Shown one piece after another: positions 1-48,603 of a DNA stretch of 48,603 nt (position 1 is the stretch's first letter; the number at the start of each line of letters is the position of its first letter). The stretch is from a virus. The stretch is taken from the IMG/VR virus record IMGVR_UViG_3300046714_000420, positions 1-48,603 of that record; one strand, written 5' to 3'. Below the pieces are notes generated by a model. That model searched no databases, was not told the origin of the DNA, and saw only the letters and a list, made by a program, of their open reading frames with translations. The position numbers and the translations under genes were made by a program.

Positions 1-69
1 GAGCGCCGGCGGACGGGGGCTGGGGTGGTGAGCATCGAGGCTGCGCGCCAGAGGAAGGGGGACCGGTGA
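1..69 (+). CDS. C-terminal end of a small ORF that begins at 48592 across the window junction
   Basis: Frame 1 is open from base 1 to a TGA at 67-69, which overlaps the GTG of the next gene (GTGA). The final 12 bases of the window start an ATG ORF in the same phase. Joined, they make a 26-residue basic peptide with about 88% G/C at third positions (hand count). Both of its ends use the short overlaps typical of this genome. No function is recognised. It is a gene only if the window ends are contiguous. Confidence 0.5.
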   Translation, partial: ERRRTGAGVVSIEAARQRKGDR

Positions 70-980
70 GGGTTCTTGTCACACACGACAACTGCGCCGA
101 CGGCTTGGCCTCGGCCATGGTGGCCCTCGACGCCATTCCCCACCTGGAGGTGGTCTTTGCCCAGTACGGGCAGCCCTCCCTGGAGAAGCTCGAGCCCGCA
201 GAGGGGATGGTGTTCTGCGACATCACCCCGCCCCGAGATCGGGTGGACGATTTCATCGCCGCGGGGGCCAGGGTGCTCGACCATCACAAACACGCCCGGG
301 ACATCGTGGAACGCTTCGGCGACCGCGGCATCTTTGCCGATGAGACGAACGAGCCTGGGGTGAGTGGGGCGCTGCTGGCGTACCGCCACATTTGGCAAAC
401 CGAACGACTCGTCGGGGCAGAGCGCGCCGGGCTAGGGCTTCCTAGCCTCTCGTGGGTCGTCGAGTCCTTTGCCACCCTCGCTGGCGTTCGAGATACGTGG
501 CAGACAGCGTCACCGCTCTGGGAGCGCGCCCAGGACCTGCACGCCGTGCTGATGGGCATGCCGCGTGACTATTGGCTGGCGCCGAACGGCGTGTCTCGCG
601 TGCTCGACCCGGGCCAGCTCCAGCTCGGCAAGATGTTCCGGGACCAGAAGGCCGAGAAGGTCCGGGAACTCTGCGCGCACGGCACGATCCGATATCCGAG
701 CCCGGGAGGGACGTGGGCGATCTTCCCGTGCCAAGCCGCACTGATGAGCGACGCGGCAGAGGCGCTCCGCGGGGAAGGCTGCGCGGTCGCGCTCGGGTGG
801 TTCCAACTCGTGAAGGACGGCCAGGTGGTCACGGTCTGTTCGCTCCGTAGCGATGGATCGGTGGACGTCGGCGCACTCTGCAAACGCTTCGGCGGTGGCG
901 GGCACTCCAGAGCCGCCGGCTGCACGCTGCCCACCAGTGACCCGCTCGAGGCGGTGAGCGCGATCAAGGAGGGGATCTGA
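66..980 (+). CDS. DHH/DHHA1 family phosphoesterase
   Basis: Predicted cytoplasmic metal-dependent phosphodiesterase of the DHH superfamily (RecJ, NrnA and cyclic-dinucleotide phosphodiesterases). Visible motifs are the N-terminal HDNCADG (residues 7-13), an aspartate in CDITPP (about 52), the signature DHH at 72-74, and the C-terminal DHHA1 glycine motif GGGGHSRAAGC at 276-286. At 304 residues it has the size of NrnA-like nanoRNases and is much shorter than RecJ. The GTG start at 66 overlaps the preceding TGA. It opens the early operon, so roles in nanoRNA turnover, recombination or destruction of host cyclic-nucleotide signals are possible. The family is clear; the substrate is not. Confidence 0.85.
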   Translation: MRVLVTHDNCADGLASAMVALDAIPHLEVVFAQYGQPSLEKLEPAEGMVFCDITPPRDRVDDFIAAGARVLDHHKHARDIVERFGDRGIFADETNEPGVSGALLAYRHIWQTERLVGAERAGLGLPSLSWVVESFATLAGVRDTWQTASPLWERAQDLHAVLMGMPRDYWLAPNGVSRVLDPGQLQLGKMFRDQKAEKVRELCAHGTIRYPSPGGTWAIFPCQAALMSDAAEALRGEGCAVALGWFQLVKDGQVVTVCSLRSDGSVDVGALCKRFGGGGHSRAAGCTLPTSDPLEAVSAIKEGI

Positions 981-1207
981 CCGCCTCCTCCAACGCCCGC
1001 TACGGCTGGGCTACCCCTGCCGAGGCCGCTGCTGCCTCCGTGGCTTGGGACGAGCGCTGGCAGAGAGATTTCTCCCACCGGTGGGTCAAGCGCGGGCTCG
1101 GGTACTTCCTCCGGGAGGAGCAACGACGGCCGGCACCGGAGCCCATCCCGAGCTGTAGGGACACCATCCGTGCGCTGGAAGCGCAGATCAACTCCAGAGG
1201 ATCATGA
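977..1207 (+). CDS. Small hypothetical protein with a probable CTG start
   Basis: Between the DHH gene and the ORF at 1204 there is no ATG/GTG/TTG gene, but frame 2 is fully open and third positions are strongly G/C. A CTG at 977 overlaps the upstream TGA (CTGA). It is preceded by AAGGAGG at 966-972, and the ORF ends in a TGA at 1205-1207 overlapping the next ATG (ATGA). The 76-residue product is Trp/Arg-rich (WDERWQRDF, HRWVKRGLGYF) with an Ala-rich helix near the N terminus. No family is recognised. The fit of both overlaps makes a real gene likely; CTG initiation is inferred. Confidence 0.6.
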   Translation: MTASSNARYGWATPAEAAAASVAWDERWQRDFSHRWVKRGLGYFLREEQRRPAPEPIPSCRDTIRALEAQINSRGS

Positions 1208-1395
1208 AGAAGAAACGCACCCGCCCTGACAAGCACACCGAGCGCCTCCAGTTGACCGACAAGGAAGTCCAGACCGCCGACGAGATCTTGATTCGGCTCA
1301 AAGCCCACCCGGACTACTCGTGTGTGCGTCCTCTCAACCGGAAGACGGCGATCCGATTTGCGCTCGGGCGCTGTCTCGCGGGGATGGACGAGTAG
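1204..1395 (+). CDS. Small basic protein, possibly nucleic-acid binding
   Basis: 63 residues beginning KKKRTRPDK, followed by a predicted helical segment (TDKEVQTADEILIRLKAH) and a second helix (NRKTAIRFALGRCLAG). The basic N terminus and short helical body resemble small phage ribbon-helix-helix or DNA-binding proteins, but I cannot assign a family. ATG overlaps the upstream TGA by four bases and the stop abuts the next start. It lies directly before the putative replication initiator, so an accessory replication or regulatory role is possible. Confidence 0.65.
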   Translation: MKKKRTRPDKHTERLQLTDKEVQTADEILIRLKAHPDYSCVRPLNRKTAIRFALGRCLAGMDE

Positions 1396-2340
1396 ATGAG
1401 CTGGCTCCGGGACGACGACGACATGCTCGACCACGAGAAATGGAGGCGCGCGATTCGGGACGGGGGCGACGGTGCCCTTCTCGTCTGGGCACGGCTTCGC
1501 GCCTGGTGCTCGCGGCGTCTGACCGATGGTGTCATCCCGGCCGACATGGTGGACGAGGTGGCGGAGATCGGGCGCAGCAAGAGTCGATCGCGCGCGCTCC
1601 ACGCGCTCGTCGCGCACGCGTTGTGCGCGTGGCGTGAGGACGGCGCGCTCACGATCTGCGGCTACCTCGAGCGCAACCCGAGCAAGGCGCGTGTCCTGGA
1701 AGAGCGCGAGCGGCGATCGGAGGCGCAACGAAAACGCAGGGTTGGCCCAAATGTAACCGGGCACGCGATGAGCAGCTATCCCGACTGTAACGAAGTCCCG
1801 GCCCAATCCCGGCCCGGCCCAATCCCGGCCCCAGAAGAAGAGAGGGAGCCCGCGCGCGTTTCGGTGGTCCCTGAAGTGCCCGGCCTGTTGCGCGTCGGAG
1901 GCTCACGGTTCATCACGCTCCCGAGCGAGGAGCCGCCCAAGGCCTACCTCGACGATGCCGCGATGGCTGCCGTCCCCCGCGAGCAGGCCATCTCGACCTG
2001 GAAGTACTACTGGGGCGCCGGGCTGCCCCCGGGCGGGGTCGAGAAGCTCCACCCCTGGCTCGTCCAGCGAGCGAAAGAACGAGCCAACCAGCTGGCGCGC
2101 GCGCCCAAGAGCGGCCCCAGGACGGCCCCCGACGACGGATCCCCCCAATGGGACCGCCGCAACATCGACGTGCGCCACCGGTCAGCCTGCGAGCGCTACG
2201 GCCTATCGGTGGACGCGACCGTCAGCGACTTCCTCCGGAGCGGCAAGGGCACCGGGCCTCCCGCGGAGGTGGACCGGGAGTTTGGGAAGTTCATCCGTGA
2301 GCGAGGCAAGGGCGCACAAGCGCGGGAGGTAGGCACATGA
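1396..2340 (+). CDS. Putative phage replication initiation protein (winged-helix N terminus)
   Basis: The N-terminal 110 residues follow the pattern of phage replisome-organiser proteins: W..DDD.LDHEKW, a WARLRAWCSRR helix, DG.IP, an RSKSRALHALVAHALC helix and an ICGYLERNPSKARV tail, followed by a basic ERRSEAQRKRR segment. In known examples this domain binds origin repeats and helps load the host helicase. Residues 130-185 are a Pro/Glu-rich linker; the C terminus (about 185-314) is a separate unrecognised domain. The start abuts the preceding stop. The genome carries a primase but no helicase or polymerase, consistent with recruiting host replication. Assignment is by pattern only. Confidence 0.6.
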   Translation: MSWLRDDDDMLDHEKWRRAIRDGGDGALLVWARLRAWCSRRLTDGVIPADMVDEVAEIGRSKSRSRALHALVAHALCAWREDGALTICGYLERNPSKARVLEERERRSEAQRKRRVGPNVTGHAMSSYPDCNEVPAQSRPGPIPAPEEEREPARVSVVPEVPGLLRVGGSRFITLPSEEPPKAYLDDAAMAAVPREQAISTWKYYWGAGLPPGGVEKLHPWLVQRAKERANQLARAPKSGPRTAPDDGSPQWDRRNIDVRHRSACERYGLSVDATVSDFLRSGKGTGPPAEVDREFGKFIRERGKGAQAREVGT

Positions 2341-2843
2341 GTCACAGTTGCGATGAAATGTACGACGTGTACGACGAGTCCCGCCTGACCGCGCGCAAGG
2401 CTCACGAGTGCGATGCTTGTGACTTGCCGATCCGCCCCGGCGATGGCTACTGGCGCATCTTCTATCGGTTCGAGGGCAGGGCCGAGCACGTCAAGCGCTG
2501 CCTCCGGTGCCAGGTCATCCATGAGCACCTGAGGACGCTGGCCCCCGGCGAGATGTGGCCGGCGGAAAAGCTCGACTGCGGGGAAGAGTACCGCCAGCAC
2601 TGGGACCGCGACCCGCCCGAGTGGGTGGCGAATCTGGCCTTCTGGTCACCCGGTGAAACCCTACCAGCGATCGAACGGTGCAGCCCTTGGGTCGCGGGTC
2701 GCTACCAGGACGTGCAGTGCTTCGTGTCTCCGCCCGCCTGGAGCGATCGGACTCCATGGGGAGGGCGCTGCGCGCCGCGGGTGGTGTCCTGGGAGAGCAT
2801 GACGAGCTGGATGAACGACTCGCACCAGGAGGCCTGCACATGA
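2337..2843 (+). CDS. Zinc-ribbon-like protein of unknown function
   Basis: 168 residues with two CxxC pairs (C25/C28 and C55/C58) separated by an aromatic stretch (GDGYWRIFYRF), the layout of a zinc ribbon; metal binding is inferred. Further cysteines occur at the C terminus (CSPW, CFVS, CAPR). The first half resembles small phage proteins that read 'CD.C...I..G..Y.R....EG....KRC..C'. It overlaps its neighbours by ATGA on both sides and lies between the replication initiator and the methyltransferase. Function unknown. Confidence 0.7.
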   Translation: MSHSCDEMYDVYDESRLTARKAHECDACDLPIRPGDGYWRIFYRFEGRAEHVKRCLRCQVIHEHLRTLAPGEMWPAEKLDCGEEYRQHWDRDPPEWVANLAFWSPGETLPAIERCSPWVAGRYQDVQCFVSPPAWSDRTPWGGRCAPRVVSWESMTSWMNDSHQEACT

Positions 2844-3040
2844 GCAACGAGAAACCACAGTCCCTGGCGGTCAGTCTCGGGGCCCTCGACGAGGCGGCTC
2901 TAGCCCAGGCCAAGCGCTGGAACCTGGTCTGCGACAACGGCCAAATCATCTGCCTCCGCCAGGGCTGCGGGATGGAAGCGACGCTCCCGAGCCTGCTCTG
3001 TGCAGAGCACCTGGCGATGCACCGGAGGGGGCAGCGGTGA
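2840..3040 (+). CDS. Small Cys/His-rich protein
   Basis: 66 residues with C31, C38, C43, C54 and H57 (CLRQGC, LCAEHL), a spacing that could hold one zinc ion. The N-terminal half is helical (LGALDEAALAQAKRW). The ATG overlaps the upstream TGA and the stop overlaps the GTG of the methyltransferase. It is one of at least ten small Cys-rich proteins in this genome. No specific function can be assigned. Confidence 0.6.
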   Translation: MSNEKPQSLAVSLGALDEAALAQAKRWNLVCDNGQIICLRQGCGMEATLPSLLCAEHLAMHRRGQR

Positions 3041-3693
3041 GCCCGTACTACGACCACGGGGGGATCACGATCTACCATGGCGACTGCCGGGAGATCTTGC
3101 CGAGCCTTGGGCGGTTCGATCTGCTGCTTACGGACCCGCCGTATGGGATTGCCCTCGACACCGCCAACCGCGCGCGGGGGCGGGGCTTGCGAGCTGTCTG
3201 CAAAGACCACCTCCCGGTGCACGGTGACTCCGAACCGTTCGAGCCTGGGCACCTATTCGGGGTCGCCAACGGATCCATCCTCTGGGGCGCAAACCACTAC
3301 GCGGACCGGTTGCCGGCGAGCCCGATGTGGTTGGCCTGGGATCGTGTCACCGGCACCAGCGATGCGACGGACATGGAGCTCGCTTGGGTCAACGGGCATC
3401 GATACAAGACGATCCGTCTCTTCCGGCACCAGTGGTGCGGCGTGTTGCGCGCGAGTGAAAATGCCGCGCGCGTCCTGCACCCCACACAAAAGCCCGTCGC
3501 TCTCATGTCCTGGTGTCTCGGCTTCTTCCCCGAAGCCAAGACGGTCATCGATCCCTACATGGGCTCGGGTCCCGTAGCCAAGGCCTGCAAGGATCGCGGG
3601 CTTCGGTACGTGGGGATCGAGCTGGTCGAGAAGTATTGTGAGACGGCGGCCAAGAGACTGGCGCAAGAGACACTCTTTGGAGCCGCGCCATGA
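3037..3693 (+). CDS. DNA methyltransferase, beta-class N4-cytosine/N6-adenine type
   Basis: SAM-dependent modification of a DNA base in the cytoplasm. The catalytic motif IV DPPY is at residues 33-36 and the SAM-binding motif I (DPYMGSG) near 172-178, followed by KACKDRGLRYVGIEL. This catalytic-before-SAM order defines the beta class. HPTQKP (about 147-152) is the usual motif before the SAM domain. The length (218) is typical of phage orphan methyltransferases, and no restriction enzyme is adjacent. A protective or regulatory role is therefore likely. GTG start overlaps the preceding stop. Target sequence cannot be read from the gene. Confidence 0.9.
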   Translation: MSPYYDHGGITIYHGDCREILPSLGRFDLLLTDPPYGIALDTANRARGRGLRAVCKDHLPVHGDSEPFEPGHLFGVANGSILWGANHYADRLPASPMWLAWDRVTGTSDATDMELAWVNGHRYKTIRLFRHQWCGVLRASENAARVLHPTQKPVALMSWCLGFFPEAKTVIDPYMGSGPVAKACKDRGLRYVGIELVEKYCETAAKRLAQETLFGAAP

Positions 3694-3812
3694 CCCTCCG
3701 CCTCATCGGCTGCCTGATGTGGCTCTGCGAGGCCTTCATCTTACACGACCACGAGATTTACTACTGGCTCACCCGTGAGGCGATGGGCTGCAATGCTTGG
3801 AGGAAACTTTGA
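3690..3812 (+). CDS. Very small hypothetical protein (40 aa)
   Basis: An ATG overlaps the methyltransferase stop (ATGA), and the TGA at 3810-3812 overlaps a TTG start of the following gene (TTGA). The peptide has a hydrophobic N-terminal segment (LIGCLMWLCEAFIL) and a polar aromatic tail (HDHEIYYWL). It may be a small membrane-associated peptide. Support comes from the overlap pattern rather than homology. Confidence 0.45.
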   Translation: MTLRLIGCLMWLCEAFILHDHEIYYWLTREAMGCNAWRKL

Positions 3813-4504
3813 CCACATCGACGAGAGACCGCGCTCTCACCCCACCCGAGATCACCGATCGCACCGACGTCTTGCTCTCCCTCTTGGATGACCAAGACCA
3901 GATCCGCTACCGCATCCGGGCCAGCCGGGACGAGCTCCGGGAGTGGCGCGTAGAGGCGCGCAACCTCGCTGCCCGGATCGACCAGGTGAGGCAGGAGATC
4001 CGGTCAGGGGTGGTGGTGGAGAGTGCCCAGCCGGAGTTGCCGCACATGGAGAGGCCGCACGTCTCGTATCCCACGGAGACGGTAGAAGAGACCCGCGCGA
4101 GAGAGGCCCTGTTCAGCGGCATCGACGGCTCTTCCGACGAGCCCGACCCGGAGACAGACCCGAAACCCGCTCCACCGCCCGACAAGTTCTTCGAACTCTA
4201 CCCGCCCGTCCGGACCCACCACGAACTCCGGGACCGGCTACATCTCGCGCTCACCGCAGCGGAATACGCCAAGCTGGGTCCAGAGAGCGTCGAGTCCTGG
4301 CACCCGGACACGGGCAGATTCCAAGGGGTGGACTGGTGGTGCCGAGTGGAGATCGCTCACGCCGAGTCGGGCAAGCGCGAGCCCATTGCAGGACTCACTC
4401 TGCCGCGGAGAGAGTCGATGCCGGGCGTCCTGGCGCAAGCCCTGGCAGTGAGCCAACCGAAGGCACCACGGAAGAAGGCCAGCACCCGGAAGGGCAAGGC
4501 GTGA
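3809..4504 (+). CDS. Coiled-coil protein of unknown function
   Basis: A TTG at 3797 is also in frame, but TTG at 3809 has GGAGG at 3799-3803 five bases upstream and overlaps the preceding TGA, so it is preferred (231 aa). Residues about 20-65 form a charged heptad-like helix (RIRASRDELREWRVEARNLAARIDQV), followed by a Pro/Asp/Glu-rich linker. A folded C-terminal part contains FFELYPPVRTHHELRDRL and WHPDTGRFQGVDWWCRVEI. The end is very basic (RKKASTRKGKA). No family is recognised. Confidence 0.65.
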   Translation: MTTSTRDRALTPPEITDRTDVLLSLLDDQDQIRYRIRASRDELREWRVEARNLAARIDQVRQEIRSGVVVESAQPELPHMERPHVSYPTETVEETRAREALFSGIDGSSDEPDPETDPKPAPPPDKFFELYPPVRTHHELRDRLHLALTAAEYAKLGPESVESWHPDTGRFQGVDWWCRVEIAHAESGKREPIAGLTLPRRESMPGVLAQALAVSQPKAPRKKASTRKGKA

Positions 4505-4887
4505 GACTCTGCATCCGCTGCGGTCTCCGCCCGCCCTGGAGTCCGCATGCCCTAGCGACCTTGTGTGTCGAGTGCATCGATCCGGTAGACCTGGCGCACA
4601 AGCTCCGGCTCCGAGCGGAGACCGCAGCGAAACAGCGTAGAGGCAAGCCCGTGCGGTTCGACGTGCAACCCTACCGGCCCCACCGCAAGGGCCAGAGGCA
4701 TCACGGACCGGTCCTGGTGCCGCTGCCACTCTTGGCCATCCGAGGGGATGCCATGACGGTACAGGAGATCGCGGCCGTCCTCGGGATGAGCGAGATGGGA
4801 GTGCGCCTGGTCGAGCAGAGAGCGATGGCCAAGTTTGAGGCGACGTGGCGCGCGATGTTTCATCGCGAAGCAGAGGCGGCGGAGTGA
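4501..4887 (+). CDS. Zinc-knuckle protein with a sigma-70 region 4-like helix-turn-helix
   Basis: 128 residues. The N terminus has two CxxC pairs (C4/C7 and C22/C25), likely a zinc knuckle. Residues 85-112 (MTVQEIAAVLGMSEMGVRLVEQ and following) match the pattern of sigma-70 region 4.2, which contacts the -35 promoter element: T..EIA..LG.S...VR..E..A..K. The middle is basic and proline-containing. Regions 2 and 3 are absent, so it is not a complete sigma factor. It could direct or block host RNA polymerase at phage promoters. GTG start overlaps the upstream stop. A true start further upstream is unlikely, since upstream codons overlap the previous gene. Confidence 0.6.
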   Translation: MRLCIRCGLRPPWSPHALATLCVECIDPVDLAHKLRLRAETAAKQRRGKPVRFDVQPYRPHRKGQRHHGPVLVPLPLLAIRGDAMTVQEIAAVLGMSEMGVRLVEQRAMAKFEATWRAMFHREAEAAE

Positions 4888-4958
4888 ACCATTTCGAACA
4901 TCACCCCGTGAGTGCGGCCACGTGCATCCTGTTGCATCCGGTGAGACAATGAGGAGTC

Positions 4959-5057
4959 ATGCAGAAGACGCAACAGACCTACGTGCAACGGTGGTGCCCG
5001 AGGACCCAGCAGTGGGTAACGATCCTGGTGACCTTTACGCCCGGGGTGCCGGCGTGA
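4959..5057 (+). CDS. Very small hypothetical protein (32 aa)
   Basis: ATG at 4959 follows GAGGAG, though the spacing is short. The ORF ends in a TGA that overlaps the next GTG start (GTGA). By hand count 28 of 32 third positions are G/C, against about half in the competing frame, which supports this reading. The peptide (MQKTQQTYVQRWCPRTQQW) continues with an ILVTFTP strand. No function known. Confidence 0.45.
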   Translation: MQKTQQTYVQRWCPRTQQWVTILVTFTPGVPA

Positions 5058-5428
5058 GCGCCAAGCCCGTGCAGGTCATCGACCTATTCGAAGCGCTCCT
5101 GGAGTCGCTCCGCCCCAAGACGCTCCCGCCGAGCGATCTGGCGGTAGACGCCGTGGTCTCCCGAGGCGAAGCCCGCGGCCGTGAATCGGTCGACGCTCTC
5201 GAGGACGAGCACGGGTCCTTGTATGTGATAGGTCTGCTCCACTCGGACCACGACTGGGCCGAGGACGAGAGCGCCCGGCGGTTTCACCTCCGAGCGAGCG
5301 TCCCTGACGCGGACGCAGAGACCTACTACGAGGCGTTTCGGGTCGGGGCTGTTACCCGGGCCCGCGAGATTGAAGGACGATGGGAGTCGCTCCGAGAGGC
5401 AGCGGCAGAGAGGGCATGCGAGAGATGA
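5054..5428 (+). CDS. Hypothetical acidic protein
   Basis: 124 residues from GTG 5054, beginning SAKPVQVIDLFEALLESLRP. An upstream ATG at 4949 in the same frame would add 35 residues, but codon composition there fits a different frame. The body is acidic (LEDEHGSLYVIGLLHSDHDWAEDESARRFHLRASVPDADAETYYEAF) with a helical Arg/Glu-rich C terminus. Both ends overlap neighbours by four bases. No domain recognised. Confidence 0.6.
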   Translation: MSAKPVQVIDLFEALLESLRPKTLPPSDLAVDAVVSRGEARGRESVDALEDEHGSLYVIGLLHSDHDWAEDESARRFHLRASVPDADAETYYEAFRVGAVTRAREIEGRWESLREAAAERACER

Positions 5429-5724
5429 GATTTGCTTCCACCCTGGACGAGTTCCGCCACTGGTACGGCATGTTAGCCGTAGACCTGGCGCTCGGAGTGC
5501 CCCAACGGCATCTCAACTGCACGGTCCGTCTCTGCGGCATCCTGCTCGACCGGGTCGAGAGAGAGAGGCTGGAGGGCGAGAAGAGCGGAAAGCCCTTGAT
5601 GAGCCAAGAGGAGTTCACGGTGTTGTCCTTCCAGCTGCTCGATTTGCAGCGGCAGATCGCGCCGAAGAAACCGGGACCCAAGACGGACGAGCGCGGGCCC
5701 AAGCTGAGGCTGGTGGGGGCATGA
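5425..5724 (+). CDS. Hypothetical helical protein
   Basis: 99 residues from ATG 5425, which overlaps the preceding TGA. A second in-frame ATG at 5416 is possible. It is mostly helical (LDEFRHWYGMLAVDLALG, RLCGILLDRVERERLEGEK, QEEFTVLSFQLLDLQRQI) with a basic, Pro-rich tail (PKKPGPKTDERGPK). This could be a small DNA- or protein-binding adaptor. It precedes a DUF7768-type gene with a four-base overlap. Function unknown. Confidence 0.6.
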   Translation: MRFASTLDEFRHWYGMLAVDLALGVPQRHLNCTVRLCGILLDRVERERLEGEKSGKPLMSQEEFTVLSFQLLDLQRQIAPKKPGPKTDERGPKLRLVGA

Positions 5725-6044
5725 TCCGGGTCATCATCGAAAGCCCCTACGCGGGCGACGTGGAAGGGGATCTCACCTACCTGCGCGCCTGCATGCGGGA
5801 TTGCCTCCGTCGCGGGGAAGCGCCGTTTGCGAGCCATGCCCTCTACACGCAGCCCGGCGTGCTCGACGACCAGGCGCCGGAGGAACGGCAACTGGGCATC
5901 GATGCCGGGTTCGCTTGGCGGCATACAGCGGGGAAGACCGTGGTTTATCTCGACCGGGGCACGACCGAGGGGATGCGCTTGGGCATCGAGCACGCACGTA
6001 AGGTGGGCTGCACCATCGAGTGGCGGGAGCTGGGGCACACGTGA
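5721..6044 (+). CDS. DUF7768/DUF4406-like protein (nucleoside 2-deoxyribosyltransferase-like fold)
   Basis: 107 residues that follow the pattern of a common phage family: VIIESPYAGDVEGDLTYLRAC, then RRGEAPFASHALYTQPGVLDD, PEERQLGIDAG, VVYLDRGTTEGMRLGIEHA and IEWREL. The N-terminal strand plus SPYAGD loop and the conserved FASH/YTQP block are typical. The family is related in fold to nucleoside deoxyribosyltransferases, but no activity is established for these phage members. A nucleotide-metabolism role is plausible. ATGA overlap upstream and GTGA overlap downstream. Confidence 0.75.
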   Translation: MIRVIIESPYAGDVEGDLTYLRACMRDCLRRGEAPFASHALYTQPGVLDDQAPEERQLGIDAGFAWRHTAGKTVVYLDRGTTEGMRLGIEHARKVGCTIEWRELGHT

Positions 6045-6406
6045 TCCGCATCGTCAAATGCGCATGCGGATGCGGGGAGCTCGTGCCCACCAACGGCAAC
6101 CAGGCCAAGCCCCGGCGCATCATCCCCGAGTGCCGTCGTCGCATCCAGAGCGAGAGGCAGCTGGCCAAGCGCCAGCTCGAGCGAGACACGCGCACGAACC
6201 TCACCGCGCGCGAGGTCTCTCCGCATCCGGTTCGGCTCAATACCGATCCGGCACACAAGCCCAGCAAGCACTGCCCCGTGTGCGCTGGCCTCTCTGAGCG
6301 GCGCGCAGAAACCTGTTCCGGATGCGGCCTACCGTGGGCTCCCGAGCGGGCGGAGACGGGGCGGGTTGTGCTACGATCGTCGGCGGGGTTGGCGCTCACG
6401 GGATGA
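6041..6406 (+). CDS. Protein with two putative zinc-binding clusters
   Basis: 121 residues from GTG 6041, overlapping the preceding stop. The first cluster is CACGCGELV at residues 7-15, found in small phage Cys-rich proteins. The second is CPVCAG...CSGCGLPW near residues 83-103. A basic, helical segment between them (PRRIIPECRRRIQSERQLAKRQLERD) suggests nucleic-acid or protein contact. No enzymatic motif. A longer reading from 6020 is less likely because it overlaps the upstream gene. Confidence 0.6.
   Translation: MIRIVKCACGCGELVPTNGNQAKPRRIIPECRRRIQSERQLAKRQLERDTRTNLTAREVSPHPVRLNTDPAHKPSKHCPVCAGLSERRAETCSGCGLPWAPERAETGRVVLRSSAGLALTG
6369..6377 (+). promoter_or_regulatory. Extended -10 promoter-like element TGCTACGAT
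   Basis: TGC followed by TACGAT (4 of 6 matches to TATAAT) lies within the end of the preceding gene, about 100 bp before the ATPase start. The same GTG(C/A)TA core recurs before 27957, 31301 and 45467. A clear -35 is not visible. It could drive the recombination/primase block. Inferred from sequence only. Confidence 0.4.
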
Positions 6407-6478
6407 GCCGCCCCACACCTTTACGGGTCTACGATCCATTTCGGATCGATGAGACACCGGCGACAGGAACGATAGGAA

Positions 6479-7618
6479 ATGGCACTCTTCAAGAAGGCAG
6501 TGAGTAGCAGCGCGTTTTTAAAGGCCGGCCTGATGGGCTTCGCGGGCGGCGGCAAGACCCGCACGGCGAGCGAGATTGCGATCGGGCTCGCGCTCATGAT
6601 GCAGAAAAAGGGACTGCCCCAGGGTCAGAAGCCCATCGGGTTTCTCGACACCGAGACCGGGTCGGACTTCATCATCGAGCGCGTCAAGGAAGCGGGCCTG
6701 GAAATATCGACCAGCAAGTCCAGGGCCTTCGTCGACTTGAAGGCGGCCGTCACCGAGGCTGAGCGGGACTGCTCGGTGCTCATCATCGACTCGATCACGC
6801 ACTTCTGGCGCGAGTTCTGCGAGTCGTACCAGAAGAAGAAGAACCGCTCGCGCCTGGAGTTCCAGGACTGGGCCGTCCTCAAAGCGGAGTGGGGAGCGTT
6901 CACCGATCTCTACGTCAACTCCGCCTGTCACATCGTGCTGTGCGGTCGCGCGGGGTTCGAGTACGACTTTTTCGAGGGGACCGACGGCAAGAAAGAGCTC
7001 CAGAAAACCGGCATCAAGATGAAGGCCGAAGGCGAGATGGGCTACGAGCCCAGCCTGCTATTGCTCATGGAGCGCGAGCAGAACATGGCGACCAAGCGGA
7101 CCTTTCGCGTCGCCCACGTCCTAAAAGACCGCTTCGGCATCCTCGACGGCAAAGCGCTCTGCAACGACGACACCGGTGGCCCTACGTTCGAGATGTTTCT
7201 TCCCCACATCGAGCGTCTGAACCTCGGAGGGACTCACCTCGGAGTCGACACCTCCCGCACGTCGGCAGACATGTTTGCCGACAACGGCTCCACCCGGTGG
7301 CAATACGAGAAGCAACAGAAGGCCATCGCGCTCGACGAGGTCCGGGAGGAAATCCTCAAGATGCACCCGGGCCAAGCTGCGGCGGACAAGAAAGCCAAGG
7401 CCGACGTGCTCGAAATGGCCTTCGGGACCAGGAGCTGGGAGAAGGTCGAGTCCCTGCACCTCGACCAGGTGAAGGTCGGCCGAGACCGCATCTGGCAGGC
7501 CTCCCGGGGGCACGCCTATGGCTTTGAGCCAGGACCCGCCAATGACCTGCCGGCGTCCTATGGGGGCAACAGCGGGCTCGAGCTGGAAGAGGACGACCTC
7601 CGGGCGGTTGGGGAGTGA
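6479..7618 (+). CDS. Phage RecA/Sak4-like ATPase (recombination protein)
   Basis: 379 residues. The Walker A motif GFAGGGKT is at 20-27, DTETGSD at 57-63, and Walker B VLIIDSITHFW at about 100-110. Arrangement and size fit the phage ATPases of the AAA_24/Sak4 group, which pair with single-strand DNA-binding or annealing functions in recombination. The C-terminal 130 residues are charged and helical. The ATG is preceded by AGGAA at short spacing and by a non-coding-looking leader (6407-6478, low G/C at third positions). The next gene starts within its stop (GTGA). ATPase fold is confident; role in annealing is by family analogy. Confidence 0.8.
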   Translation: MALFKKAVSSSAFLKAGLMGFAGGGKTRTASEIAIGLALMMQKKGLPQGQKPIGFLDTETGSDFIIERVKEAGLEISTSKSRAFVDLKAAVTEAERDCSVLIIDSITHFWREFCESYQKKKNRSRLEFQDWAVLKAEWGAFTDLYVNSACHIVLCGRAGFEYDFFEGTDGKKELQKTGIKMKAEGEMGYEPSLLLLMEREQNMATKRTFRVAHVLKDRFGILDGKALCNDDTGGPTFEMFLPHIERLNLGGTHLGVDTSRTSADMFADNGSTRWQYEKQQKAIALDEVREEILKMHPGQAAADKKAKADVLEMAFGTRSWEKVESLHLDQVKVGRDRIWQASRGHAYGFEPGPANDLPASYGGNSGLELEEDDLRAVGE

Positions 7619-7938
7619 GACCCTTCAACTATCGCCCTGATGTGCCGGAGGAGTACGTATGCTCCGAGTGCAAGGCAAGCGGCGTTAAGCTCTGGCGACG
7701 GTACCAGACGGTTGCCTCGCTGGTGCATCTGCGGTGCTGTAGATGCGCGTGTAAGATCCAGAAGATCTCGCTCGCGGAGTTCGTGGACAGCTTCGGACGC
7801 TTCATCCAAGGCGACCAGATAGGCTGGATGGTGCCGGCGGTCCCGACGGAAGACGGTGAGACCTACTGGGGTTATACAAGCGTCCCGGAAGCGGGTGTCG
7901 GCTGGTGGAAGTGTCTGCCGCTGGAGCGCAAGCCATGA
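7615..7938 (+). CDS. Cys-rich small protein, probable zinc binder
   Basis: 107 residues with C16/C19 and a dense CCRCAC cluster at 41-46. The rest is aromatic (VGWWKCL near the end). Zinc binding is likely from spacing, but no named family is apparent. GTG start overlaps the ATPase stop, and the TGA overlaps the next ATG, so it belongs to the recombination/replication operon. Confidence 0.65.
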   Translation: MRPFNYRPDVPEEYVCSECKASGVKLWRRYQTVASLVHLRCCRCACKIQKISLAEFVDSFGRFIQGDQIGWMVPAVPTEDGETYWGYTSVPEAGVGWWKCLPLERKP

Positions 7939-8264
7939 CCTCCCCCATCCGCTCCCCCTCCCATCTGGCCTTCGTCCGCCGGCAGCGCTGCTGGTTCTGT
8001 CAGGCCGAGCGCGATGTGGTGGCGCACCACCACAGTAAGAAATACGGCGGAGGTGGGACCGGGATGCGGGGCTGTGACCTTCTGACGGTCCCTCTTTGCC
8101 GGGCGCACCATGATGAGTGGCACTCGCGCGCTCAGATAGGTGACCTGACGACCACCGAAACGCAGCGCGAGATGTGGAAAGGGATGGCGATTACGCTGCG
8201 GGCCTGGATCGCGTGGAAGCGGGTGGCTGAAGCGGCCGAGGCAGAGAGCGAGTTGGAGCCGTGA
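7935..8264 (+). CDS. HNH-like nuclease, DUF968/Ref-type
   Basis: 109 residues. A zinc/HNH core is visible: CWFC at 19-22, HHH at 31-33 followed by KKYGGGGTGMRGCD, and CRAHHDEWH at 55-63. This matches phage DUF968-like proteins, which include the P1 Ref recombination nuclease. The ATG at 7935 overlaps the upstream TGA. Position next to the RecA/Sak4-like ATPase and primase suggests a nick or cut function in recombination. Catalysis is inferred from the histidines. Confidence 0.75.
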   Translation: MTSPIRSPSHLAFVRRQRCWFCQAERDVVAHHHSKKYGGGGTGMRGCDLLTVPLCRAHHDEWHSRAQIGDLTTTETQREMWKGMAITLRAWIAWKRVAEAAEAESELEP

Positions 8265-8467
8265 GCGCGCGCAACCCCTGGAACCAGCTCCCGCCCAAGC
8301 CGGAGCACCCCGACACCGCGGCGCTCCGCGAGCTCAAAGCCCTGGTGTCTCGCGCTCTGGTCATCTGGCTAGAGGTCGACGCTCGGGGCTCGGTGACGGC
8401 AGAGGATTGGACCCGGATCGGGGAGGTGCTCTCCGAGGCGGGACTACCAGCGGAGTGGAAACCATGA
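8261..8467 (+). CDS. Small hypothetical protein (68 aa)
   Basis: A Pro-rich N terminus (NPWNQLPPKPEHPDT) is followed by a helix (ALRELKALVSRALVIWLEVDARG) and a second helix (AEDWTRIGEVLSEAGL). GTG start and ATGA end overlap both neighbours. It could be a small replication accessory by position. No family is recognised. Confidence 0.6.
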   Translation: MSARNPWNQLPPKPEHPDTAALRELKALVSRALVIWLEVDARGSVTAEDWTRIGEVLSEAGLPAEWKP

Positions 8468-8634
8468 CGGAGCTCGAAGAGGCGCAGCGCGAGACGATCG
8501 AGGCGCTCCGCGCGCAAGTCGCCGACCTGAAGGAATGGCTGGCGGAGTGCAGGGCAGAGAAGGCCAAGATGTATACCGAGGGCGAAGTCCGTTCCGCGGT
8601 GACCAAGGCCCTCACGGAGGCGCTCAGGGGATGA
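8464..8634 (+). CDS. Small coiled-coil protein (56 aa)
   Basis: Nearly the whole product is a charged helix with heptad spacing (ELEEAQRETIEALRAQVADL, then KEWLAECRAEKAKMY), so it probably dimerises. The ATG overlaps the upstream TGA and the stop overlaps the primase ATG. Below common ORF length limits but well supported by the overlap chain. Function unknown. Confidence 0.6.
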   Translation: MTELEEAQRETIEALRAQVADLKEWLAECRAEKAKMYTEGEVRSAVTKALTEALRG

Positions 8635-9254
8635 CCAACCCCACCCGCCAGGCCGCTGCCGGCTACCTCGCCCGAGGCTTCCGTCCGATCCCGATGTGGG
8701 GGGTCACCCCGGACGGGCGCTGCCGCTGCGGGGGCACCGAGTGCAACGCCGGCAAGCACTGCACCGACGAGACCGAGAAGCGCTGGAAGGACGGCGCCCC
8801 CTTCCGGGAGACCGAGTTCGGCGCCGAGCACAACATCGCCCTTGCGCTCGGCCCCTGGCGTTCCGGGAAATGGCTGGTCTGCCTCGACATCGACGGGGCC
8901 AAGCATCCCAACGAAGTCCCGGAGATCGCTCGCCATGTGACCCCCACTCTGACCCAAGCCTCCCCGAGGGGCCTGCACTTGTTCTACTGGGTCCCGGAGT
9001 TCACGCCGCTCGGCAACTGGGTGGACGCGTTCCAGTCGAAATACCGCCTCGGCTACGCCGTCGATGTCCGCTACGCCCGGGGCAAGGTGAACGTCTCCCC
9101 CTCCCGGACGGCCTTCGGCACCTACACTTGGCAGGACCCCGCGGCAGAGGTATCCCAGCTGCCCTGGCCCATCATCGATCGCATCCTGGACGAGCGGCGC
9201 CGGCGAAAGCTCCCGGTCCTGGCGCGCTGGCAACGGGACGGCAAGCGAGCGTGA
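8631..9254 (+). CDS. Stand-alone prim-pol (archaeo-eukaryotic primase superfamily)
   Basis: 207 residues matching the bifunctional DNA primase/polymerase N-terminal domain: AAGYLARGFRPIPM at the start, catalytic LDID at 85-88, the histidine motif SPRGLHLFY at 111-119, and the third acidic motif YAVDVR at 142-147. A Cys-rich insertion (C31, C33, C38, C44) may bind zinc. Unlike plasmid and phage primase-helicase fusions, there is no helicase domain, and no helicase gene is seen nearby. It would synthesise primers for host replication enzymes. ATG overlaps the upstream stop. Confidence 0.85.
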   Translation: MTNPTRQAAAGYLARGFRPIPMWGVTPDGRCRCGGTECNAGKHCTDETEKRWKDGAPFRETEFGAEHNIALALGPWRSGKWLVCLDIDGAKHPNEVPEIARHVTPTLTQASPRGLHLFYWVPEFTPLGNWVDAFQSKYRLGYAVDVRYARGKVNVSPSRTAFGTYTWQDPAAEVSQLPWPIIDRILDERRRRKLPVLARWQRDGKRA

Positions 9255-9270
9255 CACCCGGGAGATCGCA

Positions 9271-9312
9271 CCTCGTCACTTTGGCAACACGCCTCGTCAG
9301 TTTGACAATCTG
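9271..9312 (+). repeat. Two tandem imperfect 21-bp repeats
   Basis: CCTCGTCACTTTGGCA (9271-9286) and CCTCGTCAGTTTGACA (9292-9307) begin adjacent 21-bp units that agree at 16 of 21 positions. A 21-bp period puts both copies on the same face of the DNA helix, as for iterons or tandem operators. They lie just after the primase gene. Each contains a -35-like hexamer (TTGGCA, TTGACA). Confidence 0.6.
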
Positions 9313-9330
9313 GCTCTCAGGGCTCACACT
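9281..9330 (+). promoter_or_regulatory. Two staggered promoter-like sequences
   Basis: TTGGCA at 9281-9286 is followed after 17 bp by GACAAT (9304-9309). TTGACA at 9302-9307 is followed after 17 bp by CACACT (9325-9330). The second would start transcription near 9337, four bases before the ATG at 9341. The same TTGAC(A/G)-N17-CACACT arrangement occurs at 10119-10147. Inferred from sequence. Confidence 0.5.
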
Positions 9331-9340
9331 GCCTCTCGTC

Positions 9341-9568
9341 ATGGCGAGTACCCCCACCGAGCCCCGTCCGTGCGGCTGTAGCCCCGAGGGCAAGCTCTGC
9401 CCGAAGTGCTACGCGGTGGTGTCTCGGGAGGACCACGATCGGCACATGCGGGACTGGCTCCGGAGCTTCGGGACCCAACCCGATCCGAGAGCGCCGAGGC
9501 GTGTGCTGAGGCTCCTCCCGCCGCCGAGGCCCCGTCTCGGCAGAGGGTTGCCGCGCGATGCCGGGTGA
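9341..9568 (+). CDS. Small Cys/His-rich protein
   Basis: 75 residues from ATG 9341, with CGC, CPKC and then H-H in EDHDRHMRDW, a possible zinc site. The C terminus is Arg/Pro-rich. An in-frame GTG at 9251 overlaps the primase stop and would add a hydrophobic 30-residue leader, but third-position composition there is weaker and the stretch contains tandem repeats and promoters. The ATG is therefore preferred. No Shine-Dalgarno precedes it. Function unknown. Confidence 0.5.
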   Translation: MASTPTEPRPCGCSPEGKLCPKCYAVVSREDHDRHMRDWLRSFGTQPDPRAPRRVLRLLPPPRPRLGRGLPRDAG

Positions 9569-9764
9569 ACGTCGGTTCGACCTGACCCCAGAGCAGAGGG
9601 AACGCCTGCTCGCTTGGCTGCCGCCGGGCGTCGTGGACGCCTACCCGCCGGGCTACGACGGACCGCTCGACGAGAGGACGCCAGGGGTCATCACCCGATC
9701 GGGGTTCACGCGGCGGCTCATCGAACGGGACCGCGATCGCCTCATCGACGACGCTCGGGACTAG
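9558..9764 (+). CDS. Small hypothetical protein (68 aa)
   Basis: Starts inside the end of the previous gene (11-base overlap). The product is charged and helical (DLTPEQRERLLAWLPPGVVDAY, TRRLIERDRDRLIDDARD) with a Gly/Pro-rich middle. No family is recognised. It is followed three bases later by the next gene, so it is part of the same transcription unit. Confidence 0.6.
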   Translation: MPGERRFDLTPEQRERLLAWLPPGVVDAYPPGYDGPLDERTPGVITRSGFTRRLIERDRDRLIDDARD

Positions 9765-9767
9765 CCC

Positions 9768-9986
9768 ATGGCGACCCCTGAGATCGAGCGGTGTGTCTGC
9801 CCCCGGTGCGGAACTCCAGACCGCCGGGCCATCACCATCCAGACCTCCCAAGGCCCCATGCGGATCATCGGGTGCGAGTGCGCCCCCAAGGACGGGACGC
9901 CTTGCATCGTGGACGCGGCGGCCTGGTGGACCTGCACCGACGAGGAGCGTGCCAAGCTCCAGGCGTTCGCCAAGCGCCGGGACTAG
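9768..9986 (+). CDS. Small zinc-finger-like protein (72 aa)
   Basis: C9, C11 and C14 (CVCPRCG) plus CECAP near residue 36 and a further Cys pair suggest one zinc site between two beta strands (RAITIQTSQGPMRIIGCEC). The C terminus is helical (DEERAKLQAFAKRRD). Last gene before the 10.0-10.15 kb regulatory gap. No specific function. Confidence 0.6.
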   Translation: MATPEIERCVCPRCGTPDRRAITIQTSQGPMRIIGCECAPKDGTPCIVDAAAWWTCTDEERAKLQAFAKRRD

Positions 9987-10077
9987 CTCCGGGGTCTCTG
10001 CCTGCGCGCTAGGTGCTGAGTCCTGAGCTCGACCTACCGCGCAGGGCAAAGGCCCCGCAGCACACCCGCGCCTACCC

Positions 10078-10127
10078 CTACGTCAAACTTGACGGCGTCA
10101 AACAAGACGTGTCCTGATTTGACGTAG
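10078..10127 (+). repeat. Cluster of CGTCAA inverted repeats (operator or origin-like)
   Basis: CTACGTCAAA (10078-10087) and its perfect inverse TTTGACGTAG (10118-10127) flank further half-sites TTGACG (10089-10094) and CGTCAAA (10096-10102). This makes four half-sites in 50 bp. The innermost pair (10081-10094) is a near-perfect palindrome. The last half-site overlaps a -35-like TTGACG. It lies in a 167-bp gap with no gene, before the structural operon. A protein-binding site controlling that operon, or a replication origin, is likely. Confidence 0.6.
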
Positions 10128-10147
10128 GCCGGCCGTAACGGCACACT
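10119..10147 (+). promoter_or_regulatory. Promoter-like TTGACG-N17-CACACT
   Basis: TTGACG at 10119-10124 and CACACT at 10142-10147 with a 17-bp spacer. The expected transcription start is 10154, exactly the G of the GTG start codon of the next gene, which has no Shine-Dalgarno. This suggests a leaderless transcript of the virion operon. The -35 lies inside the inverted-repeat cluster. Confidence 0.5.
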
Positions 10148-10153
10148 GGGTCC

Positions 10154-10567
10154 GTGGAGACCCGCGCCGCACAAACCGAGCCCTCGCGCGCGCGCGCAGG
10201 AGACGGCGTTTGCACGGCCCTCGCCAAGACCCGGGGACGGCGTTGCCAGGCCCCGGCGGTGCTCGGCAATGTCTGCTGGTGCCACGGTGGGGCCGCGCTC
10301 TCCCCGCCCTGGACGCTCACGACCACCGGAGCGGAGCTCGCTGCCTACCCCGCGCGGGCCCAGACGGCGCACCGCCGGCGCGCGCGCCCCATCCAAGGCA
10401 AGGCCGCCGTCGAGCTCACTCGGCGCGGGGTCATCACGAAAGCGCTCTTCTTCGCTGGCACCGGGCGCTACCGGCGCATCCTCCGGCGCATCGAACGGGC
10501 GGGGGTGAAGGTCATCTCGGAGGGCGGCGGGCTCGTGGCGCGGTACCGGTTCGAGGTGGGAGCGTGA
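10154..10567 (+). CDS. Small protein with the phage 'C-x-C-HGG' motif
   Basis: 137 residues from GTG 10154. Residues 20-47 (CTALAKTRGRRCQAPAV, then VCWCHGG) match the widespread phage/prophage motif ending in HGG, thought to bind zinc. It is often found near terminase or packaging genes, where its role is unknown. The C-terminal half is basic (RYRRILRRIERAG). No ribosome-binding site is visible before the start, which fits the leaderless promoter. Confidence 0.65.
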   Translation: METRAAQTEPSRARAGDGVCTALAKTRGRRCQAPAVLGNVCWCHGGAALSPPWTLTTTGAELAAYPARAQTAHRRRARPIQGKAAVELTRRGVITKALFFAGTGRYRRILRRIERAGVKVISEGGGLVARYRFEVGA

Positions 10568-10800
10568 GCGCCAGTCCCATCGATGCCATCCAGCGCGCGA
10601 TGGTGACCGCGCGCGCGGCGGGGGCATCGGGGGTGGTCGGGGTCATCGTCGACACCGAGACCTACGCGGACGCGCTCGAGGACTACACTCAGCGCTACGG
10701 CAACCCGCCGCGGGACACCTTCAACTCGTTCACCATCAGCACCGTCAACGGACCTACTCGCGTCGTGCGAGCCGGGGCGGATGACAAGGCGAGCAGCTGA
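10564..10800 (+). CDS. Small hypothetical protein (78 aa)
   Basis: GTG 10564 overlaps the preceding TGA, and the stop overlaps the ATG of the large tail gene (TGATG). The sequence reads as an Ala-rich helix (DAIQRAMVTARAAG), strands (SGVVGVIVDTETYADAL) and a Thr/Ser-rich end. No domain is recognised. Its position suggests a minor virion or assembly protein. Confidence 0.6.
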   Translation: MSASPIDAIQRAMVTARAAGASGVVGVIVDTETYADALEDYTQRYGNPPRDTFNSFTISTVNGPTRVVRAGADDKASS

Positions 10801-13800
10801 TGCCGATCCAGCTCTTCCCCTTCAACGGCGGCATCCAGGGCGGGATGGATACGCGGCTGTTGCCCGACGGGGCGCTCTCCGATGCCATCAACTGCCAGCT
10901 CGACCGGGACGGCCGCCTCGTGGGACGCGCGGGCTTCACCGCCTTGGCAACCACGGTCTACGGCTCGGGGGCGTTCGTGGGCTATGATCTGTTCAGCGTC
11001 GGGGAGCGCCTGTTCGCCTTCGGGGATCGCAACGGCAAGGGCTATGCGACGGACATCTTCGAGTACGTGACCGGGTCGGCCGCGGTGTGGGTGCCGTCCA
11101 ATCTCACGAGCGCCGTGCATCGATTGCCGAGAGCGACGGCCTTGCGCGAGGTGGGCCGGGCTCCCGATCCTTCGGGCGGGGTGAGCAATTTCAGCGTGGC
11201 AGCGACCGCTGGGTTCGCGCTGCTCGCGCTCAACAACGACGACCCCGACGGCTCCGACAACGGCTACCTGCATCTCTTCAAGCCGGATGGGGATCAGACG
11301 CTCTTGTTCGACGAGGTGCCGGGCGGGGTGGTGTTTTCGCTCGTCGTCGTGGCGCTGAGTGACCGGTTCCATATCCTGAGCCTGAACGCCGCTACGACCA
11401 CGCTTCTCATCCGGAGACTCATTCCGACGAGCGACGAGACCAGCCAGAGCATCAACACCACCGCCTACACCGGGCTCGGTGCCATCAGCGTCTACGACGC
11501 TTGCAAGGTCGCGGGCTCCGACCAGACGGTGATTGCCGCCAACTGCGGCGGCACGGTGATCGTCCGGCGATTCAATGCCGCCGGGGTGCTGCAAGTGCCC
11601 TCCGGGGGGGCCTACGCCAACATCACCGCAGCGGCGACGCGCATCTCCGTCGAGGCTTCGAGCACGGACAATCAAGTCACCCTGGCCCTGGTCGTCGCGG
11701 GCGCGGTGACGCTCTACAGCTACAACCTCACCACCGGGGCGACCTTGCAGACGGCCATCGCGGCGCTCGCGGGCGAGACCGTGACCGAGATCAGCATGGT
11801 CCGGGTCGCAGGGGACGCGATCTTTCTGCTCGCCAGCAGCGACGATGCCAACCCCGAGCCGTCCAGCATCCGAGGCGTGCAATTTGCTGCGAGCACCGGG
11901 ACGGTCTCCGACCGTTGGCGTCTGCCCGACGCGAAGCTCACGAGCAAGGGGGTGTTTCACGGGTCGGAGCTGGTGTTTGCTTTTCGCTATGGGGCGACGG
12001 ACCCCGCGCTCGCCACGAACCTGCTGGTGAGCGTTCCGACCGCCGGCTCCGGGAGCAAGCTCGCTCAGCTCCTGGCGGTGAAGGACCTCGAGACGGCGTG
12101 CCCTCCCGGGGTGCACTTGCCCGAGATCGTCCTCGATAGCTCCACCAGCAAATACTACTGGGCCAATGCGACCCAAAACCCGGACCTCGACGGAGTCCCG
12201 ACGGTCACCGAGATGTCCCTCGGCTCGACCGCGCGCCGGCAGACCGCGACGCTCGGAGGACGGGTGTACATCGCGGGCGGGGTCTCGCTCGTCTTTGACA
12301 CCCGGATGCTGACCGAGAGCGGATTTACCGAACGGCCGCGCATCGTCAGCCTCACGGGCAGCAATAGCACGGGGGAACTGCTGTCCGCGGGCACCTACGA
12401 CTACCGCGTGCATCAAGAACAAGTCGATGCGTTCGGGGATCTGCACTTGTCCCCGCCGTCGGCCATCCTGAGCGTCACTCTCGGGGCCTCGGACGACACC
12501 GTGACGGCGCTGGTCTCGACGAGCCACGGGCTACGGCGAAACTCGGTGGCGGGCGGGCTCGGGGTGGCGGTTCGTAACGTGCTGAGCCGCACGCTGGCCA
12601 CGGTCTCGCGCACGTCGGCGATCGTGGCGGGCCTAACGAGCATCGACCCTCCGAGTGGAGCGCTCAGCGGCCTCACGCTCATCCTCACCGCGGGGGGCTC
12701 GTCATTTACGGTGACGTTCTCCGGCGCGGCGACGACCAAGACCGTGATCCTCTCGGAGATCAACACCGTCGTGAGCTCGGAGATCACCGCCACCGCCCCC
12801 GACGGCAGCCTAATCCTGACCAGTGTGGACACGGGCGATGGGGCGACGGTGCAAGTCGGCGCCGGCACGGCCAACACGATCTTGGGGCTCGCCACCGGGG
12901 ATAACGATTTTGGCACGACCACCCGCACGACGGGAGAAAACTTCCAGCGCGCGGCCTCGGCGTTCAACGCGACCGACGATATTCCCGGGGAGCTGGTGAG
13001 CATCGTCGACCTCAGAAAGGACCAGTCCGACCCCATCGTCGATAGCGACCTCATCCGCCAGCAGGTGCTCTACTCGAGCGGGGTAGCCTCGGGCGCGCAT
13101 CATGCGCCGCCCCCCCATGAGTACGTGGCCGCGGGTCGGGAACGGATCCACTACAGCGGCCAACCCAAGCGCAACCGTTCCACCGCCAGCAAGATCATCG
13201 TGCCGGGTGAGCCCGCCGAATGCGCCGCGGAGGGCTTTCTCGCGTTCCAGAGCCAGGTCTCGGGGGACATCGAGGCCTCGGCCGTCCTCGGTGATTCGGT
13301 CATTCACTGGACGCGCAACGAGATCTGGGAGGTCTCCGGATCGGGTCCGGGTCGCAATGGTCAGGGCGAGTTCTTTGCCGCCCGGCGCATCAGCAAGGCC
13401 GGCGGTATCGTCGCCGATGGTTGGCGCTCGCTCTGTGAGACCGACGAGGGGATTTTCTTCCAGCGCACCAACGATCACCTGTGTTTTCTCGGGAAGAGCG
13501 GCACGGTGGAATGGAAGGGCAAGCCCGTCCAGGAATACCTGGTGCTCTACCCGGTCATCACCGCCGCGACGTACCTGTCGATCCGGCATACGGTGGCGTT
13601 CAGCTGCACCAACACCGCCGGAACTACGGGCGGGATCCTGCGCTACGACATCGACAACGACGCGTGGTTTTTCGACAACGTCGGGGCCTGTTCGGCGCTC
13701 GACCAATTCCAAGGGCGGCTCGTCTACATCCAAGCGGGGGTGGTGTACCTCGAGGACGCTTCTCCGGGGCTCGGGACCTTCGTCCCGTACCTCGTCCGGT

Positions 13801-14147
13801 CGGGCATGTTTCAGGGCTTTCAGGCGCTCGGCTACGGCCAGGTCAACGAGATCGGCTTTCTCGGCACCTTCCGGGATGATTGTGTGGTGACGATCAAGCG
13901 CTCTGCGAACGGCACCACCTATCCAGAGACCCTCGCGACCTTCACGCTCACGACCGCCGGGTATGCCGTCGGGCAACGGGTGACCTTGCTCAAGAGCCCC
14001 AACCCCGCCATGCAGGATTCCTTCGCTCTCGAGTACTCGGTGACGAGCGCGAGCGCGGATAGCGAAGGGGTGTGGTTGCACGCCGCGGCCCTCGACACCA
14101 CCCACGCGCCTCGGTTCAGCCGGCAAGGTCCGGCGCACAAGCTCTAG
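10800..14147 (+). CDS. Large tubular tail/hub protein (podovirus tail-tube B or stabilisation-protein-like)
   Basis: 1115 residues, beta-rich, beginning QLFPFNGGIQGGMDTRLLPD, then GALSDAINCQLDRDGRLVGRAG. This is the start pattern of podovirus tail nozzle/hub proteins (T7 gp12, P22 gp10-like): 'G...D..LLPDGA...A.N...D..G.L..R.G'. Repeated strand-turn segments through the first 500 residues suggest a beta-propeller. A central region (about 520-720) is Thr/Ser/Val-rich. It overlaps the previous stop by one base. It likely forms the distal tail tube through which DNA leaves. Assignment rests on pattern and position with the ejection proteins. Confidence 0.65.
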   Translation: MPIQLFPFNGGIQGGMDTRLLPDGALSDAINCQLDRDGRLVGRAGFTALATTVYGSGAFVGYDLFSVGERLFAFGDRNGKGYATDIFEYVTGSAAVWVPSNLTSAVHRLPRATALREVGRAPDPSGGVSNFSVAATAGFALLALNNDDPDGSDNGYLHLFKPDGDQTLLFDEVPGGVVFSLVVVALSDRFHILSLNAATTTLLIRRLIPTSDETSQSINTTAYTGLGAISVYDACKVAGSDQTVIAANCGGTVIVRRFNAAGVLQVPSGGAYANITAAATRISVEASSTDNQVTLALVVAGAVTLYSYNLTTGATLQTAIAALAGETVTEISMVRVAGDAIFLLASSDDANPEPSSIRGVQFAASTGTVSDRWRLPDAKLTSKGVFHGSELVFAFRYGATDPALATNLLVSVPTAGSGSKLAQLLAVKDLETACPPGVHLPEIVLDSSTSKYYWANATQNPDLDGVPTVTEMSLGSTARRQTATLGGRVYIAGGVSLVFDTRMLTESGFTERPRIVSLTGSNSTGELLSAGTYDYRVHQEQVDAFGDLHLSPPSAILSVTLGASDDTVTALVSTSHGLRRNSVAGGLGVAVRNVLSRTLATVSRTSAIVAGLTSIDPPSGALSGLTLILTAGGSSFTVTFSGAATTKTVILSEINTVVSSEITATAPDGSLILTSVDTGDGATVQVGAGTANTILGLATGDNDFGTTTRTTGENFQRAASAFNATDDIPGELVSIVDLRKDQSDPIVDSDLIRQQVLYSSGVASGAHHAPPPHEYVAAGRERIHYSGQPKRNRSTASKIIVPGEPAECAAEGFLAFQSQVSGDIEASAVLGDSVIHWTRNEIWEVSGSGPGRNGQGEFFAARRISKAGGIVADGWRSLCETDEGIFFQRTNDHLCFLGKSGTVEWKGKPVQEYLVLYPVITAATYLSIRHTVAFSCTNTAGTTGGILRYDIDNDAWFFDNVGACSALDQFQGRLVYIQAGVVYLEDASPGLGTFVPYLVRSGMFQGFQALGYGQVNEIGFLGTFRDDCVVTIKRSANGTTYPETLATFTLTTAGYAVGQRVTLLKSPNPAMQDSFALEYSVTSASADSEGVWLHAAALDTTHAPRFSRQGPAHKL

Positions 14148-14155
14148 GAGACCCC

Positions 14156-14497
14156 ATGCCCATCGCTGCCCCTCGAATCGATCTCACCAAACCCTGCGAC
14201 ATCTGGCTGCATATTGCTGACATCACGAGCGCAGACGTCGATCTGCGGACCGTGACCAAGGCGGGAAAATTCGCGGCCCAACTGGTGCGCCTGAACAACG
14301 CCACCACCGGAGCGCTCACCGCGATCCTCATCCCCGAGCAGGTGGGCGACGGGACGGCGTCTCAGGCCATCGTGATCAACGCTGGGCAGCAATACGAGAT
14401 GCCCATCCCGATCAAAAAGATCGTCGCATCGGGCTCGGGGGCGCTCTCGGCGGACGTCTTCTGGTGGCTCGGCAACAGTATCGAGATCAACAAATAA
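14156..14497 (+). CDS. Probable minor virion protein
   Basis: 113 residues from ATG 14156. TAGGAG overlaps the end of the tail gene and serves as ribosome-binding site. The product is strand-rich (KPCDIWLHIADITSADVDL, TGALTAILIPEQVGDGT) without signal or Cys motifs. It sits between the tubular tail protein and the internal proteins, so a structural role is likely. No family recognised. Confidence 0.55.
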   Translation: MPIAAPRIDLTKPCDIWLHIADITSADVDLRTVTKAGKFAAQLVRLNNATTGALTAILIPEQVGDGTASQAIVINAGQQYEMPIPIKKIVASGSGALSADVFWWLGNSIEINK

Positions 14498-14500
14498 CCC

Positions 14501-16066
14501 ATGGCCGCCACCTACAACCGGGAACTCGGCGTTTGGCAGCTCGACGGTAGAGGCGCCTACGACTCCAAGGAAGCAGCGGAGCTCGCCCAAGGCTCCGGCG
14601 CGAGCACGGCCACCAGGGGCCCCGATGTGCTCGAGTTCGACATGGGGGGGATCCAGGCGCCCGCCCCCGATGCGCCCGGCACGAGCCCCACGGACCCCGG
14701 CAATTTGCCCAACCCGAGCAATCCTGGCGGCATCAGCGACAACGAACTCCAACGCCGCACGGCCGCGCTCTCGAGCAGCGGAACCCGCAACGCCAACATC
14801 AATCGGCAGGTAGACCCCAACGCCAGCCAAGCGGGCGGCACGACCCAGCCGGGCAACATCGGCGGGGCCACCGGCGCGTACAATTCGACCAGCGACGCAG
14901 GGCGAGCGACCTACGATTACATGCATGAGCTCGGGTCCCCGAGCGCGATCCGGTCCCCCCGTGGTCTCGTCAACGACATTGGGGAGCGCGCCGGGGTCAG
15001 TCACGCGGGGGACGTCGCCAATCCGCTCCAGAGCTTCCAGCCGTTCGTCTCCCCCGAGTCGATGTTCCAGTCCCAGTACGACCGCACCGTCGACCCGAAT
15101 ACTGGGCTCGGACAGACCATCGCAGGCAACGACGGCAACGCTGGGCGCCCGGTGGCGCGCCAAGCCGTCCAGGCGGGCGCCAACCATGCAACTGCCCTCA
15201 CCGGCGGCACCGAGAGCGCAGCGCCGGGCCCCTCGGGCAATCGGGAGGGACCCGCTGCCGCGCGAGCTTCAGACGCGGAAGGGGAATTTCGGGATGAGAA
15301 CGCGGAAAATCAGGCCGAAAACGCTCAGGCCTGGGGCAAGGCCTGGAACGCGATCGAGGGCGTCAAGGGCGGGGACTATGCCCTGTCCGATGAGGCGCGC
15401 GGCTACCAAAGGGAAGGGCTCCGCCAGCAGCGCCAGCTCCTCGAGCACTTGATGGGGTTCGACCCCAACCAGTACGCGACGCAATTTGCCGATCAAGCCC
15501 TGGCCCGCCAGGTCGCGGTCGGTCGGAGCCAGGGCACCTCCGCTGCAGCACAACAAGCAGGGACCTTTGCCGCCATGGAGCAAGCCCCGTCCCTCTACGC
15601 CGAAGGGGCGAGGCAAGCCTCTACCTTGGAAAACCAGCGCCTCGGCGCGGCCGAGACTGCCGCCAAGAGCTTCGGGGAACTCGGCACCATGACGCGCGGG
15701 CAAGATGAGGCGCGCGCTCAATTCGAGAGCAATCTCGGTCTGAGCATCGCCAACTCGGTCGGAGACCTCACCAAGGGCCAGGTGCAGCTCAACCAACAAG
15801 AGAGCCAGATGTTCGCCGAGATGTGGACGGACTTTGCCCAGCTCCAGAGCGTGTACGCCGGCATGGACTCGGACGAGCAGATCGCCTGGTGGCAGAACGA
15901 GGCCACCCGCCGCGGTCAGGACAAGCAACTCGAGGCCATCCTAGCGAACCTCAAAGCCGGCGGATCCATCAGCAGCAAGGATCTGGTCGCCGGTCTCTTC
16001 CAACTGGGTGGCGGTGTCATCGGCGCGGGCGGGTCGATCCTGGCTGCCAAAGCGGGGAAAAACTAA
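14501..16066 (+). CDS. Internal virion (ejection-type) protein A
   Basis: 521 residues, Ala/Gln/Gly-rich and low in aromatic content. The N-terminal 150 residues are Pro/Asn/Gly-rich and probably disordered. Residues 270-480 are helical (QGTSAAAQQAGTFAAMEQ, EDEARAQFESN-like segments, QQESQMFAEMWTDFAQLQ). The end is a hydrophobic Gly-rich segment (AGLFQLGGGVIGAGGSILAAK) that could insert into a membrane. These are features of podovirus ejection proteins that form a channel across the cell envelope. No sequence family was identified. Confidence 0.55.
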   Translation: MAATYNRELGVWQLDGRGAYDSKEAAELAQGSGASTATRGPDVLEFDMGGIQAPAPDAPGTSPTDPGNLPNPSNPGGISDNELQRRTAALSSSGTRNANINRQVDPNASQAGGTTQPGNIGGATGAYNSTSDAGRATYDYMHELGSPSAIRSPRGLVNDIGERAGVSHAGDVANPLQSFQPFVSPESMFQSQYDRTVDPNTGLGQTIAGNDGNAGRPVARQAVQAGANHATALTGGTESAAPGPSGNREGPAAARASDAEGEFRDENAENQAENAQAWGKAWNAIEGVKGGDYALSDEARGYQREGLRQQRQLLEHLMGFDPNQYATQFADQALARQVAVGRSQGTSAAAQQAGTFAAMEQAPSLYAEGARQASTLENQRLGAAETAAKSFGELGTMTRGQDEARAQFESNLGLSIANSVGDLTKGQVQLNQQESQMFAEMWTDFAQLQSVYAGMDSDEQIAWWQNEATRRGQDKQLEAILANLKAGGSISSKDLVAGLFQLGGGVIGAGGSILAAKAGKN

Positions 16067-17986
16067 ATGCCGAACCTGCGCGGCGTGACACCGCAGTCCA
16101 ACCCCGAGTGGGTGACGCTCGACTTCGACGACGGTACGTCGTCGCATCCGATCCACGATCCCACGGGGGAATACCGCCAACAGGTCGCGAGCATCGTGCC
16201 GAAGGTCATGAGCCAGGCGCCGCCGTCTCCGATGTCGGGAGCCCTGGCGCAAAACGACATCGTGACCGGCGCGAGCCCTCCCATAGCGACGGACGCGCCG
16301 GCGCCTCCGATGGCCCCCGCTCCGCCCGTGGCTCCCCCCATCGATACGAGCCACATCCCCGACGCTGCGATGGCCGGGCTCGGCGACGTCGCCCCTCTGG
16401 TGAAGCAGGCGCAGACCGAGCAGGCCCAGGCAGAGCTCGCGCGAAAGCCCGCGGGGCTGCCTACGCCGCCCGAAGACCTCACCCTCGCCCAAGCGCAGAG
16501 CCAGGCCGCCCAGCGCCTCGCCGCGCCGGCTCCGGTGGCCCAATCGGTCAGCAACGAGTCCGCGCCGCAGCCCCAGGCCCCGGACCCCTACGCGCCTCGC
16601 TACATGCAGGCGGGGGCCACGGGGCCATCGACGCAGGTCACCAACCAAACGACCACCCAGGGGCTCACGGCGGCCGATCGAAAGAAGGTCGACCTCGCCA
16701 ACGAAGCGGCCGTAAAGGCAGGCGAGAAAGCCAACCAGGAGGACTACACCGCCAAGAGCTACCAGTTGATGAGCGACTGGCAGCGCCTCGGGGAGGACGC
16801 AAAAAAGCAGATCGTCGAAAAGCAAGTCCTCGACGAGCAGCAAAAGTTCTACGACCAGCGCCTCGAGAAGCAATACGCCAAGCTCGACGCGGACGCGGCC
16901 CGCAAGATCGATCCGTCCGAGGCCTTTGCGGGGGACGCGGGGGCGTATGCTTTCATGGCGGGCTTCGGGGACGCCATCAGCAACTTCGGCGCGGCGCTCG
17001 CGGGACGAGGCCCCGTCGCGGACCCATCGGCGAGGATCGAAGGCATCATCAATCGCTCGGTGAGACTGCAGACCGAGCAGAAGCAAGCCGATCTCGAAGC
17101 GGGCAAGATCAGCGCCAATCGCCTGGAAGCCGACCGGGAGCACGTGCGGTTCAAGCTCGCCACCGTCGGCAAGCAAATGGCGGAGAACGAACTCGACCGG
17201 GCTCACACGAAGGACGAATACGCAGCCCTCGGAGCCATGAAGCAGCGAATGGAGGCGATCCAACAGGACGCTCGCGCCAAGAACGCCGCGGCCACGGCCA
17301 AGCAGGAGACGGTGTCCCGCACGACGCAGACCCAGCCGGGCTCGCCCGGGGGCGCGGTGGACTACTTCCTCGGGGAAGACCAAACGAAGAACGGCGGCTG
17401 GAAGGCGGTCGAGGCGCACGGCGCGAGGCAAGCCGGCGGAGATCAAATCGAGAACGCCGTCCAGCGCTTCTCGAAGGCCACGGGCTACGTCTGGGATCCG
17501 CAAGCACTCAACGGCGCGGGCGCCTTCAAGGATGCCAACGGCAAGGTCGTCTCGGCGGACAAGGCCGACGTCCCGGGGGTCACGTCCATCGGGCGCAATT
17601 TCGCGTTCGCCTCCGGTGAGATGGGTCGGGAAGTGCAAGGCGCGCTCGGGGACTTGGCCGGAGGTAGAGCGAAGATCGCCGATCCCGTGGGCGCGGTCTC
17701 CGACAAGAGCGTGCTCGTGCAGGAGAAGCAGATGGCCGCCGGCACCGACGAGGGCGCCTTCCGGGCCATGGAGCAGGCCGCGCGACAACTCCGGACCATG
17801 CGCGCCAAGGTCGATAGCGAGAGCTCCCCCGGGGTGGTGAACGCGTCCCGTCTCCGGCGCCAAGAGGAGCGCGGTTTTCAGGCATCGAGACCGGGGCTGC
17901 CCACCACGCGCGCGGCCACCCCGGAAGACCTCCGCGGTAAACCCAAGGCCGAGCCTGATGGCCTCCCGAAGGGGGAAACGCGCTGA
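16067..17986 (+). CDS. Internal virion (ejection-type) protein B
   Basis: 639 residues. The N terminus (about 40-200) is Ala/Pro-rich; residues 200-420 are long charged helices (VDLANEAAVKAGEKANQEDY, QVLDEQQKFYDQRLEKQY). A short hydrophobic stretch follows (AYAFMAGFGDAISNFGAALAG, about 296-316). The C terminus has a compact segment around KNGGWKAVEAHGARQAGG. Composition and position between proteins A and C match podovirus internal core proteins. It starts immediately after the previous stop. Confidence 0.55.
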   Translation: MPNLRGVTPQSNPEWVTLDFDDGTSSHPIHDPTGEYRQQVASIVPKVMSQAPPSPMSGALAQNDIVTGASPPIATDAPAPPMAPAPPVAPPIDTSHIPDAAMAGLGDVAPLVKQAQTEQAQAELARKPAGLPTPPEDLTLAQAQSQAAQRLAAPAPVAQSVSNESAPQPQAPDPYAPRYMQAGATGPSTQVTNQTTTQGLTAADRKKVDLANEAAVKAGEKANQEDYTAKSYQLMSDWQRLGEDAKKQIVEKQVLDEQQKFYDQRLEKQYAKLDADAARKIDPSEAFAGDAGAYAFMAGFGDAISNFGAALAGRGPVADPSARIEGIINRSVRLQTEQKQADLEAGKISANRLEADREHVRFKLATVGKQMAENELDRAHTKDEYAALGAMKQRMEAIQQDARAKNAAATAKQETVSRTTQTQPGSPGGAVDYFLGEDQTKNGGWKAVEAHGARQAGGDQIENAVQRFSKATGYVWDPQALNGAGAFKDANGKVVSADKADVPGVTSIGRNFAFASGEMGREVQGALGDLAGGRAKIADPVGAVSDKSVLVQEKQMAAGTDEGAFRAMEQAARQLRTMRAKVDSESSPGVVNASRLRRQEERGFQASRPGLPTTRAATPEDLRGKPKAEPDGLPKGETR

Positions 17987-18258
17987 TGAACCAGCTCGAT
18001 GAACGCGAACGTATGCGTGCGGCCGGCATCCCCGGCGAGATCGCGTTCGAGTGGCTATGCACGCCTAGCGAAACCGAACTCGTGGTGAGCTGGTGTGACC
18101 GCATCGCTCGCACGCTCGGCGCTAGCCCTGAGTTCGGCGGGGACATCACGCATGAGGGTAGCTGGGATGATTTCGAGCCGCGCTACTGCGGGCCGTTCGA
18201 CACTGCCTCACACGTCTATCCGGGCGACATCGTAACACCGAGAGCGGGGGCCCGCTGA
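17986..18258 (+). CDS. Small hypothetical protein (90 aa)
   Basis: Begins MNQLDERERMRAAGIPGEIA with aromatic/acidic segments (FEWLCTPSETELVVSWCDRI) and an acidic C terminus. One-base overlaps (TGATG) tie it to the internal protein genes on both sides, so it is probably a small virion or assembly factor. No family is recognised. Confidence 0.6.
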   Translation: MNQLDERERMRAAGIPGEIAFEWLCTPSETELVVSWCDRIARTLGASPEFGGDITHEGSWDDFEPRYCGPFDTASHVYPGDIVTPRAGAR

Positions 18259-21200
18259 TGGCTGACGTAGCGGTCCGCAACCCCGCCACCGGGGAACTCC
18301 GGATGGTCCCGGAGGAAGGCGCCCAAGCCTTTACCGACCAAACGGGCTGGAACGTCGCGACCCCCGAGCAGAGAGAGCACGGCGCCAAGCTCTTGGAATC
18401 GGGCGGCGCCGGGCAAACGGCATTGGCCGCCGGCGAGACCGCGGTCCGGACGGGCACCTTCGGCCTGGCCAAGGGTCTGCCCGGGTGGGAGCAGCGCTCG
18501 GAAGTCCTCCGGGAGGAACACCCATACGTGGCCATGGGAGCGCAGGCCGCGGGCTCGCTCGCCCCTGCGCTCGTGACGGGCGGCATTGGTGGCGCCCTGG
18601 CAGAGGGCGTCGGCCTCGGCAGAACGGGCCTGGCTGCCGTCGGAGCCGTCACCGAGGGGCTCTCCGGCGGCACGGCGGAGGAGATCGAAAACGCCCGGGT
18701 AGAAACCCGGGACGTGTCCGCGGGCAATATCCTGCTCTACGGCTTGGGGGGCGAGCTGGTGGGGCGCGCTCTGCCGAAGGTCCTGAGCATGGGGGCGGGC
18801 CGAGTCCGTCGGGCCTTGTCGGCGGTGGACGAGGTCGCCGGCGAGGGGCTGCCGTCGGCGCTGGCAGGGGCCGAGGCGCGTAGCGTAGAGACCGAGGCAC
18901 GGTTGGCCCGGGACCTCCCGTCGGGGCCTGAGAGGGCCGCGGCGCTCGAGCGCACGGCCCCCCAGCAATACGAGGCCCTGGCGATCGACGGGGCCGAGAC
19001 GGTCGAGAAATTTCGGGGCGCGGCAGAAGAGCTGGCCATCCCCGAGAAGCGCGTTCTCCAACGGGTCAAGGAATTGATGCCCGACGAGAGCCCCGCCCAG
19101 CAGAACTGGCTCACCGAGCAGAAGCGGGCCCTGTCCGACGAGTACCTCTCGCCCCAGGGGCCCCGTCGCGTCCCGGAGGCGCCGGGTGTGCCGGGTGCTC
19201 CGCCCGCTGCAGCCGTCCCGCTCGATCTCGGCGTCTACGGCAAGGATGTCCGCAACACCATCCGCAAGGGTCTGCGCGACATGGACAAGGCAGGCGGCAT
19301 CGCTGACCAGTACGTCGCCGCGAGGGACATGGCCGCCCAGCTCGAGTCGATCGGTAGCCGGGTCGCCAAAGACAAGGGCCTGACCGAAGCCACGCGCGAC
19401 GGCATCCTGGAGTCGGTCCAGGCGCGCGCCAAGGCGCTCCGGACGGGCCTGTCCGACGAGAGCCTGTTCGGCGGGGCAGCGCGGCTCGAGAGCGATCTCG
19501 CCCGCGGAGCCGAGAAGATGCGATCCGGGCTCGAGGAAATCGGTGCCTTATCCGACCCGGGCAAGATGCGGCGCTTTCTCAAGAGCGATCGGGTGGACCG
19601 GATGGCCATGTCCAAACGCCTCGACGATGCCCTGGACGGGGCCGAGGAGATGCTCCGGGTGCATGAGGTCCACGGGACCCTGGACCCGAAGAAGATCGCC
19701 GAGCAGCGCGGACGGATCCAGCGCCTCCGGGAGACCCGGGGCCTGGCGGACGAAATCCAAGTCTCCCAGGCGCAGGCCGTTCCGAGCGCGGGCCCGACGG
19801 GCGGGGCCCCGCGATCGGGCCTCGGTGAGGCTGCGGACTTCATCGGCGAAAACGTCGCCGAGCTCTTCCCGTACGGGGGCAAGATCTACCGGCTCGGCAA
19901 GCGCGTCCTGGCGATGGACCGGGCCGCCCGGCAAGCGACCCGGCAGACCGCGCGCAAGCTCGCCGGGGTGACGGGAGAGGCTCTGGGAGAAGCGGCAGCA
20001 GCGGCCCCCAAGAGCGGTGTTCGACGGGTGGTGGACTCGGTGACAGGGGCCGTGAAGGAAGAAGCCAAGGCGCAGTCTCCGGCGCTGCGTCGGGCCATGG
20101 AGATCCTGGAGAACCGCAAGGCGCGCGCGGGCGAATCGGGCGCCGTCGTCGTCGAGGGCGGCGCCTCCCCGAAGATCGACCGGCTCTCTACCAAAATGAA
20201 AGAGCGCCTCGACAAGCTCGAGGAGCTCGAGGCCAACGTCCCGAAGGGCGAGGAAGACGAGATCGGGCAGAACCTCATCGCCGAGCGTCATGCGGATCGG
20301 ATCGACCGGGCCCGGGAGAGTCTTCACGGATCGATCCAAAAACTCCGGGAGGAGTTCGAGTCGCAGATCGATGATTTGACTCACGGTGGGCACACGAGCC
20401 CCGACGAGCTGCGCCCGAAGGCCCGGGCCAAGTATGATCGATTGAAGGCCGGCCTCGACGAGTTCAGCGGCGCCGTGGAGAAGCACTCGACCAAGCGCAC
20501 CGACGAGGCGGGAGACTACCTCGACACCGACGCGAAGGCGGCAGCCGCGGAGTATCTCTCCGGGCGAAAGCTCACCGACACCGAGGCCGGCAACGTCGGT
20601 GTAGGCGAGGGCATCAAGGGGATCCTGACCAGTCCCCTCGGACTCACTACCGGCGTAGGCGCTCTGGGCCTCGCGGCGAAGCCCGCGATGAGCGCGCTCG
20701 AGCGGTTCCAGGGGGACTACTCCGGGCCCGAGGAGAGCTTCGAGGCGAAGAAGAAGATCCTCGACGCCGAGCAGGTCAGCCCCGAGGCGCTCTACGAGAC
20801 CTTGGGCGCGTCGCTCGAGGATCTCCCCAAGATGAACCCCGACCTCTACCAAAAGATCGCGGCACGCACGGCGGAGAACGTCCGCTACATCCGGGCCAAT
20901 CTCCCCCCCGGGATCCAGACGACCATGATGTATCCCAACGGAACCCCGGTGAGCCAATCCGCCTTGAGGGAGTTTGCGACGATCTACAACACGGTCTTTG
21001 ACCCGAACTCCGTGCTCGAGGACATCGACGCGGGCACCGCAACAGGGCTGCAAATGAAGACCCTGCGAGAGTCCTCCCCGGACCTCTACGAGCAGCTCCG
21101 GTCGGACGTCGTGGAAGAGGTCGGCAAGAATTTCCGCAACGTGCCGCTCTCCACCAAGTTGCAGCTCGACATTCTGTTTGAGGCCGACGGCATGGCAGGG

Positions 21201-21374
21201 CCGTTCTTCAGCAGCAAGGCGGCCGACATGATCGGCCAATCGTTGAAGGACGACGCGGCGCGGGGCCCGTCCGGCAAGGAGCCCGACGTGGACATCGACC
21301 AGCTCAGTACGAGCGCGGGCCCGAGTGGTCTCAGCGCGATCCAGTCATCGGTCACGAACAAAGGCGGCGCCTGA
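18258..21374 (+). CDS. Large internal virion (ejection-type) protein C
   Basis: 1038 residues. The N-terminal 160 residues contain Gly/Ala hydrophobic stretches (AGSLAPALVTGGIGGALAEG, ILLYGLGGELVGRALPK). The centre is long charged helix (about 200-560), then a second helical region with coiled-coil character (STKMKERLDKLEELEANVPK). The C-terminal 250 residues contain a hydrophobic patch (ILTSPLGLTTGVGALGLAAK) and a folded-looking end. No transglycosylase catalytic motif is evident. Size, composition and gene order match the largest ejection protein of short-tailed phages (T7 gp16/P22 gp16 position). Confidence 0.55.
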   Translation: MADVAVRNPATGELRMVPEEGAQAFTDQTGWNVATPEQREHGAKLLESGGAGQTALAAGETAVRTGTFGLAKGLPGWEQRSEVLREEHPYVAMGAQAAGSLAPALVTGGIGGALAEGVGLGRTGLAAVGAVTEGLSGGTAEEIENARVETRDVSAGNILLYGLGGELVGRALPKVLSMGAGRVRRALSAVDEVAGEGLPSALAGAEARSVETEARLARDLPSGPERAAALERTAPQQYEALAIDGAETVEKFRGAAEELAIPEKRVLQRVKELMPDESPAQQNWLTEQKRALSDEYLSPQGPRRVPEAPGVPGAPPAAAVPLDLGVYGKDVRNTIRKGLRDMDKAGGIADQYVAARDMAAQLESIGSRVAKDKGLTEATRDGILESVQARAKALRTGLSDESLFGGAARLESDLARGAEKMRSGLEEIGALSDPGKMRRFLKSDRVDRMAMSKRLDDALDGAEEMLRVHEVHGTLDPKKIAEQRGRIQRLRETRGLADEIQVSQAQAVPSAGPTGGAPRSGLGEAADFIGENVAELFPYGGKIYRLGKRVLAMDRAARQATRQTARKLAGVTGEALGEAAAAAPKSGVRRVVDSVTGAVKEEAKAQSPALRRAMEILENRKARAGESGAVVVEGGASPKIDRLSTKMKERLDKLEELEANVPKGEEDEIGQNLIAERHADRIDRARESLHGSIQKLREEFESQIDDLTHGGHTSPDELRPKARAKYDRLKAGLDEFSGAVEKHSTKRTDEAGDYLDTDAKAAAAEYLSGRKLTDTEAGNVGVGEGIKGILTSPLGLTTGVGALGLAAKPAMSALERFQGDYSGPEESFEAKKKILDAEQVSPEALYETLGASLEDLPKMNPDLYQKIAARTAENVRYIRANLPPGIQTTMMYPNGTPVSQSALREFATIYNTVFDPNSVLEDIDAGTATGLQMKTLRESSPDLYEQLRSDVVEEVGKNFRNVPLSTKLQLDILFEADGMAGPFFSSKAADMIGQSLKDDAARGPSGKEPDVDIDQLSTSAGPSGLSAIQSSVTNKGGA

Positions 21375-21865
21375 TGATTCGCGCCAAGTCATGGGCAGAG
21401 GCCCTGGAGATGCGTTCGTGCCCCGAGCCCAACACGGGGTGTCTGTTGTGGCTGGGCGCGGTGCGTACGAATGGGCGCGAGTACGGGGTCATCGGCAGTA
21501 ATCGCAGTGGTACGCGGATCATGGCCCACCGGGCCGCATGGGTCGTGGCAAACGGAGCCATCCCGGATGGCATGTGCGTTTGCCACCGTTGCGATACTCC
21601 GGCATGCGTGAACCCGGAGCATTTGTTCCTGGGCACTGCGGGGCAAAATGCGGAGGATCGCCAGGCCAAAGGACGAACGAGGATCCCCAAGAAGAAAGGC
21701 GAAAGCCACCCCATGGCCAAGCTGAACGCGGAGCAGGCGCTCTACGTCCGAGATTGCGGGCTGCCCGCAGCCGTCCTCTCCGGACGCTTTGGTATTAGCC
21801 AGGGCACCGTCCGCGACATCCGTCGAGGCACATCATGGAAGAGTCTTTCGAAGGGAAGCCGATGA
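21374..21865 (+). CDS. Free-standing HNH endonuclease with C-terminal helix-turn-helix
   Basis: 163 residues. CLLWLG and RIMAHRAAW (H52) precede the HNH core: CHRC at 70-73, then C78, N80 and H83 in CVNPEHLFLGT, followed by NAEDRQAKGR. This is the layout of HNH_3 homing endonucleases. Residues about 115-160 (LNAEQALYVRDCGLP, LSGRFGISQGTVRDIRRG) form the helix-turn-helix seen in these enzymes. It sits between an internal protein and the portal, overlapping each by 1-4 bases, so it has been absorbed into the operon without an intron. Probably a selfish homing gene; a packaging role is possible. Confidence 0.88.
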   Translation: MIRAKSWAEALEMRSCPEPNTGCLLWLGAVRTNGREYGVIGSNRSGTRIMAHRAAWVVANGAIPDGMCVCHRCDTPACVNPEHLFLGTAGQNAEDRQAKGRTRIPKKKGESHPMAKLNAEQALYVRDCGLPAAVLSGRFGISQGTVRDIRRGTSWKSLSKGSR

Positions 21866-23847
21866 AAAAGCGATCCATCGAAGACACCGCAAACAACTTG
21901 GACGCAGACTGCTGGATGCTCCGCCGGAAGAAGGCGGACGCGGCGCGCGATCTGGTGGACCTCAGCGAACGGGCGATGATGGAGAACTGCTACAAGGCGT
22001 CTCGCGCCTACCGGTTCGCATCGCTCTACGAGGGGTTCAATCTCACGAACATCTCGGCCTGGGGCGCCGACGTCACCAACAGCACCAACATCTTTCCCGG
22101 GTTGGAAGCCCCGGTCATCAAAAACCGCTGCCGGTCGCTCTGCCAGACGTTCGTCGCCAAGAGCTTCGCCAATGATTCCCCCTTGCCTCAATTCACGACC
22201 AAGGGCGGGAGCTTCGACCAGGTCAATGGCGCCGAAGATCTCGACCAGACGATCTGCGCGGAGTTCGCCGAACCCCATGGGCAGTTCAATGACGTGGCCG
22301 AGATGCACCGGCACGGGGCCTTGATTGCTGCAGCTTCGACCGGGCAATACGCGGTGTTCTGCATCGACTACGACAACGCCACCCGCCCCGAGTGTGAGCT
22401 CGACGACACACTCACCCTCGGCATCTATCGCGCCTATCGCTATGGTCCTCTCCGGCATTGCGTCCGCACCGTCTGGATGCTGCCCGAGGAAGCCGTCCGA
22501 AAGTTCGGCAACAAGTTCAAGGAACAGATCTACGCGAACGTAGAGCCGAGAGCAGGCGCCTTCGTCGCGGGCAAGGGCGTGCTTCCCGCCGCCGACGCGA
22601 TGACCTCCACCGCGCATCTCGTGCTCCAACGGCGAGAGGTCCGGGTCATCATGGGCTGGGCCGTGCAGGTCGGGCAAGAACCTGGGCGGCAGATGTTCTG
22701 CCTCAAAGACGGGACGATCCTCCGGGATCGCGACTACGAAAAGCACCTGCCGCCGTTTGTGAAATGGGAGTACGACATCGAGCTCGGCGGGGACAGCGGG
22801 ACGCCGCTCACCCAGAGCGTCTACATGCTCAGCCGGTACCAGAACCGGATCCTCCACGACGTCGACTCGGCCGAGCGCAAGACCTCCCAGGTCATCATCG
22901 CCGTCCAGTCCGGGACGGCGGGATCGCAGGCCGTCAAGAGCCAGCTCGCGCAATCGCAAGCGGTCTCGATCATCGAGGTCAACGGCCCCATCGAGGGCGC
23001 GTTCAAGGTGATGGACTCGCCCAAATTCAGCCGCGACTCCCTCGCGCTCGAGGCCGTCTACGACCAAGCGCAATTCGACGACACCCGCATCCCGCGGAGT
23101 CACGTCACGAGCGCGAGCCCCAAGAACGTCAATAGCGGCGTGCAAGAGAGCCTGGCGGCGAGCTACTACACCGAGTCTTTTGCCGATGCCGAGCGGCGGA
23201 GCATCCAGGTCCGCGCGGTGGGCACGACGAAGATCATGCTCTGGGTGCTGCAATCGTTGGCAGAGAAGGGCTTCGAGCGCTGGATCGGGGACAAGGAGTT
23301 CCGCCGGCAGGTCACCGCCGCCGATCTCGATCTCGACGACGACAAATACATCCTGGAAATCAAGCCCGTCGGCGAGGGCAAAGACACCCCCAAATCCCGG
23401 CTCGAAAAGGCCGAACGTTGGCTCAAGGATCCCTCCGTGCCGTTCATCGGCGCCGACATGGTCCGCATGAGTCAGAACTACGACCTCGATCGCATGAAGG
23501 ACCAGATCTACGCGCTCGACGGCTGGGTCGAAGATCAGATCAAACGCTATCTCAAGAGCCCGGCGCCCATCATGGCCCAGCGGGATTTCTACCAGCCGCC
23601 GGAACGCTGGATGCAGCTCGAAGGCATCCGGAGTGCCTTGCGCATCATGGCCAATGCGTTCCTTCGGGCGCGGCAGAGCAAGGCGCCCCAGCCGCGCTTG
23701 AATTATTTCGAGAAGTTCTGCAACGATTGCGTGACGCTCATCGAGAGCGAAGAGAAGCGCATCGCGACGCTCAATCAGCCGCCGGCGCCTCCGGGCGCTG
23801 GAGCACCCGCAGCACCCCCACCCGCAGCACCACAGCTCGCGGCATGA
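21862..23847 (+). CDS. Portal protein
   Basis: 661 residues from ATG 21862, which overlaps the HNH stop (ATGA) after a GAAGGGAAG ribosome site. An in-frame ATG at 21835 lies inside the HNH gene and is less likely. The sequence follows podovirus portal patterns: helical N terminus, NRCRSLCQTFVAKSFAND, a central strand-rich domain with VSIIEVNGPIEGAFKVMDSP, then long helices and a Pro/Ala-rich tail. It forms the dodecameric ring for DNA entry at one capsid vertex. It is followed by scaffold and terminase genes. Identification rests on size, order and pattern. Confidence 0.7.
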   Translation: MKKRSIEDTANNLDADCWMLRRKKADAARDLVDLSERAMMENCYKASRAYRFASLYEGFNLTNISAWGADVTNSTNIFPGLEAPVIKNRCRSLCQTFVAKSFANDSPLPQFTTKGGSFDQVNGAEDLDQTICAEFAEPHGQFNDVAEMHRHGALIAAASTGQYAVFCIDYDNATRPECELDDTLTLGIYRAYRYGPLRHCVRTVWMLPEEAVRKFGNKFKEQIYANVEPRAGAFVAGKGVLPAADAMTSTAHLVLQRREVRVIMGWAVQVGQEPGRQMFCLKDGTILRDRDYEKHLPPFVKWEYDIELGGDSGTPLTQSVYMLSRYQNRILHDVDSAERKTSQVIIAVQSGTAGSQAVKSQLAQSQAVSIIEVNGPIEGAFKVMDSPKFSRDSLALEAVYDQAQFDDTRIPRSHVTSASPKNVNSGVQESLAASYYTESFADAERRSIQVRAVGTTKIMLWVLQSLAEKGFERWIGDKEFRRQVTAADLDLDDDKYILEIKPVGEGKDTPKSRLEKAERWLKDPSVPFIGADMVRMSQNYDLDRMKDQIYALDGWVEDQIKRYLKSPAPIMAQRDFYQPPERWMQLEGIRSALRIMANAFLRARQSKAPQPRLNYFEKFCNDCVTLIESEEKRIATLNQPPAPPGAGAPAAPPPAAPQLAA

Positions 23848-23859
23848 AAGGCGAAACCC
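23843..23859 (+). promoter_or_regulatory. Translation leader CATGAAAGGCGAAACCC (copy 1)
   Basis: This 17-base sequence contains the portal stop codon and sits directly before the TTG start of the scaffold gene. It is identical to 27940-27956, directly before ATG 27957. AAAGG provides a Shine-Dalgarno match. Related GAAAGGCG leaders occur before 30333 and 34685. Confidence 0.6.
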
Positions 23860-25053
23860 TTGGCAGATCCAGCAACCTTTGCAGCGAGAGTCTCCGCTGC
23901 ATCCTCGATGAGTCCCGCTACCCCAATAGCGGCCCCCGCGACGTCCGGCTCGTCCGCAGCATCGAGCCCCGCAGCGGCGGCTGGCTCATCACCGACGTCT
24001 ACGGGAAGCGACGCTGGCACCTCGAGCGAAGCGCCTCCGGAGACGCCAGCGGCCGAGAGCGCGCCGGCTGAAGCGACCGACGCCGAGTCCAGCGGCACCT
24101 ACGGCTCGGACAAGGAACGCATCGACGCGGCCGTGCTCGCGCTCGAGAAGGACGATCTCGACGGAGCAGTCAAAGCCCTGGGACGGGACGTGAAGCTCAA
24201 GGGCGTCACCACCAAGGCCTTCAAGGCGTTATCGGTCAGGGAACGCAAACACGCCGAGCGGGTGAGGCGCGATCAGGACATGATCGCCAAGGCCAAGACG
24301 GAGCTCCAGGCGGATAGCGCGCGCGCGTCCAATCTGCTCCGGCACACGGAACAGAAATTCGGCTGGGTCGCCAAGGCCGAACAGGCCTGGGAGGACGGCC
24401 GCTATGTGGACTTTGCCAAAGCCGTCGAGCGCATGGCCAAGGGTTCGAGCCTGGCCACCATCACCCAGCGGATCGCCTCTGCGGGCATGGGCAAGACCGA
24501 GCCGGCGACCCCAGAAGAACGAGCGCTCGCCGAGTCCCGGGCAACACTGAAGGCCGAGCGGGACGCCTTCGAGAAGCAAAAGGCCGACGAGAAAGCCGCG
24601 GCCGAGAAAGCCAAGGGCCAGCAGTCGATCTCGGAGAAGCGCGCCACGGCCTTGGGCAAGTTCGCGGCCACCCACAAGGCGCACCCGTTCCTCAAGAACC
24701 CGGACGACCCCGAGGGGCCCGACCCGGATGCGCTCGCTGAAGCGTTCCAGGCGTACGAGCAGTCCTGGAAAAACGGCCGTTTCGAGAAGACCCCCAAGCA
24801 GGTGCTCGACGAGCTGCACGCGCGCGAGGTGCGGAAATTGAAGCGCCTCGGCATTACCCCCGCCGCGGCGGCGCAAGCGGCTCCGGTCGCCAAGGCGGGG
24901 ACCTCTACCGGAAAGCCTCCGCCCAAGCCTCGCTTGGCCGAGCCGCCCAAGACCGCGGGCGGCAAGCGCCCGTCGCTCGACGATACGAGGGAGTCCAGGA
25001 TCGCTCTGGCCCGACGCATGACCGAGCAGCAGACGCGGGGGATGAGACCGTGA
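23860..25053 (+). CDS. Probable capsid scaffolding protein
   Basis: 397 residues from TTG 23860. The first 80 residues are Ala/Ser/Thr/Pro-rich and disordered. The middle is charged helix (ERIDAAVLALEKDDLDGAVK, RALAESRATLKAERDAFEKQ and an Ala/Lys/Glu coiled coil). The C terminus is basic (KRPSLDDTRESRIALARRMT). This is the usual profile of phage scaffolds, which template procapsid assembly and bind coat through a basic C-terminal segment. The position between portal and terminase supports it, although the capsid gene is 7 kb away. Confidence 0.65.
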   Translation: MADPATFAARVSAASSMSPATPIAAPATSGSSAASSPAAAAGSSPTSTGSDAGTSSEAPPETPAAESAPAEATDAESSGTYGSDKERIDAAVLALEKDDLDGAVKALGRDVKLKGVTTKAFKALSVRERKHAERVRRDQDMIAKAKTELQADSARASNLLRHTEQKFGWVAKAEQAWEDGRYVDFAKAVERMAKGSSLATITQRIASAGMGKTEPATPEERALAESRATLKAERDAFEKQKADEKAAAEKAKGQQSISEKRATALGKFAATHKAHPFLKNPDDPEGPDPDALAEAFQAYEQSWKNGRFEKTPKQVLDELHAREVRKLKRLGITPAAAAQAAPVAKAGTSTGKPPPKPRLAEPPKTAGGKRPSLDDTRESRIALARRMTEQQTRGMRP

Positions 25054-25859
25054 TCCGCGCGATGAACAACACACTGCTCTGCAAGCCCCGCCCGGACATT
25101 CACAAGCTCGTCTGCGAGTTCGTGTCCAGCGGGGAGGAGATCGACTCGGCCATCTTCGGCAAGGTGCGGATCGACAACACCATCAGCTACGACGTCACGA
25201 GCAAGCCCAACCAATTTGCCTTCGGGGAGGTCCACAGCATGGGACGGGGCGCCGTCTGGATGCCGGAGAGGCTGCTCCCTCACTGCCCCGTGGGGAGCAT
25301 CATCGGCTTTGACTTGGCGCAGGTGAGCCACGCTTTCCCCCACGAGGGCGAGACGCTCTACGACTTGCCGATCGACGCGGCGCTCTGCCGATTCGACGTC
25401 GGGGCGCGGCTGCCGACCCCCTTGGGCGCCTACATGCTCACCGAGGAAGACCCCGCGAGCCTGAAGCGCCTGACGATGCGGGACAATAAGAGCAAGCTCA
25501 TCCTCCCCGACACCACCCTCGCTCAGGGCCTGAAGACGAACGATCGCACCTGGTCGCGGGTCACCATCGCGGCCGAGAAGGTGCTCGATGTGGGGACTGG
25601 GGGCATGGCGGTGGTGGAAAAGCCCATCGACAAGTTCGTCGGCTTCGGCCTGAACCGCAATCCCATCCGTGAGAAGGAACGCATCGAGGTCCACCCCGAT
25701 CGGTCTGCCATCGGGTTCGTCGCGCTCTTCATGCCGACCATGAGCGTCGACCTCTACGCCTACGGCACCCGGCACCGGTTTACGCCCTGGGACCGCCTCC
25801 GGTCTCTGGTGCAGTGGGACACCGGTGATACGAGAAAGGAGCGAGAGGCCGCGGCATGA
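25050..25859 (+). CDS. Unknown structural-region protein, possibly GroES-like
   Basis: 269 residues from GTG 25050; ATG 25062 is an alternative. The sequence is strand-rich. Two segments loosely resemble a co-chaperonin fold: residues about 50-115 (FAFGEVHSMGRG, then VGSIIGFDL and LYDLPIDAALCRFD) and 145-185 (KLILPDTTLAQG, then EKVLDVGTGGM). GroES has a strand-GxV-xxxGxG-xxxVGDxVxF pattern. The similarity is by eye only and unproven. The gene overlaps the scaffold and small-terminase genes by four bases each, so it probably acts in head assembly. Confidence 0.5.
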   Translation: MIRAMNNTLLCKPRPDIHKLVCEFVSSGEEIDSAIFGKVRIDNTISYDVTSKPNQFAFGEVHSMGRGAVWMPERLLPHCPVGSIIGFDLAQVSHAFPHEGETLYDLPIDAALCRFDVGARLPTPLGAYMLTEEDPASLKRLTMRDNKSKLILPDTTLAQGLKTNDRTWSRVTIAAEKVLDVGTGGMAVVEKPIDKFVGFGLNRNPIREKERIEVHPDRSAIGFVALFMPTMSVDLYAYGTRHRFTPWDRLRSLVQWDTGDTRKEREAAA

Positions 25860-26443
25860 CCCGCAAACGCGCCGTCGGCGAGGACGGCGACGGGCTCACC
25901 ACGGACCTCGTCGATCGATTGGTCGCGGCTCGGGAGACCCCGATGCCGAGGCGCTTTGCTGCGCTCCATTGTGGCGTGTCTCCCAAGACCTTCGAGCGCT
26001 GGCTCCAGGACGGGGCCTCGGGGACCGGGAGCCGGCTATCGATCGATCTGGCCCGGAGGATCTACCAGTACGAGGCCGCCGACGTGGGCCAGGAAATGGC
26101 GCACCTCAAGGTCATGGCGTCACACAACCCCATGGCCACCAAGACGTATCTCGAGCTCATGCACCCGGCGGATTTTGGGGGGTTCGTCCGGACGGCTCCC
26201 GACGAGTTCGAGCGGCCCGACCGGCAGCAGCGCACGAGAGGGCATCTCCTCGACAACCCTCCCCCCCGGATGCTCGCCGATATGAAGGCGCACGACTGGT
26301 TTCGGATGCCGAAGGGGATCACCAAGAAAGACCGCGCGGTCATCACGAAGATCCTCGCCTTCTACGAGAAGCAAGCCGCGGCGCTCTTGGCCGCCCCGCA
26401 TGAGGCTTCGGGGGAGACGGGCCCCGATGCCGCGCCGGCCTAG
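25856..26443 (+). CDS. terS: Terminase small subunit
   Basis: 195 residues. An N-terminal helix-turn-helix at about 33-52 (RFAALHCGVSPKTFERWLQD) fits the DNA-binding domain of small terminases. A helical centre (RRIYQYEAADVGQEMAHLKV) would form the oligomer ring, and a Pro-rich then helical C terminus could contact the large subunit. It recognises packaging sites and activates the large subunit. ATG overlaps the preceding stop, and the end overlaps the large terminase start by 17 bases. Confidence 0.75.
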   Translation: MTRKRAVGEDGDGLTTDLVDRLVAARETPMPRRFAALHCGVSPKTFERWLQDGASGTGSRLSIDLARRIYQYEAADVGQEMAHLKVMASHNPMATKTYLELMHPADFGGFVRTAPDEFERPDRQQRTRGHLLDNPPPRMLADMKAHDWFRMPKGITKKDRAVITKILAFYEKQAAALLAAPHEASGETGPDAAPA

Positions 26444-27902
26444 AACACTCGCTCCCGACCTCGAGCCGGGCTGGTGGGAGCACTGGGAGGACTCGTTCAC
26501 CGAGTACGAACCCCGGATCGATCTCACCGGGCACCTGCATAAAAAGCAGCTCCGGTTCCGGCTCGATCCCTCTCCCGTGCGCGTGGTCCACGGCACTCGT
26601 CGATCGGGTAAGAGCGAGGTCCTCTGCATCGAGGCGATCGAGATCGCCGACCAGTTCCCCGGCGAGACGATCCCCTACGTCATGCCCAGCATCGCCAAGG
26701 GCGCGGACATCGTGTTTCCGAAGTTCGAGGAGCTGAGCAAGCGCTTCGATCTGCACCTCCGGATCTCCCGAGGGGATTACAAGGTCCGCACCCCGTCGGG
26801 GGGCACGATCCAAATCTTCGGTCTGTCGACGGTGCCGGACGTGGAGAAAGGCCGCGGGCATCGGTTCCCCGAGGTCATCTTCGACGAGTGCGGCGCCCAG
26901 AGGCAGGAACTTCTAAAGAAGGCCGTCCGGGAGACCTTCGGGCCTGCTACGGCGGACTTCAAAGGCCTCGGGGGCAGAGGCATCGTGCTCGCGGGCACCG
27001 CTGGGTACGAGCCCGATTGCTACTGGGAGCAGATGGTGGGCGGCAACCGGCACGTCTCCAAGATGGGCGCGTCCGTGCACTTCATGACCATCTGGGACAA
27101 CCCGCTCTTCAAGGGCCGGGAGCAGATGGTCCTCGACTCTCACTTGCGAGAGAACAACCTCCCCGCCAACGACGCGGGCTACAGACGCGAATGGCTCGGG
27201 GAGTTCTGCGCGGACACCGAGGGCCTCTGCTACCAGCGCTGGGGCGGGCAGCTGTTGCCTCGCCACATGATCCCCGTCGGCGGATACACCGTGATGGGCC
27301 TCGACTTGGGCGGCACGGCCTCGCCCTCGGCCTGGGTCGTCGTGCGCTACATCGTGACCGAGTCCGTCATTGGGGACCGGGTCCGGACGATCCATCACGG
27401 GCACGTCATTGCGTCGTTCGAGAAGACCGATTGCAGCACGGAAGAGCTCGCCTCCATCACGCGCAAGCTCTGCGAGGCCTACCACGTGTCTCACATCGCG
27501 GGCGACTCGGCGGGCTTGGGATCGCGCATCGTCGATGACCTCCGCAAGATCTACAACCTGCCGATCGTCGCGGTGAAGAAGAACCCGATCAAGGCCGGGG
27601 CGATCTGGATGACGGATTCCCAGCTCGGCGCGGGCACGTTGCACGTGCATGAAGGGTGCGATTCGCTCATCCGGCAGCTCCGAACGGTGCCCTGGAACGC
27701 TCGCCGGAGTGACCATCACGGCACTTTCGGCGACCACTCGCTCGACGCGCTTCTGTACGCCGGGACGCTCAGCAGGCAACACGATCTCGAGCAGGAACTC
27801 CCGCCGGAGCCGGGCACCCCAGAATGGTACAAGGAACAGGAAAAGAGGGACGAACAGGCTACGATCGAGTTTGCCCGCTGGCGCCAGAATCGCGCCGCCT
27901 AG
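26427..27902 (+). CDS. terL: Terminase large subunit (ATPase-nuclease)
   Basis: 491 residues from ATG 26427, preceded by GGGGGAGACGG. The Walker A-like P-loop GTRRSGKS is at 56-63 and Walker B VIFDE at 150-154. RNase H-type nuclease residues appear in GLDLG (291-295), IAGDSAG (about 358-364) and GDHSLDAL (435-442). This is the motor that packages DNA into the procapsid and cuts concatemers. An in-frame ATG at 26400 lies deeper in the small-subunit gene. All motifs are present, so the protein should be active. Confidence 0.93.
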   Translation: MPRRPRTLAPDLEPGWWEHWEDSFTEYEPRIDLTGHLHKKQLRFRLDPSPVRVVHGTRRSGKSEVLCIEAIEIADQFPGETIPYVMPSIAKGADIVFPKFEELSKRFDLHLRISRGDYKVRTPSGGTIQIFGLSTVPDVEKGRGHRFPEVIFDECGAQRQELLKKAVRETFGPATADFKGLGGRGIVLAGTAGYEPDCYWEQMVGGNRHVSKMGASVHFMTIWDNPLFKGREQMVLDSHLRENNLPANDAGYRREWLGEFCADTEGLCYQRWGGQLLPRHMIPVGGYTVMGLDLGGTASPSAWVVVRYIVTESVIGDRVRTIHHGHVIASFEKTDCSTEELASITRKLCEAYHVSHIAGDSAGLGSRIVDDLRKIYNLPIVAVKKNPIKAGAIWMTDSQLGAGTLHVHEGCDSLIRQLRTVPWNARRSDHHGTFGDHSLDALLYAGTLSRQHDLEQELPPEPGTPEWYKEQEKRDEQATIEFARWRQNRAA

Positions 27903-27917
27903 CAGGCCCCGGCCGGA

Positions 27918-27934
27918 CGTGATACCGTCCCGGC
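27918..27934 (+). promoter_or_regulatory. Extended -10 promoter-like element after terL
   Basis: TGATACCGT (27920-27928) lies in the 54-bp gap between terL and the next gene. The surrounding 17 bases agree at 15 positions with 31283-31299 before ATG 31301. There is no good -35. GGACG and CGTCC arms flank TGATAC, so a small hairpin is also possible. Confidence 0.4.
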
Positions 27935-27939
27935 TCTCT

Positions 27940-27956
27940 CATGAAAGGCGAAACCC
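27940..27956 (+). promoter_or_regulatory. Translation leader CATGAAAGGCGAAACCC (copy 2)
   Basis: Identical to 23843-23859 and, like it, ends one base before the start codon. Here it contains an out-of-frame ATG that is not needed for coding. AAAGG is the probable ribosome-binding element. Confidence 0.6.
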
Positions 27957-28280
27957 ATGAACGATCTGTCAGCTCAGCACCACCCTGAGACCGCGGCCAT
28001 CAACCGGCTGTTACTGAATGCAGCCAAGACGGCGTTGGCAAAACACCCCGTGCTCGAAGCCATGGCGACGCAGATCGCGATCATCGACGACGGCGGCACG
28101 GCGATCCGCTTCACGTTTGACGGGCCGGCACTGCCAGAGAAGCAATTCTTCCAGGTCTCGTGCTCGGTACTCCCGAGCGACGACGAACTCATCCGCATGA
28201 TCGCCGACACTCTCCCGACGTGCGAGAGGGCCATTGCCGCAGCGATGCGCAAGGCGGGGTACGCGGGCGGAGCGGGCTGA
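27957..28280 (+). CDS. Hypothetical protein (107 aa)
   Basis: Helical N terminus (ETAAINRLLLNAAKTALAK), a strand segment (QIAIIDDGGTAIRFTFDG) and a helical C terminus (DDELIRMIADTLPTCERAIA). First gene after terL, with its own leader and promoter-like element. The stop overlaps the next ATG by one base. Function not recognised. Confidence 0.65.
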   Translation: MNDLSAQHHPETAAINRLLLNAAKTALAKHPVLEAMATQIAIIDDGGTAIRFTFDGPALPEKQFFQVSCSVLPSDDELIRMIADTLPTCERAIAAAMRKAGYAGGAG

Positions 28281-28480
28281 TGCCAAGTCTCATTGGCAGT
28301 GTGATCGTCGGGGTTCTGGTCTTCCTCGCGTTCTGCGGCGTCGAGGAAGCAGCTTGCTCGAGCAAGGCCGGGAAGATGGGTTTCAAGAGCGACTATGGCC
28401 CGGTCCAGGGCTGCATGATCCAGGTGGAGAAGCATTGGATCCCGATCGAGAGCTACCGGACGATCGGGGGTGTGGATTGA
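28280..28480 (+). CDS. Small conserved phage membrane protein
   Basis: 66 residues. A transmembrane or signal segment at 4-20 (LIGSVIVGVLVFLAFCG) is followed by a soluble tail with C, KMGF, GPVQGCMIQV and HWIPIESYR. The pattern 'MGF...G..QGCMI....KWIP...YR' is one I recognise from small phage proteins of unknown role. Starts in TGATG and ends in TTGA overlap. Probably located in the inner membrane or periplasm. Confidence 0.65.
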   Translation: MPSLIGSVIVGVLVFLAFCGVEEAACSSKAGKMGFKSDYGPVQGCMIQVEKHWIPIESYRTIGGVD

Positions 28481-28818
28481 CCGACCTACGCAACCCGGGC
28501 AAGGCAACGCTCAACATGAACGACCTGGTCTCGGTGCGTCTCACCGATGCCGGGCTGACCATGCTCGACAAATACGAGACCGATCTCGGGGTCCCTTATC
28601 TTCACCGCCGGTCGAGTGTCACCGAGGCCAACCTCTGGCGCGGTCCGCTCTGGTCCCTCATGCAGGAGTTCGGCCCCAACATCTCCATGGGCATGAACGA
28701 TGGGCCGTTCGTGGACAACCGGATCGACTGGGAGAACACCTCCGAGCAATCGGTGTGCGATCATCGCTACGGGTCCCACGGTGACACGTGCGTCAAGTGC
28801 GGGAAAGGGGCGTACTGA
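28477..28818 (+). CDS. Hypothetical protein with C-terminal Cys motif
   Basis: TTG 28477 overlaps the preceding TGA (113 aa). ATG 28516 (start of MNDLVSVRLTDAGL) is a good alternative, since related phage proteins begin with that 'L.D.V.V.LT..G' segment. The C terminus has C-H-H-C-C spacing (CDHRYGSHGDTCVKCG) that could bind zinc. One-base overlap with the next gene. Function unknown. Confidence 0.6.
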   Translation: MTDLRNPGKATLNMNDLVSVRLTDAGLTMLDKYETDLGVPYLHRRSSVTEANLWRGPLWSLMQEFGPNISMGMNDGPFVDNRIDWENTSEQSVCDHRYGSHGDTCVKCGKGAY

Positions 28819-29099
28819 TGAATATCGACGACCTCACACCCAAAGACCTCGCCGACATCGACCGGCTCAACCCGCCCCAGGCCGATCGGATCGCCAAGGC
28901 CAGCGAGATGACCAAGCCGCTGGACGCCGCGCGGCTGAAGGAAGAACTCACCGCGTGCCGAGAGGCCAACGCGCGCACGTATGCCGAGCTGAAGAACGCG
29001 CAACGCGACGTCGAGCGCTTGAAGGCTCTGGAGGACGAAAACCGGAGACTCCGGGAGCACCTCGACGACTTGCGCACGCTGATTCGGAGGCTGGATTGA
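28818..29099 (+). CDS. Small coiled-coil protein with DIDRLNPP motif
   Basis: 93 residues. The N terminus reads DDLTPKDLADIDRLNPPQ. The rest is a long charged helix (ELTACREANARTYAELKNAQ, VERLKALEDENRRLREHLDD). The LADIDRLNPP segment is echoed as LAEIDRMNPP at the C terminus of the 31301-31786 product. It probably dimerises through the coiled coil. No function known. Confidence 0.65.
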   Translation: MNIDDLTPKDLADIDRLNPPQADRIAKASEMTKPLDAARLKEELTACREANARTYAELKNAQRDVERLKALEDENRRLREHLDDLRTLIRRLD

Positions 29100-29494
29100 C
29101 CACCCTCCGCATCGACGTCGGGCGCTGCTCCGGGACCACGATCGAGGACATCGTGAAGGGCCTCCGACTCGCCGGGTGCATGAAGAGCCTGGAGATGGAT
29201 CCGAACGGTTGGGAGTTCATCCCGCGGGACGAGTTGAAACGGGCCCTCGAGAGCGACGGGTTCTGCGTCGAGGTGGTGGCTTGGCCCGACCCTCCGCCGT
29301 TGCCGCTCTGGCAACGGGTCAGGGCTTGGCCCTTCCGTATCTACCTCTGGGCTCGGCGCGTCGTCCTTCGGGAGCGCATCGAGGACCAGTTCATGCGGGA
29401 CTTGTTTGGGGGCCACGACGGGGACGCGCTGCATGCCGTGTCCACGCGCGAGAGCCCGTTCCTACGGAAGATCCGGAAGGACTCCGAGCCATGA
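29096..29494 (+). CDS. Hypothetical protein (132 aa)
   Basis: TTG 29096 overlaps the preceding TGA. N-terminal half: TLRIDVGRCSGTTIEDIVKG and FIPRDELKRALESDGFCVEV, compact and mixed alpha/beta. C-terminal half: a basic aromatic stretch (LWQRVRAWPFRIYLWARRVV) that could be membrane-associated, then a charged tail. Stop overlaps the next ATG. No family recognised. Confidence 0.6.
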   Translation: MTTLRIDVGRCSGTTIEDIVKGLRLAGCMKSLEMDPNGWEFIPRDELKRALESDGFCVEVVAWPDPPPLPLWQRVRAWPFRIYLWARRVVLRERIEDQFMRDLFGGHDGDALHAVSTRESPFLRKIRKDSEP

Positions 29495-30069
29495 TGCGCC
29501 CCCAGTCCGAAATCGGCTTCCTCATGCTCCAGTGGCTCGGGGTGCTCGTCCCGGGCGCGTTCCTGGAGGAGGTCAAGACGTGGGGAGGGAGACGCCCTGG
29601 AAAGGCAGCAACGGCCGCAGCGGCGCGCGCGTACGTCATTGGCGTGGATAAGGATCCGCGCTCGACGAAGGCGAGACGAGACCTCCCGGTCCGGTCTGAA
29701 ATCTTCGACGTCGATCGGCGGGTCGAGGAAGCGGACACGGCGCGCTTCACGGCCGGCGATGTCCTCACCTGGCCCAGCGCCGAGGCCATGCTGAGCGGAG
29801 AGCCGCCCGAGGGGTATGATCAAGCGCTCTTGCGTGCGGCAACGGAGGGCGTTGGCGTGGCCATCACGCACGTGGACCCGGAGGCAGGAACGGTCACGGT
29901 GACCACGCGCGCGCGGCGCTTGGTCGAAAAGCTCAACCGAGAGGGACGCCCGATAGAGGCTCGGTGTCCTCGGTGCTTGGAACGGATCGACGGCGGCATG
30001 TGCGCTGGCGTTTGCATGAACTGTGACGTGGACCCGCCGGAGGAAGCGGTCTGCGGGGACCATGACTGA
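29491..30069 (+). CDS. Hypothetical protein with C-terminal zinc-ribbon-like cluster
   Basis: 192 residues. A basic N-terminal half (GGRRPGKAATAAAARAYVIG) is followed by an acidic helical region. A C-terminal CPRC...CAGVCMNCD cluster probably binds zinc. A central strand pair (VGVAITHVDPEAGTVTVTTR) is visible. ATGA overlap upstream and an 8-base overlap downstream. Function unknown. Confidence 0.6.
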   Translation: MMRPQSEIGFLMLQWLGVLVPGAFLEEVKTWGGRRPGKAATAAAARAYVIGVDKDPRSTKARRDLPVRSEIFDVDRRVEEADTARFTAGDVLTWPSAEAMLSGEPPEGYDQALLRAATEGVGVAITHVDPEAGTVTVTTRARRLVEKLNREGRPIEARCPRCLERIDGGMCAGVCMNCDVDPPEEAVCGDHD

Positions 30070-30307
30070 CTGGCAAGCCCTCATCTCGGAGGCCGCCGTC
30101 CAGTGCTTTCTCCGGAGCGGGAAGGTGCCAACGTTCCTGCTCGCGCGCGGCGACATGGTCGACCTCTGCGCTCAGGTGATGCAACGCGACCCGGAAGATC
30201 TCCGGCGGGACATCTCTGGCGAAGGGTTCGTTGCCATCCGGTGCGCGGTGCATTCGGAGCCCCTCTCGCGCGCGGTGATAGTCGACGAGTGGACCCAGGC
30301 CGGGTAA
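30062..30307 (+). CDS. Small hypothetical protein (81 aa)
   Basis: From ATG 30062: helical start (DWQALISEAAVQCFLRSGK), GDMVDLCAQVMQRDPEDLRR, then strands (GFVAIRCAVHSEPLSRAVIV). Probably cytoplasmic. No recognised domain. It overlaps the previous gene by 8 bases and is followed by a short gap with a GAAAGGCG leader. Confidence 0.6.
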   Translation: MTDWQALISEAAVQCFLRSGKVPTFLLARGDMVDLCAQVMQRDPEDLRRDISGEGFVAIRCAVHSEPLSRAVIVDEWTQAG

Positions 30308-30332
30308 GCTCCGCCCCAACGAAAGGCGCATC

Positions 30333-31280
30333 ATGAAGACCCTCGAGCGATTCTGGCAGTGGTACGACGCGGAGAGCCCAGGGGCGGGGAAGGCGTTGAG
30401 CCTATCGAGCGAGCATGTGAGCGGAGTCGCTCGTTTCGCGCTCAGCCTAGCGGCATCCCTCATCGATTGCCGGCAAGACCCGAGCAAGTCCCTCGGGTGC
30501 AGCTTCTGCGATCGGGACATGCTGGAGAAGTACCCCCAGGCGCTCCGGGACCTGTCCCTCGCGCTCTGCCCCGCGCTCGAGGCGATGTATGCGGCCGTGC
30601 CGGAGGGGGAGGCGAAGCCGCTGCCGTGGATCCCGCTGGCACACCCCGATCCCTATGAGTTCCGTATGATCACCGGAGCCGAGATCTTGGCGAATGCTCG
30701 GGCGCTCCGAGAGCGGACCGCGATGCAGAACGCCGCAGCGCTGATGCAGGTGGAGAACAAGATCCTCGCGTCCGTCGACCGGGAGACGGTCCCCTTGCGC
30801 CAGCCCAACATGTTCGATCGGGCCATCGAGCTATACGATCCGTTCCTGTCGCCACCCAAGCACGTCCGGAACCGCTGCGTCCGGTCTTTGGAAGCCCAGG
30901 CCGAACACGCGAAGTGTACGCGGCTGCTCGGACCGGCGGAGTGCTTCGAGTGCCAGAGCTCCCCGTGCCGGTGGAGTGCGGGAGGATGGCCAGAGCCGGG
31001 TTTCGCCGAGGACATGCGCATCATCCACATCAATCCCGACCTGGACCTAAATGGATGCGACGCTCTGCGCGGGTCGTCCGGCGTCCTGGTGCGCCTCGCG
31101 GGGAAAGCCGCCGACTACAATCGAGCCGTGCTGCGCTACCTGCTCCTCGACATCCTCGACCCGGGCCACATCGCCACGACCTACGCCGATCCGGAGTTCG
31201 GGCGGCGCTGGGAGATCTGGAAGGCCGAGCGCGTGGATGTGGAGATCCGCAATTCGGCCGAGGCTGCCCGCCGACCCTAG
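30333..31280 (+). CDS. Hypothetical protein (315 aa)
   Basis: Helical N-terminal half (RFWQWYDAESPGAGKALSLS, FALSLAASLIDC, QALRDLSLALCPALEAMY). The middle contains several cysteines (GCSFCD, ECFECQSSPCRW). The C terminus (RIIHINPDLDLNGCDALRGS, GHIATTYADPEFGRRWEIWK) looks globular. GAAAGGCG provides the ribosome site, and TAAGCT at 30305-30310 is a weak -10 candidate. No family can be named. Confidence 0.6.
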   Translation: MKTLERFWQWYDAESPGAGKALSLSSEHVSGVARFALSLAASLIDCRQDPSKSLGCSFCDRDMLEKYPQALRDLSLALCPALEAMYAAVPEGEAKPLPWIPLAHPDPYEFRMITGAEILANARALRERTAMQNAAALMQVENKILASVDRETVPLRQPNMFDRAIELYDPFLSPPKHVRNRCVRSLEAQAEHAKCTRLLGPAECFECQSSPCRWSAGGWPEPGFAEDMRIIHINPDLDLNGCDALRGSSGVLVRLAGKAADYNRAVLRYLLLDILDPGHIATTYADPEFGRRWEIWKAERVDVEIRNSAEAARRP

Positions 31281-31282
31281 CC

Positions 31283-31299
31283 CGTGCTACCCTCCCGGC
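31283..31299 (+). promoter_or_regulatory. Extended -10 promoter-like element, leaderless geometry
   Basis: TGCTACCCT (31285-31293) ends eight bases before ATG 31301, so transcription would begin at about 31300. No Shine-Dalgarno precedes the ATG. The 17-base context closely matches 27918-27934. A leaderless transcript is the simplest reading. Confidence 0.45.
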
Positions 31300-31300
31300 C

Positions 31301-31786
31301 ATGGCGAGCATCAGCGATCAAATCCGACGCGTCCAGCTGAAGAAATCCCCCGAGCAGCAAGCCCGCGAGGCCTCCGAGGCGAGGCGCGAGAGGGCCAAGC
31401 TCGCCAACAAGCTGAAGGACCAGCGCAAGGGCGGGAGCGTCATGGACCCCGCCTTCACGAGGCAGCTGAAGGCCAAGGCCGCGGCGGTGAGCGCCGGGCA
31501 ACCGAAGGTCAGGGGAGACCTCCCGGATGCGCTCGCCAAGCTCCGCCTCGAAGGCAAGCTCCCGCCCGAGGGAGGACCGATCCGGGTGGGATATGTCCCG
31601 ACCCCGGAGGAGGTCTTGGGCGATGAGGCTCTGCCGAAAGCGACGGACCCGGGCGAGCCCGAGACCGCGGACATCGATTGCCCGCCCGCCACGACGGTGC
31701 TGGGAGGCTTCACCGAGGAGGAGCTAGCGGAGATCGATCGGATGAACCCGCCCAGGAAGGGCCAGAAGCGCGCGAGCAAGCGCTAG
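31301..31786 (+). CDS. Basic helical protein with C-terminal EIDRMNPP motif
   Basis: 161 residues. The N-terminal 50 are highly charged helix (IRRVQLKKSPEQQAREASEA, RRERAKLANKLKDQRKGG), followed by a Pro-rich middle and TEEELAEIDRMNPPRKGQ near the C terminus. That motif recurs at the N terminus of the 28818-29099 product. Lies just before the capsid promoter, so it may be a minor head protein or assembly factor. Function not known. Confidence 0.6.
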   Translation: MASISDQIRRVQLKKSPEQQAREASEARRERAKLANKLKDQRKGGSVMDPAFTRQLKAKAAAVSAGQPKVRGDLPDALAKLRLEGKLPPEGGPIRVGYVPTPEEVLGDEALPKATDPGEPETADIDCPPATTVLGGFTEEELAEIDRMNPPRKGQKRASKR

Positions 31787-31792
31787 TCCGAT

Positions 31793-31821
31793 TTGACGCA
31801 CGGCCGGACTCGCGATAGAGT
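31793..31821 (+). promoter_or_regulatory. Strong sigma-70-like promoter before the capsid gene
   Basis: TTGACG (31793-31798), 17-bp spacer, TAGAGT (31816-31821): 5 of 6 and 4 of 6 consensus matches. Expected start is about 31828, giving a 150-base leader to the capsid ATG. The -35 context (GATTTGACG followed by GGCCGG) resembles that at 10116-10134. Confidence 0.65.
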
Positions 31822-31977
31822 TCCGCTCAGCTGACCTCTCACGAGATAAGCGGTCGACGGGCGACCCTCCAAAAGACCCGCGCGGACAGCTAGGCCGCCA
31901 GGCTCCCGAAGCCTAACCGAGCGCTCTGCAACGAAGCCATTCGTTGTCCCAGCCAGGTTTCCCTTCGGAGGTCCGCG
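31822..31977 (+). promoter_or_regulatory. Structured 5' leader of the capsid gene
   Basis: No gene seen here. It contains a perfect 7-bp hairpin CAACGAA-GCCA-TTCGTTG (31929-31946), a smaller AGGCT/AGCCT stem (31900-31914) and a strong CGGAGGT ribosome site before ATG 31978. Hairpins this close to a strong ribosome site usually stabilise abundant phage mRNAs. Confidence 0.5.
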
Positions 31978-33267
31978 ATGTCGGACATTACGTTTGCAAC
32001 GAATTTCCTCAACATCTCGTATGTCGAGGGCGATCTCGCCCATCAAGCTAGCGTCCGCGCCAACCCGTCGATCAAGCTCTTCCAGATCAAGGAAGCCGGC
32101 GGCGCGTCCGTAGAGTCCCGGTTCATGCTCCGCGGTGCGGCTGGCATGAGCGGCAACCTCACCGACGCTCAGGCCATCGCGGCGCAAAACAAGAACGGTC
32201 GGCACTACCGCTGGCAAGTCCCGTTCGGCAAGACGCGCGGCTCGTTCCGCGTCCCCTACGAGGACATCATCCAGTCCAAGCTCTCCGAGGCCGCAGAGGC
32301 GCAAGCCCTCGAGCTCGAGATGGAGAAGGGCCTCGCCGAGTGCGGGAGCAAGCTGGTCCAGCTGCTCTTTGGGCGCTCGGGTTTGGCAGGCGGTCTCGGC
32401 ACCTACGTCGAGACGGCATCGAGCCCCTACCCGACGTTTGCGATCCGGTTCACGGATCCATCGGATGCGCGCAATTTTCAGCCCGGTGACAACGTGGTCA
32501 TCGCCGCCGGCACGGGCGAGTCGTCGCAGTCCCTCGTGGGGGACGTCGGCTATGTGCTCGACGCCGACGTGGAAGACGGCTTCATCCGGGTTGCGGCTCT
32601 CGCCGATCCGGAGACGGCAGCCAACCCCGGCGGTTGGGTGGGCGGCACCGCCTACTATGTCTTCAACCTCGGGCTCACGGGCAACGGCGAGCAAGAGGAC
32701 ATCATCGTCCCCTTGGAGGCCTACCTCCCTAGCTCGCGCGCGAACGACACTTTCCTCGGGGTAGCCCGGTCGGACTCGGCCACGCTCTCTGGGGCACGCC
32801 TCAGCTCGAACGAGGCCGTCGGCAGCATCGTCGCACGGGTGAAGCGCCTCATCGCCAAGATGCGGTCGCGCTACACCGACATGGCCAAGGGCGCGACCAA
32901 GTGCGTTCTGAACGCCGAGGACTTCGGCACGGCGGACGAGGAACTGACCGCTCAGCTGCAGCGCTCGCCGGCGACCAAGACCGAGGACGGCTTCATGTCG
33001 ATCACGATCAACACCGCCAACGGCGCCACCGAGTTGATCAGCGAGCCATACAAGAACAAGGGCTCGGGGTTCATTCTGTCGCCCGATTCGCTGAAGCTCT
33101 ACTCGGCCCTGGGCGGCGGCAAGCTGCTCGATCTGGTGAAATTCCCCGGCGGGCAGGTCACTCGATCCATGGAAGGGTCGAACGATTTCGAGGTGAGGAC
33201 GTTCTCGTCCCTCGCCAACACCATCGGCTTCCCCGGGTCGCACGCGCGCGTCAACACCGCCGCCTAA
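31978..33267 (+). CDS. Major capsid protein
   Basis: 429 residues beginning SDITFATNFLNISYVEGDLA. The N-terminal region and spine-helix-like segment (SKLSEAAEAQALELEMEKGL), a variable insertion around 150-260 (GWVGGTAYYVFNLGLTGNGE) and a C-terminal beta-rich segment fit an HK97-fold coat protein. It has the best promoter and ribosome site in the window, as expected for the most abundant virion protein. Downstream genes are small structural proteins. Family assigned from size, expression signals and position. Confidence 0.7.
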   Translation: MSDITFATNFLNISYVEGDLAHQASVRANPSIKLFQIKEAGGASVESRFMLRGAAGMSGNLTDAQAIAAQNKNGRHYRWQVPFGKTRGSFRVPYEDIIQSKLSEAAEAQALELEMEKGLAECGSKLVQLLFGRSGLAGGLGTYVETASSPYPTFAIRFTDPSDARNFQPGDNVVIAAGTGESSQSLVGDVGYVLDADVEDGFIRVAALADPETAANPGGWVGGTAYYVFNLGLTGNGEQEDIIVPLEAYLPSSRANDTFLGVARSDSATLSGARLSSNEAVGSIVARVKRLIAKMRSRYTDMAKGATKCVLNAEDFGTADEELTAQLQRSPATKTEDGFMSITINTANGATELISEPYKNKGSGFILSPDSLKLYSALGGGKLLDLVKFPGGQVTRSMEGSNDFEVRTFSSLANTIGFPGSHARVNTAA

Positions 33268-33298
33268 TCTCAGGCCTCCCTGAACTGAAAGGAAGACC

Positions 33299-33691
33299 AT
33301 GAGCGGAACAGCAGGCGTGGGGACCCACGTCAAATCGAGCGGCAAGAGCGCGGACCTTTGGACCCTCGAGTATACGTACTCGGGGGCCACCGGGGAGGTC
33401 ACGCTGGACACCGCGCAGAGCGACCGGGACCCCGGCATCGCCACACCCGTCGTGGACGGGGCATCGACCGGCATCACCAACATCACCTTCCCCAAGTCCC
33501 TCCGGGCCTGGGTCATGCACTGCTCGATCGAGGCACCGACGGCGGGCACCGCCGAACAGATCGCGCGGGTGGGCGACATGAGCGCCACCGCAGGCACGTG
33601 CAACATCGTGGTCCTCTCGGACGCTCTCGCGCTCGAAGAGGGGACCCAAGACGCCCGAGTGCGGCTCACCCTGAAGCTCGAGCGCCCCTAA
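33299..33691 (+). CDS. Probable head decoration or minor structural protein
   Basis: 130 residues, almost all beta strand and Gly/Ala/Thr-rich (ADLWTLEYTYSGATGEVTLD, AWVMHCSIEAPTAGTAEQIA, VRLTLKLERP). A GAAAGGAAG ribosome site precedes it. Position right after the coat gene suggests a capsid-cementing or decoration protein. No family name can be given. Confidence 0.55.
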   Translation: MSGTAGVGTHVKSSGKSADLWTLEYTYSGATGEVTLDTAQSDRDPGIATPVVDGASTGITNITFPKSLRAWVMHCSIEAPTAGTAEQIARVGDMSATAGTCNIVVLSDALALEEGTQDARVRLTLKLERP

Positions 33692-33721
33692 CCCCCTCTC
33701 TGAACCTCTGGAGTTTTCCCC

Positions 33722-34603
33722 ATGGCTGCAACACTGACCTGGAAGACGGGCGATTTCGACCCGTACACCCGCGACCAAGCCGCGCTCTATCAAAAGCTCG
33801 CCTACGCCTTTCTCGGTGTGGGCACGGCCGCGCAGCGCGCGACGGCCCAAGCCGAAGTCCTGAAGCAACCGGACTTCAAGGCTGAGGTCCAAGCGACGAC
33901 CGACACCTCCAACCTGCAAGCCGTCGATCTCACGGACGAGGGTGTCACGTTCCCCTCCCGGACCATCCGGGAAATCCGTCTTCGGTCCTGGTGCTTGACG
34001 GACAACGACACGTATTTCTACGAGACCGTAGAGAGCGTGCTCGGCGGGACCACCCCGGTGCTGCTCGGTCAGAAAATCGTCAACGGCTGGAGCGAGCAGA
34101 ACGGCACCGCGTTCGATCTCGGCCGGGTGCACTTTGCCGCGACGATCACGGCGCTCACCACCATCACGACAATCTTCGCTTCCAAGGGCCTGGCCTTGAG
34201 CGACATCGCCAGCGGCGTCGCCGATCTCGTGGTCCCGCAAAACCGGCTCATCCTCAACAAGGGATGCACGCTCGACGCCACCCTCGTCAGCGTCACGGCC
34301 GCGGGGGTGAATGTGGCCATCAACTACACCAACCTCGACGGGCTCGGTGCGGGCACCGGCGCGGTGGTGTTCTGGGAAGGCTTCACGACGACCGACGTGC
34401 TCACCGATGACCCGAAGGTCGGCACGCGCTTGGATCTCGCGTTCGAGATCTGGCCCCCGCACAACCACCGTCTGGTCATGAACTCGAACAACGTCGAGGT
34501 GCAGGTGACGGCGGTCAACGCGAACATCAACGACGACAACCTGAAACACTACGTCGAGGTGTTCGTGGGCAAGGCCGAAAAGCAGGGGTACTCGGCGGTC
34601 TAA
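33722..34603 (+). CDS. Structural protein of unknown role
   Basis: 293 residues. Helical start (DQAALYQKLAYAFLGVGTAA), then strand-rich sequence (TFPSRTIREIRLRSWCLTDN, GRVHFAATITALTTITTIFA, NNVEVQVTAVNANINDDN). TGGAG provides the ribosome site. Followed by a strong terminator, so it ends the capsid transcription unit. Likely a virion protein; a head or tail spike base role cannot be decided. Confidence 0.55.
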   Translation: MAATLTWKTGDFDPYTRDQAALYQKLAYAFLGVGTAAQRATAQAEVLKQPDFKAEVQATTDTSNLQAVDLTDEGVTFPSRTIREIRLRSWCLTDNDTYFYETVESVLGGTTPVLLGQKIVNGWSEQNGTAFDLGRVHFAATITALTTITTIFASKGLALSDIASGVADLVVPQNRLILNKGCTLDATLVSVTAAGVNVAINYTNLDGLGAGTGAVVFWEGFTTTDVLTDDPKVGTRLDLAFEIWPPHNHRLVMNSNNVEVQVTAVNANINDDNLKHYVEVFVGKAEKQGYSAV

Positions 34604-34610
34604 GCTTTCC

Positions 34611-34660
34611 GCGGGCGGCCCCGTTTACTCGCCTTTTCTGGGCCGCCCGCGTGAATTTTT
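34611..34660 (+). terminator. Rho-independent terminator after the capsid operon
   Basis: A perfect 11-bp stem GCGGGCGGCCC (34611-34621)/GGGCCGCCCGC (34640-34650) encloses an 18-base loop and is followed by GTGAATTTTT. It separates the capsid unit from the glycosyltransferase gene. Confidence 0.85.
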
Positions 34661-34684
34661 GAAGGCGAGAGCAAAGGCGACACC

Positions 34685-35713
34685 ATGAAAATCTGCTGTA
34701 CGGTGCTACTCGGACCCGGTTCCGAGTCCATCGTTGGGAACGCGATCGCGTCGGTCAAAAATCAGGTCGACGAGTTCCTGCTCATCGAGAGCGGCGGTGG
34801 GGACGGCGCGTTCCTCGCGGCCACGGCAGCCGTCGGGGACGGGTCCCTTTGCGCGGTGCCATTCTGCTGGCTCGGAGACTACGGCGCAGCGAGGCAATTT
34901 GCGCTCGAGCAAGCCCGGCACATGGGTTTCGACTACGCGCTCACGCTCGATCCCGACGAGCGCATCGCGCTTGGCCCGGACTTTCGCGCCGTAATTGAGC
35001 GCCACCCCGAGGCGGACGTCTGGATCCTGCCCGACCGGGACACGGGATATTTCAAGGAACGGATCATCCGCACGGACACCCAAGCCTTTTGGCACGGCAA
35101 GGTCTGCGAGTTCCTCGATGGCCGAGACGTCGCCGGCTCCCGCCTTCCCGGGCACTTTTGGGAACTCCCCAAAGACGAGAGCGGGGAGCGCCGGCGCTGG
35201 GAGCGCGGGGTCACGGCCTGCACCGAGATGATCGAATCGGGGGACGACTGCTACCGCTGGAGACGCCACCGGGGAACGTGCCTCATGGGGCTCGGCAGGC
35301 AGGCAGAAGCCCGGGCGGACTATGAGGCGGCCTTGCCCCTGGCGTTGAACTCCCACGAGACGGCCTGGATGCGGTATCTGCTCTGCGAGCAGTACGTGCT
35401 CGAAGGCAGGCCCGGGGACGCGCGCGAGCTCGCGGCGAAGGGCCTCGCCGACCATGCCGGCTTCATTCCGGAGTTCGGCTGGATCCTGGCCTACACCGAC
35501 CAGGAAACCAACCCGCAGAACGCGTCGCGCTGGGCGCAGCTGGTGACCTCGGCGCCGTCCGATCGAACGCGGGTGGGCTTTCGCGGGCAGAAGTGCCAGC
35601 AGGGCGCGCGCCAGCTGTTGCAGGCTCTGCATGGTGCCCAGCCCGAGGAGCTGCCCCGCCCGGGCGTCACCGTGCGCCCGCTGCATACGCCGAGCCTGGG
35701 GGCGCTCCAGTGA
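34685..35713 (+). CDS. Family 2 (GT-A) glycosyltransferase with C-terminal TPR-like helices
   Basis: 342 residues. The N terminus (KICCTVLLGPGSESIVGNAI, then VDEFLLIESGGGDG) matches the nucleotide-sugar-binding start of GT2 enzymes. LTLDPDE (87-92) is the metal-binding DxD. Residues about 190-280 carry paired helices with TPR character (YRWRRHRGTCLMGLGRQAEA, YLLCEQYVLEGRPGDARELA). It transfers a sugar to an unknown acceptor. The next gene is an FkbM-type methyltransferase overlapping it by four bases, a common pairing for glycan assembly. Preceded by a GAAGGCGAG/AAAGGCG leader after a terminator. Confidence 0.85.
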   Translation: MKICCTVLLGPGSESIVGNAIASVKNQVDEFLLIESGGGDGAFLAATAAVGDGSLCAVPFCWLGDYGAARQFALEQARHMGFDYALTLDPDERIALGPDFRAVIERHPEADVWILPDRDTGYFKERIIRTDTQAFWHGKVCEFLDGRDVAGSRLPGHFWELPKDESGERRRWERGVTACTEMIESGDDCYRWRRHRGTCLMGLGRQAEARADYEAALPLALNSHETAWMRYLLCEQYVLEGRPGDARELAAKGLADHAGFIPEFGWILAYTDQETNPQNASRWAQLVTSAPSDRTRVGFRGQKCQQGARQLLQALHGAQPEELPRPGVTVRPLHTPSLGALQ

Positions 35714-36351
35714 CCAACATCCTCTCGCTCGGGGTAACGGTGCCGCTACAGGAGAGATTCTCGGAGGTGATCCGGGACAGTCTCACCCGAGGCAAGTATG
35801 AGCGGGCCGAGTGCGATGCGCTCGATCGCCTGTTGGTCGACGGAGACCGGGTTCTAGAACTCGGCGGTGGCCTCGGGCTCGTCGCGGTTCGGTGCGCCCG
35901 GCGTCTCGGTGCACAACGGGTCCTCACGGTCGAGGCCGATCCTCAAATGCTCCCGGTCCTCCAGGAGACCTTTCACGCCAACCACATTTATCCCGCCGTG
36001 CTCATCGGGGCCGTGAGCGCCGACGGCGGGGACCGCTGGCTCGAGCGCGCCCCGCATCTCTGGAGCACCAAGACCCATCTGGGCCACGAGGGCACCGAGC
36101 GGGTGGGCGGCACCAGGCTCTCGACCCTCATCGAGTGGCACCAGCCGACGGTGCTGGTGGTGGACATCGAGGGGGGAGAAAAGCACCTCGCCCCAACGGA
36201 ACTACCCGGGGTGCGGGCGGTGCTCATCGAGTGCCACTCGCGCGCGGACAAGCTCGCGGTCGATGAATGGCTCATCCCGCTCGGATTTGATCGGAACGGC
36301 GATACGCCGAACCGGCTGCGACTCTACGAAAGGACCCTCCATGGCTGCTGA
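35710..36351 (+). CDS. FkbM-family SAM-dependent methyltransferase
   Basis: 213 residues from GTG 35710. SAM motif I VLELGGGLG at 48-56, the acidic end of strand 2 in VLTVEADPQ (71-79), and VLVVDIEGGE near 145-155, all typical of FkbM methyltransferases. These usually O-methylate sugars or lipids. Coupled by GTGA overlap to the glycosyltransferase, it probably caps the same glycan on a virion protein or host surface polymer. A ribosome site for the following gene lies in its last codons. Confidence 0.85.
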   Translation: MTNILSLGVTVPLQERFSEVIRDSLTRGKYERAECDALDRLLVDGDRVLELGGGLGLVAVRCARRLGAQRVLTVEADPQMLPVLQETFHANHIYPAVLIGAVSADGGDRWLERAPHLWSTKTHLGHEGTERVGGTRLSTLIEWHQPTVLVVDIEGGEKHLAPTELPGVRAVLIECHSRADKLAVDEWLIPLGFDRNGDTPNRLRLYERTLHGC

Positions 36352-36604
36352 TCCCAAGATGTACGACGATATGGCCCTCGAGGAACAGGGCGAGTCCGCG
36401 GACGAAGAAGACGCGGAGAAGGCCGCGGGCGCCGAGGATCTGGACGAGACGTTCAAGATGCACGCCGAGGCGGCCGGCATGGACACGCCGGAGAAGATGG
36501 AGGCCTTCAAGATGGCGATCGAGCGCTGCGTCGATCTCCGGGACGAGAAGGCCTACGGCCCCAGTGAGGAGCCCACGGCCGACGAGGGCACGGACGAGGC
36601 CTAA
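36341..36604 (+). CDS. Small very acidic protein (87 aa)
   Basis: ATG 36341 is preceded by GAAAGGACC. The product is dominated by Asp/Glu (ALEEQGESADEEDAEKAAGA) with helical segments (MEAFKMAIERCVDLRDEKAY). Overlaps the methyltransferase end by 11 bases and the connector start by one. May be a small virion or assembly protein. No function known. Confidence 0.6.
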   Translation: MAADPKMYDDMALEEQGESADEEDAEKAAGAEDLDETFKMHAEAAGMDTPEKMEAFKMAIERCVDLRDEKAYGPSEEPTADEGTDEA

Positions 36605-37338
36605 TGCCGCTCACCCGGGCACTGTCTGCGGTCCTGAACCGCTGCGTGAAGATGGCCGACATCGTGCTCGGGTCGGACACCACTGCTCGTCACGAGACGA
36701 CCGACGCGACCAGCTACGTCAACGACAGTTACCGGGCGCTGCAGACCTTCCTCGTGACGAGGGGCTTCGATTACTACCTCGTCGAGACCTCCCTCGCGGC
36801 GCTCCCCACGTCCCGCGCGGACACTAACGAGCAGTATTCGCTCATCGACTGGCCCTCGGGGGCGGTGAGCATCAAGCGGATCGATGTCTACTCCGACGGG
36901 GAGTGGACGGAGCTCGACCGGCGGGACTGGACCACCTTGCGGAGCGAGTACCGCTCGGGGCAGGCCTCGGGGCACCGGAGGCCTCTGGTCTACGCGCCCA
37001 AGAGCCACGGCACGGTGACGACGACGACGTTCACGGCGGGCAAGATTGCGCTCGCGCCCTTCAGCTCGAACGGCACGTATAAAATCAGCTACCTGCCCGA
37101 GTGGACGGACATCACCAATACCGCCCATCTCTATCTCTTCCCGGACGAACTCTGCTGTCAGTGGCTCATCTGGGATTTCGTCGCGAAGATTTCCATCCGG
37201 GACCGCGACAAGCAAGGCCAGCACAATGATTCGGTCGTGGAACGGGCCCGGATCGAGGCCTTGATCGGTCACCACGTGCCCAGCGTCGTCGGTACGGGCC
37301 CCCTGAGCGTCCAGCGCAGTCCGAGCTACAACCGATGA
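36604..37338 (+). CDS. Head-tail connector/tail adaptor protein
   Basis: 244 residues. The N-terminal helices (AVLNRCVKMADIVLGSD, TSYVNDSYRALQTFLVTRGF) followed by strands (GAVSIKRIDVYSDGEWTELD), FSSNGTYKISYLPEW and a C-terminal helical part match the pattern of podovirus adaptor proteins (T7 gp11/P22 gp4 position). These bridge portal and tail. It directly precedes tail protein genes with four-base overlap. The assignment is by pattern. Confidence 0.55.
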   Translation: MPLTRALSAVLNRCVKMADIVLGSDTTARHETTDATSYVNDSYRALQTFLVTRGFDYYLVETSLAALPTSRADTNEQYSLIDWPSGAVSIKRIDVYSDGEWTELDRRDWTTLRSEYRSGQASGHRRPLVYAPKSHGTVTTTTFTAGKIALAPFSSNGTYKISYLPEWTDITNTAHLYLFPDELCCQWLIWDFVAKISIRDRDKQGQHNDSVVERARIEALIGHHVPSVVGTGPLSVQRSPSYNR

Positions 37339-38135
37339 CGACCCGGCATCGCAGAACCAACGTCGCCCTGCAATCGGGGTTCGATCCGCGCAGCATCCCG
37401 GAGGTGGCGGCGGGCTATTGGTGGAGCCCGCGTCAGGCAACGGGGCTCGGCACGACCGGGTTTGTCGTGCCCGAGGGCAATGGCAAGACGGTGGGCAATC
37501 TCGTGCAGCCGACGCTCGTGAACCAGCCCACGATGCTGACGGAAAACAACGGCATCCAGTTCCGAATGGTGGCCGCCGCGGGGATTCTACAAACGGCAGG
37601 CGCCGTGCAGGCGGGCTGGACGGGCGCGACCTATATGGCAGGCTGGTTCCGCGTGCCCGACGCCAGTGGCGACATCACTTCCAGCGTCGCGCTCATCACA
37701 CATTCGGCTGGCAACGGCAGCCGGCGCATGGACTTCACCGCCGTGCTCGGGACTCCAGACGCGGTGGGTGGACGCACGAGCGCGGATGGAACGGCAAGCG
37801 TGGTGCAACGGGTGTCCAACGCGGGCGTATTCGCGGGGGGAAACTGGGCCTGGGCGGAGAGAATCTTTGACCCGGCGCTCACGCTCGGAGGCAGCGCGGC
37901 AGCGGATCGAGCAAAAGTGTTTGCAAACTTTACGCTGCAGACGCCGCTCGCCGCCATGACCGTGTTGACGACATTGTTCGACGCCAGCCTGGCGATCTCG
38001 GTCGGGAGCTCCGTAGGCCTGGCGAACTCCGACACCACCGACTGGGCCGCGGCCTTCTACTGCAACGGCATCCCCTCTCTCGCCAACCGGCAACGGCTCG
38101 CCAACGGGACGAGACCCATCGCGGCGTTGCTCTGA
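37335..38135 (+). CDS. Tail protein with concanavalin/LamG-like fold
   Basis: 266 residues. GYWWSPRQAT...GFVVPEGNGKTV near the N terminus and TGATYMAGWFRVPDASGDIT in the centre follow the pattern of concanavalin-like lectin domains in phage tail proteins. These bind or cut surface glycans. No catalytic residues can be identified. ATGA overlap links it to the adaptor gene. Confidence 0.6.
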   Translation: MTTRHRRTNVALQSGFDPRSIPEVAAGYWWSPRQATGLGTTGFVVPEGNGKTVGNLVQPTLVNQPTMLTENNGIQFRMVAAAGILQTAGAVQAGWTGATYMAGWFRVPDASGDITSSVALITHSAGNGSRRMDFTAVLGTPDAVGGRTSADGTASVVQRVSNAGVFAGGNWAWAERIFDPALTLGGSAAADRAKVFANFTLQTPLAAMTVLTTLFDASLAISVGSSVGLANSDTTDWAAAFYCNGIPSLANRQRLANGTRPIAALL

Positions 38136-38156
38136 GCACCCACCACCGATAGGCCC

Positions 38157-40817
38157 ATGGCTGCCCGGTTCCGACCTCCGCGCGACGTCCCGTTCATCGG
38201 GGCGGATGCTCTCTCGCAGGCGCGCTTTAACTCGTGGCTACGGGTCGCGCTTTCGGAGATCGCCGAGGACCTGGCGCAAATCTCCGCCGTCGATCCGCCG
38301 GGCACGGTGGCGCAAGAACGGATCGAGCTGCCCGCCGGGGGCCAGCGCCGCGTCTCGCCCTCGTCCGCGGGTCTGGCGGTGGTGTTGCCGTGCCCCCAAC
38401 CGGACAACGCCGGGGCCATCTCGCGGATTTTCATCGAGAGCCCCACCGGACAGGTAACGGTGGTGGCTGCGCCGGGGACGGGACCCGACGGCAAGATCTT
38501 CCAGCCGACGATCAACGGATCATCTCGAGCGACGTTCTCTCTGCCCGGGGTGGTGACGTTCCACTCCAACGGCTCATCGGACTGGACGACACAAGTCGAG
38601 GCCCCGAGCGAGACCGCGGCCTCGGCGGCCACGACCGCGCTCGTCGATAGCCTGGCAGCTCAATACGTCCTCGGGGCGGCTCATCCGAGCCTGCCTGATG
38701 GCAGAGTCGCAACGGACTCCACCGAGATCGATGCGGTCCTCACCTCCGCCGGGGTCATTAGCTGGGCGCTGAATGTCGCCAGCGTAGTCCTCGGCAAGCT
38801 GCAGAACATCGCCACCCAGCGGCTCATCGGGCGCAACACCGCGGGATCGGGAGCGCCCGAACAAATCACCGTCCATCAGGCGCTCGACTGGATCGTTTCC
38901 GACGAGTGGGGCTTCGACGGTTCGGACGATGCCGTGTCCCTGGGCAACGTCTATCAGAAGGAGCGGACCGATAGTTTCAGCGTCTCGGCGTGGGTCAAGA
39001 CAGGTCTCCCAGCGATCACGGGAATCACGGACTTCATGGTCCTGTCGAATGTAGATTCGACGGCAAATAACCGCGGCTGGTCGCTCTATATTCACAATGA
39101 CGGGAAGCCCCATCTCAAACTGACCAACGTCATCAATACGAATGATCTCGACATCAGCGGCGATGCCGTCGCCAACGATGGTCAGCTCCACCACATCGTG
39201 GCCACCTACGGTGGTGGCAGCAGCCCCGCGAGCGTGCAGCTGTACATGGACGGGGTTTTGCTCGTCAAAACCACCATCCTCACCTCGCTAACGCAGACGA
39301 TCGTCGCGGCGGGTAACGCCCTCCGGATTGGACGGTTCGGCGCGAGCTCGAGCTTCTTCTTCCCGGGGGTCATTAGTTACGTCAGCGTCTGGGGCTCGGC
39401 GCTATCGGCAGCCAACGTCACCACGCTCTACAATTCCGGAGTGCGGGGCAACGAGGCCGCCGTCGGGACACCCCAGAGCCTGTGGAAACTCGACGCCACC
39501 GATGTGACCGGAGCGAGCGGGATCGTCGATTATGGCTCGGGGAGCTTCGAGGGCACCACAGAAGGTGGGCTCACGAACGGGGTCCGGCCAGGCTCCGTTG
39601 CCGTCCGCGGAGCGACGGACTGGGACGTCCTCCAGCCCGGAGCGAGGGGCGCGGCGCTACTGTCCACGGGCGGCAACACGGTGCCGTCTTTCGGGGCACT
39701 AGACCTCTCCGCCATCGAGCCGCAGTCCGCCAACAGCCTCCCAGCGAACGCCACCGCAAGCCAATCGGTGATGAGCGCGCTGTCCGTTGGCACCAACACG
39801 GTCGTCGGCAGAGTCGCGGGCAACATCGTGGCCGCGGCCCTGGTCAACGCGCAGGTAGACGCGGCGGCGGCCATCGCGCTCAGCAAGCTGGCGACGCAGA
39901 GCGCCAACACGGTCGTCGCCAACGCCACGAGCGGCACGGCGGTCCCGACGGCCGTTGCCGTCGGGACCAATACGGTACTCGGGCGTGTCGCGGGCAACAT
40001 CGTGGCCGCTACGCTCGTCAATGCGCAGATCGCGACCAATACGATCACCGCCACGACGCAAGCGCAGATGGTGGCCAACACCGTCAAGAGCAACGCCACC
40101 GCGGGCACGGCCAACGAATCTGATTTAGCAGTTGGCACCAACACGGTCGTCGGCAGAGTCGCGGGCAACATCGTGGCCGCGGCCCTGGTCAACGCGCAGG
40201 TAGACGCGGCGGCGGCCATCGCGCTCAGCAAGCTGGCGACGCAAGCGGCGGACTCGTTCGTTGGGAACTTCACCAATGCCGTGGCCGTGCCCACCGCGCG
40301 CGCGGGGACCTCGGTCGCCGGCACAGGTCTCACCTACACGACGGGGGGCACGCTCAGCGTCTCGGTGCCTCTGAGCGACGGCGACAAGGGAGACATCACC
40401 GTTGCGTCTAGCGGAGCGAGCTGGACGCTCGATGCAGGCACGGTGACTCCCGCCAAACTCGCCGTCCTCGCGAGCAGCATCGGCGCCGTCTTCACCATCT
40501 TTGTTACGGCCACAGCAGGCACCCCGGGCAGCGCCGACGACGTCACCATTTACTCGAGCAACGCGCCGTTTGCGTTCCGGATCCTGGATGTGACCTGGCT
40601 CGACTCGACCGCCATTGCGCTCGCCACGGTGCAGTTGCGCGATACCTCCGGCGGCGGCGGATCGGCGCTATCGAGCGCGCTCACGGCCGCGGTGACCGGC
40701 ACCGCGCGCAACAACGACACCCAGACGCGCACCGTGGCCGCCAACGGGAGCGTATTTCTGCGGCGTTCCGATCAAGGGGTGGCCGGGGATCTGGTCATCC
40801 TCGCCGTTCGGACGTAA
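38157..40817 (+). CDS. Tail fibre/spike protein with LamG domain and fibre repeats
   Basis: 886 residues. N-terminal 80 residues (RDVPFIGADALSQARFNSWL) probably anchor to the tail. Residues about 251-430 form a LamG/concanavalin domain (DSFSVSAWVKTG, LHHIVATYGGG, VQLYMDGVLL). Residues about 530-700 contain fibre repeats with VNAQVDAAAAIALSKLA, a motif common in phage tail-fibre shafts. The C terminus (about 740-886) is beta-rich and may trimerise. Two 113-bp segments of the shaft are identical. It recognises the host surface. Confidence 0.8.
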   Translation: MAARFRPPRDVPFIGADALSQARFNSWLRVALSEIAEDLAQISAVDPPGTVAQERIELPAGGQRRVSPSSAGLAVVLPCPQPDNAGAISRIFIESPTGQVTVVAAPGTGPDGKIFQPTINGSSRATFSLPGVVTFHSNGSSDWTTQVEAPSETAASAATTALVDSLAAQYVLGAAHPSLPDGRVATDSTEIDAVLTSAGVISWALNVASVVLGKLQNIATQRLIGRNTAGSGAPEQITVHQALDWIVSDEWGFDGSDDAVSLGNVYQKERTDSFSVSAWVKTGLPAITGITDFMVLSNVDSTANNRGWSLYIHNDGKPHLKLTNVINTNDLDISGDAVANDGQLHHIVATYGGGSSPASVQLYMDGVLLVKTTILTSLTQTIVAAGNALRIGRFGASSSFFFPGVISYVSVWGSALSAANVTTLYNSGVRGNEAAVGTPQSLWKLDATDVTGASGIVDYGSGSFEGTTEGGLTNGVRPGSVAVRGATDWDVLQPGARGAALLSTGGNTVPSFGALDLSAIEPQSANSLPANATASQSVMSALSVGTNTVVGRVAGNIVAAALVNAQVDAAAAIALSKLATQSANTVVANATSGTAVPTAVAVGTNTVLGRVAGNIVAATLVNAQIATNTITATTQAQMVANTVKSNATAGTANESDLAVGTNTVVGRVAGNIVAAALVNAQVDAAAAIALSKLATQAADSFVGNFTNAVAVPTARAGTSVAGTGLTYTTGGTLSVSVPLSDGDKGDITVASSGASWTLDAGTVTPAKLAVLASSIGAVFTIFVTATAGTPGSADDVTIYSSNAPFAFRILDVTWLDSTAIALATVQLRDTSGGGGSALSSALTAAVTGTARNNDTQTRTVAANGSVFLRRSDQGVAGDLVILAVRT
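39786..39898 (+). repeat. Exact 113-bp direct repeat in tail fibre gene (copy 1)
   Basis: Identical to 40131-40243, offset 345 bp (115 codons), so the reading frame is kept. Codes for residues about 544-581. A diverged third copy lies between them around 39956-40045. Confidence 0.9.
40131..40243 (+). repeat. Exact 113-bp direct repeat in tail fibre gene (copy 2)
   Basis: No mismatch to 39786-39898 by direct reading. Nucleotide identity including silent positions indicates recent duplication or gene conversion. Confidence 0.9.
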
Positions 40818-40872
40818 CCTAAATCGGAGCCGCTCGAGTGAATACCATGGGAGAGAAACGTGATGCCCACGC

Positions 40873-41178
40873 ATGAACCTGAACGACCTGTACGAGCATC
40901 GGGAGGCTATCTGCTCCGCGCTTGGCACTGGCTTACTAGCGGGGAAAACCATCTGGCGGGTCGTACGCGAGAGGAACTACTCGCGCGAGCTTTCTCGCCG
41001 CGAGCAGCACTCGAATATGTTGAGGCAGAACGAGCTTTTGAGGCTCAGCATCGAGAGGCAAAACGAGCTGTTGAGAGTTGTCTTGACGGCCTTCGCGAGC
41101 GGGGAGCCCGTCACGCTCGACGACTTGCTGAGTCACGCCGAGCGAGACTGGAGTCTGAAATCATCCAAGACGCCGTGA
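40873..41178 (+). CDS. Small coiled-coil protein after the tail fibre
   Basis: 101 residues from ATG 40873. A 9-codon mini-ORF (ATG 40847) with GGGAGAG nearby ends on an overlapping TGA, which could couple translation. N-terminal helix (YEHREAICSALGTGLLAGKT), then charged helices with Asn/Glu repeats (RQNELLRLSIERQNELLRVV). Third positions are mostly G/C, unlike the overlapping frame-3 ORF at 40863-41249. May be a small tail or fibre-assembly chaperone. Unknown family. Confidence 0.6.
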   Translation: MNLNDLYEHREAICSALGTGLLAGKTIWRVVRERNYSRELSRREQHSNMLRQNELLRLSIERQNELLRVVLTAFASGEPVTLDDLLSHAERDWSLKSSKTP

Positions 41179-41259
41179 GGGAACACCAGCGCGAGAGCGC
41201 GTTCACGATCGCTCTGCACCAGACACGCGCCGTCGTTGGCGGCGAGTAAGCGCAAGACC

Positions 41260-41302
41260 CGGGCCCGTCAACTGGAGGGGGGAGCCAGTCGCAACGGGCC
41301 CG
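41260..41302 (+). terminator. Nested stem-loop between convergent operons
   Basis: An outer 9-bp stem CGGGCCCGT (41260-41268)/ACGGGCCCG (41294-41302) encloses an inner ACTGG/CCAGT stem (41271-41275/41285-41289). It lies between the + strand tail genes and the end of the minus-strand operon. There is no T-tract, so it may act as a bidirectional or factor-assisted terminator. The rest of 41250-41412 holds no gene apart from this and the palindrome at 41379. Confidence 0.55.
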
Positions 41303-41378
41303 AGTCCTACTGAAGCTCAGGGTAGCGGTTTTGATGACCAGAGGCCGGTAAAACGCCTCGAACGAAGCCGGGCCGGAG

Positions 41379-41396
41379 ATCACCCTGAGGGGTGAT
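41379..41396 (-). repeat. Palindrome ATCACCC-TGAG-GGGTGAT (copy a)
   Basis: Perfect 7-bp arms, 17 bp beyond the stop of the minus-strand lipoprotein gene. Shares the TCACCC-NNN-GGGGTGA core with copies at 42335, 43898 and 44733. Could serve as the terminator hairpin of the operon, though no T-tract follows. Confidence 0.75.
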
Positions 41397-41412
41397 GGGT
41401 TACGGGTAGGGA

Positions 41413-41778
41413 TCAGCGGCAGGTGGTCTGCGCGAAGGATCCGAATCCGAGCGTCGTGCACGTGACCGACGGGCGAGACAGAGACGCCCCGTAATCGGAC
41501 ATGCTGCGTCCGATTTGCTGCATCGCCACACCCGTAGCGATCTGGCTCGAGCGGTCCGAGGAACTCGCCCGGTCCGACGAGCGTCGGGCCTCCGCGCGGT
41601 CCCGGGCCTCGGCTCTCCGGAGCGCCAGGCGCACACACTGCGACAGCGCCTGGCGGTCGGCGACGTCGTCGCCGCCGTAGTCGGCGCTGCACACGTCACG
41701 CGCGGTCTCCACGCGATCGGGGGTGGTGGCGCAGCCGGCAACGGTCACGAGGGCGACGAGAGCGAGGAGCGTCTTCAT
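41413..41778 (-). CDS. Small lipoprotein, last gene of the minus-strand operon
   Basis: 121 residues. Signal peptide KTLLALVALVTVAGC with lipobox VAGC and lipidated Cys at about 16, followed by ATTPDRVETARDVCSADYGG. The rest is helical and Arg/Ser/Ala-rich (LSQCVRLALRRAEARDRAEA) and ends in a Cys-containing tail. It should be exported and anchored in the outer or inner membrane. Phage lipoproteins often block superinfection or change host surface, but no family is recognised. ACGTTC lies 10 bp before the ATG. Confidence 0.75.
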   Translation of the reverse strand: MKTLLALVALVTVAGCATTPDRVETARDVCSADYGGDDVADRQALSQCVRLALRRAEARDRAEARRSSDRASSSDRSSQIATGVAMQQIGRSMSDYGASLSRPSVTCTTLGFGSFAQTTCR

Positions 41779-41821
41779 GCCCCGGGAGAACGTCCTTCGG
41801 GCGCCTACCTTGAAGGAAAAA

Positions 41822-42124
41822 TCACCGGTTCGATTTGGTCGGGCGCCAGCTCATCTCCCCGGTCTCCGGCTTGGTGTAGGGCTCCCATTTCGCCCACTGG
41901 TCGGAGCGCACCTTGAACCACAAGGCGAGGCCGAGGATGCTGAAGAGCGCGGGCCAGCCGAGGGTGTGAGGCATCAGGACGGCAGCGAAAACGACCACGA
42001 GCATCGCGCCCAAGATGATTCGCTGCTGGACGTCGGCCTTCCGGGCCTTCTGGGTCGCGTAGGCGCGGCGATTGACCTTGCCGGTGGGGTTGGGTCGGGC
42101 GTGGTAGGTGTCGGAGAAGTGCAT
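41822..42124 (-). CDS. Small membrane protein, two transmembrane segments
   Basis: 100 residues. Basic N terminus (RPNPTGKVNRRAYATQKARK), then two hydrophobic segments at about 36-52 (IILGAMLVVVFAAVLM) and 57-70 (WPALFSILGLALWF), and a polar aromatic C terminus. The positive N terminus suggests N-in topology with both termini inside. Position next to lipoprotein genes suggests an envelope function. Starts six bases after the stop of the preceding gene. Confidence 0.7.
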   Translation of the reverse strand: MHFSDTYHARPNPTGKVNRRAYATQKARKADVQQRIILGAMLVVVFAAVLMPHTLGWPALFSILGLALWFKVRSDQWAKWEPYTKPETGEMSWRPTKSNR

Positions 42125-42129
42125 GGGGA

Positions 42130-42300
42130 TTAGAGCTCGTCCGTGAGGGTGTTGCCGTCGAGAGACACGCCGTCGGCCAGAGCCGCCGAGACGGCGACCC
42201 GGCGGAGCTGGGTGCGATTCTGGGGCGCCTGGTAGGAGAGGAGCGCGGCGAGGTCATGGGGGACCTTGGGGGCCCCGGGGATGGTCATCGTCGCGTCCAT
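42130..42300 (-). CDS. Small hypothetical protein (56 aa), palindrome-controlled
   Basis: Reverse-strand ATG at 42300, stop TAA at 42130-42132. The product begins MDATMTIPGAPKVPHDLAAL and ends in TLTDEL. It is helical in the middle (TQLRRVAVSAALADGV). Third positions are mostly G/C. The 16-bp palindrome core at 42335-42350 lies exactly 35 bp upstream of the ATG, with CCGTTC at 42309-42314. No function known; it fills a gap that would otherwise appear empty. Confidence 0.65.
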   Translation of the reverse strand: MDATMTIPGAPKVPHDLAALLSYQAPQNRTQLRRVAVSAALADGVSLDGNTLTDEL

Positions 42301-42333
42301 GCCCCACAGAACGGCACTCCGCCTCCCGTCTCG

Positions 42334-42351
42334 ATCACCCCGAGGGGTGAG
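42334..42351 (-). repeat. Palindrome TCACCC-CGA-GGGGTGA (copy b)
   Basis: Core 42335-42350, between the large lipoprotein gene and the 56-aa gene. Near edge 35 bp from ATG 42300. See copies c and d for the same spacing. Confidence 0.8.
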
Positions 42352-42379
42352 GCGGAAAGCGGAGCTCGTGTGTGTCGTT

Positions 42380-43369
42380 CTAGTTCGGGACGGATATGCC
42401 CGTCATGATCCGCACGGCGCTCACCTGGCTCGCTGCTCGAGAGACGGCGATCGTCATGGCCTTGCTGGCGGTGGTGTTCCAGTCCCAGGTCACGTACTGA
42501 CCCCGGGCGATGGTCTCCGACGGGTAGGAGACCCACTGCCCATCGACGGATGGGCCATAAAATCCCTGCATGGTGGCGGTCTCAGTTTGGCGGCTGTCCA
42601 TGTCCAGCATGACCCCCGATCGGAGCCACCCGCGGGTGCGGGTCGCCGCGCAGGAGTTGGCGACGGGCAAATTGTAGTAGCCGATCGTCTCGAACGAGGC
42701 CCGGTTGGAGCAGCCCCAGTAGGAGCGGATCGTGGGGATGGGGGTGGACGAGGGGCACTGCCCCATGCAGTTGAAACCATTCGCTCCCACCTGGACGTTG
42801 GTCCAGCGACGGCCCGGAACTGCCGTGGTAAAGGCCTCATCGAGGATTTGCGTCGGCAGAAATAACGCTGCCTTGTCTGTTTCGAGGGGGATATCGGCCT
42901 CGGGCGCCGGCGCGCGCACGGGCAACGGCTTGCGAAAGGCGTCCAGAAATTCCGGGGTCCTCCCCAGATCCGCCGCTTCGCTGAAATGGGACAGGGCCAG
43001 AGCCTCTGGCAGGTAGGCTCGGCTGCCCCTCAGGCCCATGTACAGCTCGGCCGTCGTGAGCGGTAGGTCCGAGGACGCGAAGACCTCGGCGACGGGATCG
43101 CGCTCCCCCACGAAGCCTTTCTGCATCACGATGATGCTCGACTCCTGCCGGTTCTCTTCCGGGGCGGCATCGGAGGTCGTGAAGACCTGGACGAAATCGA
43201 TCTCGGAATGGTCGATTTCCACGTGGCCCACGCGCACGGGCAGGAGAGCAGGCGCGAGCTCTGTTCCGTTCTCGAGCGGGTCGACTTGGATCACCCGCGG
43301 CGGGTCGTCGCCCGCCTCTGCGCTGCACCCCAGGAGCAGTATCCCCACCATCGAGCTGAGTTTTTTCAT
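42380..43369 (-). CDS. Large secreted lipoprotein (329 aa)
   Basis: Signal peptide KKLSSMVGILLLGC with lipobox LLGC and Cys 15, then SAEAGDDPP. The mature protein has a Pro/Glu-rich N-terminal part (PEENRQESSIIVMQKGFVGE) and a C-terminal Cys-containing domain (FNCMGQCPSSTPIPTIRSYW, VANSCAATRTRGWLRSG). That domain ends in beta-rich sequence (VSYPSETIARGQYVTWDWNT). AAGGGAAACC is the ribosome site. This looks like a bacterial surface lipoprotein carried by the phage, possibly for host conversion or exclusion. No family is recognised. Confidence 0.75.
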   Translation of the reverse strand: MKKLSSMVGILLLGCSAEAGDDPPRVIQVDPLENGTELAPALLPVRVGHVEIDHSEIDFVQVFTTSDAAPEENRQESSIIVMQKGFVGERDPVAEVFASSDLPLTTAELYMGLRGSRAYLPEALALSHFSEAADLGRTPEFLDAFRKPLPVRAPAPEADIPLETDKAALFLPTQILDEAFTTAVPGRRWTNVQVGANGFNCMGQCPSSTPIPTIRSYWGCSNRASFETIGYYNLPVANSCAATRTRGWLRSGVMLDMDSRQTETATMQGFYGPSVDGQWVSYPSETIARGQYVTWDWNTTASKAMTIAVSRAASQVSAVRIMTGISVPN

Positions 43370-43381
43370 TGGTTTCCCTTT

Positions 43382-43675
43382 TCATTTCCGCCGGAGCGGC
43401 AACACCTTGGCCACGGCCTGAACCCGTACGGTGGTGGCGCACGGGGTGATTTCCACCACCCCGGAGGTCTCGAGATACTCCGCGCGCGCCTGGTCGAGCG
43501 TGTTTCGGGCGAGATTGAACGCGCACCAGGCGTCGAACGGATCCACGTTCATCCGGCGCTGGCGGGTGAGGAGGTAGGTGGCCGTCTGGAACTCGCTCCG
43601 GGCCGCGTAGTAGCGAGCCCGCAGCGTTCGGCGCAGCTGGAAGTGCCGCAAGGGATTGGTCATCTCGTCGATCAT
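43382..43675 (-). CDS. Hypothetical basic protein (97 aa)
   Basis: Helical and Arg-rich (LRHFQLRRTLRARYYAARSE, DAWCAFNLARNTLDQARAEY) with a strand-forming end (GVVEITPCATTVRVQAVAKV). ATG at 43675 overlaps the preceding stop (ATGA). Lies directly upstream of the large lipoprotein gene. Function unknown. Confidence 0.65.
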   Translation of the reverse strand: MIDEMTNPLRHFQLRRTLRARYYAARSEFQTATYLLTRQRRMNVDPFDAWCAFNLARNTLDQARAEYLETSGVVEITPCATTVRVQAVAKVLPLRRK

Positions 43676-43863
43676 GACGGCTCCAGAATCTCGGAGTAGA
43701 TGCCGGCGAGCACATCGCTGCGAATCGCGAGGAGCGCCGCATAGCTCTTCTCGTCGACCGGGAGGGTGGACTTGAGCGCGGACTTCTTGGTCACCGCGAC
43801 GAGCCCGGAGTAGTCCGCGGGAGCGGCCAGCGTTTGGCAGAGAGGGTTGCTGCGTCGTTGCAT
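43672..43863 (-). CDS. Small hypothetical protein, palindrome-controlled
   Basis: 63 residues from ATG 43863: MQRRSNPLCQTLAAPADYSG, then TKKSALKSTLPVDEKSYAAL and a helical end. GTG 43794, which overlaps the upstream gene's stop, is an alternative start giving 40 residues. The ATG is favoured because the palindrome core (43898-43913) and CCGTTC (43872-43877) stand at the same distances as before 42300 and 44698. Function unknown. Confidence 0.55.
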   Translation of the reverse strand: MQRRSNPLCQTLAAPADYSGLVAVTKKSALKSTLPVDEKSYAALLAIRSDVLAGIYSEILEPS

Positions 43864-44018
43864 GCCTCTGAGAACGGCCCCGGCGGGCAAGGCTGGCTCA
43901 CCCGGTGGGGTGACGACCGAAACGAGACTTCCGACACCGCGCCCGAGGCGAGGTCTTGAATCATCTCGAGACGGGGAGCGTCGGAGGCGGGCAGGTAGCG
44001 GGTCAGGGGCCAGGTCAC
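43791..44018 (-). CDS. Small hypothetical protein (75 aa)
   Basis: GTG at 44018 overlaps the stop of the preceding gene. N-terminal part: TWPLTRYLPASDAPRLEMIQ, DLASGAVSEVSF. The last 35 residues (read through palindrome c) are Pro/Ser-rich and unconvincing, and they overlap the next gene by up to 73 bp. The gene may be real but truncated in function, or its 3' part may have been overwritten by the regulatory element. Confidence 0.45.
   Translation of the reverse strand: MTWPLTRYLPASDAPRLEMIQDLASGAVSEVSFRSSPHRVSQPCPPGPFSEACNDAATLSAKRWPLPRTTPGSSR
43891..43918 (-). repeat. Palindrome TCACCC-GGT-GGGGTGA (copy c) with extended flanks
   Basis: Core 43898-43913. Flanks (GGCTGG before, CGAA after) match those of copy d, so the two share about 28 bp. 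Near edge 35 bp from ATG 43863. Lies inside the coding sequence of the 43791-44018 ORF. Confidence 0.8.
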
Positions 44019-44434
44019 GGCGCCTCGCTCGGGGCCCGGGTCATGTCCACCGCGTCACTGCGGGCTTGGTCTGCGGTCACCAGTGCCACGGCCAGGGCCG
44101 TTGCCGCCTGGGTGGTCCGCTCGGCGAGATACCCCTGCATGGCCTGCCGGAGCTCGCTCTGGGCGTCCGCATCGGGGGTGTGCCCCTGGGGGCGCGAGCG
44201 CGAGGTCTCCAGGCGGAGGCGCACGTCCCATTGTCGCCCGTCGTCGTGGCTACCATAGAACCGGAGCGTGCCGTCCCGGGCGTCGGGGCCCTGAGCGTCG
44301 CACACCCCAGCCAGGATGCCGGTGATGTGGTCGTGGCTCTCCCCGTCCTCGGTGAGCAGCAGCGCGGGCTTGCCGGTGGAGAGGCTCTGCTGGATCGCGG
44401 CCTCGACGGGGGCGCAGTTGGTGTATTCGGTCAT
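44015..44434 (-). CDS. Hypothetical protein (139 aa)
   Basis: N-terminal half: helix (APVEAAIQQSLSTGKPA), strands (LLLTEDGESHDHITGILAG, GTLRFYGSHDDGRQWDVRLR), compact alpha/beta. C-terminal half: long Ala/Gln-rich helix (QSELRQAMQGYLAERTTQAA). Starts three bases after the preceding stop. No family recognised. Confidence 0.65.
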   Translation of the reverse strand: MTEYTNCAPVEAAIQQSLSTGKPALLLTEDGESHDHITGILAGVCDAQGPDARDGTLRFYGSHDDGRQWDVRLRLETSRSRPQGHTPDADAQSELRQAMQGYLAERTTQAATALAVALVTADQARSDAVDMTRAPSEAP

Positions 44435-44437
44435 GGG

Positions 44438-44698
44438 TTACCGGTTGAGGATGCTGGTGACCTGGCGAAAGCAGCGGCCCGCCGCGGTGGTCTCCGCGAC
44501 CGGCAGGGGCGTCTCCCGGAGGTGTTGCGGGACGGTGCGTTCCAGAAGCGCGCGGGCTTCCTGGGTGTTGGCCCGGGCGGTCTCGCTGCGGGCCCATTCC
44601 CGGAGGCTCTCGAGACGAGCGCGGGTGTGGTCGAGATGCGCGAGCGCGGCGGTGAGCTCGTCGAGAAGGGCGACCGGGGTGGGGGGCGCTTGGTTCAT
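44438..44698 (-). CDS. Helical protein (86 aa), palindrome-controlled
   Basis: From ATG 44698: NQAPPTPVALLDELTAALAH, then RARLESLREWARSETARANT and a helical C terminus, mostly coiled coil. The ORF is open to 44785, but that extension runs through the palindrome and is Pro/Thr-rich, so the shorter start is preferred. Palindrome core 44733-44748 is 35 bp upstream with CCGTTC at 44707-44712. Function unknown. Confidence 0.6.
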   Translation of the reverse strand: MNQAPPTPVALLDELTAALAHLDHTRARLESLREWARSETARANTQEARALLERTVPQHLRETPLPVAETTAAGRCFRQVTSILNR

Positions 44699-44725
44699 GA
44701 CTCTCTGAACGGTAGGGGTGGGATC

Positions 44726-44754
44726 GGCTGGATCACCCGGTGGGGTGATGGTCG
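44726..44754 (-). repeat. Palindrome ATCACCC-GGTG-GGGTGAT (copy d)
   Basis: Core 44733-44748; perfect 7-bp arms at 44732-44749. Flanks match copy c. Sits between the 44757 stop and ATG 44698, near edge exactly 35 bp from the ATG. Confidence 0.8.
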
Positions 44755-44756
44755 AA

Positions 44757-44996
44757 TCAGGACGCATCGCGCTTCCAGTACGCATCGCGCCTCTCCATGT
44801 CGTCGGCCATGGATCGCAGGCCCGCGACGATGGCCTCGCGGATGACGCGGTCGCGCTCGGGGTCGCCGCTCGAGCGGTACGCGGGACAGGCGCCGGTGCC
44901 GCTCACGCCACCCACGACGACGAGGACCACGGCCTCAGCATCCAGGGCCAGGACCAGAGCGCGCGCCTCGTCGTCGTATCGACTTGGATCGCTCAC
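44757..44996 (-). CDS. Small hypothetical protein (79 aa)
   Basis: GTG 44996 overlaps the preceding stop. A strand/helix pair (DDEARALVLALDAEAVVLVV) is followed by VGGVSGTGACPAY and a charged helix (RDRVIREAIVAGLRSMADDM). Probably cytoplasmic and compact. No family recognised. Confidence 0.6.
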   Translation of the reverse strand: MSDPSRYDDEARALVLALDAEAVVLVVVGGVSGTGACPAYRSSGDPERDRVIREAIVAGLRSMADDMERRDAYWKRDAS

Positions 44997-45256
44997 CTGT
45001 CCCCCGTATCGCGGTCGTCCCGCTCCTGGTCCATCTGGTGATCGGCGCGGCACGCGGCCTCGTCGTCGGGGTCTCGCTCATCGGCCAAGGCCCCGCGGGG
45101 GAGATCCAGCAGCTCGTCGCAGGTGTCTCCCTCGGGCAGCTCGATGCCGTCGGCGAGCAATTCTGCCTTCGGGGAGAGCATGCAGGGGTCCACGTCCTCG
45201 TCCACGTAATAATCGGTCCCCTCGTAGCGGATGCGGGCGCAGTAACGCTTGGCCAT
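44993..45256 (-). CDS. Small acidic protein, first gene of the minus-strand operon
   Basis: 87 residues from ATG 45256: AKRYCARIRYEGTDYYVDED, then a strongly acidic body (LPEGDTCDELLDLPRGALAD and an Asp/Arg-rich end). Small and acidic, it could be a DNA mimic or an inhibitor of a host protein, but that is only suggestive. GGAGG lies just before the start. Transcription must begin in the 45257-45466 divergent region. Confidence 0.6.
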   Translation of the reverse strand: MAKRYCARIRYEGTDYYVDEDVDPCMLSPKAELLADGIELPEGDTCDELLDLPRGALADERDPDDEAACRADHQMDQERDDRDTGDR

Positions 45257-45344
45257 GCCTCCAGTCTCCCCGATCTCGGTTGCCGAAAGGGGGCGGTGTC
45301 CCACCCTGAGACTCACCCCGGCGGTGCTGCACTTCCTGCCAGGT

Positions 45345-45366
45345 TTCGGATGTGAAACGTTCCGAA
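45345..45366. promoter_or_regulatory. Inverted repeat in the divergent control region
   Basis: TTCGGA (45345-45350) and TCCGAA (45361-45366) are a perfect 6-bp pair around TGTGAAACGT, a 22-bp operator-like element. It sits midway between the first minus-strand gene and the first lysis gene, so it could control both. The rest of 45257-45466 holds no gene. Confidence 0.5.
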
Positions 45367-45431
45367 TCGGGGCAGCTTTGGGCAAGCATTCAGGGCGGCG
45401 CGCAGCGTCACCAAACGGTAACGCTCCAGGG

Positions 45432-45461
45432 TGGACCCTCCCACCCGTCCAGTGCTAAACT
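45432..45461 (+). promoter_or_regulatory. Promoter before the lysis cassette
   Basis: TGGACC (45432-45437), 18-bp spacer, then TGC-TAAACT (45453-45461), an extended -10 with 4 of 6 matches. Expected start is 45468, next to the ATG at 45467, which lacks a properly spaced Shine-Dalgarno. Leaderless geometry again. Confidence 0.5.
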
Positions 45462-45466
45462 GGGGC

Positions 45467-45688
45467 ATGCTGCAACCTATCCGGGGGGTGTGCGCGTTAG
45501 TGGTCCTCGGGATGTTCGGATGCGGGACGCCTGCCCTGGTGCAGTGCCGGGCGGAGGCGGTGGCGTTCCTGCCCCAGGACCCCCGGCAATTGACGGCGGG
45601 TGACGTCGTAGACCTGGTGAGCCGGCTCCAGGAGTGCGCGCCGCCGGCGCCCCTGCCGTTCACCGACCCGGGAGACGCGGGCCTGTGA
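45467..45688 (+). CDS. Small secreted protein, possible Rz1-like lipoprotein
   Basis: 73 residues. Hydrophobic N terminus (GVCALVVLGMFGCGT) with a near-lipobox MFGC, then helix (LTAGDVVDLVSRLQECAPPA) and a Pro-rich tail. Position at the head of the lysis genes and small size suit an outer-membrane spanin subunit, but the lipobox is imperfect and evidence is limited. Four-base overlap with the next gene. Confidence 0.5.
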   Translation: MLQPIRGVCALVVLGMFGCGTPALVQCRAEAVAFLPQDPRQLTAGDVVDLVSRLQECAPPAPLPFTDPGDAGL

Positions 45689-45996
45689 CGATGCCGCCCC
45701 CGTTCCCGCCGGCGCGGGACATCGACACCGAGCCCGGGATGGGGCTGCTCGCGCTCAAGGCCGAGAATGCCCGGCTGCGGCGGGAACGCGACGAGGCCCG
45801 CGAGGAGCTCGCCAGCTCACCGAGCACCCCGCCTCCCACCCGGAGACAGGCCATCGTCGGGACCACCATGGGCACGGTCAAATGGCTCGGGGTGCTCAGC
45901 CTCATCGTGACGGCCGCGGTTCAGATCGCCAGCGTGTACCGCCCGGGGCTGGTGGGTCCGTTGCAACAGCTCTTGCAGCTGCTCGGGGCGCAGTGA
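45685..45996 (+). CDS. Membrane protein of the lysis cassette (coiled coil plus one TM)
   Basis: 103 residues from GTG 45685 (ATG 45691 is also possible). A coiled coil (LKAENARLRRERDEAREELA) precedes a single transmembrane segment near residues 70-90 (VKWLGVLSLIVTAAVQIASV). Such tail-anchored proteins before endolysins act as holins or spanins; which one cannot be decided. GTGA overlap on both sides. Confidence 0.55.
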   Translation: MTMPPPFPPARDIDTEPGMGLLALKAENARLRRERDEAREELASSPSTPPPTRRQAIVGTTMGTVKWLGVLSLIVTAAVQIASVYRPGLVGPLQQLLQLLGAQ

Positions 45997-46151
45997 TCGC
46001 TGGCTTCTTGTGTATCCTGGTGGTGGGCCTGTCCGGCTTCTACCACGGCCGCAAGATGTATGACTTGGGCAGGGAACACGGACGGTTGGAGCGCGTCGCG
46101 GAGAACCAGAGCGCCGCCGCGCGGGCGGCCAAGCGCTGGGGTATGCAGTGA
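45993..46151 (+). CDS. Single-TM small protein, holin/spanin candidate
   Basis: 52 residues from GTG 45993: a transmembrane segment right at the N terminus (IAGFLCILVVGLSGFY), then a charged helical tail (GREHGRLERVAENQSAAARA). The N-terminal anchor with periplasmic or cytoplasmic helix suits an inner-membrane spanin (Rz-like) or class III holin. Directly precedes the amidase with four-base overlap. Confidence 0.55.
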   Translation: MIAGFLCILVVGLSGFYHGRKMYDLGREHGRLERVAENQSAAARAAKRWGMQ

Positions 46152-46720
46152 CCCGCTCGCTCGGGGCGCTGCCGTACATCGAGGCCGCCAACTGGACTCG
46201 CGCCACCCCGCCGCCCAAGAAGAAATGGATCGTGCTGCACTGCATGGAGTGGCCAGAAAAGCCGGACTCCGCCGAGTGGTGCGCGCGCTATTTCGCCGGC
46301 CGGGAAGGGCCCGCCCCGCAAGCGAGCGCGCACGCGTGCGTGGACAGTGACTCGATCGTGCAGTGCGTGCCGTGGGACCAGGTGGCCTGGCATGCCCCCG
46401 GGGCCAACTCCCTCGGGGTGGGCATCGAGCACGCGGGCTACGGCCGCCAGGAGCTCGCCGACTGGATGGACACCTACAGCCAGCGAATGCTCGATCTGTC
46501 GGCCTGGCTGGTCGCGGAACTCTGCACGCACTTTCGGATCCCGGTGGACTTCGTGGACGCCAACGAACTCCTGACCGGCGCCCCCGGCATCACGACCCAC
46601 GCGGAGGTCACCAAGGCCTTCAAGAAGAGCACCCACATGGACCCGGGCAAGGGCTTTCCGATCGGGGACTACTTGCGCAAGGTCGAGCGCTACGCGGTGG
46701 ACGCCGGGGGCGGCGCGTGA
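46148..46720 (+). CDS. Endolysin, N-acetylmuramoyl-L-alanine amidase (Amidase_2 family)
   Basis: 190 residues from GTG 46148. It cleaves the bond between muramic acid and L-alanine in peptidoglycan. Zinc ligands fit H31 (VLHCMEW), H151 (GITTHAEV) and D165 (HMDPGKGFP). SAHACVDSDSIVQCVPWDQV (60-79) and GVGIEHAG (90-97) are typical family segments. There is no signal peptide, so release depends on a holin. Single catalytic domain without cell-wall-binding module, as usual for phages of Gram-negative hosts. Confidence 0.9.
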   Translation: MTRSLGALPYIEAANWTRATPPPKKKWIVLHCMEWPEKPDSAEWCARYFAGREGPAPQASAHACVDSDSIVQCVPWDQVAWHAPGANSLGVGIEHAGYGRQELADWMDTYSQRMLDLSAWLVAELCTHFRIPVDFVDANELLTGAPGITTHAEVTKAFKKSTHMDPGKGFPIGDYLRKVERYAVDAGGGA

Positions 46721-46860
46721 TGGCCTGGCTGCTCCGCTGGTGGCGCTTCGGACAGTGCATCGGGTGCGGGCGCCTGGCATGCCCCAAGAGCGGCCCCATC
46801 GGCGCGCGCCGGCGGGACCATGCCTATTGCCACGACTGCATGCCGGAGCTCCGGTCGTGA
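46720..46860 (+). CDS. Very small zinc-ribbon-like protein (46 aa)
   Basis: AWLLRWWRFGQCIGCGRLAC followed by CHDCMPEL gives C12/C15 and a second CxxC pair, likely one zinc site. The N terminus is Trp/Arg-rich. ATG starts one base inside the amidase stop (TGATG) and the end overlaps the next GTG. Function unknown. Confidence 0.55.
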   Translation: MAWLLRWWRFGQCIGCGRLACPKSGPIGARRRDHAYCHDCMPELRS

Positions 46861-47099
46861 GCTGGTTCCGGTTCTTCCGCTTCGTCTGGGAGACCAGCAT
46901 CGACGCGATCGGACTCGGCGCTTCGGGATACGACCAAGCCCGCAAGCTCTGGAAGGGGCAGCCCGCGCCGTTACGCGAGCCCGCCCAGCCGCTCAGTCAT
47001 CGCGACGTCGAGCATCAACAGGTGCAGATACGTACGGCGACGAGCGGAGGGAAGCTGACGATCTTGCCTCCGCCGCGCAAGCCTCGCATCGAGCAGTAG
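46857..47099 (+). CDS. Hypothetical protein (80 aa)
   Basis: Aromatic, amphipathic N terminus (SWFRFFRFVWETSIDAIGLG) that could bind membranes, then a Pro/Gln-rich polar tail ending in PPPRKPRIEQ. GTG overlaps the preceding stop. End of the lysis cassette. The second half overlaps an antisense ORF (46971-47219); third positions are more clearly G/C on this strand. Confidence 0.55.
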   Translation: MSWFRFFRFVWETSIDAIGLGASGYDQARKLWKGQPAPLREPAQPLSHRDVEHQQVQIRTATSGGKLTILPPPRKPRIEQ

Positions 47100-47219
47100 C
47101 GCGCTCGCGAGCGTGATCGCGCCGTCTGCAAAATCGATCACCCTCTCACGTTTCACGCTCGGTGTCTCATCACCCGAGAGGGTGACCAGTTGCGCCGTTT
47201 CCGCGGGAGCAACTTGCAT
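46971..47219 (-). CDS. Possible antisense gene (82 aa)
   Basis: ATG at 47219 on the minus strand opens MQVAPAETAQLVTLSGDETP, then SVKRERVIDFADGAITLASA and an Arg/Leu-rich end. About 70% of third positions are G/C, lower than neighbours. It overlaps the end of 46857-47099 by 129 bp and contains palindrome e. TATGGT (47235-47240, minus) could be a -10. It is protein-like but uncertain. Confidence 0.3.
   Translation of the reverse strand: MQVAPAETAQLVTLSGDETPSVKRERVIDFADGAITLASALLLDARLARRRQDRQLPSARRRTYLHLLMLDVAMTERLGGLA
47169..47186. repeat. Palindrome TCACCC-GAGA-GGGTGA (copy e, variant)
   Basis: Core 47170-47185, symmetric, in the gap 47100-47370. No ATG stands 35 bp away on either strand, unlike copies b-d. 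A half-site ATCACCC lies at about 47137. No other gene on the + strand is seen in this 271-bp gap; the weak TTGCAT-N16-CATACT (47214-47241) could be a promoter for 47371. Confidence 0.65.
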
Positions 47220-47370
47220 AGCCCACACCGTCCACCATACTGCCACTAAACGGCCACGGTGAGACGGAAATGTATTGCTCGGGCCGCCGCCGATCTCTAT
47301 TCCTGACACCCTTCCGGCACGCTCTCGACTCGGATCGAAACACGTGACGGACACACGCGGGGAGACCGAC

Positions 47371-47760
47371 ATGATGAGCGACGAGGACACGGTCGACGAA
47401 ATCGTCGACGCTTTCATGAATAGCGCCAACCCGCGCATCCGGAGGTTTATCCGGAGCATGGTGCGCGCGGAGCTCCGCGGCGTGGACCCGTCCTGGGTGG
47501 ACCAGCACCTATCCGTGCTCGGACCCCGCAAGCACATCGAGGCCGTGCGCCGGCGCTTGTCGGCAGACCCGCCGGAGCTCGGGGCGAGACACGACAAGAA
47601 GGCGCGGCGGTATCTGCTCTCCCAAGAGGCCATCGCAGAAGAGCTCGGTCGATTGTCTGCCCCTGGGGTGAGGAAGACCCGGGCGGAGAATGACCTGGAC
47701 GAGGAAGGGGCCGAAGTGCTGGCGCAGCTGGATCGAGACTTGGCGAGGGTGGGACGGTGA
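47371..47760 (+). CDS. Hypothetical helical protein (129 aa)
   Basis: From ATG 47371 after a GGGGAG ribosome site (ATG 47374 and GTG 47344 also in frame). MSDEDTVDEIVDAFMNSA, then RRFIRSMVRAELRGVDPS, RKHIEAVRRRLSADPPEL and an acidic helical end. Mostly helical and possibly DNA- or protein-binding. Four-base overlap with the next gene. First gene after the lysis block, so it probably begins the early operon on a circular map. Confidence 0.65.
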   Translation: MMSDEDTVDEIVDAFMNSANPRIRRFIRSMVRAELRGVDPSWVDQHLSVLGPRKHIEAVRRRLSADPPELGARHDKKARRYLLSQEAIAEELGRLSAPGVRKTRAENDLDEEGAEVLAQLDRDLARVGR

Positions 47761-48566
47761 GCGACATCACGCGAGCGTGCGGCGTTCTGGCTAGAGCTTG
47801 GGAATCAGAGAAGGACCCCAACGGTGCTGGCATTGGGGTGTCTGCCGACATAGCCCGAGAGGTCTCCGTGGCAGCCCAACGGGAAGAGGACCGACTAAGA
47901 GCGGAACTGCGCGCCGCGCTGGCCCGAGCGGAGGCGGCGGGCAAGCGGGAGCGCTGGCTAGGCGAGAAGGCCACCGAGGAATACGCCTCGCGCTGTGCCG
48001 CCGAGTCCCGCCTGGCCGAGGCGGCCGCGCTGCTGCAACAATTCCGAGCGTCACGCGACGGGCACCGGTGGGCGCGGCCAATCGATGCGTTCCTGGAGTC
48101 ACAGCGGCACCCCGGCATGCTGGGTCCAGAAGACATGCTTGGGCCGGTGGACCTCTCCGCCACCCCAGCGCAGGCAGCGGAGCCGGAGCCGTCATTCGCA
48201 GAGGCGTGCCGGTTGTGCGCCTCTCGGGCAAGCGCGGTCCGGCCCCCGCTGCGGCAGAGCCGGCGCCAGCCCCCGCGTCGGAGACCAAGGCGAGCGAGAA
48301 GCCCGCCGACCCGAAGCCTGAGGGCGGAGCCATCCCGATCTCCCGCCCGCGCCGGCAGCCCGCCCAGGACTTGCCGCTCACCTGGCCCGCGGTGCAGGCC
48401 GTGCTCGCCATCGCTGACCCCGCCTGGTACGGCGAGGCGCAGCTCACCACGATCATGGGGTGGACCCCCGAGCAGATGCGCCTGGCGCACGAGTGGGCCC
48501 GGGCCTTCAACGACAAGAGCGTCGAGGACAAGGACCTGCCGGCGCGGCCGCACTTCACGGTGCTGA
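47757..48566 (+). CDS. Coiled-coil protein; ORF probably frameshifted near 48210-48250
   Basis: GTG 47757 overlaps the preceding stop. About the first 155 residues look genuine: ITRACGVLARAWESEKDPNG, then a coiled coil (EDRLRAELRAALARAEAAGK), a SRLAEAAALLQQF helix and an acidic Ala/Pro linker. After about 48230 this frame becomes Arg/Pro/Ser noise to its stop at 48566, while a credible protein continues in the -1 frame to 48592. The annotated end is therefore only the formal stop. Confidence 0.5.
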   Translation: MSDITRACGVLARAWESEKDPNGAGIGVSADIAREVSVAAQREEDRLRAELRAALARAEAAGKRERWLGEKATEEYASRCAAESRLAEAAALLQQFRASRDGHRWARPIDAFLESQRHPGMLGPEDMLGPVDLSATPAQAAEPEPSFAEACRLCASRASAVRPPLRQSRRQPPRRRPRRARSPPTRSLRAEPSRSPARAGSPPRTCRSPGPRCRPCSPSLTPPGTARRSSPRSWGGPPSRCAWRTSGPGPSTTRASRTRTCRRGRTSRC

Positions 48567-48592
48567 GCAGAGACCCGGGCCAGGAAGGCTGA
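48206..48592 (+). CDS. C-terminal domain in the -1 frame (second half of the 47757 gene, or separate gene)
   Basis: From GTG 48206: Ala/Pro/Lys linker (PAPAAAEPAPAPASETKASE), then LTWPAVQAVLAIADPAWYGE and LTTIMGWTPEQMRLAHEWAR, a compact helical domain. There is no good ribosome site. A C-rich run (GGCCCCCGCT, about 48239-48248) offers a place for an indel or slip joining it to the upstream frame. Its TGA overlaps ATG 48592 by one base. Confidence 0.5.
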   Translation: MPVVRLSGKRGPAPAAAEPAPAPASETKASEKPADPKPEGGAIPISRPRRQPAQDLPLTWPAVQAVLAIADPAWYGEAQLTTIMGWTPEQMRLAHEWARAFNDKSVEDKDLPARPHFTVLSRDPGQEG

Positions 48593-48603
48593 TGGTCCGA
48601 TCG
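48592..48603 (+). CDS. Start of a small ORF that runs off the window (continues at base 1)
   Basis: ATG at 48592 overlaps the preceding TGA (TGATG). Only four codons (MVRS) remain. They are in phase with the open frame 1-69, which supports contiguity of the two ends. Confidence 0.45.

Follow-up and report, generated by a model that had tools for sequence, protein, structure and literature searches.

What does a short palindrome do when it stands at exactly the same distance from three start codons? The question arises in a viral DNA of 48,603 nucleotides (IMG/VR record IMGVR_UViG_3300046714_000420), which was analysed whole and is called the window here. The reading favoured below, with a probability of about 0.6, is that the palindrome and a nearby hexamer, CCGTTC, form an operator-promoter unit in the DNA. 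A host regulator of the NarL/FixJ type would activate this unit, giving nearly leaderless mRNAs.

The palindrome and its layout in the window

The consensus palindrome is TCACCC-N4-GGGTGA, which is 16 bp long and symmetric on both strands. The window holds five exact copies, where a model of independent bases predicts 0.0056, and the runner-up among inverted repeats of the same 6-N4-6 form has only 2. A preliminary description had reported the core TCACCC-NNN-GGGGTGA at 42335, 43898 and 44733. It is present there exactly, but two palindromes had been overlooked: an exact fourth copy of the core at 41380, and one at 47170 that has one mismatch to this core and none to TCACCC-N4-GGGTGA. With up to 2 mismatches, the core matches 13 times on both strands; 100 shuffles gave 2.04 matches on average and never more than 8. 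The 4-base centres of the five copies, read on the minus strand, are CTCA, CTCG, CACC, CACC and TCTC.

At 42335, 43898 and 44733 the palindrome is followed on the minus strand by exactly N20-CCGTTC-N8-ATG. The spacing is identical at the three sites, as had been claimed, but the distances of 35 and 9 given for it are coordinate differences, and the bases in between number 34 and 8. For the full composite, 2.8e-8 occurrences are expected in the window, against these 3. Exact CCGTTC-N8-ATG strings occur in the window only as part of the units. Allowing one mismatch gives 13 matches where 12.15 are expected, which is no enrichment of the looser string. Since the 68 bp around 43898 and around 44733 are 74% identical, these two copies may be duplicates and not independent events.

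The units themselves are compact. In the first, the putative operator (42335..42350) lies 29 nt past the stop of the minus-strand gene 42380-43369. Its 20-nt spacer (42315..42334) leads to CCGTTC (42309..42314), 8 nt before the ATG at 42300 that opens a 56-aa ORF (42130..42300). This ORF has no PHROGs match at 0.1 and one insignificant Pfam match (E 0.3). The putative operator of the second unit (43898..43913) is within a minus-strand open frame, 43791-44018, which may or may not be a gene. Here the spacer (43878..43897) and CCGTTC (43872..43877) precede a 63-aa ORF (43672..43863, ATG at 43863) without a family match in PHROGs or Pfam. The third putative operator (44733..44748) is 8 nt beyond the stop of the preceding gene, with a spacer at 44713..44732, CCGTTC at 44707..44712 and an 86-aa ORF (44438..44698, ATG at 44698) whose PHROGs and Pfam matches are insignificant (E 0.03 and 0.05). 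Spacers, hexamers and ORFs are all on the minus strand. BLASTP between the three proteins gives no significant similarity (best E 0.29), which bears out the earlier statement that they are unrelated. PHROGs and Pfam yield no function for the minus-strand genes, and a tRNA search returned none.

Two palindromes are placed differently. One (41380..41395) lies 17 nt beyond the last gene of the minus operon, and the other (47170..47185) between plus-strand genes; neither has CCGTTC-N8-ATG behind it. Palindromes in gene gaps, some with no unit-type start after them, could also be repressor operators, at which a phage or host protein silences the minus-strand genes. There is precedent in the stoperators of mycobacteriophages, which are repressor-bound silencing sites. 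This explanation is unlikely. A fixed 20-nt gap to CCGTTC fits an activator-dependent promoter better, as does the result of a search for sigma-70 promoters (TTGACA/TATAAT-like hexamers), which found 0 in 41300-47500 versus 0.5 in shuffles.

Occurrence in other phages and in bacteria

In a near-identical phage the three units show 0 differences, while 2.03% of the 6460 bases aligned at the right end differ. A distant phage record (G003, terminase 29% identical) has the same composite, once at N20 and once at N41. All 5 phage units have the dinucleotide AG at one constant distance ahead of CCGTTC, including the unit whose palindrome is 21 bp farther off. Behind the palindrome at G003:13465 there is no CCGTTC-N8-ATG, just as at 41380 and 47170, so that three of the eight palindromes in the window and G003 together miss the core element. 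A search for the composite in related phages, suggested earlier, succeeds in the distant G003 but not in two nearer relatives. An exact palindrome is missing both from G012 (54 kb, terminase 66%), which has one copy with 1 mismatch, and from G018 (43 kb, terminase 36%). Myxococcus phage Mx8 has no palindrome.

Among viral sequences more widely, 33 stretches contain the palindrome. Three of these come from G002 and G003, and the other 30 have one palindrome each. The full-composite scan recovered 0 of these 30 as units. The viral match L138 was rejected as a unit, being antisense within an open frame, and two further matches, both isolated, were set aside as chance or unrelated.

The unit is not confined to phages. 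The Deltaproteobacteria MAG JALHOE (G023) carries the composite 4 times on chromosome-like contigs, at N39, N38, N38 and N29. These precede a lipoprotein gene, two response regulator genes and a hybrid histidine kinase gene, with names assigned by eye from translations. As the unit stands on such contigs, the phage-specific promoter of the preliminary description finds no support. Six of the 7 exact palindromes in G023 precede signalling or lipoprotein genes, with the strict layout in 4 cases, which also speaks against repression. Contig C82 has 5 palindromes, and a response regulator with receiver and GerE domains is encoded between them (C82:15227-15847). This regulator is a candidate for the NarL/FixJ-type protein that would bind the palindrome. 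The possibility that C82 is a prophage was rejected. Judged by eye, the contig encodes kinases, response regulators, pilus-retraction-type ATPases and lipoproteins, and because of this content it reads as chromosome.

The bacterial occurrence also bears on whether the phage might bring its own factor to read the palindrome, CCGTTC or both. The plus-strand gene 4501..4884 encodes a protein with a sigma-70 region 4-like HTH, matching Sigma70_r4 at E 3.9e-5, although its 23.5 bits are below the 24.1 cut-off; there is also a weak GerE match. That this protein or another from the phage is responsible is distinctly unlikely. G003 has units yet no GerE match at E 0.1, in a scan that covered GerE only, and units are also found on chromosome-like contigs.

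Across 317 genomes of G023's class, the composite was found in 5: four times in G023 and once in each of four others, with 0 in controls. When the arms were relaxed, matches appeared in 8 of 56 relatives, again 4 in G023 and 1 in each of seven others, versus 3 in controls; in G023, this search turned up no arm variant with the layout. A terminase-profile match is present in 2 of 377 genomes of the phylum, and neither has a palindrome in the surrounding 20 kb.

A wider set of 38 genome stretches with the palindrome includes 2 from G023 and 1 from Myxococcales bacterium 68-20. In 0 of the 38 does N20 stand directly before an in-place ATG. The commonest spacing is N23 (8/38, some alike in sequence), and the stretches from outside G023 and 68-20 run from N18 to N42. 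Some sets look homologous: five at N23 from proteobacterial records, four from Amycolatopsis at N26, two from Amycolatopsis at N42 and two from Enterobacterales at N35. Most frames that begin at the ATG in the N23 and N26 sets are short. Amycolatopsis is an actinobacterium, so its palindromes could be true sites of the BldM type discussed below.

Myxococcales bacterium 68-20 has seven exact palindromes. Those on C4 and C30 lie within longer stems, as does the G023 palindrome on C2; these may be terminators and were left out of the unit counts. At C41:138048 of 68-20, CCGTTC occurs at both N20 and N41, the second 7 nt before the ATG of a 513-codon frame, which makes this a probable unit only. 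In G337, 0 of 7 palindromes have the layout.

Operator, promoter or hairpin

In the favoured reading, a dimeric NarL/FixJ-type response regulator, probably the host's, would bind TCACCC-N4-GGGTGA. It would then recruit RNA polymerase to a promoter that lacks the sigma-70 consensus and has CCGTTC as its GC-rich core. Transcription would start near the ATG 8 nt past CCGTTC; the nearly leaderless transcript is deduced from the CCGTTC-N8-ATG arrangement. CCGTTC would occupy -12 to -7, and it is by position only that it would count as a -10 element. The centre of the palindrome would come near -40 for N20 and near -61 for N41. For activators such as CRP, sites near -40 are known as class II and sites near -61 as class I.

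The spacings between palindrome and core suggest helical phasing, and this is suggestive only. Rayleigh p values of 0.004 (period 10.5), 0.0008 (10.0) and 0.023 (11.0) were computed from ten hand-picked spacings, some not independent, leaving out a looser site at 24739 and two of 68-20. For strict 10.5-bp phasing with N20, the G023 spacings of 38-39 would have to be 2-3 bp longer. As a separate observation, a sigma-28-like pattern (TAA about 19 bp before GCCG) matches two or three sites of the MAG loosely and does not match those of the window.

The palindrome might instead act as RNA, either as a hairpin that lies 34 nt before the start codon and affects translation or mRNA stability, or as a U-less terminator of the upstream gene. 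It can form a 6-bp stem with a tetraloop, folding at -8.2 to -9.5 kcal/mol, and six of the eight copies in the window and G003 are at most 30 nt from a gene's stop or overlap its 3' end. Such a role is nevertheless very improbable. The stem arms are identical in all copies compared (window, G003, bacterial genomes) and the centre varies, so no compensatory change is seen, in searches that demanded exact arms. The distance to the start varies as well (N20, N29, N38-41), and two G003 copies sit inside coding sequence. No palindrome is among the 4 sites of a scan for intrinsic terminators (GC stem plus T run), and Rfam has 0 matches at gathering cut-offs. A hairpin acting on translation, one of the two options first offered, is for these reasons disfavoured. 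The other option, a regulatory operator with a promoter giving almost leaderless mRNA, gains support at the sequence level from conservation in a distant phage and from the same layout in the MAG.

Because the same switch stands before signalling genes of the MAG, which may be near the host, the virus probably ties its small genes to a control protein of that host. The host's own way of controlling signal-transduction and lipoprotein genes would extend to small accessory genes of the phage. A bolder proposal goes further, and is tentative, at somewhat worse than even odds. It holds that this is a previously undescribed promoter class of Myxococcota-like bacteria, in which CCGTTC precedes a leaderless ATG by some 8 nt and a BldM-like response-regulator palindrome lies 2, 3 or 4 helical turns upstream. 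The class would govern host signalling genes and have been captured by unrelated phage accessory genes, coupling infection to a developmental or motility decision of the host.

Should the operator-promoter reading be right, the phage, whose host is uncultured and probably a myxobacterium, senses the state of that host through a response-regulator site. The phage sequence would then expose two things that the host genome by itself would hardly reveal, a small regulon of the host and an unusual promoter core. It would also connect leaderless expression and the accessory genes of phages with BldM-like regulators outside Actinobacteria.

Comparison with known systems

The preliminary description knew of no described element with this layout. 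For the palindrome this does not hold, as it is in essence the published homodimer site of BldM, an atypical response regulator of the NarL/FixJ type in Streptomyces. According to the available text of PMC4125116, the footprinted site is TCACcCgnncGgGTGA, and the BldM Group I operator is a 16-bp palindrome, bound by the homodimer, that activates target promoters. The five window copies share the arms TCACcC / GgGTGA and the 4-base gap. The gnnc centre of the consensus is kept in Streptomyces and not in the window. As presented in that text, the BldM operator belongs to Streptomyces and no phage, and is without the CCGTTC-N8-ATG of the window units. For the whole unit with CCGTTC-N8-ATG the earlier statement stands, with no description among the matches listed in the open-access literature.

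Phage promoters that need an activator are known from Mu C and from P2 Ogr/Delta, where the activator binds an inverted repeat that replaces the -35 box. What they have in common with the window units is a promoter that would be poor by itself, preceded at a constant spacing by an inverted repeat. The Mu and P2 activators are encoded by the phages and bind unrelated sites, whereas the present unit is also found on chromosome-like bacterial contigs.

Host regulators can also act on phage DNA. Spo0A, a developmental response regulator of the host, has sites in phage phi29 and represses its early promoters. It is from another regulator family, its sites have no fixed core element, and it represses where activation is proposed here. 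What the two cases would share is a phage genome that carries binding sites, here putative, for a response regulator of its host.

The palindrome and its three units

Some ten small genes lie on the minus strand at 41413-45256, the right end of the 48.6-kb virus record. The 16-bp palindrome TCACCC-N4-GGGTGA is found in exact copies at 41380, 42335, 43898, 44733 and 47170. This is five where 0.0056 would be expected in the whole window, and there is no further exact copy. A preliminary description had listed three of them, all present, and had overlooked two.

Behind the palindromes at 42335, 43898 and 44733, the minus strand continues with a spacer of exactly 20 nt, then CCGTTC, then 8 nt to an ATG. 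The fixed distance to a start codon reported earlier is therefore right. Under an iid model, 2.8e-8 such exact composites would be expected in the window, against three observed. The proteins they start had been called unrelated to each other, and BLASTP agrees. Two of the copies, 43898 and 44733, are 74% identical across 68 bp, so one of them may derive from the other by duplication.

The two lone palindromes are placed differently. The one at 41380 is past the last operon gene and ahead of converging plus-strand genes, and the one at 47170 is between plus-strand genes. CCGTTC is absent from its place at both, as it is at the third copy in phage record G003. These lone palindromes may be auxiliary sites, or may serve promoters of an unrecognised type. 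At 47138-47185, TCACCCTCTC ... GAGAGGGTGA form a longer inverted repeat, whose right arm is common to the palindrome at 47170.

In the minus-strand operon, the lipoprotein-like gene at 41413-41778 has the layout ACGTTC-N9-ATG at its start (41778), with a half site GGTGA 28 nt upstream of ACGTTC. This is possibly a degenerate unit. Mid-operon, the gene at 42380-43369 (minus strand) encodes 329 aa; its start is lipoprotein-like, and neither PHROGs nor Pfam gave a match.

Distribution among phages

The preliminary description had proposed a search of related phages. The layout is indeed found in two of them. Record G002 (IMGVR_UViG_3300046796_000589) is near-identical to the window, with long blocks at 97-98% and some left-side blocks at 87-90%, and keeps all five palindromes. 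The two right ends, where aligned, differ at 131 of 6460 bases; the three units are free of differences in palindrome, spacer, CCGTTC and start. Behind the 44733 unit, the G002 minus operon has an additional small gene of ~317 bp (MSYLDKT..., stretch L005 16281-16597; window position 44431-44438). The operon thus exchanges genes while the units remain. Elsewhere, 38157-40817 and L005 11628-12091 have internal repeats that give off-register matches to the relative; the gene resembles a tail fibre.

An IMG/VR scan for palindrome-N18-22-CGTTC returned 33 stretches, all inspected. Beyond G002, one notable record was among them, G003 (IMGVR_UViG_3300042981_000154). The terminases of G003 and the window share 29% identity, and four further proteins match at 24-29% (E <1e-9). 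G003 has three palindromes: one continues as N20-CCGTTC-N7-ATG, one as N41-CCGTTC-N8-ATG and the third as neither. The first two are at the 3’ ends of coding sequences, and the lone third is 15 nt past the terminase gene. The palindromes flank a cluster read as four small genes, beside a gene resembling a small terminase, in a different genomic place from the window’s cluster. The ATG behind the first opens a frame of 24 codons only.

A scan for the full composite gave four stretches, one from G003, two from G002 and one, L138, that was set aside as antisense to an open frame. With CCGTT followed by a base other than C there were two matches, both isolated.

The exact palindrome is missing from other relatives. 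One copy with one mismatch is present in G012 (54 kb, 66% terminase identity), and G018 (43 kb, terminase 36%) has none at up to one mismatch. Exact copies are found in 0 of 11 further records, and are also absent from G001 and G004-G009 (n=7), fragments of 4-20 kb that gave no match to right-end proteins of the window. By terminase identity, G012 and G018 are nearer to the window than G003, yet they are without the exact palindrome. The distribution of the element is not congruent with phage phylogeny, which fits an element tied to the host, or one gained and lost along with accessory genes.

The terminase of the window, in 10800-34603, was identified by eye and through relatives. Nine large proteins of this region were scanned in Pfam, with none above cut-off, and five of the nine in PHROGs, with no match.

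The same layout in a bacterial MAG

Searching 84,980 genomes for palindrome-N18-42-CCGTTC-N7-9-ATG yielded 38 stretches, with spacings from 18 to 42; N23 is the commonest (8) and none is at N20. Several groups resemble homologous loci. Two such look-alike sets are four Amycolatopsis at N26 (L181, L190, L196, L210) and five proteobacterial records at N23 (L178, L186, L187, L197, L203).

Two of the 38, with frames of 130 and 668 codons, come from the MAG ‘Deltaproteobacteria bacterium isolate bin.11’ (JALHOE, here G023). Its 9.8 Mb hold seven exact palindromes, five on the 35-kb contig C82. Units stand before starts as N39-CCGTTC-N8-ATG, N38-CCGTTA-N8-ATG, N38-CCGTTG-N8-ATG and, on contig C36, N29-CCGTTC-N8-ATG. 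There are looser versions at 24681 (N39-CCGTTG-N11-ATG) and 24739 (TCGTCT at N38), and the seventh palindrome, on contig C2, belongs to a longer stem. The genes that follow appear to encode two lipoproteins, two response regulators, a double-receiver protein and a hybrid histidine kinase. By eye, C82 encodes kinases, response regulators, two PilT-like ATPases and lipoproteins, and looks chromosome-like.

The composite with CGTT matched 5 of 317 genomes of the class (G023 four times, four others once each), and reversed-pattern controls gave 0. When the palindrome arms were relaxed, matches came from 8 of 56 relatives, four in G023 and one in each of seven others; controls gave 3. This means that the unit is not class-wide, yet is far above chance in G023. 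One probable case is in Myxococcales bacterium 68-20 (G022), where CCGTTC stands at N20 and again at N41. As this genome falls within the same class search, G023 is probably a member of Myxococcota.

Within the phylum, a terminase profile matched 2 of 377 genomes. In one of these (G274), two other virion proteins of the window have matches at 21-32% as well, so relatives of the phage group occur in that phylum. The palindrome is absent from the 20 kb around the terminase match in both; the phylum is a candidate for that of the phage host.

Proposed mechanism and known systems

Palindrome, CCGTTC and ATG stay in register, and the regulatory unit that they form is real and conserved. The palindrome lies 20, 29, 38-39 or 41 nt from CCGTTC, in steps of roughly one helical turn, with Rayleigh values that come from hand-picked, partly dependent sites. 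AG stands at a constant distance before CCGTTC in 5/5 phage units, even where the palindrome is 21 bp further upstream, as a -35-like contact would show. A scan of 41300-47500 found no sigma-70-like promoter (0 vs 0.5 in shuffles), and the palindromes are absent from the four terminator-like sites listed.

Most likely, the unit combines an operator with a leaderless promoter and is controlled by a host NarL/FixJ-type regulator. CCGTTC would occupy the -10 region, transcription would begin a few nt at most from the ATG to give a nearly leaderless mRNA, and activation would come from a dimer bound at about -40 or -61. Repression is a less likely alternative, which would require the same DNA contacts. 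Action as RNA is unlikely: the stems do fold at -8.2 to -9.5 kcal/mol, but their arms are without compensatory change (most searches imposed exact arms), the spacing to the start codon is not constant, and Rfam gave 0 matches.

An obvious candidate for binding the palindrome is a receiver+GerE response regulator encoded between the palindromes of C82 (Response_reg 2.2e-9, GerE 4.1e-8). A six-frame GerE search of four phage records (window, G002, G003, G012) gave 0/4 at the curated cut-off, with weak matches in two G012 stretches and in the sigma-region-4-like window protein at 4501-4884. This favours a host-encoded binding protein. The 4501-4884 product (plus strand) is small, with CxxC pairs and a helix-turn-helix like sigma-70 region 4, slightly below the Pfam cut-off.

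Parallels include Mu C, P2 Ogr, stoperators, the CRP classes and the Spo0A sites in phi29. The unit has an unusual core element, CCGTTC, and there is evidence that phages and a bacterial MAG share it. The preliminary description knew of no such element. Among the open-access matches listed, judged by titles and abstract starts, no paper gives an account of the whole unit; the palindrome itself, however, has the arms and gap of a published site. That site, the Group I site of BldM, reads 5’-TCACcCgnncGgGTGA-3’; it was derived with MEME and lies under DNase I footprints (PMC4125116). Its centre is g..c, which the window centres do not keep. BldM, an atypical response regulator in the NarL/FixJ subfamily, is described there as activating Group I promoters in the form of a homodimer (PMC4125116).
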